Source: Lachnospiraceae bacterium (GTDB taxonomy: Bacteria > Bacillota > Clostridia > Lachnospirales > Lachnospiraceae). From it: DNA of 48,638 nucleotides. Location: assembly GCA_016282915.1 (NCBI GenBank), contig JAEELW010000056.1, forward strand, positions 1-48,638. The letters are read 5' to 3'. Below the pieces are notes generated by a model that saw only the letters and a list, made by a program, of their open reading frames with translations, was not told where the DNA came from and ran no database searches. Positions 1 to 48,638 of the stretch are shown one piece after another. The number at the start of each line of letters is the position of its first letter. The first letter of the stretch is position 1. The position numbers and the translations under genes are program-made.

Positions 1-2
1 AA

Positions 3-296
3 CTGATCCGTCCGATGTATCTTGTAAGGGAGAGCGATATCTGCGCATGGCGGGATTACAACGAACTGCATTTCCTGCAGTGCGCCTGCCATTTTACCGA
101 TACCTGTTCGACCTGCCATGAAGACGGGACGACTTCCTCGAAAAGGCTGGAGACCAAGAAACTGATCGCGGCCTTAAAGAAGGAAAACCCCTTTGTGGAA
201 TCCAACATTTTCAAAAGCATGGAAAATGTAAATCTGGATACTGTGATCGCCTACAAGAAAGACGGCGTCCGGCATCATTTTCTGGAGGAGTATTGA
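3..296 (+). CDS. TtcA-like tRNA sulfurtransferase, C-terminal fragment
   Basis: The open frame enters from the left edge (codons begin at base 3) and ends with TGA at 294-296, so only about 98 C-terminal residues are visible and the PP-loop ATPase core is missing. The visible part reads LIRPMYLVRE, then a Cys-containing stretch (CACHFTDTCSTC) and ends NVNLDTVIAYKKDG. This pattern matches from memory the C-terminus of the TtcA/TilS-like ATPases of Clostridia, which transfer sulfur to cytidine or related bases in tRNA. The Cys pairs fit the metal or Fe-S ligands of this family. The next gene follows within 33 bp. Family call is good; the exact tRNA substrate cannot be judged from a fragment. 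Confidence 0.7.
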   Translation: MIRPMYLVRESDICAWRDYNELHFLQCACHFTDTCSTCHEDGTTSSKRLETKKLIAALKKENPFVESNIFKSMENVNLDTVIAYKKDGVRHHFLEEY

Positions 297-328
297 AAGC
301 GGCCCCTGCCGCAGAAAGGATGATAAAG

Positions 329-925
329 ATGATCACGAGAGACGAAGCTTTTGCATTACTGAAAAAGTACAATAAGGATCCCTTCCATATCCAGCATTCG
401 CTGACCGTGGAGGCGGTGATGAAATGGTATGCCGGAGAACTCGGGTATGCGGAGGAGGCAGAGCACTGGGGCATCGTCGGACTGCTGCACGATATCGATT
501 TTGAACTTTATCCGGATGAGCATTGCCTGAAAGCGCCGGAACTGCTCCGGGAAGGCGGTGTGAGTGATGATATCATTCATTCGGTCTGTTCCCACGGATA
601 CGGCATCACCGTTCCCTGCGGCGCGACCATTGACGTGGAACCGGAACACGAGATGGAGAAGGTGCTTTTTGCGGCAGATGAGCTCACGGGGCTGATCTGG
701 GCCGCGGCGCTGATGAGGCCTTCAAAGAGCACAAAGGATATGGAACTGAAATCCCTGAAAAAGAAATATAAGAGCAAAGGATTTGCGGCGGGCTGTTCCC
801 GTGAGGTGATCGAGCGCGGCGCGGAGCAGCTGGGCTGGGAGCTTGACAAACTTCTCGAAATGACGCTTCAGGCCATGGCCGCAAGTGAAGATACCATAAA
901 TGCGGAAATGGAGAAGGAGCGCTAA
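329..925 (+). CDS. HD-domain phosphohydrolase
   Basis: About 198 residues. It has the metal-binding pattern of an HD superfamily hydrolase: FHIQHSLTVE (first His), GLLHDIDFE (HD pair), a later His in CSHGYG and an Asp in AADELTG. The family acts on phosphomonoesters or phosphodiesters, often nucleotides, but the substrate is not readable here. The longest frame starts at 293 inside the upstream stop region. I prefer ATG 329 because AAAGGA at 316-320 sits about 8 nt upstream; ATG 320 is too close to it. It follows the TtcA-like gene by 32 bp, so they probably share a transcript. It is convergent with the next gene. No membrane segment or signal peptide is visible. Confidence 0.8.
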   Translation: MITRDEAFALLKKYNKDPFHIQHSLTVEAVMKWYAGELGYAEEAEHWGIVGLLHDIDFELYPDEHCLKAPELLREGGVSDDIIHSVCSHGYGITVPCGATIDVEPEHEMEKVLFAADELTGLIWAAALMRPSKSTKDMELKSLKKKYKSKGFAAGCSREVIERGAEQLGWELDKLLEMTLQAMAASEDTINAEMEKER

Positions 926-947
926 GCCGGTACAGGCTTTGCTCATC

Positions 948-982
948 AAAAAAGCGGGCAGCTCTTTTGTGAGCCTGCCCGC
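948..982 (-). terminator. Rho-independent terminator of the HD-GGDEF gene
   Basis: On the minus strand GCGGGCAG and CTC pair with GAG and CTGCCCGC across a short A/T loop, followed directly by six T residues (948-953 read as A on the plus strand). It lies 33 bp beyond the stop of the minus-strand gene and in the gap between two convergent genes. A second outer inverted repeat, CCGGTAC at 927-933 and GTACCGG at 1007-1013, brackets it. Confidence 0.75.
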
Positions 983-1014
983 ATGATCAGGATCTTATCA
1001 AACTCCGTACCGGT

Positions 1015-2850
1015 CTAGCGGTTTCCGTGCCATTTATATTCCGGGTGCCTGGAATAGTATTTCGCTTTGCTCTCGTACATTCTGGCATCTGCCGTCTGCA
1101 TCGCTTTGAGGATATTGCCGCCTTCGTCACTGTGGCAGAGGCCGATGGCGTAATGGGCTCTGTCCGGACGTTCGGATCTCGAAAGAAGCGCTTCCATCAT
1201 TTTTTCAACTTCTCCGAGTGAACTGTCTGTTTCAATGATCATGAATTCATCTCCGCCTACCCGGTAGATCTCCGTATTCTCATTTTTCAGTTTCTGCAGT
1301 GTGGAAGCAACATCCCTGAGAAGATTGTCGCCGGCAAGGTGCCCTTTGGTATCGTTGACCGACTTAAGACCGTTTACGTCGATAAAGAAAACGCCGAAAG
1401 GTTTCCGGATCACTTTTTCGCCGGAAAGATCATCGCTGATCCGGTTGTTCATGGCATTACGGTTGAGCACTCCGGTCAGAAGATCCGTGGAACTCATGAT
1501 CTTCATGCGGATATTATTCTGCTCGTTCGCGATCTCCGAGGAGAGGATAAACGCGGTCAGGCTCAGGGTCTCCTTGATCTGCAGCGTTTTTGCGGGATCG
1601 AAATTCCCTGCCCAGATGTAGCCGATGGTGCGGTTGTCTGAACGGAGAGGGAAGATCACGAGACTCCTGACCTTTTCCATCCGGAGGGAATCGATCCATT
1701 CCGGAGCGATCTTATGCGCTTCTTCCATATCGCTTTCATTTGTCATGATGAAGCAGTTGCTCTTGTTCATCAGTTTTGGCCAGCTCTCGATCACTCTGTA
1801 AAACTTTTCGGTCAGAAATGCGGACAGAGGCATCTGTTTTGGATCGTTGTCGTAATCCTCACACAGAAGGGAATACTTTCTGTTTTCAAAGTCCGTCAGA
1901 AGGATGCTGCAGCGCTTCGCACCGCATTGCTTGCGGATATCCGCGACCACCGAATTCATCGACTCCTGAAAATCATTTGTTTCGCGCAGGATCAGACAGG
2001 TCTTGATCACATTTGTTGCAGTCTCGGAAGAGATGTCCGTCAGTTTGTCGATATCCGCTTTCGGGTTCATCTCATAGGAGAAGAGGAGCAGTCCCTTCTC
2101 CGGATCATCGGAGACGAGTGGAGTCAGAAATACCTCCATCCAGGCATTATATAATTCAATATCGAAATAGGTATGGATGGGACGGTCCGTGGTCACGCAG
2201 CTTTCGCAGAGCGCTTCGAAATTCGCCGCCTTCGGGATATATCTGGTATAAGGGACATTGGTCTCAAAATCCTTAAGGTCCTTCACAACAGTGCATTTAT
2301 AAGCATCATTTGCATCTACGACAAGAAATCTGTCGCTGTCTTCTTTGTTCAGATCTACGGAAAGGATACAGGCAACACGGCTGAAGCCGGCCAGGAAGGA
2401 ATTGTAGTCATGCGCTGCTTTTTTACCCTCGAGAAAATCGATGCAGCTTTTGTATTTTTCCAGCCGGAGCTTATCCTTCTCTCGGACTTCATTGAGCCGG
2501 GAAAGGTCGGAGTTGTGTTTCAGATCCGATAGCTTCACTTTACGGGCTATGGGATTATCGGAGAGTTTCCGGACATAATCCATATAATCGACGCCCTCCT
2601 CATGGGTAAGGAGCGAGAGCGCCTCGCAGACTTCTTCCGGAAAGCCCTGCTCCCGGATCTCGTCCAATGTGGTATCGGTGTCCTCCGGCACATCGTGAAG
2701 GAGTGCTACACAGGTCGAGAGCTCATCGTCCATGGATTCGGCGACATGCCAGGGGTGGAAAACATAGGGAAGCCCGGATTTGTCCGTCTGGTCTTTATGT
2801 TTTTCGGACATCAGGCGGATCGCTTTTTTCGTAAGTGCCGTGTAGATCAT
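1015..2850 (-). CDS. HD (SpoT/MESH1-like) - sensor - GGDEF signalling protein
   Basis: 611 residues. Residues about 1-135 resemble the HD hydrolase of RelA/SpoT and MESH1: FHPWHVAE, then ALLHDVPEDT with the HD and ED pairs, and KLSDLKHN. The middle (about 140-430) has no membrane segment and looks like a GAF/PAS-type sensor (SLVIFPLRSDNRTIGYIW). The C-terminus (about 440-600) is a GGDEF domain with the intact signature RVGGDEF near residue 533 and DLLTGVLNRN at its start, so it should be able to make c-di-GMP. No RxxD inhibitory site is seen five residues before GGDEF. GGAGG lies 8 nt upstream of the ATG. The N-terminal HD could hydrolyse (p)ppGpp or a similar alarmone, which is inference. 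Cytosolic. Confidence 0.82.
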   Translation of the reverse strand: MIYTALTKKAIRLMSEKHKDQTDKSGLPYVFHPWHVAESMDDELSTCVALLHDVPEDTDTTLDEIREQGFPEEVCEALSLLTHEEGVDYMDYVRKLSDNPIARKVKLSDLKHNSDLSRLNEVREKDKLRLEKYKSCIDFLEGKKAAHDYNSFLAGFSRVACILSVDLNKEDSDRFLVVDANDAYKCTVVKDLKDFETNVPYTRYIPKAANFEALCESCVTTDRPIHTYFDIELYNAWMEVFLTPLVSDDPEKGLLLFSYEMNPKADIDKLTDISSETATNVIKTCLILRETNDFQESMNSVVADIRKQCGAKRCSILLTDFENRKYSLLCEDYDNDPKQMPLSAFLTEKFYRVIESWPKLMNKSNCFIMTNESDMEEAHKIAPEWIDSLRMEKVRSLVIFPLRSDNRTIGYIWAGNFDPAKTLQIKETLSLTAFILSSEIANEQNNIRMKIMSSTDLLTGVLNRNAMNNRISDDLSGEKVIRKPFGVFFIDVNGLKSVNDTKGHLAGDNLLRDVASTLQKLKNENTEIYRVGGDEFMIIETDSSLGEVEKMMEALLSRSERPDRAHYAIGLCHSDEGGNILKAMQTADARMYESKAKYYSRHPEYKWHGNR

Positions 2851-2874
2851 CTTGTTATCCTCCGCATGTGTGCT

Positions 2875-2903
2875 ATCATATCATATTTTCGGGATTTGGT
2901 GAA
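2875..2903 (-). promoter_or_regulatory. Sigma-A type promoter for the HD-GGDEF gene
   Basis: On the minus strand TTCACC (2903-2898) is followed by a 17-nt spacer and TATGAT (2880-2875), preceded by TG as an extended -10. The start codon is at 2850, which leaves a short leader containing GGAGG. Confidence 0.55.
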
Positions 2904-2988
2904 GATGATAAGGTTTTTGGCCGGGAAAAGTGCATGATCACCTTCGGTCTTCCCGGAAGCCGCGGCTATGGATTTTTCCGAAACTTTA

Positions 2989-2997
2989 TGATATAAT
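2989..2997 (+). promoter_or_regulatory. Extended -10 promoter for the BI-1 gene
   Basis: TG at 2989-2990, one base, then consensus TATAAT at 2992-2997. The -35 position holds only a weak match (TGGATT). The BI-1 start codon lies 65 bp downstream. Confidence 0.6.
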
Positions 2998-3061
2998 CGG
3001 CTTTGTTTCCGAAACGGATGACGATCATCCGTGATAAAGCGGAAAAACGGGAGGTTTTGTT

Positions 3062-4096
3062 ATGGATCAGAATTTCAATAACCCTTACGGCAATCAGTTT
3101 GGCGGGCAGAATCAGTTCAATAACCAGTACGGCGGGCAGAATCAGTTCAATGCGCAGTACGGAAACCAGTATAACAATGCGTATGCGGATCAGAATCCGT
3201 ATGCCCAGGCCAATGTGCAGTACAATAATCAGTACAGCCAGTTCAATGCGCAGTATAACAATCAGTACGCTCAGTTTAATGCGCAGAATGCCGGCTTTAA
3301 CGCACAGAATGCGCAGTTTGCCAATCAGTACGGAGCCGGCTTCGGCATGCAGGGCTTTCAGCCCGGAGCAGGTATGGGGCAGGCAATGCCGGGGCGGAGC
3401 GGCGGTCCCACTTCTTTCTCGGGGATCGTGAGCGAGGTCACGGAGACCCTGCAGCAGAAGGTGGTTGCAAAGTCGTTCCTTTATATGGTGGTGGCGCTGA
3501 TCGTAACGGCGATCGCAGCGTTTGCGGCACCCCAGGCCATGGCGAAGATCCTTATCACTCATCCCTCCGCGATCTTCGGACTCGTGGGGCTGGAGCTGGT
3601 GATCGTGATCGTTTCCAATATCGCGATCAAAAAGAATAATGCGGCGCTGACCGTAGTTCTCTATACCGTATATTCCTTCCTGACGGGCGCTACCCTCGGC
3701 GTGGTCTTCTGGGCCTATCAGCTGGGTTCCGTCGTCGCCATCTTCTTGATGACCTCGGCGATCTTTGCGATCATGGCCGTATACGGAATGGTCACCAAAA
3801 GAGACCTTTCGTCCCTCGGGAGCATCCTGCTCATGTCCATACTCGGGATCATCATCGTATCCACGGTGAATATCCTGTTCCTTCACAGCGAAGGCCTGGA
3901 GCTGGCGATCTCCTATCTCGGGGTTGCGATCTTTATCGGCTTTACGGCGTACGATACGCAGAAGATCAAACAGAAAGTCGCCTATGCGGATTCTGCGAAT
4001 ACGGAGGTGCTGGCACTTTCGGGAGCGTTCCAGCTCTACCTTGACTTTATCAATATCTTTATCCGCCTGCTCAGCATCATGGGGCGCAGGAAATAA
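3062..4096 (+). CDS. Bax inhibitor-1 family membrane protein with Q/N-rich N-terminal tail
   Basis: 344 residues. Residues 1 to about 110 are low-complexity, built from loose repeats of the type FN(N/A)QY, QNQFNAQYGNQYNN, nearly free of charge and very rich in Gln, Asn, Tyr and Phe. From about residue 125 there are seven hydrophobic segments of the BI-1/YccA/YetJ family. Both conserved acidic residues of the family's pH-gated calcium leak are present: the Asp in TAYDTQKI and the Asp in YLDFINIF. The protein ends with basic GRRK. The family conducts Ca2+ or proton-linked leak in the inner membrane. The extra tail would sit in the cytosol if the topology is as in YetJ. GGGAGG precedes the ATG. 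It is monocistronic by its own promoter and hairpin. Confidence 0.88.
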   Translation: MDQNFNNPYGNQFGGQNQFNNQYGGQNQFNAQYGNQYNNAYADQNPYAQANVQYNNQYSQFNAQYNNQYAQFNAQNAGFNAQNAQFANQYGAGFGMQGFQPGAGMGQAMPGRSGGPTSFSGIVSEVTETLQQKVVAKSFLYMVVALIVTAIAAFAAPQAMAKILITHPSAIFGLVGLELVIVIVSNIAIKKNNAALTVVLYTVYSFLTGATLGVVFWAYQLGSVVAIFLMTSAIFAIMAVYGMVTKRDLSSLGSILLMSILGIIIVSTVNILFLHSEGLELAISYLGVAIFIGFTAYDTQKIKQKVAYADSANTEVLALSGAFQLYLDFINIFIRLLSIMGRRK

Positions 4097-4173
4097 GAGA
4101 AATACTGTCGGAACGGTTTTGCCTGTGATCCGGCGCTCAGGCCGGGCGGCAGGAGAAGCTTAAAAAAGATATT

Positions 4174-4200
4174 CAGGGCCGGCGGCTTTCCGCCGGCCTG
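4174..4200 (+). terminator. Strong GC hairpin after the BI-1 gene
   Basis: CAGG-GCCGGCGG pairs with CCGCCGGC-CTG across a CTTT loop, followed by the weak T-rich stretch ATTTAT. It lies between the BI-1 stop and the hflX start, so it may terminate the first gene or be an RNA-stabilising hairpin. Confidence 0.6.
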
Positions 4201-4227
4201 ATTTATACGAAGGGGAAAGATCCTTAA

Positions 4228-5529
4228 ATGAATGAAACGGAAAATAAGAACTTAACGGTGATCGCCGGGCTGCGTACGGATGAGACGGAAGAAGAATTCG
4301 GGCATGCCATGGACGAGCTGAAAAGCCTGTGCGAAGCCTGTGAGCTGGAAGTGGCCGGGGTCCTGACGCAGTCCCTGCCGCACCCGGACAAAGCGACCTG
4401 GATCGGTTCGGGCAAGGCGGAAGAGCTGAAGATGACTGTCCTGGCACTGGATGCCGCCTATGTGGTCTGTCTGGGAAATCTCGCGCCCTCACCGATGAAG
4501 AATCTGCAGAAGATCGTGGGCTGTCCGGTGTGGGACCGTACACAGCTGATCTTGGAGATCTTTTCGCGGCGGGCGCGTACACGCGAAGCACGCCTGCAGG
4601 TGGAATGCGCCTATCTGCAGTACATGATGCCGCGTCTGAGCGGGATGTGGCAGCATCTGGGGAGACAGAGCGGCGGCGGCGGAAGCCGGGCAAACAAGGG
4701 TGAAGGCGAAAAGCAGATCGAGCTGGATAAACGCCAGATCTCCCACAGGATCACCGAGCTGAAGAAGGAACTTTCGCAGATCGAACAGACGCGGGATGTG
4801 CAGCGGCAGGGGCGCTCCAGGGACGGCTATCCCAATGTGGCGCTGGCAGGCTATACCAATGCGGGCAAGTCCTCATTGATGAACCTGCTCCTCGCCATGG
4901 GCAGACGCTCGCAGGAAAAGACCGAGGAGAAAAAGGTATTTGAGGAGGACATGCTCTTTGCTACGCTGGACACCTCGGTACGCAAGATTGCCATCGCGGG
5001 GCGGAAGCCTTTTCTTTTATCCGATACGGTCGGGTTCATCGAAAACATCCCCCACGATCTGATCAAGGCTTTCCGTTCGACCCTGGCGGAGCTGCGTTAT
5101 GCCGATGTCATCCTGATCGTGCTGGATTCCTCCGATCCGCACCATCCGATGCACAGGAAGGTCACTGAAGAGACCCTGTCCGAACTGGGAGCACTGACGG
5201 TTCCCAGGATCTATGTTTATAACAAGGCGGATCTGCGTGACGATGGGAGGACCGTAAAAAACGGCCCCGGAAATGAGGCCGTTTATATCTCGGCGCGTAC
5301 AGGCTACGGGATCGATGAACTTCTGGATGCACTGCAGCGGATCTTCCGTGCCGGAAACCGCCGGATCGAAGTGACGATCCCTTATTCTGCCGGGGATCTG
5401 CTGAACCGTATCCATAAGGAGGCCGAGCTGATCGTCGAGGAGCACCGTCAGGACGGGACCTATATAGAAGCAGACTGCCCGGCCGCATTGGCCGAGCAGC
5501 TGCTGGCGAGGTGTGCAGGCACGCCTTAA
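4228..5529 (+). CDS. hflX: Ribosome-associated GTPase HflX
   Basis: 433 residues, the usual length for HflX. The N-terminal HflX domain contains the glycine-rich linker GGGGSRANKGEGEKQIELD and the coiled region after it. The G domain starts near residue 205: G1 GYTNAGKSS, the switch I Thr in MLFATLDTS, G3 DTVGFIENIP and G4 NKAD. HflX binds 50S subunits and 70S ribosomes and splits stalled ribosomes under stress in a GTP-dependent way. The ATG at 4228 follows an AGGGG element about 12 nt upstream. It ends tail to tail with the minus-strand radical SAM gene, the two stop codons overlapping within 5526-5529. Confidence 0.95.
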   Translation: MNETENKNLTVIAGLRTDETEEEFGHAMDELKSLCEACELEVAGVLTQSLPHPDKATWIGSGKAEELKMTVLALDAAYVVCLGNLAPSPMKNLQKIVGCPVWDRTQLILEIFSRRARTREARLQVECAYLQYMMPRLSGMWQHLGRQSGGGGSRANKGEGEKQIELDKRQISHRITELKKELSQIEQTRDVQRQGRSRDGYPNVALAGYTNAGKSSLMNLLLAMGRRSQEKTEEKKVFEEDMLFATLDTSVRKIAIAGRKPFLLSDTVGFIENIPHDLIKAFRSTLAELRYADVILIVLDSSDPHHPMHRKVTEETLSELGALTVPRIYVYNKADLRDDGRTVKNGPGNEAVYISARTGYGIDELLDALQRIFRAGNRRIEVTIPYSAGDLLNRIHKEAELIVEEHRQDGTYIEADCPAALAEQLLARCAGTP

Positions 5530-7337
5530 TCTTTGTTTAATACGTAGTCGATGATCTCCCAGTGGTCAAAGGCCAGATCCTCTTTTTTGAGGGTTTTGAG
5601 TTCTACCCAGCTTGCATAGATGGCGTCGCTGTTTGCCACCGGCTTTACCGCATTTTCATCCAGACAGACGCTGTAGGCTACGCTCACGACCCAGCCGCGG
5701 GGGTCTCTGCCTTTGGTGGAGGTGACTTTGACCAGATCCTTTTCTTTGATATCCACGGAAACGGAGGTTTCTTCCAGCAGTTCCCGTGCAGCGGCATATT
5801 CGAGGGTTTCATCTTCCGGCATATAGAAGCCGCCGGGAAGAGCCAGTTTGTTCACGAAGGGATGCTCCGCGCGGCTGATCAGGAGCAGCTTTGTCTTATC
5901 ACGGTTAAAGATCAGCAGATCCACTGCGACGGAAGGAGCGTCATATTTCTTCCGGTCATATTTTTCAAGGTAGATATCTTCTCCCTTTTTGTCATTCAGC
6001 CAGCGGTCGGACAGCGTGAACATTTCCTTCACGCTCCTCTCGCTGTAGAAGAGCGGGATGATGCCGTAGAGGTGGGCGGCGCCGTAATCCGTCAGCATGA
6101 AGGTATCTTCGTTGACGAATTCCATCAGGCTGTTGTTTTCCAGAAAAGCGATCTGCGTGGCGTAGACATCGCGGAAATCCTCTCCGAACCTGGCTTTGTA
6201 GGCCTTCATCGAGATGAAGCCGAAGTAGAACATCACGGAGATGGCTTTGGCCCGCACTTCGTCGATGGGCATATCCGCGATATCATTGATCGGAAGGATG
6301 CCTTTTTCGACCGCTTCAAAATACTTTTCCAGCTTATGATCCACACAGCCCAGATTATAGGCAAGGTAATTGCCGACAAAGGACTGGGCGCCCAGGCCGA
6401 AGCCCACATAGGAGGTAGCGTCGATGACCCGCTTCGTGAGGTAGGACGAGGTGCCCATATCGCCCGGGATGCGGCTGAAGGTGTTCTTGCCGTTATTCGC
6501 CTCATAGCCGGCTTCTTTTAATAAGCGGTAGGCGATCTCGTACTGGCGGTTGACTTTGTAGAGGGTCACGCCCTGGGATTCCGCTTCCAGCTTGGTGCCT
6601 TTGTAGCGGTTACGGTAGAGGGTGATGAATTCCGGACCGAGGGCGATGGTGTAGCGGATGGTATTGGCAAAATCCTCATCGCTCTGGTTCAGGAAACCGT
6701 ACATCAGATCCACGTTGAGGCGGTCGAAACCTGCCTTGCGGATATTTTCCACAGCCTTTTCATAAATGCTCTTCGAACCTTCCCTTCCCAGCTCGGACAG
6801 GAGCTTTTCGGATACGGTCTGAAAGCCCATGGAGATGCGGTTGTAGCCCATTTCGCGTATCGCTTTGATCTTCTCGGGATCATTGGCGGCGATCACGGGA
6901 GTGGTCTCGATGCTCATATAGATGCCGTCTTCGAGAGCGAAGCGCTTGATGGAATCCGTGATCGCTTTCAGATTTTCGACCGAAAGGTAAGCGGGAGTTC
7001 CGCCGCCGAGATCGTAGCCGGCGATGGGCTTGTCGCCGATCATTTCGCGGTAGAGCTCGATCTCTTTCAGCAGATGTTCCACATAGCGGTCGGGATCGTC
7101 TTCAGCGGGCTGATCGAGCACCACATATTCGCAGAAACGGCAGCGGGCCTGGCAGAAGGGGATGTGCACATAAAGGCAGAGTTCCTTTTGGGTTTCGATG
7201 TTTTTCTTTACGGTCTTAAGGATCTGCGCCTCGTCATGCAGTTCATAGGCGGCCAGGGAATTGGGCCTAAGCGGATAGGCGGTGTTGCAATAGTGATGGA
7301 AACGGATACCTCGGTCAAAGATCTCTCTGCATTTCAT
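5526..7337 (-). CDS. HemW/HutW-like radical SAM enzyme fused to a Nudix hydrolase
   Basis: 603 residues from ATG 7337. This start has AGGAGG eight nt upstream; the longer frame up to 7433 runs through the promoter and is rejected. The radical SAM cluster motif is CQARCRFC (C62, C66, C69) in the context YVHIPFC, followed by DLGGGTPAYL and SMGFQTVSE as in coproporphyrinogen oxidase-like HemW/HutW proteins. From about residue 465 a Nudix domain follows, with PGGFYMPEDETLEYAAAREL and EET at about residues 500-525; the one-residue longer loop resembles NrtR/ADP-ribose pyrophosphatase members. HemW-type proteins carry haem; HutW/ChuW relatives open haem anaerobically. What the Nudix half does in this pairing is unknown to me. 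Cytosolic, single-gene transcript. Confidence 0.82.
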   Translation of the reverse strand: MKCREIFDRGIRFHHYCNTAYPLRPNSLAAYELHDEAQILKTVKKNIETQKELCLYVHIPFCQARCRFCEYVVLDQPAEDDPDRYVEHLLKEIELYREMIGDKPIAGYDLGGGTPAYLSVENLKAITDSIKRFALEDGIYMSIETTPVIAANDPEKIKAIREMGYNRISMGFQTVSEKLLSELGREGSKSIYEKAVENIRKAGFDRLNVDLMYGFLNQSDEDFANTIRYTIALGPEFITLYRNRYKGTKLEAESQGVTLYKVNRQYEIAYRLLKEAGYEANNGKNTFSRIPGDMGTSSYLTKRVIDATSYVGFGLGAQSFVGNYLAYNLGCVDHKLEKYFEAVEKGILPINDIADMPIDEVRAKAISVMFYFGFISMKAYKARFGEDFRDVYATQIAFLENNSLMEFVNEDTFMLTDYGAAHLYGIIPLFYSERSVKEMFTLSDRWLNDKKGEDIYLEKYDRKKYDAPSVAVDLLIFNRDKTKLLLISRAEHPFVNKLALPGGFYMPEDETLEYAAARELLEETSVSVDIKEKDLVKVTSTKGRDPRGWVVSVAYSVCLDENAVKPVANSDAIYASWVELKTLKKEDLAFDHWEIIDYVLNKD

Positions 7338-7404
7338 ATGCTTTACCTCCTGTAAATACCGGCGCTCCTCTGGAGAGCGGCTTCTGTTCTCTCTGTCTGC
7401 GTTG

Positions 7405-7433
7405 ATATTATCATAATGATAATATGAAGTCAA
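7405..7433 (-). promoter_or_regulatory. Promoter overlapped by a 21-bp perfect palindrome
   Basis: On the minus strand TTGACT (7433-7428), a 17-nt spacer and TAATAT (7410-7405) form a good sigma-A promoter for the radical SAM-Nudix gene. A perfect palindrome with 10-bp arms and a single central base occupies 7405-7425, covering the -10 box and most of the spacer. Its core TTATCAT-A-ATGATAA resembles the 7-1-7 operators of the Fur/PerR/Zur family, differing from a PerR box at one base per half. Position over the -10 suggests repression. Confidence 0.7.
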
Positions 7434-7499
7434 GAGCTTTTTTACAGATATCGGAGAAAACCTGCAATGACGGCGGAAGTGGAATAAAAGCTGGAGATA

Positions 7500-7508
7500 T
7501 GGTATACT
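7500..7508 (+). promoter_or_regulatory. Extended -10 promoter for the M13 peptidase gene
   Basis: TG at 7500-7501, one base, then TATACT at 7503-7508, with no good -35. The start codon is at 7641, leaving a leader of about 125 nt that contains a weak hairpin (TGCCTGC and GCAGGCA). With the divergent promoter at 7405-7433 this accounts for the 303-bp gap. Confidence 0.5.
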
Positions 7509-7640
7509 GTCCGGGGCGGTTTTTTGCCTGCATGCTGTCGTTATGAACCGGCAGGCATACGTTCCGATAATCCGCTTACACCGGATCGCAGGAGACGGAT
7601 CAGGATGTCAGTATCCGGATAATAAGGAGAGTATTCATAT

Positions 7641-9644
7641 ATGAAGAATAAAATATTTCAGCGTATCTCACATAAACTGGCGCTTTTCCTGAGCGTGACG
7701 CTGCTGGCCGGCTGCGGGAATGCACAGCAGGGCGGGGATCCCACACCGACGGCGGTACAGGTCAGTGAGAATGCCGCAACTCCCACGGAAGCACCGGAAC
7801 CGACCGAGGCAGCGCCTGCAAAGATCAATGACGACGGCAGGCCCATCGCCGACTACTATGAATATGTAAACGGCGAATGGCTGAAGGAGCAGGAGGGGAA
7901 AGAGCAGCGTAACGGCTGGAGGGAAGATAAGCAGCAGATCTATGACCGCGTAAAGGACATCCTGGAGAATACCGATATCACTTCTCTTTCCGAAGAGGAC
8001 GGGCTTTACAGGCTCATAATGCTCTACCGTGAGATAACGGATACGGAAGATGCCTCGCAGCGGATCGGGAGCATACGTGCGTATCTCAAACCCATCAGCG
8101 CCGTGACGGGCCTGAACGATCTTTATAAACTGTATGTGGATCCGAGGTATTCCGTCTATAATTATCTGCTGCGTTTTGAAGTAATGCCCGATGATTACGG
8201 TTACAATGAGCAGGAGTTTTCACCGCTCCGGTATTCGGATACTTTACTGGATATGCAGCTTGTGATCAGCGAAGGGAAGGATACGGTGGAGAGGGAGCAG
8301 TTCCTGGCTTATGCGGATGCGCTCGGCTTTTCCGAGCAGCGTATGTTGGAAATGATCTCGAACGCCATGAAGATCGCGGAGCTCATCGACGGATATTACG
8401 ATGATGAGAACGTGGAGAGCGGGCTGTTTTTTGCGGATGCGGAGGATCTGGATGCGCAGGGAGTGACGGTCCCGGTCATCGAGATCCTTGAGCAGCAGAA
8501 GGCGCTGGCCAGATCCAAGGATTTCCTGGCGCAGAGCAATGTATATGATACGCTGAAAAAACTCTATGTGCCGGAAAATGTGCCGGCCCTAAAGGATTTT
8601 TATCTGATCTGTGCACTCAACGCGATGCATGCGGTCTCGGCTTTCAGTACGGAAGGGGAGGCCCCCGATATCGATCTGTCGGATTTTGTCACTTCTATGT
8701 ATATGAATTATGCGGTAGATCTGATGGCACGGGAATACATGAAGCGCTATATGGGGGACGGCGTCTATGAAAGCGCGGAGGCTCTGGTGGATGAGCTCCG
8801 GAAGGAAGTGTTTGAGCGGGTGAAGGGATCGGACTGGCTCGGCAAAGAGTCGCAGTCGGCGGTAACGGGGAAGTTTGTGAGCATGTCCTGTTTCCTCGGG
8901 AACAACGGCCATGTAAATGAATTTAAGGATCTGCAGATCACAGGTGACAGCGTCGAGGATCTTCTGTCCTTTGGCATAGCGTGCAGGAAATTCCGTAATC
9001 TGCAGCTTTTTTATGAAGATGAATCCCGGGTGCCTTTCAACGAGGATTCGATCAATATCAACGCCTATTACAATCCGGCTTTTAATGCATATGTGGTCGG
9101 CGCGGGCGTACTCTGTGATCCTCACTGCGCGGCGGATGCGCCCTATGAGGAAAGGCTCGGTTATCTCGGGGCGCTTGTCGCACATGAAATGGGGCATGGC
9201 GTGGATCCCAAAGGGATCGTATATGACAGGGAAGGATATTACGAGCCCTGGCTGAGCGAGGATGAACAGAAGGAATATGACGGCAGGATCCAAAAGATCA
9301 TTGAATACTTTGACGGCATGGAGATCGAATACGGAAGAAAGCTGGACGGTGAGCTTGTGAAAGAGGAGAGCTTTGCGGATCTTTTTTCCATAAAGCTCTG
9401 CCTGCAGCTTCTGGAAAAGAGGGAAGACGCCGATTATGACCTTTTCTTCCGTGCGTTTGCAGAGTATCACAGACAGTATGTGACGGAAGCGAATGTCGAC
9501 GGGATCGCTGCGGACGAACACCTTCCCGGAAGACAGAGGATCAACTGCATCCTTGCGCAGTTTGATAAATTCTATGAAGTCTATGAGATCGATGAAAGCA
9601 GTCCGTACTATGTTCCCGCAGAGGAAAGGCTGAAGGCGTTCTGA
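7641..9644 (+). CDS. M13 (neprilysin/PepO) family zinc metallopeptidase lipoprotein
   Basis: 667 residues. A lipoprotein signal peptide ends in the lipobox LLAGC with the acylated Cys at 25, followed by a Thr/Pro/Glu-rich linker to about residue 65. The catalytic part has the M13 substrate-loop motif NAYYNPAFNAY, the zinc motif HEMGH (515-519) and the third ligand Glu in EESFADLF, where the usual Asn of ENxAD is Ser. M13 enzymes cleave short peptides at the N side of hydrophobic residues; anchored outside the membrane it could process peptides or signalling molecules. AAGGAGA precedes the ATG. The response regulator follows after 43 bp, so read-through into the peptide-sensing module is possible. 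Confidence 0.92.
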   Translation: MKNKIFQRISHKLALFLSVTLLAGCGNAQQGGDPTPTAVQVSENAATPTEAPEPTEAAPAKINDDGRPIADYYEYVNGEWLKEQEGKEQRNGWREDKQQIYDRVKDILENTDITSLSEEDGLYRLIMLYREITDTEDASQRIGSIRAYLKPISAVTGLNDLYKLYVDPRYSVYNYLLRFEVMPDDYGYNEQEFSPLRYSDTLLDMQLVISEGKDTVEREQFLAYADALGFSEQRMLEMISNAMKIAELIDGYYDDENVESGLFFADAEDLDAQGVTVPVIEILEQQKALARSKDFLAQSNVYDTLKKLYVPENVPALKDFYLICALNAMHAVSAFSTEGEAPDIDLSDFVTSMYMNYAVDLMAREYMKRYMGDGVYESAEALVDELRKEVFERVKGSDWLGKESQSAVTGKFVSMSCFLGNNGHVNEFKDLQITGDSVEDLLSFGIACRKFRNLQLFYEDESRVPFNEDSININAYYNPAFNAYVVGAGVLCDPHCAADAPYEERLGYLGALVAHEMGHGVDPKGIVYDREGYYEPWLSEDEQKEYDGRIQKIIEYFDGMEIEYGRKLDGELVKEESFADLFSIKLCLQLLEKREDADYDLFFRAFAEYHRQYVTEANVDGIAADEHLPGRQRINCILAQFDKFYEVYEIDESSPYYVPAEERLKAF

Positions 9645-9687
9645 GTGAAGGCGGATCCGCAGACCGGCCGGAAGTGGAAGGAGACAG

Positions 9688-10392
9688 ATGAAGAGACAAT
9701 ACCGGATCATGATCATAGAGGATGATGTGTCGATCAGCGATCTAGTAAAGGATGCGCTGGAGCCGGAAGGCTATCTGGTAACACGGGCTTATTCCGGAAC
9801 GGAAGCCATGCTTCTGCTGGAAAAGGAACGGCCCGACCTGGTGCTTCTGGACCTTATGATCCCGGGGATCCCCGGAGAAGAGCTTCTTCCGAAGCTGAAG
9901 GGGATCCTCACGGTGATCATGAGTGCAAAAACGGATATCGATCATAAGGTGAAGCTTCTGTATGAAGGAGCAAGCGATTATATCACCAAGCCTTTTGTGG
10001 TATCGGAGTTGAAGGCCAGGATCGCAGCGCTGCTGCGGCTTTCTTCCGCAGGGGATGCGGGAACGCAGGAGGCGGATGCCGCGGATACCCTGCGTGTGGG
10101 AGAAATGGAACTGGATCCGTCGCTCCTGTGCGTATCCTTCGGTGAACAGAGTGTCAATCTTACCAGGACGGAAAGCGCGATCCTTCATCTGCTGATGCTG
10201 AATGCAGGGCGCCCGCTGGGACGCAGTACCATACTTGACAGGATCAGCGCGGATACGCCGGACTGCACGGAGCGCTCGCTGAAGCAGCATATCAGCAACA
10301 TTCGGAAAAAGCTGAATACGCTGGACGGAAAGGATCATATCGAAGCGATCTACGGGATCGGATTCCGCTATCTGGAGGATCCGGAATCTTGA
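9688..10392 (+). CDS. OmpR-family response regulator of module 1
   Basis: 234 residues. The receiver domain has the acidic pair EDD near the N-terminus, phospho-acceptor D55 in LLDLMIPG and the conserved Lys in YITKPF. A C-terminal winged helix (ILHLLMLNAGRPLG, then LKQHISNIRKKL and YGIGFRYL) binds DNA. AAGGAG lies close upstream of the ATG. It is first in a set of regulator, ABC ATPase, two permeases and histidine kinase, the layout of lantibiotic/bacitracin-type immunity modules in Firmicutes. It should be phosphorylated by the kinase at 12979-13854 and control the transporter genes. A hairpin-T terminator lies between this gene and the ATPase, so transporter expression may be set separately. 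Confidence 0.92.
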   Translation: MKRQYRIMIIEDDVSISDLVKDALEPEGYLVTRAYSGTEAMLLLEKERPDLVLLDLMIPGIPGEELLPKLKGILTVIMSAKTDIDHKVKLLYEGASDYITKPFVVSELKARIAALLRLSSAGDAGTQEADAADTLRVGEMELDPSLLCVSFGEQSVNLTRTESAILHLLMLNAGRPLGRSTILDRISADTPDCTERSLKQHISNIRKKLNTLDGKDHIEAIYGIGFRYLEDPES

Positions 10393-10412
10393 CGAAATCC
10401 TGACGATCCGTT

Positions 10413-10449
10413 TACCTCTTTCTTGACCGGGAAGAGGTATTCTTTTTTT
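10413..10449 (+). terminator. Hairpin with T-run between regulator and transporter genes
   Basis: TACCTCTT (10413-10420) pairs with AAGAGGTA (10432-10439), followed by TTCTTTTTTT. It sits 21 bp after the regulator stop and 55 bp before the ATPase start. TTGACC in the loop (10423-10428) could also serve as a -35 box, but no convincing -10 follows. Confidence 0.7.
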
Positions 10450-10503
10450 GTAAAGGGGCTGCAGATATTCCGGCAGCTCTGTCAGGAAAGAAGGGAGAGT
10501 ATT

Positions 10504-11418
10504 ATGGAATACGTATTCAGAAGCATGGGGCTCGGGAAAAAATACGGAAACTTTACGGCCCTTAAAGATGTGAACATGGAGATCCCGAAGGGATCGATCT
10601 ATGGTTTCGTGGGAAAGAACGGAGCAGGAAAGACCACGCTGATCCGCTGCCTCTGCGGCCTGCAGAGACCTACGGAAGGCTCCTACGAGCTGATGGGTGT
10701 TTCCTGCGACGACAGAAATATCACGCGGACCAGACGGCGTCTCGGGGCCGTCGTTGAGAGTCCGGCGATCTACAAAGCCATGAGCGCACGATCCAATCTG
10801 ATCCAGCAGTGCCTGCTGCTCGGGCTCCCGGATTTCAGCTGTGTGGATGAACTGCTTAAGCTGGTGGGACTTTCCGATACCGGGAAAAAGAAGGCGGGAA
10901 AGTTCTCTCTTGGTATGCGTCAGCGTCTCGGACTGGCTGTCGCGCTGTGCGGGGATCCGGATTTCGTCATCCTGGACGAGCCTGCCAACGGACTGGATCC
11001 GCAGGGGATCATCGAGATCCGTGAACTGATCTTACGGCTTAACCGTGAGCGCGGCATCAGCTTTCTGATCTCCAGCCATATCCTGGATGAACTGGCCAGG
11101 ATGGCGACCCATTATGCTTTTATCGATAAAGGACATATCGTGCGTCAGATGAGCAGTGAGGAACTGCAGAAGGAATGCCGCAAGTCCGTCCGCATGAAGG
11201 TGAGCGATACGGGGAGGCTTGCGAAGATTCTGGACGAAAAGGGGCTGGATTACAAGATCCTCGGGCCCGATACGGCTGACGTGTATGCACAGCTCGTATT
11301 CTCCGATATCGCAAAGGATTGCGAGAATGCCGGCTGCACGATCCTCACGATGGAGGAGCATGACGAAAGCCTTGAAGCCTTTTACCTGTCATTACTGGGA
11401 GGGAATGAAAATGTTTAG
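10504..11418 (+). CDS. ABC transporter ATP-binding protein of module 1 (lantibiotic-immunity type)
   Basis: 304 residues from ATG 10504, chosen for GGGAGAG upstream and because the protein begins MEYVFRSMGLGKKYG as in this family; the longer frame starts in the terminator. Walker A is GKNGAGKTT, the signature is FSLGMRQRLG and Walker B is FVILDEPANGLDPQG, followed by the His switch SSHILDE. The accessory C-terminal domain is typical of BcrA/NatA/LanF ATPases that drive export or removal of membrane-active peptides. Its stop overlaps the first permease by 8 bp. Expected partners are the two permeases that follow. Confidence 0.92.
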   Translation: MEYVFRSMGLGKKYGNFTALKDVNMEIPKGSIYGFVGKNGAGKTTLIRCLCGLQRPTEGSYELMGVSCDDRNITRTRRRLGAVVESPAIYKAMSARSNLIQQCLLLGLPDFSCVDELLKLVGLSDTGKKKAGKFSLGMRQRLGLAVALCGDPDFVILDEPANGLDPQGIIEIRELILRLNRERGISFLISSHILDELARMATHYAFIDKGHIVRQMSSEELQKECRKSVRMKVSDTGRLAKILDEKGLDYKILGPDTADVYAQLVFSDIAKDCENAGCTILTMEEHDESLEAFYLSLLGGNENV

Positions 11419-12175
11419 GGTTCTTCACGCAGATGCGAGAAAGCTGCTCTTCCACGGAGGCCTGCGGGAATGCCTGCTGACGGTAACGGGATATCTGCTC
11501 GGCTTTTTCCTGCTGATGAAGCTCGCCGCACATTTCATGGGGGCAGAGCTTTATGCTTACGACATACACAGCTGTTATTCCTCGTTTGCGGTCTTTCTGG
11601 TGACGGCCTGCACGCTTATGACCACGATCAGCGATTTTTCGGATGGCTGTATCCGGAACAAGCTGATCTCGGGAGCGGGAAGAAGTGCGGTATTTCTTTC
11701 GGCAGAGATCTCGGGAGTCATTCAGGCGCTGGTCCTTTCGGCTGTTGCCTGCGCGGAATCCCTGCTCCTTGCGCTGCCGCTGCCGGACGGGGCGGTGCCT
11801 CTTACGGCGGGAGAGATTGCGGATCTGTGGATCGTCAATACCCTTGCAAGTATGGCGATCGCCGTGTTTACGACCATGCTCATCATGGTACTGGGCGGCA
11901 GAAAAAGTGCTTTTGTGACAGGGATCGTTTTTGCGGTGGGGATGAAGATCGTTTCCATGGAGATCACGGACAAGCTCTACCCGGCACAGGGCGTATGCAG
12001 CCTTTCCGGCACGAAACTCGCGCTGTACAGCTTCTATGACCGTTTTGTTCCCTATGCCTATCTGGGTATGAGACCGCATCATGAACTGTGGGTGTATCTG
12101 GCGGGAAGCTGCGGAATGATACTGCTGTCCGTGGCGGTGGGGAGCCTGATCTTTAACAGAAAAGAGATACAGTAA
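11411..12175 (+). CDS. ABC-2 type permease 1 of module 1
   Basis: 254 residues, starting at ATG 11411 with GGGAGGG seven nt upstream, inside the end of the ATPase gene. About six hydrophobic segments, with the conserved turn SDFSDGCIRNKLISG after the second one. This (F/Y)SxGxIRNK pattern is typical of ABC-2 permeases of the lantibiotic/bacitracin-immunity group. It should pair with the next permease and the ATPase as a LanFEG- or BcrABC-like transporter in the cytoplasmic membrane. The substrate is not readable from the sequence. Confidence 0.85.
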   Translation: MFRVLHADARKLLFHGGLRECLLTVTGYLLGFFLLMKLAAHFMGAELYAYDIHSCYSSFAVFLVTACTLMTTISDFSDGCIRNKLISGAGRSAVFLSAEISGVIQALVLSAVACAESLLLALPLPDGAVPLTAGEIADLWIVNTLASMAIAVFTTMLIMVLGGRKSAFVTGIVFAVGMKIVSMEITDKLYPAQGVCSLSGTKLALYSFYDRFVPYAYLGMRPHHELWVYLAGSCGMILLSVAVGSLIFNRKEIQ

Positions 12176-12186
12176 GGAGGATGACG

Positions 12187-12924
12187 ATGACACGTTTATA
12201 TAGAGCCAATATGGTGAGGTTTTTAAAAAGCATCTATTTTATCGGCGGCTGCCTCATTGCGCTTACGTTCACCTTTGCGGTGACGACCAACACGATCTGC
12301 TTTCCGTTTCTGGAAGAGCTGGATATCTCCAGACGCATGTTCTTTGTGACGGCTGCCATGGTGGCATTTTTTACGGTCTTTGTACCGGTATTCACAAATG
12401 CGGATTATTCGGACGGAGTGATACGCAATAAGATGATCGCCGGTTTTACACAGAAGGAGATCCTTTTCTCGTTTTATCTGTCCTATGCAAGCCTGGCGTT
12501 CATCATGTGGATATTCTACCTGATCGGTGGTATCCTTGGAGGAGCGGAACCTTTCGGAGCATATCTGGTACCGAACCTGGTCTTTCTTGTGGCGCTGCTG
12601 GGCTTTGTCGCGGTCATACTGGTACTGAGCTTCCGGCTGAGAAAAACGGTTGCGGCCGTGATCGCCGCCGGACTGCTCTTCCAGACCTGCTTTACGATGG
12701 TCATGTTCGGAAATCTCATGCTCATGCTGGCAGAGGATAAGCTTGGGATCTTTCCGGCGCTCATATATAATGTGAATGTGCTGGGACAGTGGTTTTCGCT
12801 CTCGGGCTTTGCGGATGAGGTCTCGGATCCGGGAGCCGCCCTGCAGCTTCTGATCTCTCTGGCTGTCATCGCGGTCATGGCATTCGTGGGAAGCTTTAAG
12901 CTGAACAGCAGGGATGTGGTATAA
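12187..12924 (+). CDS. ABC-2 type permease 2 of module 1
   Basis: 245 residues from ATG 12187; AAGGAGG lies 6 nt upstream, while the in-frame ATG at 12181 touches it. Six hydrophobic segments, with NADYSDGVIRNKMIAGFTQ matching the corresponding turn of permease 1, so the two are related paralogues forming one membrane pore. It follows permease 1 by 11 bp. Role as in the partner: export or displacement of a membrane-active compound, inferred from the neighbouring kinase and regulator. Confidence 0.85.
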   Translation: MTRLYRANMVRFLKSIYFIGGCLIALTFTFAVTTNTICFPFLEELDISRRMFFVTAAMVAFFTVFVPVFTNADYSDGVIRNKMIAGFTQKEILFSFYLSYASLAFIMWIFYLIGGILGGAEPFGAYLVPNLVFLVALLGFVAVILVLSFRLRKTVAAVIAAGLLFQTCFTMVMFGNLMLMLAEDKLGIFPALIYNVNVLGQWFSLSGFADEVSDPGAALQLLISLAVIAVMAFVGSFKLNSRDVV

Positions 12925-12978
12925 AAACCTGTCCCGGGGAATGCCGGGCCGGGCTTATCGGAAATAGGAGAACAAAAC

Positions 12979-13854
12979 ATGAAGTATTTCCTGATCCTGA
13001 GTCTTGCAGTAAATATCATACTGCTTATAAAACTCCTTGCAATGCGCATTGCGATACGTGCACTGCGCATCGATTTTTCCGAAAGGAAGGATCTTCGGAG
13101 CAACCGCCTGCTCGGGGCGGCCAGCAGAGACCGGGAGATACGGAAACTGACAAAGGAGATGAACGAAACCCTGGTCAGCCTCCGGGAAGCATTCCGGAAA
13201 TATGAGACCGGGGATGCGGAAATAAAGACGGCGGTCACAAATATCGCACATGATCTCCGTACACCCCTTACCGCGATCTGCGGCTATCTTGAACTGAGCG
13301 AAGGACTGGAAAAGTCGCCGGAGCTCGCCCATCATCTTTCGGTGATCGCCGAAAGGGCGGAACATATGAAAAAGCTTACGGAGGAGCTGTTTGAATATGC
13401 GCTGCTGAGCGGCGGTGAGATCCGGGAGGAAAGGCAGGAACTGTGCATCAATACCGTGCTTGAGGATGCGCTTATGAATTATTATCCGGCGTTCTCGGGA
13501 AAAGGGATCGAACCGCAGGTGGAGATCACGGGGAAAAAGATCGTGCGCAGCCTCATCCCTTCCTATGTGGAACGTATCATATCCAATCTTCTGAGCAATG
13601 CATTAAAATACAGTGACGGCGATCTGTGGGTCAGCTTATCGGAGGAGGGGAAGCTTTGTGTGGCAAACAGCGCAGCCGGACTTTCCACGATCGATGTGAA
13701 CCGCCTGTTTGACCGCTTCTTTACGGTAGAGACCGCCAGAAACCATTCGACGGGACTGGGACTGTCCATCGTAAAGCTTTTTGCGGAGCGCATGGACTGC
13801 GCCCTGACTGCGGAATACAGGGAAGGAAAGCTCATCATTGAGATTACTTTCTAG
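12979..13854 (+). CDS. Sensor histidine kinase of module 1
   Basis: 291 residues with a single N-terminal membrane segment (LILSLAVNIILLIKLLAM) and no extracytoplasmic sensor domain, as in kinases that sense through a partner transporter. H-box IAHDLRTPLTA with phospho-acceptor H91, N-box SNLLSNALKYSD and G-box TGLGLSIVKLF. It should phosphorylate the regulator at 9688. The preceding ATG spacing and AAATAGGAGAAC upstream support the start. Its last codon and TAG stop (13852-13854) lie inside the left arm of the 165-bp palindrome, so the natural C-terminus may have been altered by that element. Confidence 0.92.
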   Translation: MKYFLILSLAVNIILLIKLLAMRIAIRALRIDFSERKDLRSNRLLGAASRDREIRKLTKEMNETLVSLREAFRKYETGDAEIKTAVTNIAHDLRTPLTAICGYLELSEGLEKSPELAHHLSVIAERAEHMKKLTEELFEYALLSGGEIREERQELCINTVLEDALMNYYPAFSGKGIEPQVEITGKKIVRSLIPSYVERIISNLLSNALKYSDGDLWVSLSEEGKLCVANSAAGLSTIDVNRLFDRFFTVETARNHSTGLGLSIVKLFAERMDCALTAEYREGKLIIEITF

Positions 13855-14015
13855 TATAACGATTCTTAAATACCTGGACCAAATGCTTGCCTGCTTATCC
13901 CGATAGCACGCATCTGAAAGCCTCAGCGTAGCCCGCTACGCCTGCGTTTTCAAATACGCACTCTCGGGCAAGCATACTTCGCATTAGTCCGGATATTTTG
14001 CGATCGTTATACTAG
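13851..14015 (+). repeat. 165-bp imperfect palindrome (MITE- or BIME-like element)
   Basis: The ends are exact inverted copies: CTAGTATAACGAT at 13851-13863 and ATCGTTATACTAG at 14003-14015. Inside them further blocks pair in order (AAATA, C(T/C)GGAC, ATGC, TGCTTGCC, TCTGAAA/TTTCAAA), down to an apex hairpin GCGTAGC-CC-GCTACGC. The whole element can therefore fold as one long stem on either strand. It encodes no protein. It sits between two transport modules and could act as a bidirectional transcription barrier or be a non-autonomous mobile element. No clear target duplication is visible. Confidence 0.75.
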
Positions 14016-14016
14016 C

Positions 14017-14030
14017 TTACAATTCTGTAA
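14017..14030 (+). promoter_or_regulatory. BceR-type operator upstream of module 2
   Basis: TTACA-ATTC-TGTAA is an exact match to the inverted repeat TNACA-N4-TGTAA described for BceR-like regulators of peptide-resistance transporters in Firmicutes (recalled from the literature). It lies 64 bp before the ATPase start, with a possible extended -10 (TGTGATACACT) at about 14050-14060. The regulator at 17420-18076 is the obvious binder. Confidence 0.75.
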
Positions 14031-14093
14031 GTTTTCCTCCGGATGCGGATGTGATACACTTTTTCCAGGAGAACAGATCTGCGGGAGGGATGT

Positions 14094-14795
14094 ATGAGCT
14101 TTCTGGAAGTGAAGGGACTGACAAGGATCTACGGCAGCGAGGAGACAAAGGTGGTGGCGCTGGATCACGTGAGCTTTTCCGTGGAAAAGGGAGAGTTCGT
14201 TGCGGTGATCGGGGCCAGCGGATCCGGAAAATCCACGCTGCTTTCTTTATTGGGAGGCGTGGATAAACCCAGCCTGGGCGAGGTGATCCTCGACGGAGAG
14301 AACGTGCATGCCATGAAGGCAGCGAGAAGGGCGGAGTTCCGGCGCCGCAAGATCGGTTTTATCTTTCAGGAATACAATCTGATCCCCGTACTCAATGTGG
14401 AAGAGAATATCGAGATCCCCCTGCGTCTGGACGGGATACGGATGAAAGAGGAGAATATGACGAAGCTCCTCAATATGCTGGGACTGGAGAGCCGCCGTTA
14501 TCACCTGCCGGAAGAGCTTTCCGGCGGACAGAAGCAGCGCGTGGCCATCGGAAGGGCCTACGCGCATCATCCGGCCCTGATCCTGGCGGACGAGCCTACC
14601 GGCAATCTGGACAAGGCCAACGGCATGGAGATCATGACGATCCTCAGGGATTCCGCACGGAAGTTTTCCCAGACCATGATCCTGGTGACCCATGATGAAA
14701 AGATCGCGGCCATGGCAGACCGGATCATCACGATCTCGGACGGAAAGATCCTTTCGGATGTGATGGTGCGCGGCGCTGTGACGGAGGTTGAGTGA
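14094..14795 (+). CDS. ABC transporter ATP-binding protein of module 2 (BceA/MacB type)
   Basis: 233 residues, the normal length for BceA/LolD/MacB-type ATPases. Walker A GASGSGKST, Q-loop FQEYNLIP, signature LSGGQKQRVAIGRA, Walker B LILADEPTGNLD and switch His in LVTHDEK. GGGAGG lies upstream of the ATG. The stop codon overlaps the permease start in TGATG. Together with the FtsX-type permease it forms a mechanotransmission transporter that removes antimicrobial peptides from their targets and signals to the partner kinase, as known for BceAB-like systems; peptide identity is unknown. Confidence 0.93.
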   Translation: MSFLEVKGLTRIYGSEETKVVALDHVSFSVEKGEFVAVIGASGSGKSTLLSLLGGVDKPSLGEVILDGENVHAMKAARRAEFRRRKIGFIFQEYNLIPVLNVEENIEIPLRLDGIRMKEENMTKLLNMLGLESRRYHLPEELSGGQKQRVAIGRAYAHHPALILADEPTGNLDKANGMEIMTILRDSARKFSQTMILVTHDEKIAAMADRIITISDGKILSDVMVRGAVTEVE

Positions 14796-17407
14796 TGGGT
14801 TATTTCTTCAAGCTTTCTTTCCGCTATATCCGTAAAAATCCGGCGCGTACCGTTTATTCCACGGTGGGCATCATGCTCACCTATATCATGTGCTTTGCGC
14901 TGCTGACGACCTTTTATTCCCTCTGGGATTATGAATATAAGGATTATTACCGTATTTTTCCCTTTGAATTGTGCGTTCCTTTTTCGGGGGATGAATGGAC
15001 CCCGGATATGATCGAAAATGCAAAGAGGATGGAGAAGGATGAAACGATCGAAAAGCTGACCATCCATCTTAGTGATATATATGAGCATCGCATGGTCCTG
15101 AGCTCTCAGATGAAGCCGGGGAATAAATATGCGCTGTGGATCAAGCTGAAGGATACTTCGGATCTGAAGGCCTCGGCGGAGGAACTGGCCGGGAAATACC
15201 ATTTTGATGTGCATATACAGACGGTGGTGGCGCAGTATCTCAGGCAGGACGATTCCACGGGGACGGCACTTACTAACGTATTCATTACTCTGGCGCTTAC
15301 GGTTTTCGGCGGATTTTTTGTGGTGATACTGCGAAACACCATGCTCATTTCCGTGACGGAACGGGTGCGGGATCACGGGCTGCTCCGCTGTGTGGGCATG
15401 AGCGAGGGACAGCTGCTGGCGTTGCTTTTTACGGAAGGGATACTGATGAGCCTTGCGGCTTCGCTCTTTGGTACCGTTTTTGCATACGGAGGGCTGCAGC
15501 TTCTGGAACCGTGGATACGTGACACGCTGGGATTGAGCAGGGTCTTTGCCTTCGGCTTTTATCCGAAGGCGGTGCTGCTCACTACGTTTCTTGTGATCGC
15601 CGTAACGGTTTTTGCCCTGATCGAGCCCGGAAGACAGGCGGGCCGTATTCCGCCGCTGGATGCGCTGCACGGCGTCTACAGCAGTATGCAGAAGCGGAAA
15701 AAGAAAAAGCCCGCTTCCGGCGGGATCACGGAGAAGGTCTTCGGTGCGGCGGGCTTCTATGCAAGACGGAATTTCAAAAGGGGACGCGGGCATCAGTGGA
15801 CGGTATTTTTTGCGATGTTCTTCAGCGTGACCTTCCTGCTCACGGTGCTCGCTACCTGCGAGAGCTATACCGAGACCATGAAGAAGGAGATGAAGCTGGA
15901 GGGGGAAGGACAGTCGGTATATACTGAGGGACTGACACGGAACTACCGCGAAGGAAGGAGCTATTGCGATTCCTTTTATGATGCGGAAGAGGTGGATGCG
16001 ATCCGTAAGGAACTTTCGGGACTGCCGACTGTGAAGGATACGGTGGCCGTTATGGAGGGCTTTGCATCCCTGAAAAAGGGCGGGAGGTTCTGGCTGGATC
16101 CGCGTATCCGGGAACTGACGGCCGGTGAAAAAAATGTCTATGTCTCCATCACGGGAATGGGAGCAGAGGATCTGGAAAAAGAAAAAGACTTTCTGATCGA
16201 AGGCAGCATCGACTATGAACGCATGAAGGCGGAGCATGGCATACTGCTCTGTGATGCGAGACCGGAAGGAGGAAGGTATTCGGACATAAAAGCCGGAGAC
16301 ACGATCAGCTGTCTCAGTGTGGAAGGAGCGCTCCGTGCCTATAAAGCCTATCAGAGCGCTATCACTGTCGTGTCGGAGCAGAACGGCCTGGATGCCTGGG
16401 GAGACGAGGCAGGCGATATCGTATATTTTGAGAACGGGGAGAAAAAGAGCCGGAGGCAGGATGGAAAAGGCTTAAAGTGTCTTTCCTACCTGACGAAGCA
16501 AGGCGTAGAAGATACGGAGTTTACGCGCCTTCAGGAGGAAGTGCTTGCCGTGCTGCGCGCGCAGGGGATCGACTGCGCCGGGCGGATCGGGGAAGACAGC
16601 ATCGCGATGAGCGATATCCTTTATGCGCTGGAGGAGCTGGAATATGAGAAGGGATACCGTGAAAGCCGTAAGGTGATGGGTATCCTTTCGGACGAGCTCC
16701 TTGAACCGGCGCAGAGCCTTACGGAGACGGAAGGAAAGTTCCTGCGGGTGCTGCTCCCGATGGATTCGGTCCTGGAGGAGATCGCGGAGATCCGGAAGCA
16801 GGCCGGGGCGGAGGGGATGGAGATCCCGGAGAAAGGCCTGTATCAGTCCGGTCCCATGATATATGCGGTCGGCAGCGGTTACCATGCCGGGATACGTATC
16901 CGCCGAGATCTGGAGCTGCTGGATACACGGATACGGGATCGTTCGCGGGAGCTGGAGGGCTGGAGTTACGAAAACCGTGTGATGACGAGCGATGAATATT
17001 TTGAAAGCGTAAAGCTGCTGAAAACGGTAAGGCTGGTGGTGACGCTTCTGGGGGTCTTTATCATCTCGATCTGCATGGTGCAGATCATCAATACCCTGCA
17101 GGCGAACATGCGTCTGCGCAGAAAGGAGCTGTGGCTGTACAGCGTCGTGGGGATGAGCCCCGCGGACCGGCTGAAGATGCAGCTCGTGGAGCACGGCCTG
17201 AGTGCGGTGCTGGCCATCGGCCTGGCTTTGTTGACAAGTTTTCTCGGAAGCTATATCTTAATAAAAAAGCTCCTGGACTGGTCGGGAGACATTTATGTGT
17301 ACCGCTGGCCCTGGGAGGTGGCGCTGCTGCTCACGGGACTGATCCTCGGGATACTCTATGCGGTGAACATGCTGGAACTGAGACGGAGCACAAACTACGT
17401 GACGTGA
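14795..17407 (+). CDS. FtsX-family ABC permease of module 2 with large second extracellular domain
   Basis: 871 residues if the GTG at 14792 is used, 870 from ATG 14795, which I prefer (GGAGG 7 nt upstream). Eight hydrophobic segments are seen: one at about 20-45, three at about 165-280, one at about 330-352 and three in the last 130 residues. That gives two FtsX modules of four helices, with a small first extracellular loop (about 45-160) and a very large second one (about 355-745). The usual BceB has about 650 residues and ten helices, so this is a different subtype, closer to a tandem MacB layout. Position between BceA-like ATPase and a kinase/regulator pair suggests peptide sensing and resistance. 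Confidence 0.88.
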   Translation: MGYFFKLSFRYIRKNPARTVYSTVGIMLTYIMCFALLTTFYSLWDYEYKDYYRIFPFELCVPFSGDEWTPDMIENAKRMEKDETIEKLTIHLSDIYEHRMVLSSQMKPGNKYALWIKLKDTSDLKASAEELAGKYHFDVHIQTVVAQYLRQDDSTGTALTNVFITLALTVFGGFFVVILRNTMLISVTERVRDHGLLRCVGMSEGQLLALLFTEGILMSLAASLFGTVFAYGGLQLLEPWIRDTLGLSRVFAFGFYPKAVLLTTFLVIAVTVFALIEPGRQAGRIPPLDALHGVYSSMQKRKKKKPASGGITEKVFGAAGFYARRNFKRGRGHQWTVFFAMFFSVTFLLTVLATCESYTETMKKEMKLEGEGQSVYTEGLTRNYREGRSYCDSFYDAEEVDAIRKELSGLPTVKDTVAVMEGFASLKKGGRFWLDPRIRELTAGEKNVYVSITGMGAEDLEKEKDFLIEGSIDYERMKAEHGILLCDARPEGGRYSDIKAGDTISCLSVEGALRAYKAYQSAITVVSEQNGLDAWGDEAGDIVYFENGEKKSRRQDGKGLKCLSYLTKQGVEDTEFTRLQEEVLAVLRAQGIDCAGRIGEDSIAMSDILYALEELEYEKGYRESRKVMGILSDELLEPAQSLTETEGKFLRVLLPMDSVLEEIAEIRKQAGAEGMEIPEKGLYQSGPMIYAVGSGYHAGIRIRRDLELLDTRIRDRSRELEGWSYENRVMTSDEYFESVKLLKTVRLVVTLLGVFIISICMVQIINTLQANMRLRRKELWLYSVVGMSPADRLKMQLVEHGLSAVLAIGLALLTSFLGSYILIKKLLDWSGDIYVYRWPWEVALLLTGLILGILYAVNMLELRRSTNYVT

Positions 17408-17419
17408 GACCTTTATGGC

Positions 17420-18076
17420 ATGAAGCTTTTTCTTCTGGAAGATGACGACAATCTGGGAGACGCACTGGTCTATTCCCTCAAAGGGGAGGGAATGGAGGTG
17501 GAGAGGGCGGCCTCTGTTGCGGAGGCGAAGGAAATGTTTCCGCGCAGCGGCTGTGACCTGGCACTCCTGGACGTGATGCTGCCGGACGGGAGCGGTTACG
17601 ACTTCTGCGAGTGGGTGCGAAAGACCGATGAGGATATCCCCGTCATATTTCTCACCGCGCTGGAGGATGAGGAAAACGTGGTGCACGCCTTCGGGACCGG
17701 CGCGGACGATTACGTGACCAAGCCCTTCCGGACCGGGGAGCTGCTGGCGCGGATCCGTGCAAATGTCCGAAGGGCCGGGGGGATGCGCGAGAAAAAACTG
17801 GATGATACAAGGCTCTGTGTCTGGAAGCGTGGGGAACGCATCGATCTGTCTCCCGCGGAATTCAAGCTTTTGAAACATCTGACCGAGGAGAAGGGAAGGG
17901 TGCTCTCGAGGGAGCAGCTTTTATCCCTTTTGTGGGAAAGCGACACGTCAGAAATGGATGCGAATACCGTATCCGTATATATACGGCGTCTGCGGGATAA
18001 GCTGGACGATGCTTCGGAAAAGAGCTGCATTACGACGATACGCGGGGAAGGATACCGCTGGGAGGGATGGACATGA
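17420..18076 (+). CDS. OmpR-family response regulator of module 2 (BceR-like)
   Basis: 218 residues. Receiver with EDDD near the start, phospho-acceptor D51 in LLDVMLPDGSG and Lys in YVTKPF. The C-terminal winged helix ends TIRGEGYRWEG. No strong ribosome binding site is visible in the 12-nt gap after the permease, so translation is probably coupled to it. The stop overlaps the kinase start as ATGA. It most likely binds the inverted repeat at 14017-14030 and raises expression of the transporter when the kinase is active. Confidence 0.93.
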   Translation: MKLFLLEDDDNLGDALVYSLKGEGMEVERAASVAEAKEMFPRSGCDLALLDVMLPDGSGYDFCEWVRKTDEDIPVIFLTALEDEENVVHAFGTGADDYVTKPFRTGELLARIRANVRRAGGMREKKLDDTRLCVWKRGERIDLSPAEFKLLKHLTEEKGRVLSREQLLSLLWESDTSEMDANTVSVYIRRLRDKLDDASEKSCITTIRGEGYRWEGWT

Positions 18077-19146
18077 TCTACCGGGAGGCCAAACGTTTGA
18101 TCATACTGACTTTCATCATCGTGGCCGCGGCACTGCCGCCGGCTTTTCTTTTGTTAAGGCATGCGGAGACGGGAAAAGAAGGGACGGCGTTCTGGCTGCT
18201 GGCAGGGCTTTTCCTGCTGCTGTTTCTCCTGCTGGCGCTGGGAGAAAGCCGGGTGATCGGCTCGCTCTACAGGAAAGTATCGGATGTGGAGAGCATGCTG
18301 GATACGCTCACTGCGGGGGATCATGCGGCTTTTCCGGAGCAGATCCGTAAGGAGGAGGCGCGGCTTATGAACGATACGCTTTTTGCAAGGATCGCGGAGG
18401 AGATACGGGAAGCGGAAGAGATCTTTGCCGACAAGGATGCGCAGAGCAGCCGTGACAAAAAATGGCTGAAGGATCTGATGAGCGATATCTCACACCAGAT
18501 CAAGACGCCCCTTGCTGCACTCGGGATCTATATCGATATCTTCCGGAAGGAGATGCGGGAACATAATGCCGAGGCGGAACAGCTGGCGGATAAAGCGGAA
18601 AGCGCCATGGAGCGGATACGCTGGCTGGTCAGCGGTATGCTGAAGCTGGCACAGCTGGAGTCGGGGACTTATGTGCCGGATAAAAAGGAGCTGCCCGTAA
18701 GGGAGACACTGGATAAGAGCATTCATGCACTGGAAAGCCTGCAGCAGAAAAAGGGCCTGAAGATACGCATCGAAAGCGGAGCAGAGGACGCCGTGATCCT
18801 GCAGGATAAGGATTGGCTTGCGGAGGCTTTTCAGAATATCCTGAAGAATGCGATCGAATATGCGGAGCCGCAGAGCACGATCACGGTCCGGATCACGGCA
18901 TCGCCCATGTCGGTCATGGTGGAGATCACGGATGTGGGAGAAGGGATACCTGCGGAGGAGCTGCCGAAGATCTTTAACCGTTTTTACCGTGTGAAACGCG
19001 CAAACGGTAAGCGCGGCGAAGGCGTGGGGATCGGGCTGGCGCTGGCCAGGCAGATCATCAAAGCCCACGGCGGCATCCTTACGGCGGAAAGCTCCTGCGG
19101 GGAGGCGGCATATACGACGATGCTGGCGACTTTTCTGAAACAGTGA
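18073..19146 (+). CDS. BceS-like intramembrane-sensing histidine kinase
   Basis: 357 residues from ATG 18073, which has GGAGGG six nt upstream and overlaps the regulator stop; the in-frame ATG 18067 is too close to that site. Two hydrophobic segments (about 10-30 and 40-60) are joined by a loop of only about ten residues, the intramembrane-sensing layout in which the transporter itself is the sensor. H-box DISHQIKTPLAAL with H141, N-box NILKNAIEYA and G-box GEGVGIGLALARQI. The HQIKTPL variant of the H-box is typical of the BceS/GraS group. Confidence 0.93.
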   Translation: MIYREAKRLIILTFIIVAAALPPAFLLLRHAETGKEGTAFWLLAGLFLLLFLLLALGESRVIGSLYRKVSDVESMLDTLTAGDHAAFPEQIRKEEARLMNDTLFARIAEEIREAEEIFADKDAQSSRDKKWLKDLMSDISHQIKTPLAALGIYIDIFRKEMREHNAEAEQLADKAESAMERIRWLVSGMLKLAQLESGTYVPDKKELPVRETLDKSIHALESLQQKKGLKIRIESGAEDAVILQDKDWLAEAFQNILKNAIEYAEPQSTITVRITASPMSVMVEITDVGEGIPAEELPKIFNRFYRVKRANGKRGEGVGIGLALARQIIKAHGGILTAESSCGEAAYTTMLATFLKQ

Positions 19147-19194
19147 TTACGATCACGGCCCACAGGCTGTGAACAGTAACAAACAGTGATCTTT

Positions 19195-19220
19195 ACGGCA
19201 GGCCCTCCGGCCTGCCGTTT
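19195..19220 (+). terminator. Rho-independent hairpin after module 2
   Basis: ACGGCAGGCC and GGCCTGCCGT form a perfect 10-bp stem around a CTCC loop, followed by only two T residues before AATAC. It ends the ATPase-permease-regulator-kinase transcript. Confidence 0.75.
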
Positions 19221-19278
19221 AATACTCGCGAACAAAACTTACTGCTGTTTCCGATTTTCGGCCGCGGTATATGCAGTT

Positions 19279-19313
19279 AACGTAAATGTATGCCTGCGGC
19301 ATTCATTAACGTT
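19279..19313 (+). repeat. Inverted repeat sharing an end sequence with the 165-bp palindrome
   Basis: Arms AACGTAAATGTATGCC (19279-19294) and GGCATTCATTAACGTT (19298-19313) match at 14 of 16 positions around a 3-nt loop. The right arm runs into CGTTATACTAG (19310-19320), an 11-mer identical to the right end of the element at 13851-14015 (14005-14015), and then into TATAC, giving the palindrome TATACTAGTATA. Confidence 0.5.
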
Positions 19314-19340
19314 ATACTAGTATACTTCCGGGCCTTCTTA

Positions 19341-19349
19341 TGATAAAAT
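19341..19349 (+). promoter_or_regulatory. Extended -10 promoter for the thioesterase gene
   Basis: TG at 19341-19342, one base, then TAAAAT at 19344-19349, closely resembling the box in front of the BI-1 gene (both continue CGG). The start codon is 98 bp downstream. Confidence 0.45.
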
Positions 19350-19446
19350 CGGATGCAGTGAGTTAAAAAGTAATGCGGCTTCCCGGGCGGGTCATGGCGT
19401 TTTTGGACGATGGCCCGGCAGGCAGCAGGAGGAAGGTCAGTCATTC

Positions 19447-19875
19447 ATGGAAAAATATCTTCATAAAGTCAATTATTACGAAACGGACAGGATGGGGATC
19501 ACCCATCATTCGAATTATATACGCTGGATGGAGGAGGCGCGCGTCGATTTCCTGGAGCGTATCGGCTGGTGCTATGAAAAGCTGGAGAAAGAGGGGATCA
19601 TGTCTCCTGTCATCCGGCTGGAATGCGATTACAAGCTCAGCACCACCTTTGCGGACGTGGTGTCCATCGAAGTCGCGGTGGAGGAATTCAGCGGACTGAA
19701 GCTGAAGCTGGGATACCGTATGTACAATGCGGAGGAGAAGCTGGTTTTTGAGGCAAAGTCCGAGCATTGCTTCCTGGATGAGAAGGGCCGCCTGATCCGG
19801 CTGAAGAACAGGCAGCCGGAGTTTTACGAGTGCCTGAGAAAGCTTGCGGAGGAACGGAAAGAGGAAGCAGGCTGA
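19447..19875 (+). CDS. Hot-dog fold acyl-CoA thioesterase (YbgC/FadM type)
   Basis: 142 residues, normal for a single 4HBT hot-dog domain. The N-terminal motif YYETDRMGITHHSNYIRWME carries the catalytic Asp and the His/Asn surroundings of the YbgC family. These enzymes hydrolyse short to medium acyl-CoA or acyl-ACP thioesters in the cytosol. GGAGGAAGG lies upstream of the ATG. A GNAT gene follows after 48 bp and is probably co-transcribed. The acyl chain preferred cannot be told from the sequence. Confidence 0.9.
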   Translation: MEKYLHKVNYYETDRMGITHHSNYIRWMEEARVDFLERIGWCYEKLEKEGIMSPVIRLECDYKLSTTFADVVSIEVAVEEFSGLKLKLGYRMYNAEEKLVFEAKSEHCFLDEKGRLIRLKNRQPEFYECLRKLAEERKEEAG

Positions 19876-19923
19876 TAATTCCGGGAAGCGGGACAGAGCA
19901 GAGAACGCATTGAGGACAGGAAG

Positions 19924-20409
19924 ATGGATCATGAGATCGTAATGGCCACGGAGGATGACCGGAAGGAATTGTTAGAGCTTTACAGAGTGCAGCACGGAAG
20001 GGAATTCTGTCCATGGAATGAAGGCTATCCCTCGGATGAGACGATCGATTACGATCTTTCACGGGATTCCCTGTTTGTAATGAAGAAAGACGGCACGATC
20101 CGTGCGGCGATCTCCATTGAGAAGGATGAAGACGTTGACAGCCTTGATTGTTGGGATCAGAGTCTGATGCCTTCCGGGGAGCTGGCGAGACTGGCGGTGC
20201 TTCCGGAGGATCAGAACAGGGGCCTGGGAAGGATCATGCTGCAGTTTGGCATGGATGAACTGAAACGACGGGGGAATAAAGGGATCCACTTCCTCGTGAA
20301 CAGATATAATACCCCGGCACTCCGCAGCTACGCGTCCTTCGGCTTTCACACGGCCGGCGAATGCCATATGTATGAGCAGGATTTTTTCTGCTATGAGAAG
20401 GAACTGTGA
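19924..20409 (+). CDS. GNAT family N-acetyltransferase
   Basis: 161 residues. The acetyl-CoA binding motif is ARLAVLPEDQNRGLGRIML (Q-x-x-G-x-G), followed by the typical NTPALRSYASFGFH segment in which the last strand and helix of the GNAT fold lie. AGGACAGGAAG precedes the ATG. The acceptor (small molecule or protein amine) is not readable. It follows the thioesterase in the same direction, and both consume acyl-CoA, but a direct functional link is only a guess. Confidence 0.88.
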   Translation: MDHEIVMATEDDRKELLELYRVQHGREFCPWNEGYPSDETIDYDLSRDSLFVMKKDGTIRAAISIEKDEDVDSLDCWDQSLMPSGELARLAVLPEDQNRGLGRIMLQFGMDELKRRGNKGIHFLVNRYNTPALRSYASFGFHTAGECHMYEQDFFCYEKEL

Positions 20410-20481
20410 GGAAGAAACGGGCAGGGTTCTCCTGTTCTGATCGGAAATAGCCGTTTATTGTAAAAGGGGTTAAGGAGAGTT

Positions 20482-21573
20482 ATGGATAAAGGATCGCTTC
20501 GTGCATTTTATGAGAAGAACATGTACGGTGTCTGGCGGGAAGGCGAGACGCTTCGCTATGAGCTGCTGGGAGAAGATCCGAAAGCGAAGGAGCCTAAAAG
20601 CAATCCCTTTGAGGTGGTGGGCGGCGAGCTGGTAAGGATCTGTGCGGAAACAGCCGGGCGCAGGGCAGAGTTTACCGTGCATGCGTATCTGCCGGAGGAA
20701 GAGCAGAAAAAGCGCTTTCCGAAGGGCTCGCCTTTCCTTATCTGCATGCATCCCATACAGCCCGTGGATTACCTTCTGTCGCAGGGGTACGCAGTATTTG
20801 TGCTTGAGATCGGAAAGATCGCGTCTGACGATACAAAGCATCTGGGGGCGTTTTATGAGCTGTATCCCTATGGGGAAAAAGCGGAAGAGCAGACCGGCGT
20901 TCTGATGGCCTGGGCCTGGGGAGCGTCCAAGGTGCTGGACGCGGTATATGCGGGGCTGGACAAAGAATATGCGCTTGATCCGGAGGCTTCCATGGTGACC
21001 GGCGTATCAAGGTGGGGCAAAGCCACCGCGGTCTGCGGCGCTTTTGACCGGAGATTCCGCATGAGCATTCCGGCCTGTTCCGGCGCCGGCGGCCTCGCAT
21101 TATATGCATTCACGTCGGAAGGAAAAGCTTATGATCTGAGCAAAGTGGGGGGCCCTTCCGAATATATCTACGGAAAGAACGAACCCCTCGACTGCCTGCA
21201 GTCCGATGCCGAGAGAGGGTGGTTTAATGACGCCTTCCTGCAGTACAAAGCGCCTTCGGAGATCCCCATGGATCAGGAGAACCTCATCATGCTTTCGATG
21301 GATGCGCAGAGGTATTATTTCATCATTGCTGCCTGCATGGGCGAGGACTGGGTGAATGCGCCGGCCATGTGGGAATGTTATAAGAAAGCGGATGCGGTCT
21401 ATAGGAAGGAAGGTCTTGGTGACCATCTCGTGCTTCACTTTCACAAAGAAGGCCATGCGGTTCTCGAAGAGGATGCCGCCCTTTTTATCCGCTATTTTGA
21501 ACATATGTATTACGGAACGGAAAAGGATATCGATATGGACGCGCTGAAGACAAGCGTCTTTGAAGGGCAGTAA
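20482..21573 (+). CDS. CE15-like (glucuronoyl esterase family) alpha/beta hydrolase, cytosolic
   Basis: 363 residues without signal peptide. The nucleophile elbow VTGVSRWGKATAVCGAFD (S176) corresponds to the GCSRxGKG motif of carbohydrate esterase family 15; it is followed by IPACSGAGG as in that family. The probable catalytic His is in HKEGHAVLEED near residue 326. CE15 enzymes cleave esters between lignin alcohols and the 4-O-methylglucuronic acid of xylan and are normally secreted. Lack of export signal here suggests action on imported oligosaccharides or on another ester. TAAGGAGAG lies upstream of the ATG. Family call is good, substrate is inference. Confidence 0.78.
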   Translation: MDKGSLRAFYEKNMYGVWREGETLRYELLGEDPKAKEPKSNPFEVVGGELVRICAETAGRRAEFTVHAYLPEEEQKKRFPKGSPFLICMHPIQPVDYLLSQGYAVFVLEIGKIASDDTKHLGAFYELYPYGEKAEEQTGVLMAWAWGASKVLDAVYAGLDKEYALDPEASMVTGVSRWGKATAVCGAFDRRFRMSIPACSGAGGLALYAFTSEGKAYDLSKVGGPSEYIYGKNEPLDCLQSDAERGWFNDAFLQYKAPSEIPMDQENLIMLSMDAQRYYFIIAACMGEDWVNAPAMWECYKKADAVYRKEGLGDHLVLHFHKEGHAVLEEDAALFIRYFEHMYYGTEKDIDMDALKTSVFEGQ

Positions 21574-21605
21574 AAAAACCATGGGGACGGGCCCGGTGTT
21601 TTTTT
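21572..21605 (+). terminator. Hairpin with A and T runs after the CE15-like gene
   Basis: Seven A residues directly at the stop codon, ACC, a GC-rich centre (GGGG/CCC) and GGTG lead into seven T residues. A and T tracts can pair, so it may terminate in both directions. Confidence 0.55.
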
Positions 21606-21647
21606 GAAGCAGGTCCGGCTCTAAGATTAAAAAAGGAAAACAGGATC

Positions 21648-22226
21648 ATGTCAAAACTTGCACTTTTATTTCCGGGGATCGGATATACCTGTGACAGGCC
21701 GCTCCTATACTACGGGCGGAAGCTGGCCGGGAAGGCAGGGTACGAGATCAGCACGGTCTCTTATGTCTATGACGGGGATATGAACATCCGCGGAAACGTA
21801 CAGAAGATGGAGGAAGCCTTCAGGGCTTTATACGGACAGGCGCGGGAGCTGCTTGCCGGCGTGGAATACGAGCGTTACGAAGAAGTACTCTTTCTGTCAA
21901 AGAGCGTCGGAACGGTGATCGCCGCCGCTTATGCGAAGGAACTGCGGGATAAGGGGATCGGCGGAAATACAAAGCTCCGGCATATCTTCTATACGCCATT
22001 GGAGTATACCTTCAAATATGATCCGGACGAAGCTATAGCATTCCTTGGAACAGCTGATCCCTGGTGTGTCCCGGAAGAGGTGATACGGATCGCGAAGGTA
22101 CGCAAGGTGCCGGTGCATGTATATGATAATGCAAACCATTCCCTGGAGACCGGGGATGTCATTGCGGATCTGAATATCCTGAAAGACGTTATGGAAAACA
22201 CGGAGGCGTTTATCCGGAAAGCCTGA
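21648..22226 (+). CDS. Small alpha/beta hydrolase of unknown substrate
   Basis: 192 residues. Starts ALLFPGIGYTCDRP, a typical first strand and oxyanion loop. The nucleophile is probably the Ser in FLSKSVGTV (SxSxG instead of GxSxG), the acid the Asp in GTADPWC and the base the His in NANHSLETGD. It resembles small hydrolases often annotated as phosphoglycolate- or esterase-like without experimental function. AAAGGAAAACAGG precedes the ATG. The last 14 codons have been duplicated just downstream in another frame (see repeat at 22181-22268). Confidence 0.7.
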   Translation: MSKLALLFPGIGYTCDRPLLYYGRKLAGKAGYEISTVSYVYDGDMNIRGNVQKMEEAFRALYGQARELLAGVEYERYEEVLFLSKSVGTVIAAAYAKELRDKGIGGNTKLRHIFYTPLEYTFKYDPDEAIAFLGTADPWCVPEEVIRIAKVRKVPVHVYDNANHSLETGDVIADLNILKDVMENTEAFIRKA

Positions 22227-22268
22227 AAGCTGTTATGGAAAGGGCAGAAGTGTTTATCCGAAAGGACC
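22181..22268 (+). repeat. 44-bp tandem duplication at the end of the alpha/beta hydrolase gene
   Basis: Unit 1 (22181-22224) and unit 2 (22225-22268) align along their length with several substitutions; both contain GTTATGGAAA and GTTTATCCG. Unit 1 ends in the final codons of the hydrolase. Because the period is not a multiple of three, unit 2 is in a shifted frame, where a short open frame (ATG 22234 to TAA 22330-22332) repeats the peptide style FIRK. Confidence 0.6.
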
Positions 22269-22338
22269 GAAGAATGTGGCAGAAAGAACGCAGGCTTCAG
22301 GCAGACCGGCGTGAAAGGAGATTCCGGAAATAAAGTTT

Positions 22339-23697
22339 ATGGACGGGATAAGGATATACAGGGGAATAAACCAGATCGGCGGGATCGTCACCGAGTTTCG
22401 GAAAGGCGGGCACCGCATACTGATAGATTTCGGAGCAAATCTTCCGGGAACGGAAAATGCCGAGCTGGAAGATGATGCCATGGTGAGGCAGGTATTTGCA
22501 GATAAAGACCCGGTTACGGATGCCGTTCTGTTTACGCATTATCACGGGGATCATGTCGGGCTGAGAAACAGGATACCCCAGGGGATCGAAATGTACGCCG
22601 GCGCAACAGCCTTAAAGATCATGAAACTGATCGCCGAAGGCGTTGATCATGTTAAGAGAAAGAAAGGCCTTACGGAGGAATATGATCTTCCGGTACTGGA
22701 AAGGATAAAGCCTTATTGGAAGATCGGTGAGGCGAAGGATTTTCATGGGATAAAAGTAACACCGCTTGTCTGTGATCATTCCGCTCTGGATGCTTATATG
22801 TTCATCATCGAGCTGAACGGCAAGCGTATTCTGTATACAGGGGATTTCAGGGCACATGGGATCCCGGGGGAAGAGACCTTTGAGAAGCTTATAAAAACAA
22901 AGGTGGGGAAAACGGATATACTGATCACGGAAGGGACGATGGTTTCCAGGCTTTGTGAGGAGGCGTCAAACGGGATCCGGACAGAGGCCGAACTTGCCAG
23001 GAAGGCGGCGGAGATCTTTGAGGCCCATAAGGAAAACGTTGTTCTTGTGTCTTCAACCAATATAGACAGCGTGATGAGCTTTTATAATTCGGTTCCGTCC
23101 GATAAAGCTTTTCTGTGCGATATCTATCAGGCAAAGGTGATGAGGATCGCGATCGAAGCCAGACACAGGTATTTCCCGGGATCATACAGTTACCGCGGCA
23201 ACATATATGTCTTATGCCCGGATGAAAACGAATACTGCATGGGAGAGCTCAGGAAATATGTGATACCGCATACAAAGCGGCATCCGTTTAAAATGGCGAG
23301 AGCCGGACTTTATTCCGAAAAAGGCTTCGTAATGCTTGCCAGGGTAAACCGTGATCCCGGATCGGAGACAGGAAGATTTGAAAAAAGACTTGCGCAGATG
23401 ACGGACCCGCATATCATATATTCGATGTGGACGGGATATCTGAAAGACGGAAAAGCAGAGGATCCTGCGATCGTAAGCTTTCTTGACGGACGGGATGATG
23501 CCGGGCATATGGATGTGATCCATACAAGTGGACACGCATATGTGGAGGATCTGAAAAAGCTGATGGATATGACGGAGCCGGAGGTGATCATCCCGATGCA
23601 TACGGAGAGCGCAGGGAATTTCAGGGAACTTGAACAGTTCCGGGATCATAAAGATAAGATAGAAGTGTGCAGACCGGGCGAGGTGTACGGAATATGA
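22339..23697 (+). CDS. RNase J-like MBL/beta-CASP nuclease
   Basis: 452 residues. Metallo-beta-lactamase motifs in order: Asp in ILIDFGANL, HYHGDH (67-72), a His in VCDHSALDAYM and Asp in YTGDFRAHG. Beta-CASP motifs follow: acidic Glu in ITEGT, then TSGHAYVEDLKKLM and IIPMHTE near the end, which correspond to the SGHA and PIHGE segments of RNase J. RNase J has about 555 residues; the C-terminal dimer domain is missing here. A metal-dependent endo- or 5' exonuclease acting on RNA is the natural prediction. The upstream ribosome site is poor (AAAGGAG at about 18 nt). The stop overlaps the next start as ATGA. Base composition looks more A-rich than in the neighbours (impression, not counted). 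Confidence 0.85.
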   Translation: MDGIRIYRGINQIGGIVTEFRKGGHRILIDFGANLPGTENAELEDDAMVRQVFADKDPVTDAVLFTHYHGDHVGLRNRIPQGIEMYAGATALKIMKLIAEGVDHVKRKKGLTEEYDLPVLERIKPYWKIGEAKDFHGIKVTPLVCDHSALDAYMFIIELNGKRILYTGDFRAHGIPGEETFEKLIKTKVGKTDILITEGTMVSRLCEEASNGIRTEAELARKAAEIFEAHKENVVLVSSTNIDSVMSFYNSVPSDKAFLCDIYQAKVMRIAIEARHRYFPGSYSYRGNIYVLCPDENEYCMGELRKYVIPHTKRHPFKMARAGLYSEKGFVMLARVNRDPGSETGRFEKRLAQMTDPHIIYSMWTGYLKDGKAEDPAIVSFLDGRDDAGHMDVIHTSGHAYVEDLKKLMDMTEPEVIIPMHTESAGNFRELEQFRDHKDKIEVCRPGEVYGI

Positions 23698-24614
23698 GCG
23701 GGCACAAAAAAGAGCTGCGGATCGATGACGGAAAAGTCGACAGCTTTTATGCGATGGTGCGCAAGTGGACCTATAATGATTATATTACGCCGAAGGCAAA
23801 GGCAGAGATCCTTGTAGATATGCTCATTTCGGAGTTTATCGAAGACATATTCAACAGTAAGGCTTTTAATGACTGCATCGGGAGGAAGGATACGGCAAAG
23901 CTGATCGCAAAAGAGTTTCCGATAAAGGGATATACGGAAGAGAAAGCAAAGAAGGACGGCTACAGAGTCTGCAGGGACAGTGGGATCATTAACAGTCCGG
24001 CGGTGGATTATCTTGTAAAGAAGGGGAATAAGCTTTATCTGGTCGAACTGAAAACCAATTCCGGCAGCTTTCATGCAGGACAGCTTTTCCGGATGATCAT
24101 GGCGAAAAGAAGCGGCCCGGATAAGATCTTTGCACATTATGCGGAAGTGCTGCAGCATACGGACAGCAAACGGAAATATCAATCCCAGCTGAAGCGCATG
24201 TGGGAGGTCGTGGCAGACGCTGCTGTCCCGTTTGGGATAGAAGATCTGAACAGGTCGAAAGCGGATAAAGTGAACGATGAAAGACTGTCGGATCTGAAAA
24301 GGCATTTCAGGGGATTTTCGGAAAGCTTCCGTGACGGAGCGGATATCGTATATCTTACCCTGGATCAGTGCCCGGATAAACTGTCGGGGAAGTTTTTGTA
24401 TGATGGTCCTGAGGGTGAACTGAAGATAGAACTCAGGGGTAGGGGTGATACGGAAAGTACGGGAGCGGTAAGAAAATATGCGTATTCCTGTGCCCGGGAA
24501 CAGGAGCTCTTTTATACCGTGTCTATGAACAGGATCAAGCTGTACGGAGATAAAAAAGCATTATGGTCCAAAGTGAGAAAAATCCTGGATAAGCTGCCGG
24601 TGGATGAGATATAA
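23694..24614 (+). CDS. PD-(D/E)XK nuclease-like protein coupled to the beta-CASP gene
   Basis: 306 residues from ATG 23694, which overlaps the upstream stop by four bases; the longer frame begins inside the previous gene. I do not recognise a named family. The core looks like a PD-(D/E)XK nuclease: SPAVDYLV (D105), then YLVELKT (E118, K120) and a Gln in the following helix GQLFRM (Q130), the spacing known from RecB-like nucleases. The N-terminus is helical with several acidic residues. A C-terminal third (from about 200) contains a mixed strand/helix region with VYLTLDQCPDKL. Tight coupling to an RNase J-like protein suggests a two-component nucleic acid processing or defence pair, which is inference. 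Confidence 0.55.
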   Translation: MSGHKKELRIDDGKVDSFYAMVRKWTYNDYITPKAKAEILVDMLISEFIEDIFNSKAFNDCIGRKDTAKLIAKEFPIKGYTEEKAKKDGYRVCRDSGIINSPAVDYLVKKGNKLYLVELKTNSGSFHAGQLFRMIMAKRSGPDKIFAHYAEVLQHTDSKRKYQSQLKRMWEVVADAAVPFGIEDLNRSKADKVNDERLSDLKRHFRGFSESFRDGADIVYLTLDQCPDKLSGKFLYDGPEGELKIELRGRGDTESTGAVRKYAYSCAREQELFYTVSMNRIKLYGDKKALWSKVRKILDKLPVDEI

Positions 24615-24729
24615 AACATATCATGCCGCTTTTGACCCGCGCGGAAATGCGGGATGGATACGGGGAAGACTCAGCTTTCAGGTATCCGGGACTTGTGACG
24701 GGGGGATCAGAAAAAAGGAGGGATCAGCA

Positions 24730-25299
24730 ATGAGTAAGATCAGTAAAAAAGCGACGAACGATTTCTGCCCGCAGACACTGTTTCTGTATGGCACGAATAA
24801 TGAGGACGGAAGCCCGGATCTCGGCCTCTTCTGCTGGTTCAGTTATGTCTGGGACGGGGAAATGGGCGTCATGTGCTGTATCGGCGGAGAAAAACGGACG
24901 AGGCAGAATATTGAACGCGAGAAGGTTTTCTCGGCAAATCTGGTCACGGAAAAACTGCTGCCGCTGGCAGATCATTTCGGGAATGTCAAGGGAGAAGATC
25001 CGGAGAAGATGAAGTTTAAGCCGGAGATCGGGAAGGGTGAGGTGCTGCCGGTGCCGGTCCTGAATGATTCACCCGTGGTCTTTGAACTGGAAGTAAAAGA
25101 GTTTGTGAAACTGCACGACGGCGAGGTGATCATCTGCAGGATCCGTAATGTCCTTCAGGATGAAGAACTGTCGGCTCCGGATATCAGTACGGAGGAAAAA
25201 CTCGCAAAGATCGCCCCGGTGCGGACCACCTGTACGGAATACTTCAGCTATAGCGGAAAGAGTATGGGCAAATGGGGAGAGCCGCGGAAAAGCTTATAA
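24730..25299 (+). CDS. Flavin reductase-like FMN-binding protein
   Basis: 189 residues from ATG 24730, preceded by AGGAGGG eight nt upstream; the longer frame overlaps the previous gene. The flavin reductase-like split-barrel fold is suggested by PQTLFLYGTNNEDGSPD, CIGGEKRTRQNIEREKVF and FSANLVTEKLLPLADHFG. Such proteins bind FMN and reduce flavin or serve as small electron carriers; many clostridial members have no known substrate. There are 115 bp between it and the previous gene and no promoter I can point to. Confidence 0.82.
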   Translation: MSKISKKATNDFCPQTLFLYGTNNEDGSPDLGLFCWFSYVWDGEMGVMCCIGGEKRTRQNIEREKVFSANLVTEKLLPLADHFGNVKGEDPEKMKFKPEIGKGEVLPVPVLNDSPVVFELEVKEFVKLHDGEVIICRIRNVLQDEELSAPDISTEEKLAKIAPVRTTCTEYFSYSGKSMGKWGEPRKSL

Positions 25300-25313
25300 G
25301 AACAGTGCAGACA

Positions 25314-25380
25314 GTGAGGACAGGGGGACAGTCCCCGTGTCCTCACAGTGAGGACGGGGGGACTGTCCCCCTGTCCTCAA
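25314..25380 (+). repeat. Two adjacent GC-rich palindromic repeats (REPIN-like)
   Basis: Unit A 25314-25346 and unit B 25348-25380 both start GTGAGGAC, contain a central GGGGAC-N-GTCCCC palindrome and end in GTCCTCA. Each can fold as a stem with outer arm GAGGACAG/CTGTCCTC and inner arm GGGGAC/GTCCCC. The same family recurs at 34631-34700. They fill the gap between the flavin reductase and the DHFR fusion gene. Confidence 0.8.
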
Positions 25381-25410
25381 GTGTCTTGAGAAAAATGAGG
25401 GGGAGAGAGT

Positions 25411-26415
25411 ATGATCGGATTGATCGTGGCACGTTCGAAGAATAACGTGATCGGAAAGAACGGAAAGATCCCGTGGAGGATCAAAGGCGAGCAGAAGCAG
25501 TTTAAGAAACTGACCACGGGAAATGTGGTCGTGATGGGGAGAAAGTCTTACGAGGAGATCGGCCATCCGCTGCCGGACCGCTTGAATATCATCGTATCAC
25601 GGACGGCGGTTTTTGAAGGCGAAAACCTGCTGACGGCGTCTTCCGTGGAGGAGGCGGTATCCCTGGCGAAGGATAAAGAGGCGCTCCGCCGTGCGCATTT
25701 TACGCCCAGGGGAGAGCCGGATATTTATATTTCGGGGGGATACGGGCTGTACAAAGAGGCTGTTTTCTTCGTTGACAAGATGTACATCACGGAGGTGGAT
25801 ACGGTCGTTGAGGATGGCACTGTATTCTTTCCGGAATTTGATGCGGAAGACTTTGATGTAAAGACCGGTGAGAGCGGCGGGGATGAGATCCGCTTTACCC
25901 GCACCATATATACCAGACGCGTGCAGCAGAAGAAGGTCGGGGATCGCGAACTCACCTACAGAAAGCTCACGGAAGCCGATCTGGATGCATTTATCCGTAT
26001 GAGGATCTCGCAGCTGACGGAGGAGTATGCTTCCGAGGGACGAGAGGTCCCGAAGAACGTGGATCTGGAAGCGGCGCTTAAGGATTATTATAACAGACAT
26101 CTGGCGGACGGAACCTTCGTTTCCTGGCTGGCTTTGGAGGGGGAGCGGATCGTCGGGACCAGCGGTATGTCCTTTGTGGAGAAACCGCCCTATTTCAGCT
26201 GCCCCAGCGGAAGACTGGGTCTTTTGTCAAGCATGTTTACCGATCCGGCCTGCAGACGCATGGGCATCGCGCAGGATCTTTTAAACAGGGTCGTTGGAGA
26301 AGCAAGGGATTACGGCTGCGGAGCGGTCTGGATCACGGCATCGGATATGGGAGTGAAGCTGTATACCGCATACGGCTTTGAGCATAACGGGAATTTCATG
26401 CAATACAAAATATAA
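25411..26415 (+). CDS. Dihydrofolate reductase fused to a GNAT acetyltransferase
   Basis: 334 residues. Residues 1 to about 172 form a DHFR domain: IGKNGKIPWRIKGEQKQF with the Trp loop and catalytic acid E27, the NADPH motif VVMGRKSYEEIG and ISGGYGLY. It should reduce dihydrofolate with NADPH. Residues about 176-334 form a GNAT domain beginning LTYRKLTEADLDAFIRMR, with acetyl-CoA motif DPACRRMGIAQDLL and ITASDMGVKLYTAYGFEHNG at the end. The join is direct and in frame. A short linker QQKKVGDRE separates them. ATG 25411 follows AGGGGGAGAG. The fusion is unusual; if real it puts folate reduction and an acetyl transfer on one chain. Confidence 0.88.
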   Translation: MIGLIVARSKNNVIGKNGKIPWRIKGEQKQFKKLTTGNVVVMGRKSYEEIGHPLPDRLNIIVSRTAVFEGENLLTASSVEEAVSLAKDKEALRRAHFTPRGEPDIYISGGYGLYKEAVFFVDKMYITEVDTVVEDGTVFFPEFDAEDFDVKTGESGGDEIRFTRTIYTRRVQQKKVGDRELTYRKLTEADLDAFIRMRISQLTEEYASEGREVPKNVDLEAALKDYYNRHLADGTFVSWLALEGERIVGTSGMSFVEKPPYFSCPSGRLGLLSSMFTDPACRRMGIAQDLLNRVVGEARDYGCGAVWITASDMGVKLYTAYGFEHNGNFMQYKI

Positions 26416-26481
26416 TGATCTGAGTTCACAGGCCGCTCAGAAAGAGTATTATCCCAAAAATCCGGACAGAAGAAAGCGCTG

Positions 26482-27699
26482 ATGATCATGAAAAAAAACG
26501 GTACCGTATGGACAATAAAATATGCGCTGCTGAATATCGCCTATTTTGCGGCGTTTTGTACCATTCACGCGTATGCTGCCGTTTATCTGCTGGCGCATGG
26601 CTTCAGCAATACGGAGGTGGGCATCCTGCTGGCGGTGGCAAATATCAGTTCGTCATTTCTGCAGCCGCTGATAGCAGGGCTCATAGATAAACCGAATCCG
26701 CTTACCAACAAAAACTTTATACTGGCCTCTGTGATATTCATATCGCTTGGATCGCTGCTGCTTTTGTTTGTCCATGACAATAAGCCGGTCATTTTTGTGA
26801 TTTTTGCCGCGATCTATATGATACAGTTTACTTACATGCCGGTGATGACCGCGCTCTGTTTTGAGTACAGAAAAGCCGGCTGTAATATCTTTTACGGTCT
26901 GGCCAGAGGGCTGGGTTCCGCGGGCTTTGCACTCACCTCCGCATGGATCGGCGGGATGGTGGAGAGCCGGGGAGTATACATCCTTCCGGTGGTCACGATC
27001 ATTGCGATGATCGCTTCGGCCGTTGTGATACTGGCTTTCCGGAAACCGAAGGAAGGACCTGCGGCCGAAGCCGAAAGCGACAGCAAAACAAAGGGGAAGA
27101 AAGCGCATAACAATCTCAAAGAGTTTATCTCCATATATCCGGCTTTTTCCCTGTTCATAATCAGTTCGACCTGCTTCTTTTTTGCACACAATATGATCAA
27201 CGATTTTATGATCCAGATCATCCGGGAGCTGGGAGGAGCGGAGAAGGAACTGGGCTTTTCGAATTTCCTTCAGGCAATGCTGGAACTCCCGGCAATGGCG
27301 CTGATCGGGATCGTGGTCCGGAAGATATCGTCGAAGACGCTGCTCCTGATCTCGGGAACTGCTTTCTTTGTGAAGATCATACTGCTCGTATTTGCGACAA
27401 ACCTCGGCTGGATGTATATCAGCCAGTCGTTTCAGTTCCTGGCTTATGCGGTGTTCATTCCGGCTACGGCGATCTATGTGAATGATACCATGGAAGAGCT
27501 GGATCAGGTGAAAGGGCAGGCGTTTATCACTACCTCGATCACGATCGGCGGAGTTTTTTCCAACCTTGTCAGCGGAAAGATCATCGATACCTTTGGCGTG
27601 AGGACGGCGCTGACAGCAGGAAGCGTCGTGTGCGCGATCGGCGTGGTCATTGCATTTATCGCCATGAGACTGCCGGCGTATCGTGCGGAAAAAAGCTGA
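26482..27699 (+). CDS. MFS transporter (LacY/nucleoside-like group)
   Basis: 405 residues with about 12 hydrophobic segments, split 6+6 by the basic, charged loop around residues 190-215 (KPKEGPAAEAESDSKTKGKK). The N-terminus reads IKYALLNIAYFAAFCTIHAYAAVYLLAHGFSNTEVGILLA, as in MFS proteins related to LacY and 3-phenylpropionate permeases. The substrate is unknown; the neighbouring sugar kinase would fit a sugar or oligosaccharide, which is inference. Ribosome site is weak; ATG 26482 or 26488 may be used. Confidence 0.88.
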   Translation: MIMKKNGTVWTIKYALLNIAYFAAFCTIHAYAAVYLLAHGFSNTEVGILLAVANISSSFLQPLIAGLIDKPNPLTNKNFILASVIFISLGSLLLLFVHDNKPVIFVIFAAIYMIQFTYMPVMTALCFEYRKAGCNIFYGLARGLGSAGFALTSAWIGGMVESRGVYILPVVTIIAMIASAVVILAFRKPKEGPAAEAESDSKTKGKKAHNNLKEFISIYPAFSLFIISSTCFFFAHNMINDFMIQIIRELGGAEKELGFSNFLQAMLELPAMALIGIVVRKISSKTLLLISGTAFFVKIILLVFATNLGWMYISQSFQFLAYAVFIPATAIYVNDTMEELDQVKGQAFITTSITIGGVFSNLVSGKIIDTFGVRTALTAGSVVCAIGVVIAFIAMRLPAYRAEKS

Positions 27700-27770
27700 C
27701 AGGACGGAAGCATATTCTCCGGCAGCCTCCGGAAAAAGTGTGGCGGAGAACGCCGGACGATGAGAATAAG

Positions 27771-28760
27771 ATGAGGGACGAAAGAGAAAAAACAGAAGAC
27801 GCCTGCGATCCTCCGGCGAAAGAGGCGGCCGCTGCATTTCTGAAAGAGAGGATATGCAGTATTACGGCATTCGGAAACGGACATATCAATGAAACCTTTG
27901 TCGTAAAGACGGAAAAGGATCGTTTTATCTGTCAGCGTATCCGCAGCAAAATGGATATCACCAGGCTGGAACACAATTACCTCCTTTATTCCGGGGCTTT
28001 TGACAGGGCGGGCCTGCGCTACCCGGTCTGGATGCAGACCGAACGAAAAGAGTATTTCTATCCCGATGCCGGCGGCGCGCATTGGAGAATGTATCCGCTG
28101 ATCGAAGGAGAAGAAAAGGAAGCGCCGTTAACGGAAGAGGCGCTGCGCAGCTGCGGACAGGGGCTCGCGAAAATGCACAGGGTTTTGCAGACGTTAAAAG
28201 GGAAACCTCTGGCCGTGTATCCGATGCTCCATGATCTGAAGTATTATCATGATGAATATCTGCGGGGGATCGGAAACGCTCTTTCCGCAGAAGCCCGGGA
28301 GCCTGCGCTGGAAGCATGGATCGAAAAAAAGGCCGGCGGATTGCTGAAACTGGAAACGGACAGAAGCGCTGTGATCCATGGGGATCCGAAGCTTGCGAAC
28401 ATCCTGTTCTGCGGGGATACGGTCCGGGCGTTTCTTGACCTGGATACGGTCATGCAGGGATCGATCGAGGAGGATGCCGTGGATTGCATCCGGTCCTGCT
28501 GCGTAAGAGACGGAAAGCCGGATCGCGACGCCATAAGGATCTTTATGGACGCATACCGGAACGAAGCGCCGGAGCTGCTGAAAGATACGGATGGGGAACG
28601 TCTGATGCTGCTGCTCCGCAGGATCTATTTTGAACTTGGCCTCCGCTACTATACGGATGCGGTCGCAGAAGAAAAACACTTTAAGGAAAAGTATCCGGGA
28701 TATCTGAAGGAGAAAGCGGAAAAGTATCTTGCGGCGTCAGCTGCGGAGATCCGGATCTGA
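27771..28760 (+). CDS. NahK-like sugar kinase / aminoglycoside phosphotransferase fold
   Basis: 329 residues from ATG 27771; the longer frame overlaps the transporter gene. The nucleotide loop FGNGHINETFVVK matches N-acetylhexosamine 1-kinases closely. The catalytic loop is VIHGDPKLANILF (H203, G204, D205), followed by the metal-binding FLDLDTVMQGS, the latter again as in NahK. NahK phosphorylates GlcNAc/GalNAc released from lacto-N-biose or mucin sugars at C1. The fold is shared with aminoglycoside and choline kinases, so the substrate remains open, but DLDTVM favours hexosamine. It stands 71 bp after the MFS transporter, so uptake and phosphorylation of the same sugar is plausible. Confidence 0.8.
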   Translation: MRDEREKTEDACDPPAKEAAAAFLKERICSITAFGNGHINETFVVKTEKDRFICQRIRSKMDITRLEHNYLLYSGAFDRAGLRYPVWMQTERKEYFYPDAGGAHWRMYPLIEGEEKEAPLTEEALRSCGQGLAKMHRVLQTLKGKPLAVYPMLHDLKYYHDEYLRGIGNALSAEAREPALEAWIEKKAGGLLKLETDRSAVIHGDPKLANILFCGDTVRAFLDLDTVMQGSIEEDAVDCIRSCCVRDGKPDRDAIRIFMDAYRNEAPELLKDTDGERLMLLLRRIYFELGLRYYTDAVAEEKHFKEKYPGYLKEKAEKYLAASAAEIRI

Positions 28761-28783
28761 GCGATTCAAAGGAAAGGATGAAG

Positions 28784-29722
28784 ATGGAAAAAAACGTGAA
28801 GCGGATCATGGAGATGGAAGAGATCCTCGATGAAGCAGACAGAAGGATCGAAGCATTGAAGGAAGCAATCGGCGCATTCGAAGGATACCAGAGCTTTATC
28901 CGCGAGCTGGATCGTTATTATACCGGTCCGGAGTGGAAAGAAGATTTCTCACTGGATGAAGAAGGAAAGCTTCCTGCCGGGCTGAAACGCGGAGTCCTGA
29001 GTGAGGACGCTGTTTATGAACTGCTTGAGCGGAACAGGGAAATGCTTGAGCTGCTGAACGGCAGCAGGGAGAAAAGGATCTATGACATCTCACAGGAGGT
29101 GTTCGGCTGTAAGGTATTTCCGGGAGATCCTTCTCCGGAGCGCAGCGAGATAATGAAGATCCGTGAAGGAGCCGTCTGCAATCTGACGGCGATAAAGATG
29201 TGTGCGCACAACGGAACACATGTGGACGCACCCTATCATTTTATTGATAACGGAAAGAAGATCGACGAAGTGGATCTCAAAAACTGGATCGGCTGGGCCT
29301 ATGTTGCGGAGCATAAAGGCGCGATCAGCGCGGCGGATGCGGAAGAGATCCTTCGGAAAGCAAAGCAGGCAGAGCAGGAGCGGAACAGCCGCTGTTACGG
29401 AACGGCAGCGGGAAAAAACGGAGGAGACTGCGATGCCGCAAGGCGTATCCTTGTGAAAGGAGAGGCGTTTGTAACGGAAGAGGCCGCAAAGGTATTTGCG
29501 GAAAAGCAGCTGCTGCTTTTCGGAAATGAATCACAGACGGTCGGGCCTGAGGATGCGCCGATGAACGTACATCTGATCATGCTCGGCGCGGAAGTGGTGC
29601 TTCTGGAAGGGATACGGCTGGCGGAAGTGAAGGAGGGCGTATATATGCTCAACGCCGCGCCGATCAATCTTGGCGGTGCCGACGGGGCGCCGTGCCGCGC
29701 GGTACTGATAGGGGAAAACTGA
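28784..29722 (+). CDS. DUF4298 domain fused to a kynurenine formamidase-like cyclase
   Basis: 312 residues from ATG 28784, which has GGAAAGG 6 nt upstream; ATG 28778 is too close to it. Residues 1 to about 100 match DUF4298: a predicted coiled helix (MEEILDEADRRIEALKEA) followed by WKEDFSLDEEGKLPAGLKRG and VLSEDAVYELLE. The rest is a cyclase-family domain with the metal motif HNGTHVDAPYH (H142, H146, D148), YDISQEVF at the start and GVYMLNAAPINLGGADGAPCRA at the end. Cyclase enzymes hydrolyse N-formylkynurenine, isatin or similar amides with a divalent metal. A 35-residue charged insert lies at about 195-230. Next gene is an amino acid symporter, so an amino acid derived substrate is possible. 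Confidence 0.82.
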   Translation: MEKNVKRIMEMEEILDEADRRIEALKEAIGAFEGYQSFIRELDRYYTGPEWKEDFSLDEEGKLPAGLKRGVLSEDAVYELLERNREMLELLNGSREKRIYDISQEVFGCKVFPGDPSPERSEIMKIREGAVCNLTAIKMCAHNGTHVDAPYHFIDNGKKIDEVDLKNWIGWAYVAEHKGAISAADAEEILRKAKQAEQERNSRCYGTAAGKNGGDCDAARRILVKGEAFVTEEAAKVFAEKQLLLFGNESQTVGPEDAPMNVHLIMLGAEVVLLEGIRLAEVKEGVYMLNAAPINLGGADGAPCRAVLIGEN

Positions 29723-29740
29723 AACGTGGACAGATGATAA

Positions 29741-29790
29741 GGGCCCGAAGGAGTACGGAATGTCTTCTGCAGTTGAAGACAGAGGGCCTT
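29741..29790 (+). other. Structured leader before the alanine/sodium symporter
   Basis: GGCCC (29742-29746) can pair with GGGCC (29784-29788), enclosing GTCTTC (29762-29767) paired with GAAGAC (29775-29780). An alternative stem CCGAAGG with CCTTCCGG overlaps the outer pair. Two exclusive structures upstream of the ribosome site hint at leader control, but no known riboswitch is recognised. Confidence 0.35.
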
Positions 29791-29821
29791 CCGGAACCCG
29801 GACGATAGGAAAGGAGCGTAT

Positions 29822-31231
29822 ATGATTACCGAGATTTTAGATAAGATAGACAGTGTTCTGTATTATCCGATCCTGATCATCGTGATGTCGCTGGCGGGGA
29901 TATACTTTACGGCTCTTACGAAAGGGGTGCAGATCAGACTGTTTCCCGAGTCGTTAAGACTGCTGAAGGAGCCGCCGGAGGATAAGAAAAACGTTTCGTC
30001 GCTTCAGGCCATGCTGGTCTCTACGGCTTCACGCGTGGGAACCGGCAATATCATCGGCGTTTCCACGGCGATCTGCCTGGGAGGACCGGGAGCGTGTTTC
30101 TGGATGTGGGTCATGTGTATCATCGGCGCCTCTTCCGCATTTATCGAAAGTACGCTCGCGCAGATCTATAAGAGAAAGAATAAGGACGGAGAATGCTATG
30201 GCGGGCCGGCTTATTATATCGAAAAAGCGTTACACGCACCGTTTCTTGCTGCAGTCTTCTGCGTGTTCCTGATCATCACTTATGCCGTAGGTTTTAATCT
30301 GTTATGTTCCTACAACCTGCAGTCCACGTTTGCGGCCTATTCCTTTTATGATGAAAATGTCACCCCTATCGTGATCGGGGCGATCCTGGCAGTGCTGACC
30401 GGCTATTGCCTGCTGGGCGGCGGAAAGAGGATCGTAAAGCTTACCGGATTCATCGTGCCGTTCATGGGTGTTGCCTATGTTCTGATCTCGATGATCGTCA
30501 TCATAGTGAATATCTCAAATATACCGCAGATGTTTGCGCTGATCTTTAAGGATGCTTTTGATCTTAAGGCGATCTTTTCGGGGATCGCCGGATCCTGTGT
30601 GATCTATGGCGTGAAGCGGGGACTGTATTCGAATGAGGCCGGCGTGGGATCGGCGCCGAATGCCTCCGCATCGGCAAAGGTTTCGCATCCCGTAAAGCAG
30701 GGGCTGGTGCAGACACTTTCGGTATACATCGATACGCTTCTGCTCTGCACGGCTACGGCGCTTATGTGCCTTTCCAGCGGCGTAGAGAGAAGCGAAGCGG
30801 TTTCCGGCGCGCCTTATGTACAGAATGCGATCTCGACGGTATTCGGAAAGATCGGACCGACCTTCATTACCGTAGCGATGGTGCTCTTTGCATTTACAAC
30901 GCTTCTGGGGAATCTGTATTATGTGGACAATGCACTGATCTTTCTGAATAAAAAAAGACAGCCTTCAAAAGTGTTCATGAGGTGCTTTCATCTGGTGTGC
31001 GCGCTGGTTGTCATGCTGGGCGCGGTGATACCGATGGATGCGGCATGGGCGGCTGCGGATATCACGATGGGAGGCATGACGCTCATCAATCTCCCGGCCT
31101 GCATGCTTTTGGGCAAGGTTGCCATCGATGCCTTAAAGGATTATGAGAAACAGAAGAAAGAAGGGAAGAATCCTGTCTTTAAGGCAAAGGAGATCGGTTT
31201 AAAGGAAGAGGAACTGGATTTCTGGAAATGA
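29822..31231 (+). CDS. AGCS family sodium:alanine (amino acid) symporter
   Basis: 469 residues with about 10-11 hydrophobic segments. Signature regions of the alanine or glycine:cation symporter family are clear: VSTASRVGTGNIIGVSTAI near residue 70, CYGGPAYYIEKAL, and GLYSNEAGVGSAPNASASA near residue 275. It imports alanine, glycine or glutamine with Na+. AGGAAAGGAG lies upstream of the ATG. The stop overlaps the next gene by four bases. The protein has a short charged C-terminal tail. Confidence 0.93.
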   Translation: MITEILDKIDSVLYYPILIIVMSLAGIYFTALTKGVQIRLFPESLRLLKEPPEDKKNVSSLQAMLVSTASRVGTGNIIGVSTAICLGGPGACFWMWVMCIIGASSAFIESTLAQIYKRKNKDGECYGGPAYYIEKALHAPFLAAVFCVFLIITYAVGFNLLCSYNLQSTFAAYSFYDENVTPIVIGAILAVLTGYCLLGGGKRIVKLTGFIVPFMGVAYVLISMIVIIVNISNIPQMFALIFKDAFDLKAIFSGIAGSCVIYGVKRGLYSNEAGVGSAPNASASAKVSHPVKQGLVQTLSVYIDTLLLCTATALMCLSSGVERSEAVSGAPYVQNAISTVFGKIGPTFITVAMVLFAFTTLLGNLYYVDNALIFLNKKRQPSKVFMRCFHLVCALVVMLGAVIPMDAAWAAADITMGGMTLINLPACMLLGKVAIDALKDYEKQKKEGKNPVFKAKEIGLKEEELDFWK

Positions 31232-31836
31232 TAAAGAAAGTGGAAAACATCCCGGAGGAAAAGCTTGCCGAGATCAGGCAGATGATCGGTGAAGCCTTTG
31301 TATCCAATGAACTTTTTCATAACTGGGGTTCCGAGGAGGAACGACGTGATGATGTTCTGAAGTATATGGCATTATACGTTGATTTCGTATATCAGGCAGG
31401 GGAATTGTATGCCAATGAAAGTATGACGGGTTTTATCGGGCTTGAGGATTCGGGGGAGAAAGCGGCGAGGCAGCAGCTGAAGATGCTTTTCCGGATGCTG
31501 AAGAAGATACGTTTTTCAAGGATCAAAAAGATCCTGAGGTTTGCAAAGCAGGTCAGCGATGCGAATGCGGAATATGCGAAAGAAAGGCATCTGGATGTGC
31601 TGATGGTATGCGTGGATAAAGCATACCACGGACAGGGGATCGCATCGGAGCTTGTCGGCTTTGCAAAGAAGATGAGTGAAGAAAAGGCACTGCCGCTTTT
31701 GTTTGATACGGATATGAAAGCCTATGCGGATATGTATCAGCATCTTGGCTGTACGCTTTACAATACAGTTACTGCAGATAATGGTGTGACCAGATACAAT
31801 CTGTGTTATCTTCCGGGAAGCAGGACTGTAAAGTGA
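31228..31836 (+). CDS. GNAT family N-acetyltransferase
   Basis: 202 residues. The coenzyme motif is VCVDKAYHGQGIASELVGFA (H-G-Q-G-I-A), preceded by LDVLMV as the central strand and followed by DTDMKAYADMYQHLG. A helical, basic stretch at about 85-115 (KMLFRMLKKIRFSRIKKI) is inserted before the core. Overlaps the symporter stop as ATGA, so it is translated together with it. The acceptor is unknown; amino acid acetylation would fit the neighbour but is only a guess. Confidence 0.85.
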   Translation: MIKKVENIPEEKLAEIRQMIGEAFVSNELFHNWGSEEERRDDVLKYMALYVDFVYQAGELYANESMTGFIGLEDSGEKAARQQLKMLFRMLKKIRFSRIKKILRFAKQVSDANAEYAKERHLDVLMVCVDKAYHGQGIASELVGFAKKMSEEKALPLLFDTDMKAYADMYQHLGCTLYNTVTADNGVTRYNLCYLPGSRTVK

Positions 31837-31866
31837 TATCTGCCTGTTCTTCAGAAGGAGAAAAAG

Positions 31867-32730
31867 ATGAGTGTAAAGAAAAGATCTCTTTTGCTGGGAT
31901 GTTTACTGCTTGCAGTGCTGCTCGGCGGCTGCGGGAAAGCAAAGGGCGCCGGCGGTCTGGTATCCCAGGCGCAAAAGGAGCATGGGCCCTGTACCGTCGT
32001 ATCCGAAACGCAGGGCAGTGACGGCGGCTGGGAAGTTGTGCTGTATGATGAGCTGCAGGGCTTTGAGTATGAAGTCAGCAGTTATATGGATGACTTTTCA
32101 CTGGATGGCTCGTCTTTTGGCTCATTTCCGGGGCAGCATGACAGTTTTAAGCAGCGCCTGATCGAACATGTGTGTACTCAGCACAGGCAGGAAATGGATG
32201 ATATCAGCGCAGCCTATGGAGTAAGCTATGATCCGGAAATGTATCCGGATATCGTGATAAATGCCTCATCACTGGCGGATGGCAGACTGGCAGCAGCCGA
32301 ACTGGCAAGGACGCTCCAGACGGATAACCTTTATAACAGGATGGACGGCGTCATGATCCGGCTTTATGTAGGTCAGAACAGCGAATGGGTCATGAATGAT
32401 TATGCCGGAAGCGTCACACTGCCGGATACCACGATGAAAACCGCGGATGAGGAGGAACTCGAGTATTTTATCGAAAGAGCCCATATGGAAACGGACAGGG
32501 GAGCCGTATACCTGCGGACGGAATACGGGAGCTTTAAGGATACCGGAGCCGATATCACGCGCGTAAACAGCGTTATGGGCACGGCTTATCCGGAGACGGA
32601 CATGGCTCCCGTCAGGTTTTTCTATTTCCGGGCTTCCAACGGAAAAGAGTATTATCTCTGTGATTTTACCTATTATGATGAAAGTTTTTCGGACTATTCG
32701 TGGTATACAAACTATGACAGCATCAAATAG
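31867..32730 (+). CDS. Lipoprotein of unknown function
   Basis: 287 residues. Signal peptide SVKKRSLLLGCLLLAVLLGGC with lipobox LGGC and acylated C22. No family recognised. The mature protein is mixed alpha/beta and acidic, with many Tyr residues in the last third (KEYYLCDFTYYDESFSDYSW). AGAAGGAG precedes the ATG and it sits 30 bp after the GNAT gene, probably in the same transcript. Cell-surface anchored. It could be a substrate-binding or stress protein; nothing in the sequence decides. Confidence 0.75.
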   Translation: MSVKKRSLLLGCLLLAVLLGGCGKAKGAGGLVSQAQKEHGPCTVVSETQGSDGGWEVVLYDELQGFEYEVSSYMDDFSLDGSSFGSFPGQHDSFKQRLIEHVCTQHRQEMDDISAAYGVSYDPEMYPDIVINASSLADGRLAAAELARTLQTDNLYNRMDGVMIRLYVGQNSEWVMNDYAGSVTLPDTTMKTADEEELEYFIERAHMETDRGAVYLRTEYGSFKDTGADITRVNSVMGTAYPETDMAPVRFFYFRASNGKEYYLCDFTYYDESFSDYSWYTNYDSIK

Positions 32731-32790
32731 ATGAAAACAGTGGAAAAGGAAAGTCAATAAACCATTTCATTTCAGGAGGGGGAAAAGAAA

Positions 32791-33795
32791 ATGACGAATG
32801 AAGAACTGAAAAAGTATTATTTCGGAGCATACAGCTTTGAGGAAACGGAAGACGGCTGGCTTCAGGCATTTCAGTACTCGAAGCCACAGATGGAATATTT
32901 TAAAGGAGCTTTTGATTTCTGGTACGACCGCTGCATGGCAACAACGGCAAAGACGATCGAATTTGTGACTGAAGCGGCGAAGCTCTCTTTTGATTACAGA
33001 TTTATATGGCTGGGATCGCCGGATTCCTTTGAACTGTCGGTGGACGGGCAGATCACAAAGATCGTTTACGTGAAGGATATCCTGGAAAAGAACGGGCATA
33101 TGCTCCGGAAAACGGAAGAAGGCTTTCCCGTGTGGGAGTTTCCGATCGACGGCAGTATCGGGTGGGAGCTTCCGGAAGGGAAAAAGCATGTGACGGTCTA
33201 TCTGCCTGCGGACGCTACGGTCCTGGTCAGAAATTTTGAGGTGGACGCGGCCGTGGAAAGGCCGGAGAAGAAGGAGAAAGTGCTCTGGCTGGGGGATTCC
33301 ATCACCCAGGGCTACGGACCGCTCCGTTCCGCAATGACCTATGTCAGTGTGGCAAACCGCCTGCTGGATTATGACATCATCAATCAGGGTATTGGCGGTT
33401 ATGTCTATGATAAAAAATCCCTTATGAAGATGGAAGGCTATCAGCCCGACAGGATCATCGTTGCGCTGGGCACAAACCAGTTCCAGTCGGAAACGATGAA
33501 GGATGTGGAGGAGTATTACGAAAGACTGACGGAGATCTACGGGGACGAGATCCCGGTGCTGTGTATCACGCCCGTCTGGCGCGGGGATCAGCCGGAAGGC
33601 TATGCGAAGTTTGTGAGCTTCTGCGAAAATATCAAAAAGATCGCCGGAAGCCATAAGAATGTCACGGTCCTTGACGGCTTCAGCTTAGTGCCGCATCTCA
33701 TGGAATACTATCTGGACGGCCTGCACCCGAATTGTCTCGGAACGGAGAATTACGGAAGAAATCTTGTGGAAGCGATCCGGAAACTGGGATTTTGA
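32791..33795 (+). CDS. SGNH/GDSL esterase with N-terminal beta domain (CE2-like layout)
   Basis: 334 residues, no signal peptide. The first 155 residues look like a beta-sandwich (FVTEAAKLSFDYRFIWLGSPDSFE). The SGNH domain starts at about residue 160: block I LWLGDSITQG (S170), block II Gly in INQGIGG, block III Asn in ALGTNQ and block V DGLHPN with the Asp and His of the triad. Beta-sandwich plus SGNH is the layout of carbohydrate esterase family 2 acetylesterases, which deacetylate xylan or other glycans; here it would act on intracellular oligosaccharides. AGGAGGGGG precedes the ATG. Confidence 0.85.
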   Translation: MTNEELKKYYFGAYSFEETEDGWLQAFQYSKPQMEYFKGAFDFWYDRCMATTAKTIEFVTEAAKLSFDYRFIWLGSPDSFELSVDGQITKIVYVKDILEKNGHMLRKTEEGFPVWEFPIDGSIGWELPEGKKHVTVYLPADATVLVRNFEVDAAVERPEKKEKVLWLGDSITQGYGPLRSAMTYVSVANRLLDYDIINQGIGGYVYDKKSLMKMEGYQPDRIIVALGTNQFQSETMKDVEEYYERLTEIYGDEIPVLCITPVWRGDQPEGYAKFVSFCENIKKIAGSHKNVTVLDGFSLVPHLMEYYLDGLHPNCLGTENYGRNLVEAIRKLGF

Positions 33796-33819
33796 CAACG
33801 CGGACCGGGATGGTATAAT
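33792..33819 (+). promoter_or_regulatory. Consensus sigma-A promoter for the feruloyl esterase gene
   Basis: TTGACA (33792-33797), a 16-nt spacer and TATAAT (33814-33819) with TG one base before the -10. Both hexamers are perfect. The -35 box overlaps the TGA stop codon of the SGNH gene, and the start codon of the esterase is 64 bp downstream. Confidence 0.85.
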
Positions 33820-33882
33820 GGTCACCGGGCTTGATGGATGGAGAACGGTATCTGCCGATATGCTCCGGAAAGGAGAACAAAA

Positions 33883-34620
33883 ATGGAAGAATTCTATATT
33901 GACAGTGACGGCATCAGGCTGCATGCGAAGCTGGATAAGCCGGAAGGAGTGGAGAAATGTCCGCTGTGTATCCTGATCCACGGGTTCACGGGCCATATGG
34001 AGGAGGATCATATCATAGCGGCGCAGAAAGCCATGAATGAAGCCGGCGTAGCCGTGCTCCGTGCGGAGATGTACGGTCATGGCGGCAGCGGGGGAGAATT
34101 CCGTTATCATACGCTTTATAAGTGGGTGAGCAATGCCCTTTCGGTTGTGAGATATGCAAAATCCCTGGATTTTGTGACGAAGCTTTATCTGAGCGGGCAT
34201 TCCCAGGGCGGGCTTCTGACCATGCTCATCGGAGGCATGTGCGCTGACGATCTTGATGCGATACTGCCGCTTTCGCCGGCATGGATGATCCCGGACGGGG
34301 CGCGCAACGGCCAGCTGCTCGGGATGGAGTTTGATCCGAAGCATATACCCGAAACGCTGGTCAGCTGGGATCTGGAGCTGGACGGGGATTATGTGCGCGT
34401 GGCGCAGACGATCCATGTGGAGGATGAGATCGAACGTTTCGACGGACCTGTCCTTCTCGTGCACGGCGGCGCGGATGATGTGGTGCCGATGGCCTGGGTG
34501 GAGAAGGCACAGCAGCTCTACAGGAATGCGAAGCTGGTATGTGTAGCCGGAGCGGATCACTGTTTCGGCGGCCATATAGAGGAGATGGCGGCGGCAATAA
34601 GGAATTTCTTTACCGAATAA
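33883..34620 (+). CDS. Est1E-like feruloyl (cinnamoyl) esterase
   Basis: 245 residues from ATG 33883, with AAAGGAG upstream. From memory the protein follows Est1E of Butyrivibrio proteoclasticus almost block for block: ILIHGFTGHMEEDHIIAAQ, RAEMYGHGGSGGEF, nucleophile elbow SGHSQGG (S107), PLSPAWMIPDGAR, NYVRVAQTI-like DYVRVAQTIHVEDEI, then GGADDVVP with the triad Asp and GADHCFGGH with the His. These enzymes release ferulic and p-coumaric acid from arabinoxylan side chains. No signal peptide, so it would work on imported feruloylated oligosaccharides. Transcribed from its own consensus promoter. Confidence 0.92.
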   Translation: MEEFYIDSDGIRLHAKLDKPEGVEKCPLCILIHGFTGHMEEDHIIAAQKAMNEAGVAVLRAEMYGHGGSGGEFRYHTLYKWVSNALSVVRYAKSLDFVTKLYLSGHSQGGLLTMLIGGMCADDLDAILPLSPAWMIPDGARNGQLLGMEFDPKHIPETLVSWDLELDGDYVRVAQTIHVEDEIERFDGPVLLVHGGADDVVPMAWVEKAQQLYRNAKLVCVAGADHCFGGHIEEMAAAIRNFFTE

Positions 34621-34630
34621 TATGGTGAGC

Positions 34631-34700
34631 AATGATGAGGACAGAAGGACCGTCCCCCTGTCTTCAATGATGAGGACAGAAGGACCGTCCCCCTGTCTTC
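34631..34700 (+). repeat. Perfect 35-bp tandem pair of the GAGGACAG palindromic family
   Basis: 34631-34665 and 34666-34700 are identical. Each unit carries GAGGACAG, a central GGAC-C-GTCC palindrome and CTGTCTTC, so it folds like the units at 25314-25380. It fills the gap between the feruloyl esterase and the GH13 gene. Confidence 0.85.
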
Positions 34701-34735
34701 ATGTCTTCACCTTGCTGAATGATACGGAGGCATAA

Positions 34736-36277
34736 ATGAGCGGAAGAGTACAATGGCTGGAGGAAGCGGTATTTTATGAGATCTACCCGCAGTCCTTTAA
34801 GGATACGGATGGAGACGGCATAGGAAATATCAGAGGGATCACGGAGAAGCTGCCCTATATTAAGGAACTGGGCTGTAATGCGCTGTGGCTGAATCCCTGC
34901 TTTGAATCTCCTTTTGGGGATGCGGGATATGACGTGTCGGATTACCGGAAGGTCGCGCCCCGTTACGGGACGAATGCGGATCTGGAAGAACTGTTTGAGG
35001 AGGCGCACCGGCTGGATATGCACGTGCTGCTGGATCTGGTTCCCGGACATACGTCATGGGAACATCCCTGGTTTAAGGAAAGCATGAAGGCGGAGAAGAA
35101 TGAGTATACGGACCGCTATATCTGGACGGACAGCGTCTGGGATTCGGCGGACGGCTACGCTTCGCTGCGGGGGATCTCGGAGCGCGACGGAAGCTGTGTC
35201 GTGAATTTCTTCACGCACCAGCCGGCGCTGAATTACGGCTTTTACAAGCCGGAGCGCCCGTGGCAGCAGGCGATGGACTCCGAGGGAGCGATGGCGAGCA
35301 GAAACGCGATGAAAGAAGTGATGGAGTTCTGGCTCTCAAAGGGCTGCGACGGCTTCCGCGTGGATATGGCCGGCTCCCTGGTAAAGAACGATGAGGACGG
35401 AAAGGGGACCATTGCCCTGTGGCAGGATGTGAGACGTTTTCTGGATCAGCGCTTTCCGGAAGCCGTGCTCGTGTCGGAATGGGGTGAGCCGGACAAGAGC
35501 ATCGAGGGCGGTTTCCATATGGATTTCCTTCTCCATTTCGGCCCTTCCCATTACAATGACCTGTTCCGCTGCGAAAAGCCTTTTTTCGGCGGTAACGGCG
35601 ACGCTTCGGTTTTTGTAAAAAAATACCTGGAAAGCTATGAGAAAGCGGCGGGCCGGGGGCTGATCTGCATTCCGTCGGGGAATCATGATATGGACAGACT
35701 GGCAAGGACCGTGAAGGACGGGAACGCAAAGCTGGCGTTTGCCTTTCTGCTTTCTATGCCAGGAGCACCGTTCATCTATTACGGCGACGAGATCGGTATG
35801 AGATATGTCGAGAACCTGACTTCCGTGGAAGGAGGCTACGGAAGGACGGGGGCCAGATCGCCGATGCAGTGGGACCGCTCCGAAAATGCGGGCTTTTCCA
35901 CGGCGCCTGCGGAGAAGCTGTATATCCCTCTGGATCCGGATGAGGCAAGGCCGGATGCGGAGAGCCAGATAAAGGATCCGGACTCTCTGTGGAACGAGGT
36001 CAGGAAGCTGATCGGGATAAGGAGGGCGCATAAGGCGCTGATGAATCCGGGAGGTATAGAATTTGTCTGCAACGGTGCAGCCGGAAAGCCTCTCGCATAT
36101 TACCGTTTCCGCGACGACGAAAAGATCCTGGCCGTGATCAATCCCGGGGCGGAGGAGTATACGCTTAAGACGGAGCTTAAACCCGGAGAGCTCATCTACC
36201 TTTTCGGCGAGGAGCCTGTCATGCGGGATGGCGCAGTTGAAGTAAAAGGAAGATCTGCATTATTTATGACTATATAA
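34736..36277 (+). CDS. GH13 alpha-glucosidase/alpha-amylase family enzyme
   Basis: 513 residues, no signal peptide, cytosolic. The (beta/alpha)8 barrel begins AVFYEIYPQSFKDTDGDGIG. Catalytic residues: nucleophile D210 in GFRVDMAG, acid E248 in VSEWGEP and transition-state Asp D318 in GNHDMDR. Conserved region I reads DLVPGHTS where most members have VPNHTS, so the usual Asn is Gly. The C-terminal beta domain starts near residue 430. Likely acts on short alpha-glucans (maltose, isomaltose, sucrose or trehalose type linkages). CGGAGG lies upstream of the ATG. The P-type ATPase follows after 18 bp, so both may share a transcript. Confidence 0.88.
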   Translation: MSGRVQWLEEAVFYEIYPQSFKDTDGDGIGNIRGITEKLPYIKELGCNALWLNPCFESPFGDAGYDVSDYRKVAPRYGTNADLEELFEEAHRLDMHVLLDLVPGHTSWEHPWFKESMKAEKNEYTDRYIWTDSVWDSADGYASLRGISERDGSCVVNFFTHQPALNYGFYKPERPWQQAMDSEGAMASRNAMKEVMEFWLSKGCDGFRVDMAGSLVKNDEDGKGTIALWQDVRRFLDQRFPEAVLVSEWGEPDKSIEGGFHMDFLLHFGPSHYNDLFRCEKPFFGGNGDASVFVKKYLESYEKAAGRGLICIPSGNHDMDRLARTVKDGNAKLAFAFLLSMPGAPFIYYGDEIGMRYVENLTSVEGGYGRTGARSPMQWDRSENAGFSTAPAEKLYIPLDPDEARPDAESQIKDPDSLWNEVRKLIGIRRAHKALMNPGGIEFVCNGAAGKPLAYYRFRDDEKILAVINPGAEEYTLKTELKPGELIYLFGEEPVMRDGAVEVKGRSALFMTI

Positions 36278-36295
36278 GAAAAGGAGACCGGAAAA

Positions 36296-38926
36296 GTGGA
36301 CAAGAAAGGACTGACAACGGCGGAGGCTCTTGAAAGAGCGAAGAACGGAAAGAACGTACTGACACAGGGAAAGAAAAAGAGCCTGTTCGCCATGATACTG
36401 GGGCAGTTTGCCTCGCCTCTTCTGCTGCTGTTGATCGCAGCGGCGGTGATCTCCATTGCGACAGGGGAGCTGATCGACGGGATCATCATCATTGTCGTGG
36501 TGCTGGCCAATGTCATCATCGGTACCGTACAGGAAGTATCCGCGGAGAAATCCGTGGAAGCCCTGAAACAGATCAACGCATCTACAGCTGTCGTGGTAAG
36601 GGACGGAGAGCAGAAAGAGATCCCCGCGGCGGATCTGGTAGTGGGGGATTATGTGATACTGGAAGCGGGACGGGTCGTGCCCGCGGACCTTCAGCTGGTG
36701 CAGACCAGTTCCCTGAAGCTCAATGAATCCGCGCTGACGGGCGAGAGTCTTGCGGTGGAAAAAGACTGCAACGAAAAGAGCGATGAGAAAACGCCCCTGG
36801 GCGACCGTAAGGATAAGGCTTTCATGTCGACGCTCGTTGAGTACGGACGCGGCGAGGGTGTTGTGGAAAAGATCGGCGATGCGACGGAGATCGGTAAGAT
36901 CTCCAGCATGCTGAACAGGATCACGAAGCAGGAGACCCCGCTTCAGAAAAACTTAAACAGCATCTCCCTGGTGCTGGGGATTGCGGGCGTGGTGCTCTGC
37001 ATACTGATGTTTGTCTGTCAGATCTTTATCTATGATACGGAGCTTGTGGAAACCCTGATGATCTCCATTGCTTTTGCAGTGGCGGTCATTCCGGAAGGTC
37101 TTGCCACCGTTGTAACGCTGGTGCTCTCGGCCGGGATCCAGAAGATGAGCAAACGCAATGCGATCGTAAAACAGATCCATGCGGTGGAAACCCTGGGCGC
37201 GGTCAATGTCATCTGCTCCGACAAGACCGGAACACTGACCCAGAACCGTATGACGGTGGTGAAGTGGTATCTGCTCGGAGAAGAAAGGAAACCGGAGGAG
37301 ACTTCCGTTTCGGATCCCGTCTTCGCTAAGGTGCTGGAAGGTTTTCTGGCCTGTAACGATGCAAAATACAACACGGAGACCGGTGAGGAGATCGGCGATC
37401 CCACGGAGACCGCATTCATAAAATATGCTAAGGACAGGCAGCTGGGCTATGACGGGATCATGTCCGCGATCACGCGTTTTGACGAGATCCCTTTTGATTC
37501 CGACCGGAAGATGATGACGACCCTGAGCCATGTGAACAGGGACGGCGTTACGAAGGATATCTCCTACACAAAGGGGGCGATCGATTCCGTCATCGTACGC
37601 TGTAACCGTATCCTGGATGAAAACGGCGAGCGCGAGATCACGAACGAGGACGTGCTCCTGGCTACGAGGTGCGCGGAGCAGATGAGCTCCGATGCGCTGC
37701 GCGTGCTGGCGCTGGCTTATCGTGAAGGTGACGGGAAGCCGCAGGAGGCGGACATGGTCTTTGCAGGACTCGCAGCCATGATCGATCCGCCGAAGCCCGG
37801 CGTAAAGGAGACCGTGGATGAATGTCATCATGCGGGGATCGATGTCGCGATGATCACAGGGGATCACAAGATCACGGCTTTTGCCATCGCAAAGGAACTG
37901 GACATTGCTACGGACATCTCCCAGAGCATCTCCGGCGCCGAGATCGACGAGATGGATCCCGAGGAGTTCCGGAAAAATGTATTGAACTACCGCGTATTCG
38001 CGCGCGTATCTCCGGAAAACAAAGTGCAGATCGTTCAGGCGTTCCAGTCCCACGGAAAGATCTGCTCGATGACCGGCGACGGCGTAAACGACGCCCCGTC
38101 CTTAAAGGCGGCGGATATCGGCGTCGCCATGGGCATAGGCGGAACGGAAGTGGCGAAGGACGCCGCTGAAGTGATCCTTGTAGACGATAATTTCATCACG
38201 ATCAAAAACGCCGTGATGGAAGGAAGAAATCTCTTTAACAATATCAAGAAATCCGTGGTCTATTTGCTGCGTTCGAATTTCGGCGAGGTGGTGCTGATGG
38301 CGTCCTCGATCTTTGCGGGGCTTTCCTCACCGCTCTCCACCATACAGATCCTCTGGGTGAACCTTCTGACGGATACGGCGCCGTCGCTGGCGCTGGGCAT
38401 GGATATCGGTTCGGATACGGTCATGAATGAAAAACCGAGAAACGTAAAGAGCGGTATCCTGAACCGTGGAGACTATATGAACATCATCATCCAGGGACTG
38501 ATCAGCGGCGGCGTGGCGCTGCTGGCCTTCCTGCTCCCGGTGATATCGAAATACGGAACGGGAAATATACTCGGTAATCTGAGCGGGAACGAAGAAATGC
38601 TGAAAATGTGCAGGACCTACTGTTTCAGCACCCTGGCCATCAACGAACTGCTCATGGCGTACGTGTGCAAGACCAGGGGTAGCCTTGCTTTTGCCACAAA
38701 GGAATCCTGGAATAACAAAGCCCTGAACGTGATCACGGTGATCGGCATACTCCTGCAGCTTGGGGTGCTCGTCATCCCGCCGCTGCGTTCCCTCCTTAAG
38801 CTTGCCGCACTTTCCGCCGGAGACATCGCAGTGATCCTTCTGATCGCAGTCGCCGGAGTGCTTGTGAATGCGGCGATCACACTTGCAAAGGAAAGGCTCG
38901 ATATCAGGAGAGAGAGAAATCTGTAA
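36296..38926 (+). CDS. Ca2+-type cation-transporting P-type ATPase
   Basis: 876 residues starting with GTG; AAGGAGA is 9 nt upstream. Actuator motif SALTGES, membrane helix 4 motif AVIPEGLATVV, phosphorylation site DKTGT (D309), hinge TGDGVNDAPSL and ten hydrophobic segments in 4+6 layout. The N-terminal GLTTAEALERAKNGKN is the cation ATPase N-domain. PEGL and the C-terminal six-helix block place it in the P2A/P2B group, which pumps Ca2+ (sometimes Mn2+) out of the cell. Ends at a strong terminator. Confidence 0.93.
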   Translation: MDKKGLTTAEALERAKNGKNVLTQGKKKSLFAMILGQFASPLLLLLIAAAVISIATGELIDGIIIIVVVLANVIIGTVQEVSAEKSVEALKQINASTAVVVRDGEQKEIPAADLVVGDYVILEAGRVVPADLQLVQTSSLKLNESALTGESLAVEKDCNEKSDEKTPLGDRKDKAFMSTLVEYGRGEGVVEKIGDATEIGKISSMLNRITKQETPLQKNLNSISLVLGIAGVVLCILMFVCQIFIYDTELVETLMISIAFAVAVIPEGLATVVTLVLSAGIQKMSKRNAIVKQIHAVETLGAVNVICSDKTGTLTQNRMTVVKWYLLGEERKPEETSVSDPVFAKVLEGFLACNDAKYNTETGEEIGDPTETAFIKYAKDRQLGYDGIMSAITRFDEIPFDSDRKMMTTLSHVNRDGVTKDISYTKGAIDSVIVRCNRILDENGEREITNEDVLLATRCAEQMSSDALRVLALAYREGDGKPQEADMVFAGLAAMIDPPKPGVKETVDECHHAGIDVAMITGDHKITAFAIAKELDIATDISQSISGAEIDEMDPEEFRKNVLNYRVFARVSPENKVQIVQAFQSHGKICSMTGDGVNDAPSLKAADIGVAMGIGGTEVAKDAAEVILVDDNFITIKNAVMEGRNLFNNIKKSVVYLLRSNFGEVVLMASSIFAGLSSPLSTIQILWVNLLTDTAPSLALGMDIGSDTVMNEKPRNVKSGILNRGDYMNIIIQGLISGGVALLAFLLPVISKYGTGNILGNLSGNEEMLKMCRTYCFSTLAINELLMAYVCKTRGSLAFATKESWNNKALNVITVIGILLQLGVLVIPPLRSLLKLAALSAGDIAVILLIAVAGVLVNAAITLAKERLDIRRERNL

Positions 38927-38930
38927 GTAT

Positions 38931-38961
38931 AAAAAAGAGGGGCGATGCCCCTCTTTTTTTG
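38931..38961 (+). terminator. Bidirectional Rho-independent terminator
   Basis: AAAAAAGAGGGGC - GAT - GCCCCTCTTTTTTT, a perfect stem with A and T tracts on both sides. It lies 4 bp after the P-ATPase stop and 100 bp after the stop of the convergent minus-strand gene, so it can serve both. Confidence 0.92.
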
Positions 38962-39061
38962 TCCTGTATAAAGCGGATGCGTCCGGAATAAGAGCTCTCC
39001 GCGATCTGTATATATCCCGTGCGGAAAGAAGAAGCCGGGCGGGATCATTCTGACGGGAAGC

Positions 39062-40819
39062 TTATTCTTCCCAGCGGTATGCCGTGAATTTCCCCGGCGT
39101 GGCAATGAGTTCCGCCGTATATTCCGTAACGGGGGCGAAATCCTCAAAGAAACGCTTCTCCTGAACCGGAATGCGGCGCCCGCTTGCGGTATCGACGAGG
39201 GCGCTCACCTTTTTGCGGGTATGGAGCGTGACATGCTCCGAATGAAGCTCTGGCTTGACATAGCGGTAAAGGATCATGTTGCCGTCCTCGTAGGTAAAGA
39301 GGGAAAGCTGACGGCCGGAAGCGTAGCTGTCGTTGCCCTCGCTTAAGAGCGAGCGTTTGACGACGTCCAGAACGGCATCCGGGATGCGGTACAGATCTGC
39401 CTCATTCTCTGGCACGGCCAGGATATAAAGCCGTCCTTTGCCATAGCTGCTCCGCAGGAAAAGACCTTCGTGCAGCTCGCCGGCGCCGCCGTTAACGAGC
39501 GCCCAGGAGTCATTAGTGGCATGGCTGATGGCGGGGAAGAGGACCGGAGCCTGCCCGGAGAAGTTTCCGCCGATGTTTCCGGCAAAATCGGAGGTGAGCA
39601 TGTAACGGCTGACCGCGAGCTTTTTATCACTGACACAGCATTCCGTAAGTCCTCTTTTCCGGAGCTCTTCACCGGCTTTTGCCAGGAAACCGCTTGTGAT
39701 CACGGCGTCGCCGCCCTTTCGCACATACTGTTCGAGACGTTCTATGATATCCGCGTCACCGAGCGCTGTCTCCGTGAGCAGCATACTCGGGGCGTCCTCC
39801 GGAAATACGGGCGTGGGCTCCAGCGGAAGACCGCACATGCCGAGGCGCATCTCAAAGTGGTTTTCACCGCCGGAGGCGTGCGGGATATAGACAGGGACGC
39901 CTTTGGCTTTTCCGAAGCCGTCCATCATTTTATCGATCTTTCCGAGCTGCAGTCCCATGGCGCATACAAAAGGATTGTCGATCAGATCGCCCCACATGAA
40001 ATGCATGATCTCCTTTTCCTGTGCAAAGGCGGTAAGATAGGCCTGTTCCAGATAGCGGTCCGCGGACCAGCACTGGTAGGTATCGAACCAGCCGCCGCCG
40101 CAGCGTCCCGGCCAGGCGTTTTCCATGAAGCGCGGAAGCGCATAGCTTAAGTATTCCGGCAGATGCTGGTCCGTATAGGCGGGACTGCGCGTCTCCGTTC
40201 CGATATAGGTGGCGTCAAAGATCCCGTCCTGCAGCTCGGGCAGGTAACCGGTGTGATGGAAGGACTCCCGCCAGTTGGGGTACTTGATGATCATGCGGAC
40301 CTTCGGATTGACGGCCTTTGCGGGCGCCACGATCAGATTCTGCGAAACGTCCTTCATCAGCTCGCGGCGGAATTCCGGCCAGCTGCGGTCGCCCTTCGCT
40401 TCGAGGCAGCGTTCGCAACTGCAGTTCGTAAAGAAGAAATCGTCCAGGATCACTTCATCGAAAATGCCCGCCGTGTATTCGGAGATCTCCTTTACACGCC
40501 TGCGCATCGCAGGATCGGTATAACAGAAGGTGTTGAAGATACGCCGTTTTCCGGCTTCGGCGCCCTCGAAATCATTAATGGTCGTAGTGATACCGCCGGA
40601 GACGCTCACGCCTTTTTCTTCGAGGAAGCTTTTGATCATCAGAAGCTGCTCCTTCGGAATGTCGAGGCCGTCGCGGTGGGTTTCCAGATAGACCTTGTCC
40701 AGGCCGATGTATTTTTCGAGAAAAGCATAGTCTGTCTTAAGACGATCGCGGTCCAGATGATCGGCGACCCAGGCCGGTATATAAACTACGGTTTTGAAGT
40801 TTTTGAAATGCGTGCTCAT
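39062..40819 (-). CDS. TIM-barrel-like enzyme of unknown function, GH42-like layout
   Basis: 585 residues; no named family recognised. The N-terminal two thirds look like a TIM barrel of the glycoside hydrolase type: VVYIPAWVADHLDRDRLKTD, then VILDDFFFTNCSCERCLEAK with acidic residues at a strand end and a C-x-C-x2-C cluster, and IIKYPNWRESFHHTGY. A Rossmann-like middle (DADIIERLEQYVRKGGDAVI) resembles the trimerisation domain of GH42 beta-galactosidases, and a beta-rich C-terminus follows. No signal peptide. Start ATG 40819 has GGGGG five nt upstream. It is divergent from the isomerase/dehydrogenase pair and the two may be co-regulated. A sugar-active enzyme is likely, the reaction is open. 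Confidence 0.6.
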   Translation of the reverse strand: MSTHFKNFKTVVYIPAWVADHLDRDRLKTDYAFLEKYIGLDKVYLETHRDGLDIPKEQLLMIKSFLEEKGVSVSGGITTTINDFEGAEAGKRRIFNTFCYTDPAMRRRVKEISEYTAGIFDEVILDDFFFTNCSCERCLEAKGDRSWPEFRRELMKDVSQNLIVAPAKAVNPKVRMIIKYPNWRESFHHTGYLPELQDGIFDATYIGTETRSPAYTDQHLPEYLSYALPRFMENAWPGRCGGGWFDTYQCWSADRYLEQAYLTAFAQEKEIMHFMWGDLIDNPFVCAMGLQLGKIDKMMDGFGKAKGVPVYIPHASGGENHFEMRLGMCGLPLEPTPVFPEDAPSMLLTETALGDADIIERLEQYVRKGGDAVITSGFLAKAGEELRKRGLTECCVSDKKLAVSRYMLTSDFAGNIGGNFSGQAPVLFPAISHATNDSWALVNGGAGELHEGLFLRSSYGKGRLYILAVPENEADLYRIPDAVLDVVKRSLLSEGNDSYASGRQLSLFTYEDGNMILYRYVKPELHSEHVTLHTRKKVSALVDTASGRRIPVQEKRFFEDFAPVTEYTAELIATPGKFTAYRWEE

Positions 40820-40878
40820 CCCATCCCCCTTAATGCGCGCGCCGTTATACCGGGCGCTGTGATCCTTTTGACGATACG

Positions 40879-41024
40879 TTTATCATTGTATCATGCCCGG
40901 GCGGATATTTCTTCTGTTTTTTGTGAGAAGGGCTTATCATTTTTTGACCCGGGATATCAAAAACTGATAGATAAAGCGTCAACGATTAAGAAGCAGCAAT
41001 GAGCGTGGATGATACAATGATAAA
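40879..41024. repeat. 16-bp exact inverted repeat placed symmetrically between divergent genes
   Basis: TTTATCATTGTATCAT at 40879-40894 is the exact reverse complement of ATGATACAATGATAAA at 41009-41024. Each copy points the same way toward its own gene (60 and 46 bp before the start codons) and contains TACAAT, a possible -10 box, so these may be duplicated promoter elements or regulator sites. Confidence 0.55.
40935..40969. promoter_or_regulatory. Operator-like inverted repeat in the divergent intergenic region
   Basis: TATCATTTTTTGA (40935-40947) and TCAAAAACTGATA (40957-40969) match at 12 of 13 positions around a CCCGGG-containing centre. TTGACC at 40944-40949 lies on its left arm. It sits midway between the divergent genes at 39062-40819 and 41070, where a shared regulator would bind. 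Confidence 0.55.
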
Positions 41025-41069
41025 GTGGTCATTTTTATACAGCGGAGCAGGGAAAGGAGAGGATATGCC

Positions 41070-41903
41070 ATGCGACTGGGAACATCGTCAGCGTTAACGC
41101 ACGGCTCGCCCGAAGAGTGGGCGGAAAAGCAGCGCAGCCTGGGCTGTGCGGCCGTGGTCTTTCCGGTACAGAGCGATGAGCCGGAGAAAAAGATCATCGC
41201 ATACAAAGAAGCGGCGGAAAAGGCCGGCCTGATGATCGCCGAGGTGGGGATCTGGAGGAACGCGATGGCGGCCGACAGCGAAAAACGGCGGGAAAACAGG
41301 GATTACTGCGTGGAGCAGCTGCGTCTGGCCGATTTTCTGCATGCCCGCTGCGCCGTCAATGTCGCCGGGGCTTTCGGAGAGATCTGGGACGGCGGCTACC
41401 GGGAAAACTACAGCGAAGAAGCGTGGAAAGAGACTATAGCGATGGTCCGCGAGATCATAGACCGGGCAGAGGTAAAGAATACGTATTTTACGCTGGAACC
41501 CATGCCCTGGATGATCCCCACGGGGCCGGAGGAGTATCTGAAGCTGATCGATGCGGTGGAACGGGACCGCTTCGCCGTACACATGGATATCATCAATATG
41601 ATCAGCTCGGCAGAACGCTATTTTCATCCGGAGGAGTTTGTCGATGAATGCGCGGAGCTTTTAGGGAAGAGGATACGGAGCTGCCATATCAAGGACGTCC
41701 ATCTCGACCGGCGCTACACCCTGCGGCTGGAGGAATGCGGGCCGGGAGACGGAGAGTTTCCGCTGCGTTACTATGCGGAACGCATGCACGGGATCGACCC
41801 GGAGATGCCGCTCATACTGGAACACCTGTCAACGGATGAGGAATATCTCAAATACACAGCATATCTGAAGGAGGTCCTGAATGGATTATACAAGATGCTC
41901 TGA
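41070..41903 (+). CDS. Sugar phosphate isomerase/epimerase-like TIM-barrel protein
   Basis: 277 residues from ATG 41070 with GGAGAGG seven nt upstream; the longer frame lacks a good site. AP endonuclease family 2 / xylose isomerase-like barrel: MRLGTSSALTHGSP, GLMIAEVGIWRN, TYFTLEPMPW (metal Glu), FAVHMDIINM (metal Asp/His) and IRSCHIKDVH, LILEHLST (last metal Glu). These proteins isomerise or epimerise keto-sugars, or act on inositol derivatives, with Mn2+. The end overlaps the next gene by 23 bp, so both are translated from one message. Confidence 0.85.
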   Translation: MRLGTSSALTHGSPEEWAEKQRSLGCAAVVFPVQSDEPEKKIIAYKEAAEKAGLMIAEVGIWRNAMAADSEKRRENRDYCVEQLRLADFLHARCAVNVAGAFGEIWDGGYRENYSEEAWKETIAMVREIIDRAEVKNTYFTLEPMPWMIPTGPEEYLKLIDAVERDRFAVHMDIINMISSAERYFHPEEFVDECAELLGKRIRSCHIKDVHLDRRYTLRLEECGPGDGEFPLRYYAERMHGIDPEMPLILEHLSTDEEYLKYTAYLKEVLNGLYKML

Positions 41904-42792
41904 TGCAAATGTGATCACCGCCCGCTATATGGATTCCATCCTGATCGGGGAGCGGCTCATCGATTCCGTAAAGGCGGATACGGAATGTGAATTCCTGGGA
42001 GAACGCTTTGCCATGCCTGTGATGACGCCGGCGTTTTCCCATCTGGGTGTGATGAACGGCAGAGAGGCGACCGGACTGGAGGAGTACTCCCTGGCTGCGA
42101 AGGAGTGCAATATCCTGAATTTCTGCGGCATGATGGAAAATGACATGTTTGAAAAGATCATAGCGACCGGAGCAAAGACCGTCCGTATCGTCAAGCCTTA
42201 TGCGGATAACGGAAAGGTTCGGGACCAGCTTGCCTTTGCCGAAGCTGCCGGCGCCTTCGGCGTGGGTATGGATATCGATCATATCTTCGGGGACAACGGC
42301 TATGATATCGTGGTCGGCGAGGAGATGGCCGCACAGACGACGGACATGCTGCGCTCCTATGTGGAAGCGACAAAGCTTCCCTTTGTGGTAAAGGGCGTGC
42401 TGGGGGTGGAAGATGCGTTGAAATGTGCGGAGATCGGCGCTAAAGCCATCATCGTCAGCCATCATCACGGACGCCTCCCTTATGCGGTACCGCCCCTGAT
42501 GGTGCTTCCGAAGATCAGAAAGGCGCTGGAAGGAAAGAACGTGCAGATCATCGTGGACTGCGGCATCGCAAGCGGCGCGGATGTATATAAGGCGCTTGCC
42601 CTGGGGGCGGATGCGGCGGCCGTCGGCAGATCGATGCTCCCGCATCTGGAGCGTGACGGCGTGGAGGGCGTAAAGGCGTTCCTGGCTTCGGTGGGAAGAG
42701 AGCTGCGCTTTATCATGAGCGCCACCGGCTTTGCACGCGTGGAGGAGATCGACGATACGGCGCTGGTTGTAAACGGAGCCTCTTTTTGTTAA
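41881..42792 (+). CDS. FMN-dependent alpha-hydroxy acid dehydrogenase-like protein
   Basis: 303 residues, shorter than the usual 350-380 of lactate and glycolate oxidases. The active-site segment VKGVLGVEDALKCAEIGAKAIIVSHHHGRLP corresponds to KGV(L)..ED...GADGI.VSNHGGRQ of that family, with HHH replacing NHG; the base His is kept. IVDCGIASGADVYKALALGADAAAVGRSML is the phosphate-binding end of the FMN site. It starts inside the isomerase gene, with GGAGG upstream. It probably oxidises an alpha-hydroxy acid or a sugar-derived acid, and together with the isomerase may form a short catabolic path. The substrate is not readable. Confidence 0.82.
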   Translation: MDYTRCSDANVITARYMDSILIGERLIDSVKADTECEFLGERFAMPVMTPAFSHLGVMNGREATGLEEYSLAAKECNILNFCGMMENDMFEKIIATGAKTVRIVKPYADNGKVRDQLAFAEAAGAFGVGMDIDHIFGDNGYDIVVGEEMAAQTTDMLRSYVEATKLPFVVKGVLGVEDALKCAEIGAKAIIVSHHHGRLPYAVPPLMVLPKIRKALEGKNVQIIVDCGIASGADVYKALALGADAAAVGRSMLPHLERDGVEGVKAFLASVGRELRFIMSATGFARVEEIDDTALVVNGASFC

Positions 42793-42803
42793 AATGATGG
42801 ATC

Positions 42804-45686
42804 ATGAAGGAACAAAAGCTTTCAAAACGTGTGATAAATGAACTGGCCGCCGTATCGGTGGACGTGAAGGATGTGCTCTGCAGCGCCCCCTTCGACCTTT
42901 CCCTTGAGTGTGAATATATCTCGGGGACCATGTTCCTGACCGGCGGGCTTCTCGGTTTCTGCACCGTGAAGCTGCCGAAGGATCATGTGTGGTATTTCCG
43001 CGGGACAAAGACGCAGGATCTCGCGGAGGAGGATGAAGACGGCGAAGCGGAAGTGAAGCTCTACGATCTGAAGAAGCTCGCTCATGTTCATCTGCAGCGC
43101 CATATCAGTGCCAATGTCCTGACGGCGGAGTATGACGGGGAAAAGACCGAACTGGCAGCGCTCACGAACAGCTGCGCCGAAGCGGTGCTGTTTTTTATAC
43201 GTCAGATAAAGAACGTACAGAACGGTCAGGGCGTGGACGAAGAGGTGATCCAGAAGGAAGAGGAAGAAGAGGAGAATCTCTACTGTCCGATCTGCGGCAC
43301 CATGTATCCGGATCCGGCCAAGAAGGTCTGCCCCAAATGTACGAACAAGAGGACGATCTTCGGAAGGACGCTGCGGTATTTCTTCCGGTATAAGGTGACC
43401 ATCCTTTTCCTTTTTCTGTGCTACGGCGTATTCGCGCTGATCAATATCGCATGGCCCTATCTGAGCGGCAAGATGCTCTACGACCATGTGCTGGCAAAGG
43501 ATGAGGATTTCCTGGCTGCCTACGGACTGGGCGGACAGTATACGCTCGCCCTGCTCATCCTCGTGCTGATGATGCTCGGCTGCCGCGTGCTCCAGCATCT
43601 GACGGACGGCGTGCAGATGGCGCTGATGGCGAAGGTCGCGACTTCCACGGTGAGGGATATCAAGAGCGACGTTTTTTCATCCATGAGCCGTCTATCCCTG
43701 AATTTCTTTACGAGTAAACAGACGGGCGGACTGATGACGAGGGTAGTCAGTGACGCCAACCGCGTGACGGAATTCTTTATCGACGGTCTGCCTTCGGTCT
43801 TTATCCAGGGCATGACCATCATCATTACCTTTGTGGTCATGTACCGTCTGAACTGGCAGATGGCGCTGATCGCCTGTATCCTGCTGCCCCTGCTGGTATT
43901 CATGACGGTAAAGCTGCGGCCGGGGCTCTGGCATCTGGCCGGGAAGCGGCACCGTGCGGAAAAAGCCGTGAGCGGAAAGGCGAACGACAACCTTACCGGA
44001 GCCAGGGTGGTCAAGGCCTTCGGCCAGCAGGACGCCGAGATCGAGAAATTCGAGCGGCCGAACCGGAAGCTCTGCGAGGCAGAGGTGGATATCGTAAAAC
44101 TCCGCAACCGCTTTACGATACTTTACAATCTTGTGCAGGAAGTATCCAGCATCTGGATCTGGATCATCGGCGTGTTCTTCGTGCTGAAGACGAAGCAGAT
44201 CGAGCTGGGCGTGCTCCTGACCTTTGTCGGCTATGTAGCGCAGCTCAACGGGCCGATGAATTTCTTCTCCAGGGTGTTCCGCATGTGGTCGGACAGCATC
44301 AACGCGGCGCAGCGCCTGTTCGAGATCATCGATTCCATCCCCGATATAAAGGAGAGTGAAAAGCCGGTCCGGATGGAGGAATGCCGCGGCGAGATCGAGC
44401 TGGATAACGTAAGCTTCGGATATTCACGGAGCAAACCCGTTCTGAAGAATATCGGTCTTAAGGTAAAGTCCGGGGAACTGCTGGGGATCGTGGGACGATC
44501 CGGCGCCGGCAAATCGACGCTGGTCAACGTGATCTCGCGTCTCTATGACATACAGGAGGGAACGATAAAGATCGACGGCGTCGATATACGGGAGCTGTCC
44601 CTGGCAGACCTCAGACGGAATGTGGCGATGGTCTCGCAGGATACTTACGTCTTTATGGGGAGCGTGGCGATGAACATCGCCTACGGCCGTGACGGCGCTT
44701 CCAATGCCGAGATCATACGCGCAGCCAAGCTGGCCAGCGCCCACGATTTCATCTCCCGTATGCCCGACGGCTACGATACCATCATAGGCGCCTCCGGAAA
44801 GGATCTGTCCGGCGGCGAGAAGCAGAGGGTTTCCATCGCGCGTGCGATCCTTGCGGATCCGGGGATACTGATCCTCGACGAAGCGACGGCCAGCGTGGAT
44901 ACGGAGACGGAAAAAGCGATACAGAGGTCGCTCTCCTATCTGGTACAGGGCAGGACGACGCTGTCCATCGCGCACCGGCTTTCCACACTGCGTGACGCGG
45001 ACCGGCTGATCGTGATCGAAAAGGGACGTATCGCGGAGGAAGGAACGGCGGAGGAACTCGACCGTCTGGAAGACGGGATCTATCATAAACTGTCACGCCT
45101 GCAGGTGACGGGACATGCTTTGGATGTGGAGGGAGCGGATATGGAAGAGATGAATGAAAACGGGCTCGATTATTATGAAAGGGAAGCCGAGCAGATGACG
45201 GAGCTGTATTACCTCACGCCCGAAGACCGCTTCGAACGGACGGAAGGCGGTTTCGTAAATCTGTACTGTAAGGGCGAGCTTCACAAGAGCGTAAAGGTGG
45301 TGCGCCTCTTCCCCTTCACGGATGCGGATAAATATATCTCGATCCGCGAAGGAGACGAGAAAGGGAGGGAGATCGGCATCATCGAGGATATCACGGTCCT
45401 GTCCGCGGAGACGCAGAAGATCCTGAAGGAACAGCTGGCCCTGAACTATTTTACTCCCGTGATACAGAAGATATACAGCATCAAGGACGAGCTGGGCTAC
45501 GCTTATTTCCATGTGCTGACGGATAAAGGCGAGTGCAGGTTCGCGATCAATATGGCTTCCAACGCGGTAACGAAGCTTTCGGACGACCGTCTGATCATCA
45601 CGGACCTGGATGAGAACCGTTTTGAAGTGCGCGATGTGGCGGCGCTGACCATGAAAGAAAAACGCAAGCTGGATCTGTTCCTGTAA
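42804..45686 (+). CDS. ABC exporter with PH-like domain, zinc ribbon and C-terminal DUF1854
   Basis: 960 residues. Order: a beta-rich PH/GRAM-like domain (about 10-140), an acidic linker (EEEEEE), a four-Cys zinc ribbon CPICG-CPKC (C161, C164, C176, C179), a type I exporter membrane domain with six helices (about 195-510), an ATPase domain (about 535-775) with Walker A GRSGAGKST, signature LSGGEKQRVS and Walker B LILDEATASVD, then residues about 815-958 matching DUF1854 (ELYYLTPEDRFERTEGGF). Half-transporters of this type pair with a partner; the next gene is the obvious one. Exported substrate unknown. The intact ATPase motifs suggest it is active. Confidence 0.88.
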   Translation: MKEQKLSKRVINELAAVSVDVKDVLCSAPFDLSLECEYISGTMFLTGGLLGFCTVKLPKDHVWYFRGTKTQDLAEEDEDGEAEVKLYDLKKLAHVHLQRHISANVLTAEYDGEKTELAALTNSCAEAVLFFIRQIKNVQNGQGVDEEVIQKEEEEEENLYCPICGTMYPDPAKKVCPKCTNKRTIFGRTLRYFFRYKVTILFLFLCYGVFALINIAWPYLSGKMLYDHVLAKDEDFLAAYGLGGQYTLALLILVLMMLGCRVLQHLTDGVQMALMAKVATSTVRDIKSDVFSSMSRLSLNFFTSKQTGGLMTRVVSDANRVTEFFIDGLPSVFIQGMTIIITFVVMYRLNWQMALIACILLPLLVFMTVKLRPGLWHLAGKRHRAEKAVSGKANDNLTGARVVKAFGQQDAEIEKFERPNRKLCEAEVDIVKLRNRFTILYNLVQEVSSIWIWIIGVFFVLKTKQIELGVLLTFVGYVAQLNGPMNFFSRVFRMWSDSINAAQRLFEIIDSIPDIKESEKPVRMEECRGEIELDNVSFGYSRSKPVLKNIGLKVKSGELLGIVGRSGAGKSTLVNVISRLYDIQEGTIKIDGVDIRELSLADLRRNVAMVSQDTYVFMGSVAMNIAYGRDGASNAEIIRAAKLASAHDFISRMPDGYDTIIGASGKDLSGGEKQRVSIARAILADPGILILDEATASVDTETEKAIQRSLSYLVQGRTTLSIAHRLSTLRDADRLIVIEKGRIAEEGTAEELDRLEDGIYHKLSRLQVTGHALDVEGADMEEMNENGLDYYEREAEQMTELYYLTPEDRFERTEGGFVNLYCKGELHKSVKVVRLFPFTDADKYISIREGDEKGREIGIIEDITVLSAETQKILKEQLALNYFTPVIQKIYSIKDELGYAYFHVLTDKGECRFAINMASNAVTKLSDDRLIITDLDENRFEVRDVAALTMKEKRKLDLFL

Positions 45687-45703
45687 GGCGGAAAGGAAAA
45701 GAC

Positions 45704-47869
45704 GTGATCCTACAGTATACGATACCGCAAAAGATAAAGGAACTCATCGCCCTTTCGGAAAACGAAAGGATCTATTACGCCGTGCCTTTTGATATCGGCA
45801 GCGAAGGAGAGTGGCTGAAAGGCTCCTATCTCGTCGTGACTACCGCGAGGGTGATCGTTCTGAAGGAAGGAACGGTCGGAGAGGTCTATTCGATCGGCGA
45901 CTGCACGGCGGCAAAGGCGAACCCGCGGGTTGGCGGAGGGCTTCTGACCCTCACACATAAGGGTGTGGAAAAGATCGTCGTTCATTATTCGGCAAAGCAT
46001 CTTTCGCGTTACGCCTATATCGCCAGAGGGATCAACATCCTGATCTCGGGCCGTTTTGAGGAAGTGGAGAGCAGGGAATACGAAAAGACCTGTCCGGTCT
46101 GCGGCTGCGCGATCCCCGGAACAAAGAACTGTCCGAAATGTTCGAAGGAAGGCGGATTTTTCCGCTCCTTTACCAAAATGGCAAAGCCCTATAAAAAGGA
46201 CTTCTTCGGGATCTTTATCCTGATGATCCTTGCGGCAGTGACGACGCTTCTGAACCCGGAGCTGCAGAAGTACCTGATCAACGACGTGCTCAAGGGAGAC
46301 GGCGGCATGAAAAAGGCCCTGGTCTTCCTTGCGCTGATGTTTTCCTTAAGCGTCGGCATCGTTATCGTCAATATCTTAAAGAGCAATGCTTCGGCAAAGC
46401 TGGGGGCAAAGATCTCGGCGGATCTGCGTTCAAAGCTTTTCCGCAAATATCAGGAGCTGCCTATCAGCTTTATCAACGACCGGCGTCCCGGCGAGCTGCT
46501 CAACCGCATCACCGGGGATACCATGTATATCCGCATGTTCATGGAAGACGTGTTCTGCAATCTTTTTGCGGTACTCTTCATTTTTATCTGGGATGTGATC
46601 TTTATGATGGTGCTGAACATACGGCTGTCGCTGATCACCTTCCTCTTTATCCCGCTGGCGGTCTTTCTGACCATGGCCTTTCGCAAAACGGTGAACCGGA
46701 TCTTCCGTCTGCAGTTCCGCAAAAACGACGATGTATCCAGCGATCTGCAGGATGTGATCTCGGGTATGCGCGTGGTAAAGACCTACGGAAAGGAAAAGAC
46801 CGAGGCAGAGCGCTTTAAGGTCCTCTCGGCGGATTATGCCAGGATACAGCGCAGGAACGAGACCTTCTGGGCCTGCTTTTCGCCGCTCCTTCAGCTGATC
46901 ATGGGACTGGGCGTACTGGCCGTGGTCCTTTTCGGAGGTAAGGACGTGCTGGCCGGAGAAATGTCCCCCGGCGAGCTGTACCAGTTCATTACCTATACCT
47001 CGCTGCTTTTCCAGTACATCTCCTGGATGAACCGCCTGCCGCTGCAGCTCGCCCAGCTTTCCGCCTGCCTGGACCGCGTGAACGACATTCTGGACCAGGA
47101 TGTGCAGGAACAGGACGAAAATGCGGTCGAAGATATGCGCATCAAAGGCGAGATCACATTTGAACATGCGACTTTCGGATACAAATCCTATCAGCCCATA
47201 CTGGAGGACATCAACGTGACGGTAAAGCCGGGTGAGATGATCGGTATCGTCGGTGCCTCGGGTGCCGGGAAATCGACGCTGATCAACCTTCTGATGGGTC
47301 TTTATGAAGTGGATGACGGAAGGCTGCTCGTTGACGGACGCGATGCAAAGACGATAGGGAAGAACTGTTACCATTCCCAGATCGGCGTGGTGCTGCAGGA
47401 GACCTTCCTTTTCTCGGGAACGATACTCGAGAATATCCGTTTCTCCAAGCCGGATGCGACTTACGAAGAGGTCATCCGGGCGGCCAAAATGGCCAACGCC
47501 CATGATTTCATCAGTGAAACGCCGAACGGTTATAATACCTATGTGGGAGAGAAGGGCTATTCACTTTCCGGCGGCGAGCGACAGCGTATCGCCATCGCAA
47601 GGGCGATACTGACCGATCCCAGGCTGCTGATCCTGGATGAGGCCACAGCCAGCCTGGATACGGAGAGCGAATACATGATACAGAAAGCGCTGGCGCGTCT
47701 TACGGACGGCAAGACGACCTTTGCGATCGCACACCGCCTGTCCACGCTCAAAAACGCGGACCGTATCATGGTCATCGACCGGCATCATATCGCCGAGATC
47801 GGATCCCATGAGGAGCTGCTGGCAAAGAAAGGGATCTATTACCGCCTGCAGATGGCGCAGAGCAGCTGA
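45704..47869 (+). CDS. ABC exporter partner with PH-like domain and zinc ribbon
   Basis: 721 residues starting at GTG 45704, with GAAAGGA seven nt upstream. A PH/GRAM-like N-terminus (about 10-120: GSYLVVTTARVIVLKEGTVGEVYSI) and a zinc ribbon CPVCG-CPKC (C130, C133, C143, C146) precede the six-helix exporter domain (about 155-465) and the ATPase domain: Walker A GASGAGKST at about 515-523, signature LSGGERQRIA, Walker B LLILDEATASLD. It lies 17 bp after its paralogue and almost certainly forms a heterodimer with it. No DUF1854 here. Substrate unknown. Confidence 0.88.
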   Translation: MILQYTIPQKIKELIALSENERIYYAVPFDIGSEGEWLKGSYLVVTTARVIVLKEGTVGEVYSIGDCTAAKANPRVGGGLLTLTHKGVEKIVVHYSAKHLSRYAYIARGINILISGRFEEVESREYEKTCPVCGCAIPGTKNCPKCSKEGGFFRSFTKMAKPYKKDFFGIFILMILAAVTTLLNPELQKYLINDVLKGDGGMKKALVFLALMFSLSVGIVIVNILKSNASAKLGAKISADLRSKLFRKYQELPISFINDRRPGELLNRITGDTMYIRMFMEDVFCNLFAVLFIFIWDVIFMMVLNIRLSLITFLFIPLAVFLTMAFRKTVNRIFRLQFRKNDDVSSDLQDVISGMRVVKTYGKEKTEAERFKVLSADYARIQRRNETFWACFSPLLQLIMGLGVLAVVLFGGKDVLAGEMSPGELYQFITYTSLLFQYISWMNRLPLQLAQLSACLDRVNDILDQDVQEQDENAVEDMRIKGEITFEHATFGYKSYQPILEDINVTVKPGEMIGIVGASGAGKSTLINLLMGLYEVDDGRLLVDGRDAKTIGKNCYHSQIGVVLQETFLFSGTILENIRFSKPDATYEEVIRAAKMANAHDFISETPNGYNTYVGEKGYSLSGGERQRIAIARAILTDPRLLILDEATASLDTESEYMIQKALARLTDGKTTFAIAHRLSTLKNADRIMVIDRHHIAEIGSHEELLAKKGIYYRLQMAQSS

Positions 47870-48058
47870 AGAAAGGGACTTTTCATGAAATGAAAAAAGC
47901 CCCGACTGTCTTGTGTTCACAGCGCATCATCTATGTTTGGAACCGGACACAGACAAACGGCTTGCGCCGTCTCTTGCGAAGAATCGGGACCCGGAAATGA
48001 TTATAGCGCAGCAGGCCGGGCGTTGCAAGTGCGGGAAGGAAATGGAGGATCATTCATA

Positions 48059-48638
48059 ATGACAGAAAAGCTCTGCATGGGCTGCATGCGGGAAAGATAT
48101 GAGAATGAAGCATTCTGCGGGTATTGCGGGTATAAACACGGCGATGAAAACTCTCCGCGCGGTCTGTGTGCGGGGACGCTCCTCCGGGAAAGATACCTGA
48201 TCGGAAAAGTACTGGGGGAAGGCGGCTTCGGCATCACTTATATCGGCTTTGATCAGACGCTTCAGAAGCGTGTGGCGGTCAAAGAGTATTTTCCTTCCGA
48301 GCTGGTGACCCGGGATACGTCTACCGGGGCAAAGACCGAACTGTCGGTACTGACCGGGGGCAGTGCGGAGCAGTATAAGAAGGGGCTGGAGCGATTTGTG
48401 AAGGAAGCGGAAAACCTGGCCCGCTTTAACAGCCTTTCCGGCATCGTATCGGTAAAGGATTTCTTTTATGAGAACAATACGGCCTAAATGGTGATGGAAT
48501 ATATCGACGGCGTCACGCTGACGGAGTATCTGGAGGCACACGGAGGGAGACTTCCCTGGCAGCAGGTGAATGAGATGATGCGTCCGCTCATGGACTCGCT
48601 CCAGACCGTTCACCGGGCGGGGATCATACACCGTGACA
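48059..48638 (+). pseudogene. Zinc-ribbon Ser/Thr protein kinase interrupted by an in-frame TAA, runs off the window
   Basis: Starts at ATG 48059 with GGAGG ten nt upstream. The N-terminus has a four-Cys zinc ribbon CMGC-CGYC, followed by a Hanks-type kinase domain: glycine loop LGEGGFGITY, ATP-binding Lys in RVAVKEYF and EAENLARFN. At 48485-48487 a TAA stop interrupts the domain after ENNTA. Reading on in the same frame continues perfectly with MVMEYIDGVTLTEYLE and reaches the catalytic-loop start HRD at the window edge. The family normally has Tyr at this codon (AYMVMEY), so a single base change TAC/TAT to TAA explains it. Either a real nonsense mutation, a sequencing error, or a rare suppressed stop. 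Confidence 0.82.

Follow-up and report, generated by a model that had tools for sequence, protein, structure and literature searches.

The gene pair in the window

The window, i.e., the whole stretch of 48,638 nucleotides analysed from a Lachnospiraceae bacterium, carries two overlapping genes on the forward strand, to which all positions within the genes refer. Gene 1 (22339 to 23697, 452 amino acids) encodes an MBL beta-CASP protein according to its Pfam domains and PDB relatives and is the putative conserved core of the module described below. Gene 2 (23694 to 24614, 306 amino acids from its ATG) encodes a protein without a named family, predicted from its invariant residues to be a PD-(D/E)XK-type nuclease of partner group F1. 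Stop and start codon share the sequence ATGA (23694 to 23697), which suggests translational coupling; the reading frames and their four-base overlap lay where they had been predicted. A 4-bp overlap of the two genes was also present in the genomes G034, G027 and G003 and, with the gene order reversed, in G029. The pair is richer in A than its neighbours, as proposed originally, with 30.1 % compared to 25.0 % upstream and 26.2 % downstream. Its GC content of 0.47-0.49 contrasts with mostly 0.50-0.57 across the window, and equally low values occur in a few other kilobases, e.g., at 31-33 kb. The mention of repeats in the accessory stretch was the weak detail of the original view: those within positions 20000-27500 consist mainly of a 34-bp tandem and palindromic element at 25311-25378, outside the pair. 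The genes flanking the pair are themselves rare (a flavin reductase in 1 and an esterase in 6 of 35 genus genomes, own genome included), hence an empty-site comparison beside the window was uninformative.

Gene 1, an MBL beta-CASP protein

Gene 1 matched the Pfam families Lactamase_B_2 with 39.3 bits, over the cut-off, and RMMBL with 28.4 bits (cut-off 21.6). The three metal motifs named in the original prediction were all present, and their key residues were invariant in 12 aligned sequences: H67, H69, D71 and H72 in HYHGDH, the MBL motif 2 (residues 67-72, 22537 to 22554); S397, G398, H399 and A400 in TSGHAYVEDL (23524 to 23553), which we take to be beta-CASP motif B with His399; and P419, H421 and T422 around MHTE, the beta-CASP motif C (23596 to 23607). 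The histidine at motif C, His421, is presumably a marker of RNA-type enzymes. The further metal-binding residues H147 and D169 were invariant as well, so that HxHxDH and the downstream metal-binding His and Asp identify an MBL protein, and the invariant H399 and H421 together with the RMMBL match identify a beta-CASP protein. With profile A2 the nearest PDB relatives were 2AZ4 (119.7 bits) and the RNase J 7PCR (63.7 bits).

The MBL and beta-CASP motifs with HxHxDH, the histidines at motifs B and C and the RMMBL domain are common to gene 1 and the RNase J/CPSF73 beta-CASP ribonucleases. An identity with RNase J was ruled out by 44 bits against the TIGR00649 cut-off of 400. The RMMBL match extends to residue 424 of 452 and thus leaves no space for the RNase J C-terminal domain, the lack of which had been anticipated; RNase J measures about 550 amino acids in all, and RNase J chains of the PDB had mostly 553-574 amino acids among the matches listed, some so-named chains 470. 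Unlike RNase J, gene 1 is paired with a second nuclease gene, and the genome has its own, separate RNase J at C39 (617.9 bits). The NCBIfam family 6A-MBL was ruled out too (12.5 bits, cut-off 220). PADLOC-DB 2.0.0 yielded no confident match to gene 1, the best being LmuA with 11.8 bits and an E-value of 0.023.

Gene 2, a predicted PD-(D/E)XK-type protein

The predicted active-site core of gene 2, D105...E118-x-K120...Q130 (24006 to 24083), did not vary in any of the 19 sequences aligned, the window protein plus 18 relatives that include near-copies, with a mean column identity of 24 %. The complete set of invariant positions comprised M1, D29, E38, K73, E74, D105, Y115, V117, E118, L119, K120, T121, Q130 and Y220, conserved acidic residues thus lying also upstream of the pattern. 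The RecB-like PD-(D/E)XK pattern recognised at the outset was thereby substantiated: variation of D105, E118 and K120 among homologues was looked for and invariance was found instead. The evidence is of the motif type, namely a conserved D, ExK and the following helix residue Q130; in profile searches no curated cut-off was reached. Over the D...ExK region gene 2 resembled NERD with 13.9 bits (Pfam cut-off 22.1) and its relative L025 resembled PDDEXK_4 with 18.9 bits (cut-off 22.3), and both assignments were rejected as these weak matches stayed below the Pfam cut-offs. A PDB search with profile A3 gave no significant chain (best E-value 0.033) and PADLOC-DB 2.0.0 no match. The protein had been called unassignable to a family, in agreement with the weak, chance-level matches in Pfam, NCBIfam, PADLOC, PHROGs and PDB sequences; none of these gave a confident match to a non-nuclease family either. 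Relatives of gene 2 were searched in plasmids, phages and viral contigs and none was found, so a phage or plasmid home of gene 2 was rejected. Among phages there was also no relative of the window MBL; a direct phage link is hence missing.

Pairing of the two genes in other genomes

A pattern scan with alignment A1 in one genome each of 84,980 species revealed 21 confirmed gene 2 loci, near-copies included, which belonged to Lachnospiraceae, Oscillospiraceae and Selenomonadaceae where a family was named. An MBL gene was adjacent or fused in 16 of the 21 loci (near-copies L043, L044 and L046 included). The MBL gene came first in L030, L032, L038, L040 and L043-L046, the nuclease gene in L036, L037, L042 and L047-L049, and a single reading frame fused both genes in L034 (Lachnospiraceae) and L039 (Oscillospiraceae). 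The remaining loci differed: the MBL gene was 2 kb from the nuclease in L035; the nuclease followed an AAA gene in L031, in a genome without MBL gene; no MBL gene was adjacent in L033, with MBL genes elsewhere in the genome, nor in L041, with an RNase J-like match only; and L050 was cut by the contig end.

Seen from gene 1, searches with the MBL protein or profile were positive for 14 of the 144 relatives, 19 of the 392 order genomes and 9 of the 398 phylum genomes, own genome included each time, and for 14 plasmid records (query L087). The analysis covered the plasmid records H1 and H3-H11 (10 of 14) and the phage record H16 (one of two), but not H12-H14, a Methanothermobacter record and H2, which repeats the match of another Rhizobium phaseoli record. 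Clustering of the MBL rows at 90 % identity resulted in 59 clusters (43 positive in the motif regular expression, 2 fusions, 13 negative, 1 edge), among which the split gene L091 counts twice. Locus statuses were assigned by hand on this motif table, with removal of the false positives L026, L060 and L098; a looser expression also matched an AAA protein. Of the 44 non-redundant loci found with the MBL query, window excluded, 31 have a PD-(D/E)XK-type gene beside the MBL gene or fused to it and 10 do not; the other three, L024, L026 and L028, are unassessable contig edges. The paired loci are located in Bacillota genomes and on Pseudomonadota plasmids. Two of the ten negative loci have a PD-(D/E)XK-type gene further off, at about 630 bp (L095) or one gene away (L091).

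The motif background amounted to 39 of 361 control frames (10.8 %) from a simple longest-frame caller, spurious frames included, and corresponds to a chance of about 20 % per locus for two neighbours. Against this expectation, 31 of 41 has a binomial p of 5e-14, with relatedness of the loci ignored. The conserved side-by-side adjacency, named at the outset as support for the prediction, was thus encountered from both sides, with two fusions in addition. The pairing of the two predicted nucleases, which are of unrelated kinds, is, as judged from gene order, real and wider than the window by itself could reveal.

Exchange of the partner nuclease

The partner genes formed nine sequence groups: F1 with 18 members, F2 with 16, F3 with 6, F4 with 4, F5 with 2 and four singles. 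The window nuclease belongs to F1, of which three members have no adjacent MBL gene. Profile comparison connected the single F8 with F3 (97 %), and the single F9 (L096, a second neighbour) is a motif match only. The groups F1 to F4 all keep the D and E-x-K. Profiles of F1 and F2 aligned at the D...ExK core with a probability of 77 %; the comparison of F1 with F3 gave no support, and we therefore do not claim that all partners share one origin. PDB searches with the profiles A6 and A7 yielded nothing of use. If F8 is merged with F3, the five largest groups need 11 changes on the MBL tree, between the minimum of 4 and the mean of 21.3 for shuffled partners; this quick tree left 15 of its 53 inner branches open and omitted the short or broken sequences L024, L029, L037, L091 and L092. 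The partners appear to be partly inherited and partly exchanged.

Exchange in place was visible in closely related genomes. G440 and G459 are collinear and 94.6 % identical over the WYL regulator gene and the larger part of the MBL gene. This identity breaks off 128 bp ahead of the MBL stop codon (in G440) and resumes with 98.7 % in the next gene; between these flanks one genome has an F2 nuclease of 250 amino acids and the other an F4 nuclease of 331 amino acids. In G291 and G351 the WYL and MBL genes share 91 % of the bases, in G273 about 82 % with either, and the nucleases differ.

The last 50 residues of gene 1 (23545 to 23694), a proposed docking tail, were compared with the core of the protein in 33 pairs. 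Beside differing nucleases the core was 96 % and the tail 46 % identical (L076/L077), or the core 84-89 % and the tail 38-40 % (L081-L083); beside alike nucleases the values for core and tail were 90 % and 80 % (L018/L019), 84 % and 68 % (L047/L048) and 75 % and 72 % (L086/L088). The ratio of tail to core identity followed the nuclease identity with a Spearman coefficient of 0.46 (p 0.0065, 33 non-independent pairs). A crossover inside the tail explains this change with the partner equally well as a co-evolution of tail and nuclease.

The pair in the window is itself composite. Its MBL shares 66-67 % identity with the MBL proteins of G034, G027 and G001, but its nuclease only 26-31 % with their nucleases. 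In the nuclease tree the window protein, a long branch, groups with nucleases of Selenomonadaceae, and a clade of the window nuclease with the nucleases of the closest kin of its MBL was rejected (AU p 1.35e-6). The window nuclease, long-branched as it is, thus seems foreign to the lineage of its partner MBL and the pair a mosaic. The original view of a two-gene system fell short on one point: the pair exists, but gene 2 is one of several PD-(D/E)XK-type partners. Several such partners, interchangeable as far as the comparison of sequences tells, serve one conserved MBL family.

Genomic surroundings

Genes within 7 kb were counted for 59 loci, which were not deduplicated, included some nuclease-only loci and had no control. 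WYL-type regulators and an HTH family were found in 11 loci each; two AAA proteins, one of them N-terminally extended and SpoVK/CbbX-like, occurred in 8 loci each. Seven Bacillota loci have a small 'GIFW' protein and 4 Pseudomonadota loci a similar one, the likeness judged by eye. ADP-ribosylglycohydrolases and metallophosphatases were present in 4 loci each. A metallophosphatase gene also stands directly 3' of the MBL gene in Cereibacter and in Prevotella, where the plasmid locus is partner-negative (L098). Replication genes or their paralogues lay near several loci: a DnaA-like AAA+ gene, a full-length dnaB, a PolC-like piece and dnaX on pCY186. Beside the window pair none of the recurrent neighbour families was detected, regulator and AAA genes included, in a comparison with up to 4 members per family.

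On plasmids the partner-bearing copies are accompanied by restriction-modification genes in Rhizobium phaseoli, where an Eco57I methylase gene, GIY-YIG and MobF are present, or by Tn3, TniB and TniQ genes in Cereibacter, and a copy on an Ochrobactrum plasmid by an annotated PD-(D/E)XK gene and UvrD. MBL genes without partner have a recombinase and IS21 nearby in Sphingomonas NIC1 and DUF262 with WYL on the Prevotella plasmid. A PADLOC scan of 150 of 165 neighbour reading frames, performed without control, had the generic matches WYL (5) and PDC-S01 (4) as the commonest among the 25 of 74 families listed, with single strong matches to mad6 and PD-T4-6; on this basis a location inside known defence islands is not claimed. 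The orphan nuclease of L041 is situated about 2.3 kb from a CRISPR-like array of 14 repeats.

Comparison with known systems

The nearest solved relative of the MBL subfamily is EF2904 of Enterococcus faecalis (PDB 2AZ4, 119.7 bits), a beta-CASP protein with the annotation 'hypothetical'. The partner-negative record L100 is the EF2904 gene, the printed 2AZ4 stretches matching exactly. In contrast to the pairs, it is part of an annotated ABC-transporter gene row with neighbours that lack the PD-(D/E)XK motif, and it roots outside the paired MBL family on a long, unsure branch. The WYL-type regulator directly upstream in many relatives is reminiscent of defence operons under WYL control, for instance BREX and its BrxR. 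In the present pairs, by contrast, two nucleases would act as effectors, and a regulator is missing from the window copy.

A beta-CASP effector nuclease used in immunity is known in Cas14 of type VII CRISPR systems (PMC10910872). Gene 1 differs from Cas14 with 18.1 bits against a cut-off of 800 and 452 amino acids against 612 model positions, so that this identity was ruled out, and by eye no cas genes were recognised beside the window pair. The MBL fold is also named in a figure key of PMC11090510. Seven partner nucleases of relatives had a best match of 13.5 bits in PADLOC-DB 2.0.0 (PDC-S02, E-value 0.0077), and five had no match in NCBIfam 20.0. In PADLOC-DB 2.0.0, NCBIfam 20.0, Pfam and PHROGs no match over the cut-offs named the pair, gene 1 matching broad MBL families only, and literature searches for beta-CASP, MBL, WYL, PD-(D/E)XK and EF2904/2AZ4, which covered subscription journals thinly, yielded no such pair. 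Within these libraries and searches, its designation as an undescribed two-gene system stands.

Possible function

A chance association, in which the two genes merely travel together in gene-dense accessory DNA, could account for the 10 of 41 assessable gene 1 loci without partner and draws on the motif background of 10.8 %. We regard it as highly improbable, since the two genes are fused in two loci, overlap by 4 bp in several, lie side by side in Bacillota as well as in Pseudomonadota and are paired in 31 of 41 loci where 20 % would be expected. Tight coupling in a small operon and the plasmid location of some relatives would suit a toxin-control pair, with a toxic PD-(D/E)XK nuclease restrained by the MBL and a regulator, or its trigger destroyed by them, so that the carrier element is stabilised; the tail of the MBL varying with its partner would then resemble an antitoxin contact. 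The conserved MBL, however, retains all nuclease motifs, unlike a small variable binding protein, and the variable gene order and the fusions are unusual for toxin and antitoxin, which makes such a pair rather unlikely.

Somewhat less unlikely, though still an outside candidate, is a housekeeping-like module of mobile elements without immune role, in RNA maturation and decay or in DNA repair. The MBL would trim or degrade transcripts and the PD-(D/E)XK protein would process DNA ends for replication or maintenance of the element. The replication genes or paralogues beside several loci fit this explanation, as does the position of the MBL family nearest to the RNA-processing beta-CASP enzymes, EF2904 apart. 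The patchy occurrence of the module speaks against it, and the repeated exchange of the nuclease only and the WYL/HTH regulators fit a conflict better. An exchange of nucleases under a fixed regulator and core is typical of modular defence systems.

We consider the locus probably a mobile, regulated nuclease-pair module with an exchangeable nuclease, and defence against phages or other mobile elements its most likely purpose, an assessment held with moderate confidence. Adjacency, coupling, fusions, predicted catalytic residues in both proteins and the exchange of the partner together with the MBL tail support it at the level of sequence, as do the WYL/HTH regulators and AAA+ genes often nearby. 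The conserved beta-CASP MBL nuclease of gene 1 would work with an interchangeable PD-(D/E)XK nuclease, that of gene 2, both proteins forming a complex through the variable C-terminal tail of the MBL. The MBL part may cut or trim RNA, presumably, as indicated by the histidine of motif C, and the PD-(D/E)XK part may cut DNA. The regulator would silence the operon until a phage infects, a plasmid enters or the DNA is damaged, and an exchange of the nuclease could alter the target or permit escape from phage inhibitors. From these steps, complex formation, cutting, induction and exchange, we infer the defensive purpose. Observations counting against a defence module are the partnerless share of assessable gene 1 loci given above, the nuclease loci without adjacent MBL gene (L031, L033 and L041, the genome of L031 having none), the missing direct phage link noted above and the window copy itself, a long-branched nuclease without neighbouring regulator or AAA gene.

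A more specific version of the defence module is offered tentatively, and we are inclined to doubt it more than to trust it: the MBL might be a conserved chassis that takes different nuclease heads via a co-exchanged tail, in an undescribed immune system with cassettes swapped in place, often under WYL/HTH control. As DnaA-like, DnaB and PolC-like genes adjoin several copies, the system may monitor the replication machinery. If the defence reading is right, an immune or conflict module would be missing from the defence libraries searched, with two nuclease folds combined as in no paper found. Its logic would lend itself to direct testing through the in-place swaps that exist in nature, in which near-identical genomes have the same regulator and MBL with different nuclease heads. 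The chassis reading covers Bacillota genomes and Pseudomonadota plasmids; the putative chassis alone is also present on a Bacteroidota plasmid.

EF2904 gene in plasmid and phage records

The gene for EF2904, the beta-CASP protein of Enterococcus faecalis, was present both in L100, the E. coli plasmid record OL539428, which has no PD-(D/E)XK-type partner adjacent to the MBL gene, and in L101, the record of Enterococcus phage Efs 1-1-1, and matched exactly the printed stretches of PDB 2AZ4, the nearest solved relative of the MBL beta-CASP subfamily. The 11.2-kb stretches of the two loci shared 99.3% identity. Thus both the E. coli plasmid record and the phage record seem to contain E. faecalis DNA.

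Genes and repeats near the module

Close to the module of MBL beta-CASP and PD-(D/E)XK-type nuclease genes, a small protein of about 125-165 amino acids with a GIFW motif was found repeatedly, in Bacillota and in Pseudomonadota (L093:4516-4992, L095:4558-4953, L097:6256-6630 and L103:4552-4995; further L037:4042-4473, L047:9206-9703, L048:9331-9750 and L107:7210-7593). The members scanned had no match in Pfam or NCBIfam; the resemblance between proteins of the two phyla was judged by eye.

ADP-ribosylglycohydrolase genes were repeatedly located at most a few kb from the module (L037:11570-12547, L038:3814-4773, L041:4614-5579, L030:2233-3174 and L071:1878-2966). In L071 the gene, recognized by eye, lies directly 3' of the MBL gene, at the position expected for a nuclease. 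L041, whose nuclease gene (3549-4532) has no adjacent MBL gene, carries a CRISPR-like array (303-1233; 14 repeats, spacing 66-70 bp) about 2.3 kb from this gene. Just 3' of the flavin reductase gene of the window, two 34-bp copies jointly form a near-perfect palindrome with arms of 32 bp (25311-25378).

Genes related to replication proteins were located near several module copies: the AAA+ part of DnaA (L104:11871-12980; the match spans residues 3-167 of 370), a PolC-like piece (L106:12192-13160), a full-length DnaB (L108:4708-6081, minus strand) and an annotated DnaX (L099:7504-8709). Another neighbour had a FliG C-terminal domain (L036:11418-12194; 46.8 bits) with a weak PDB match (E 0.017); this gene and two look-alikes, recognized by eye (L035:8968-9831 and L072:2678-3151), have no known motor role.
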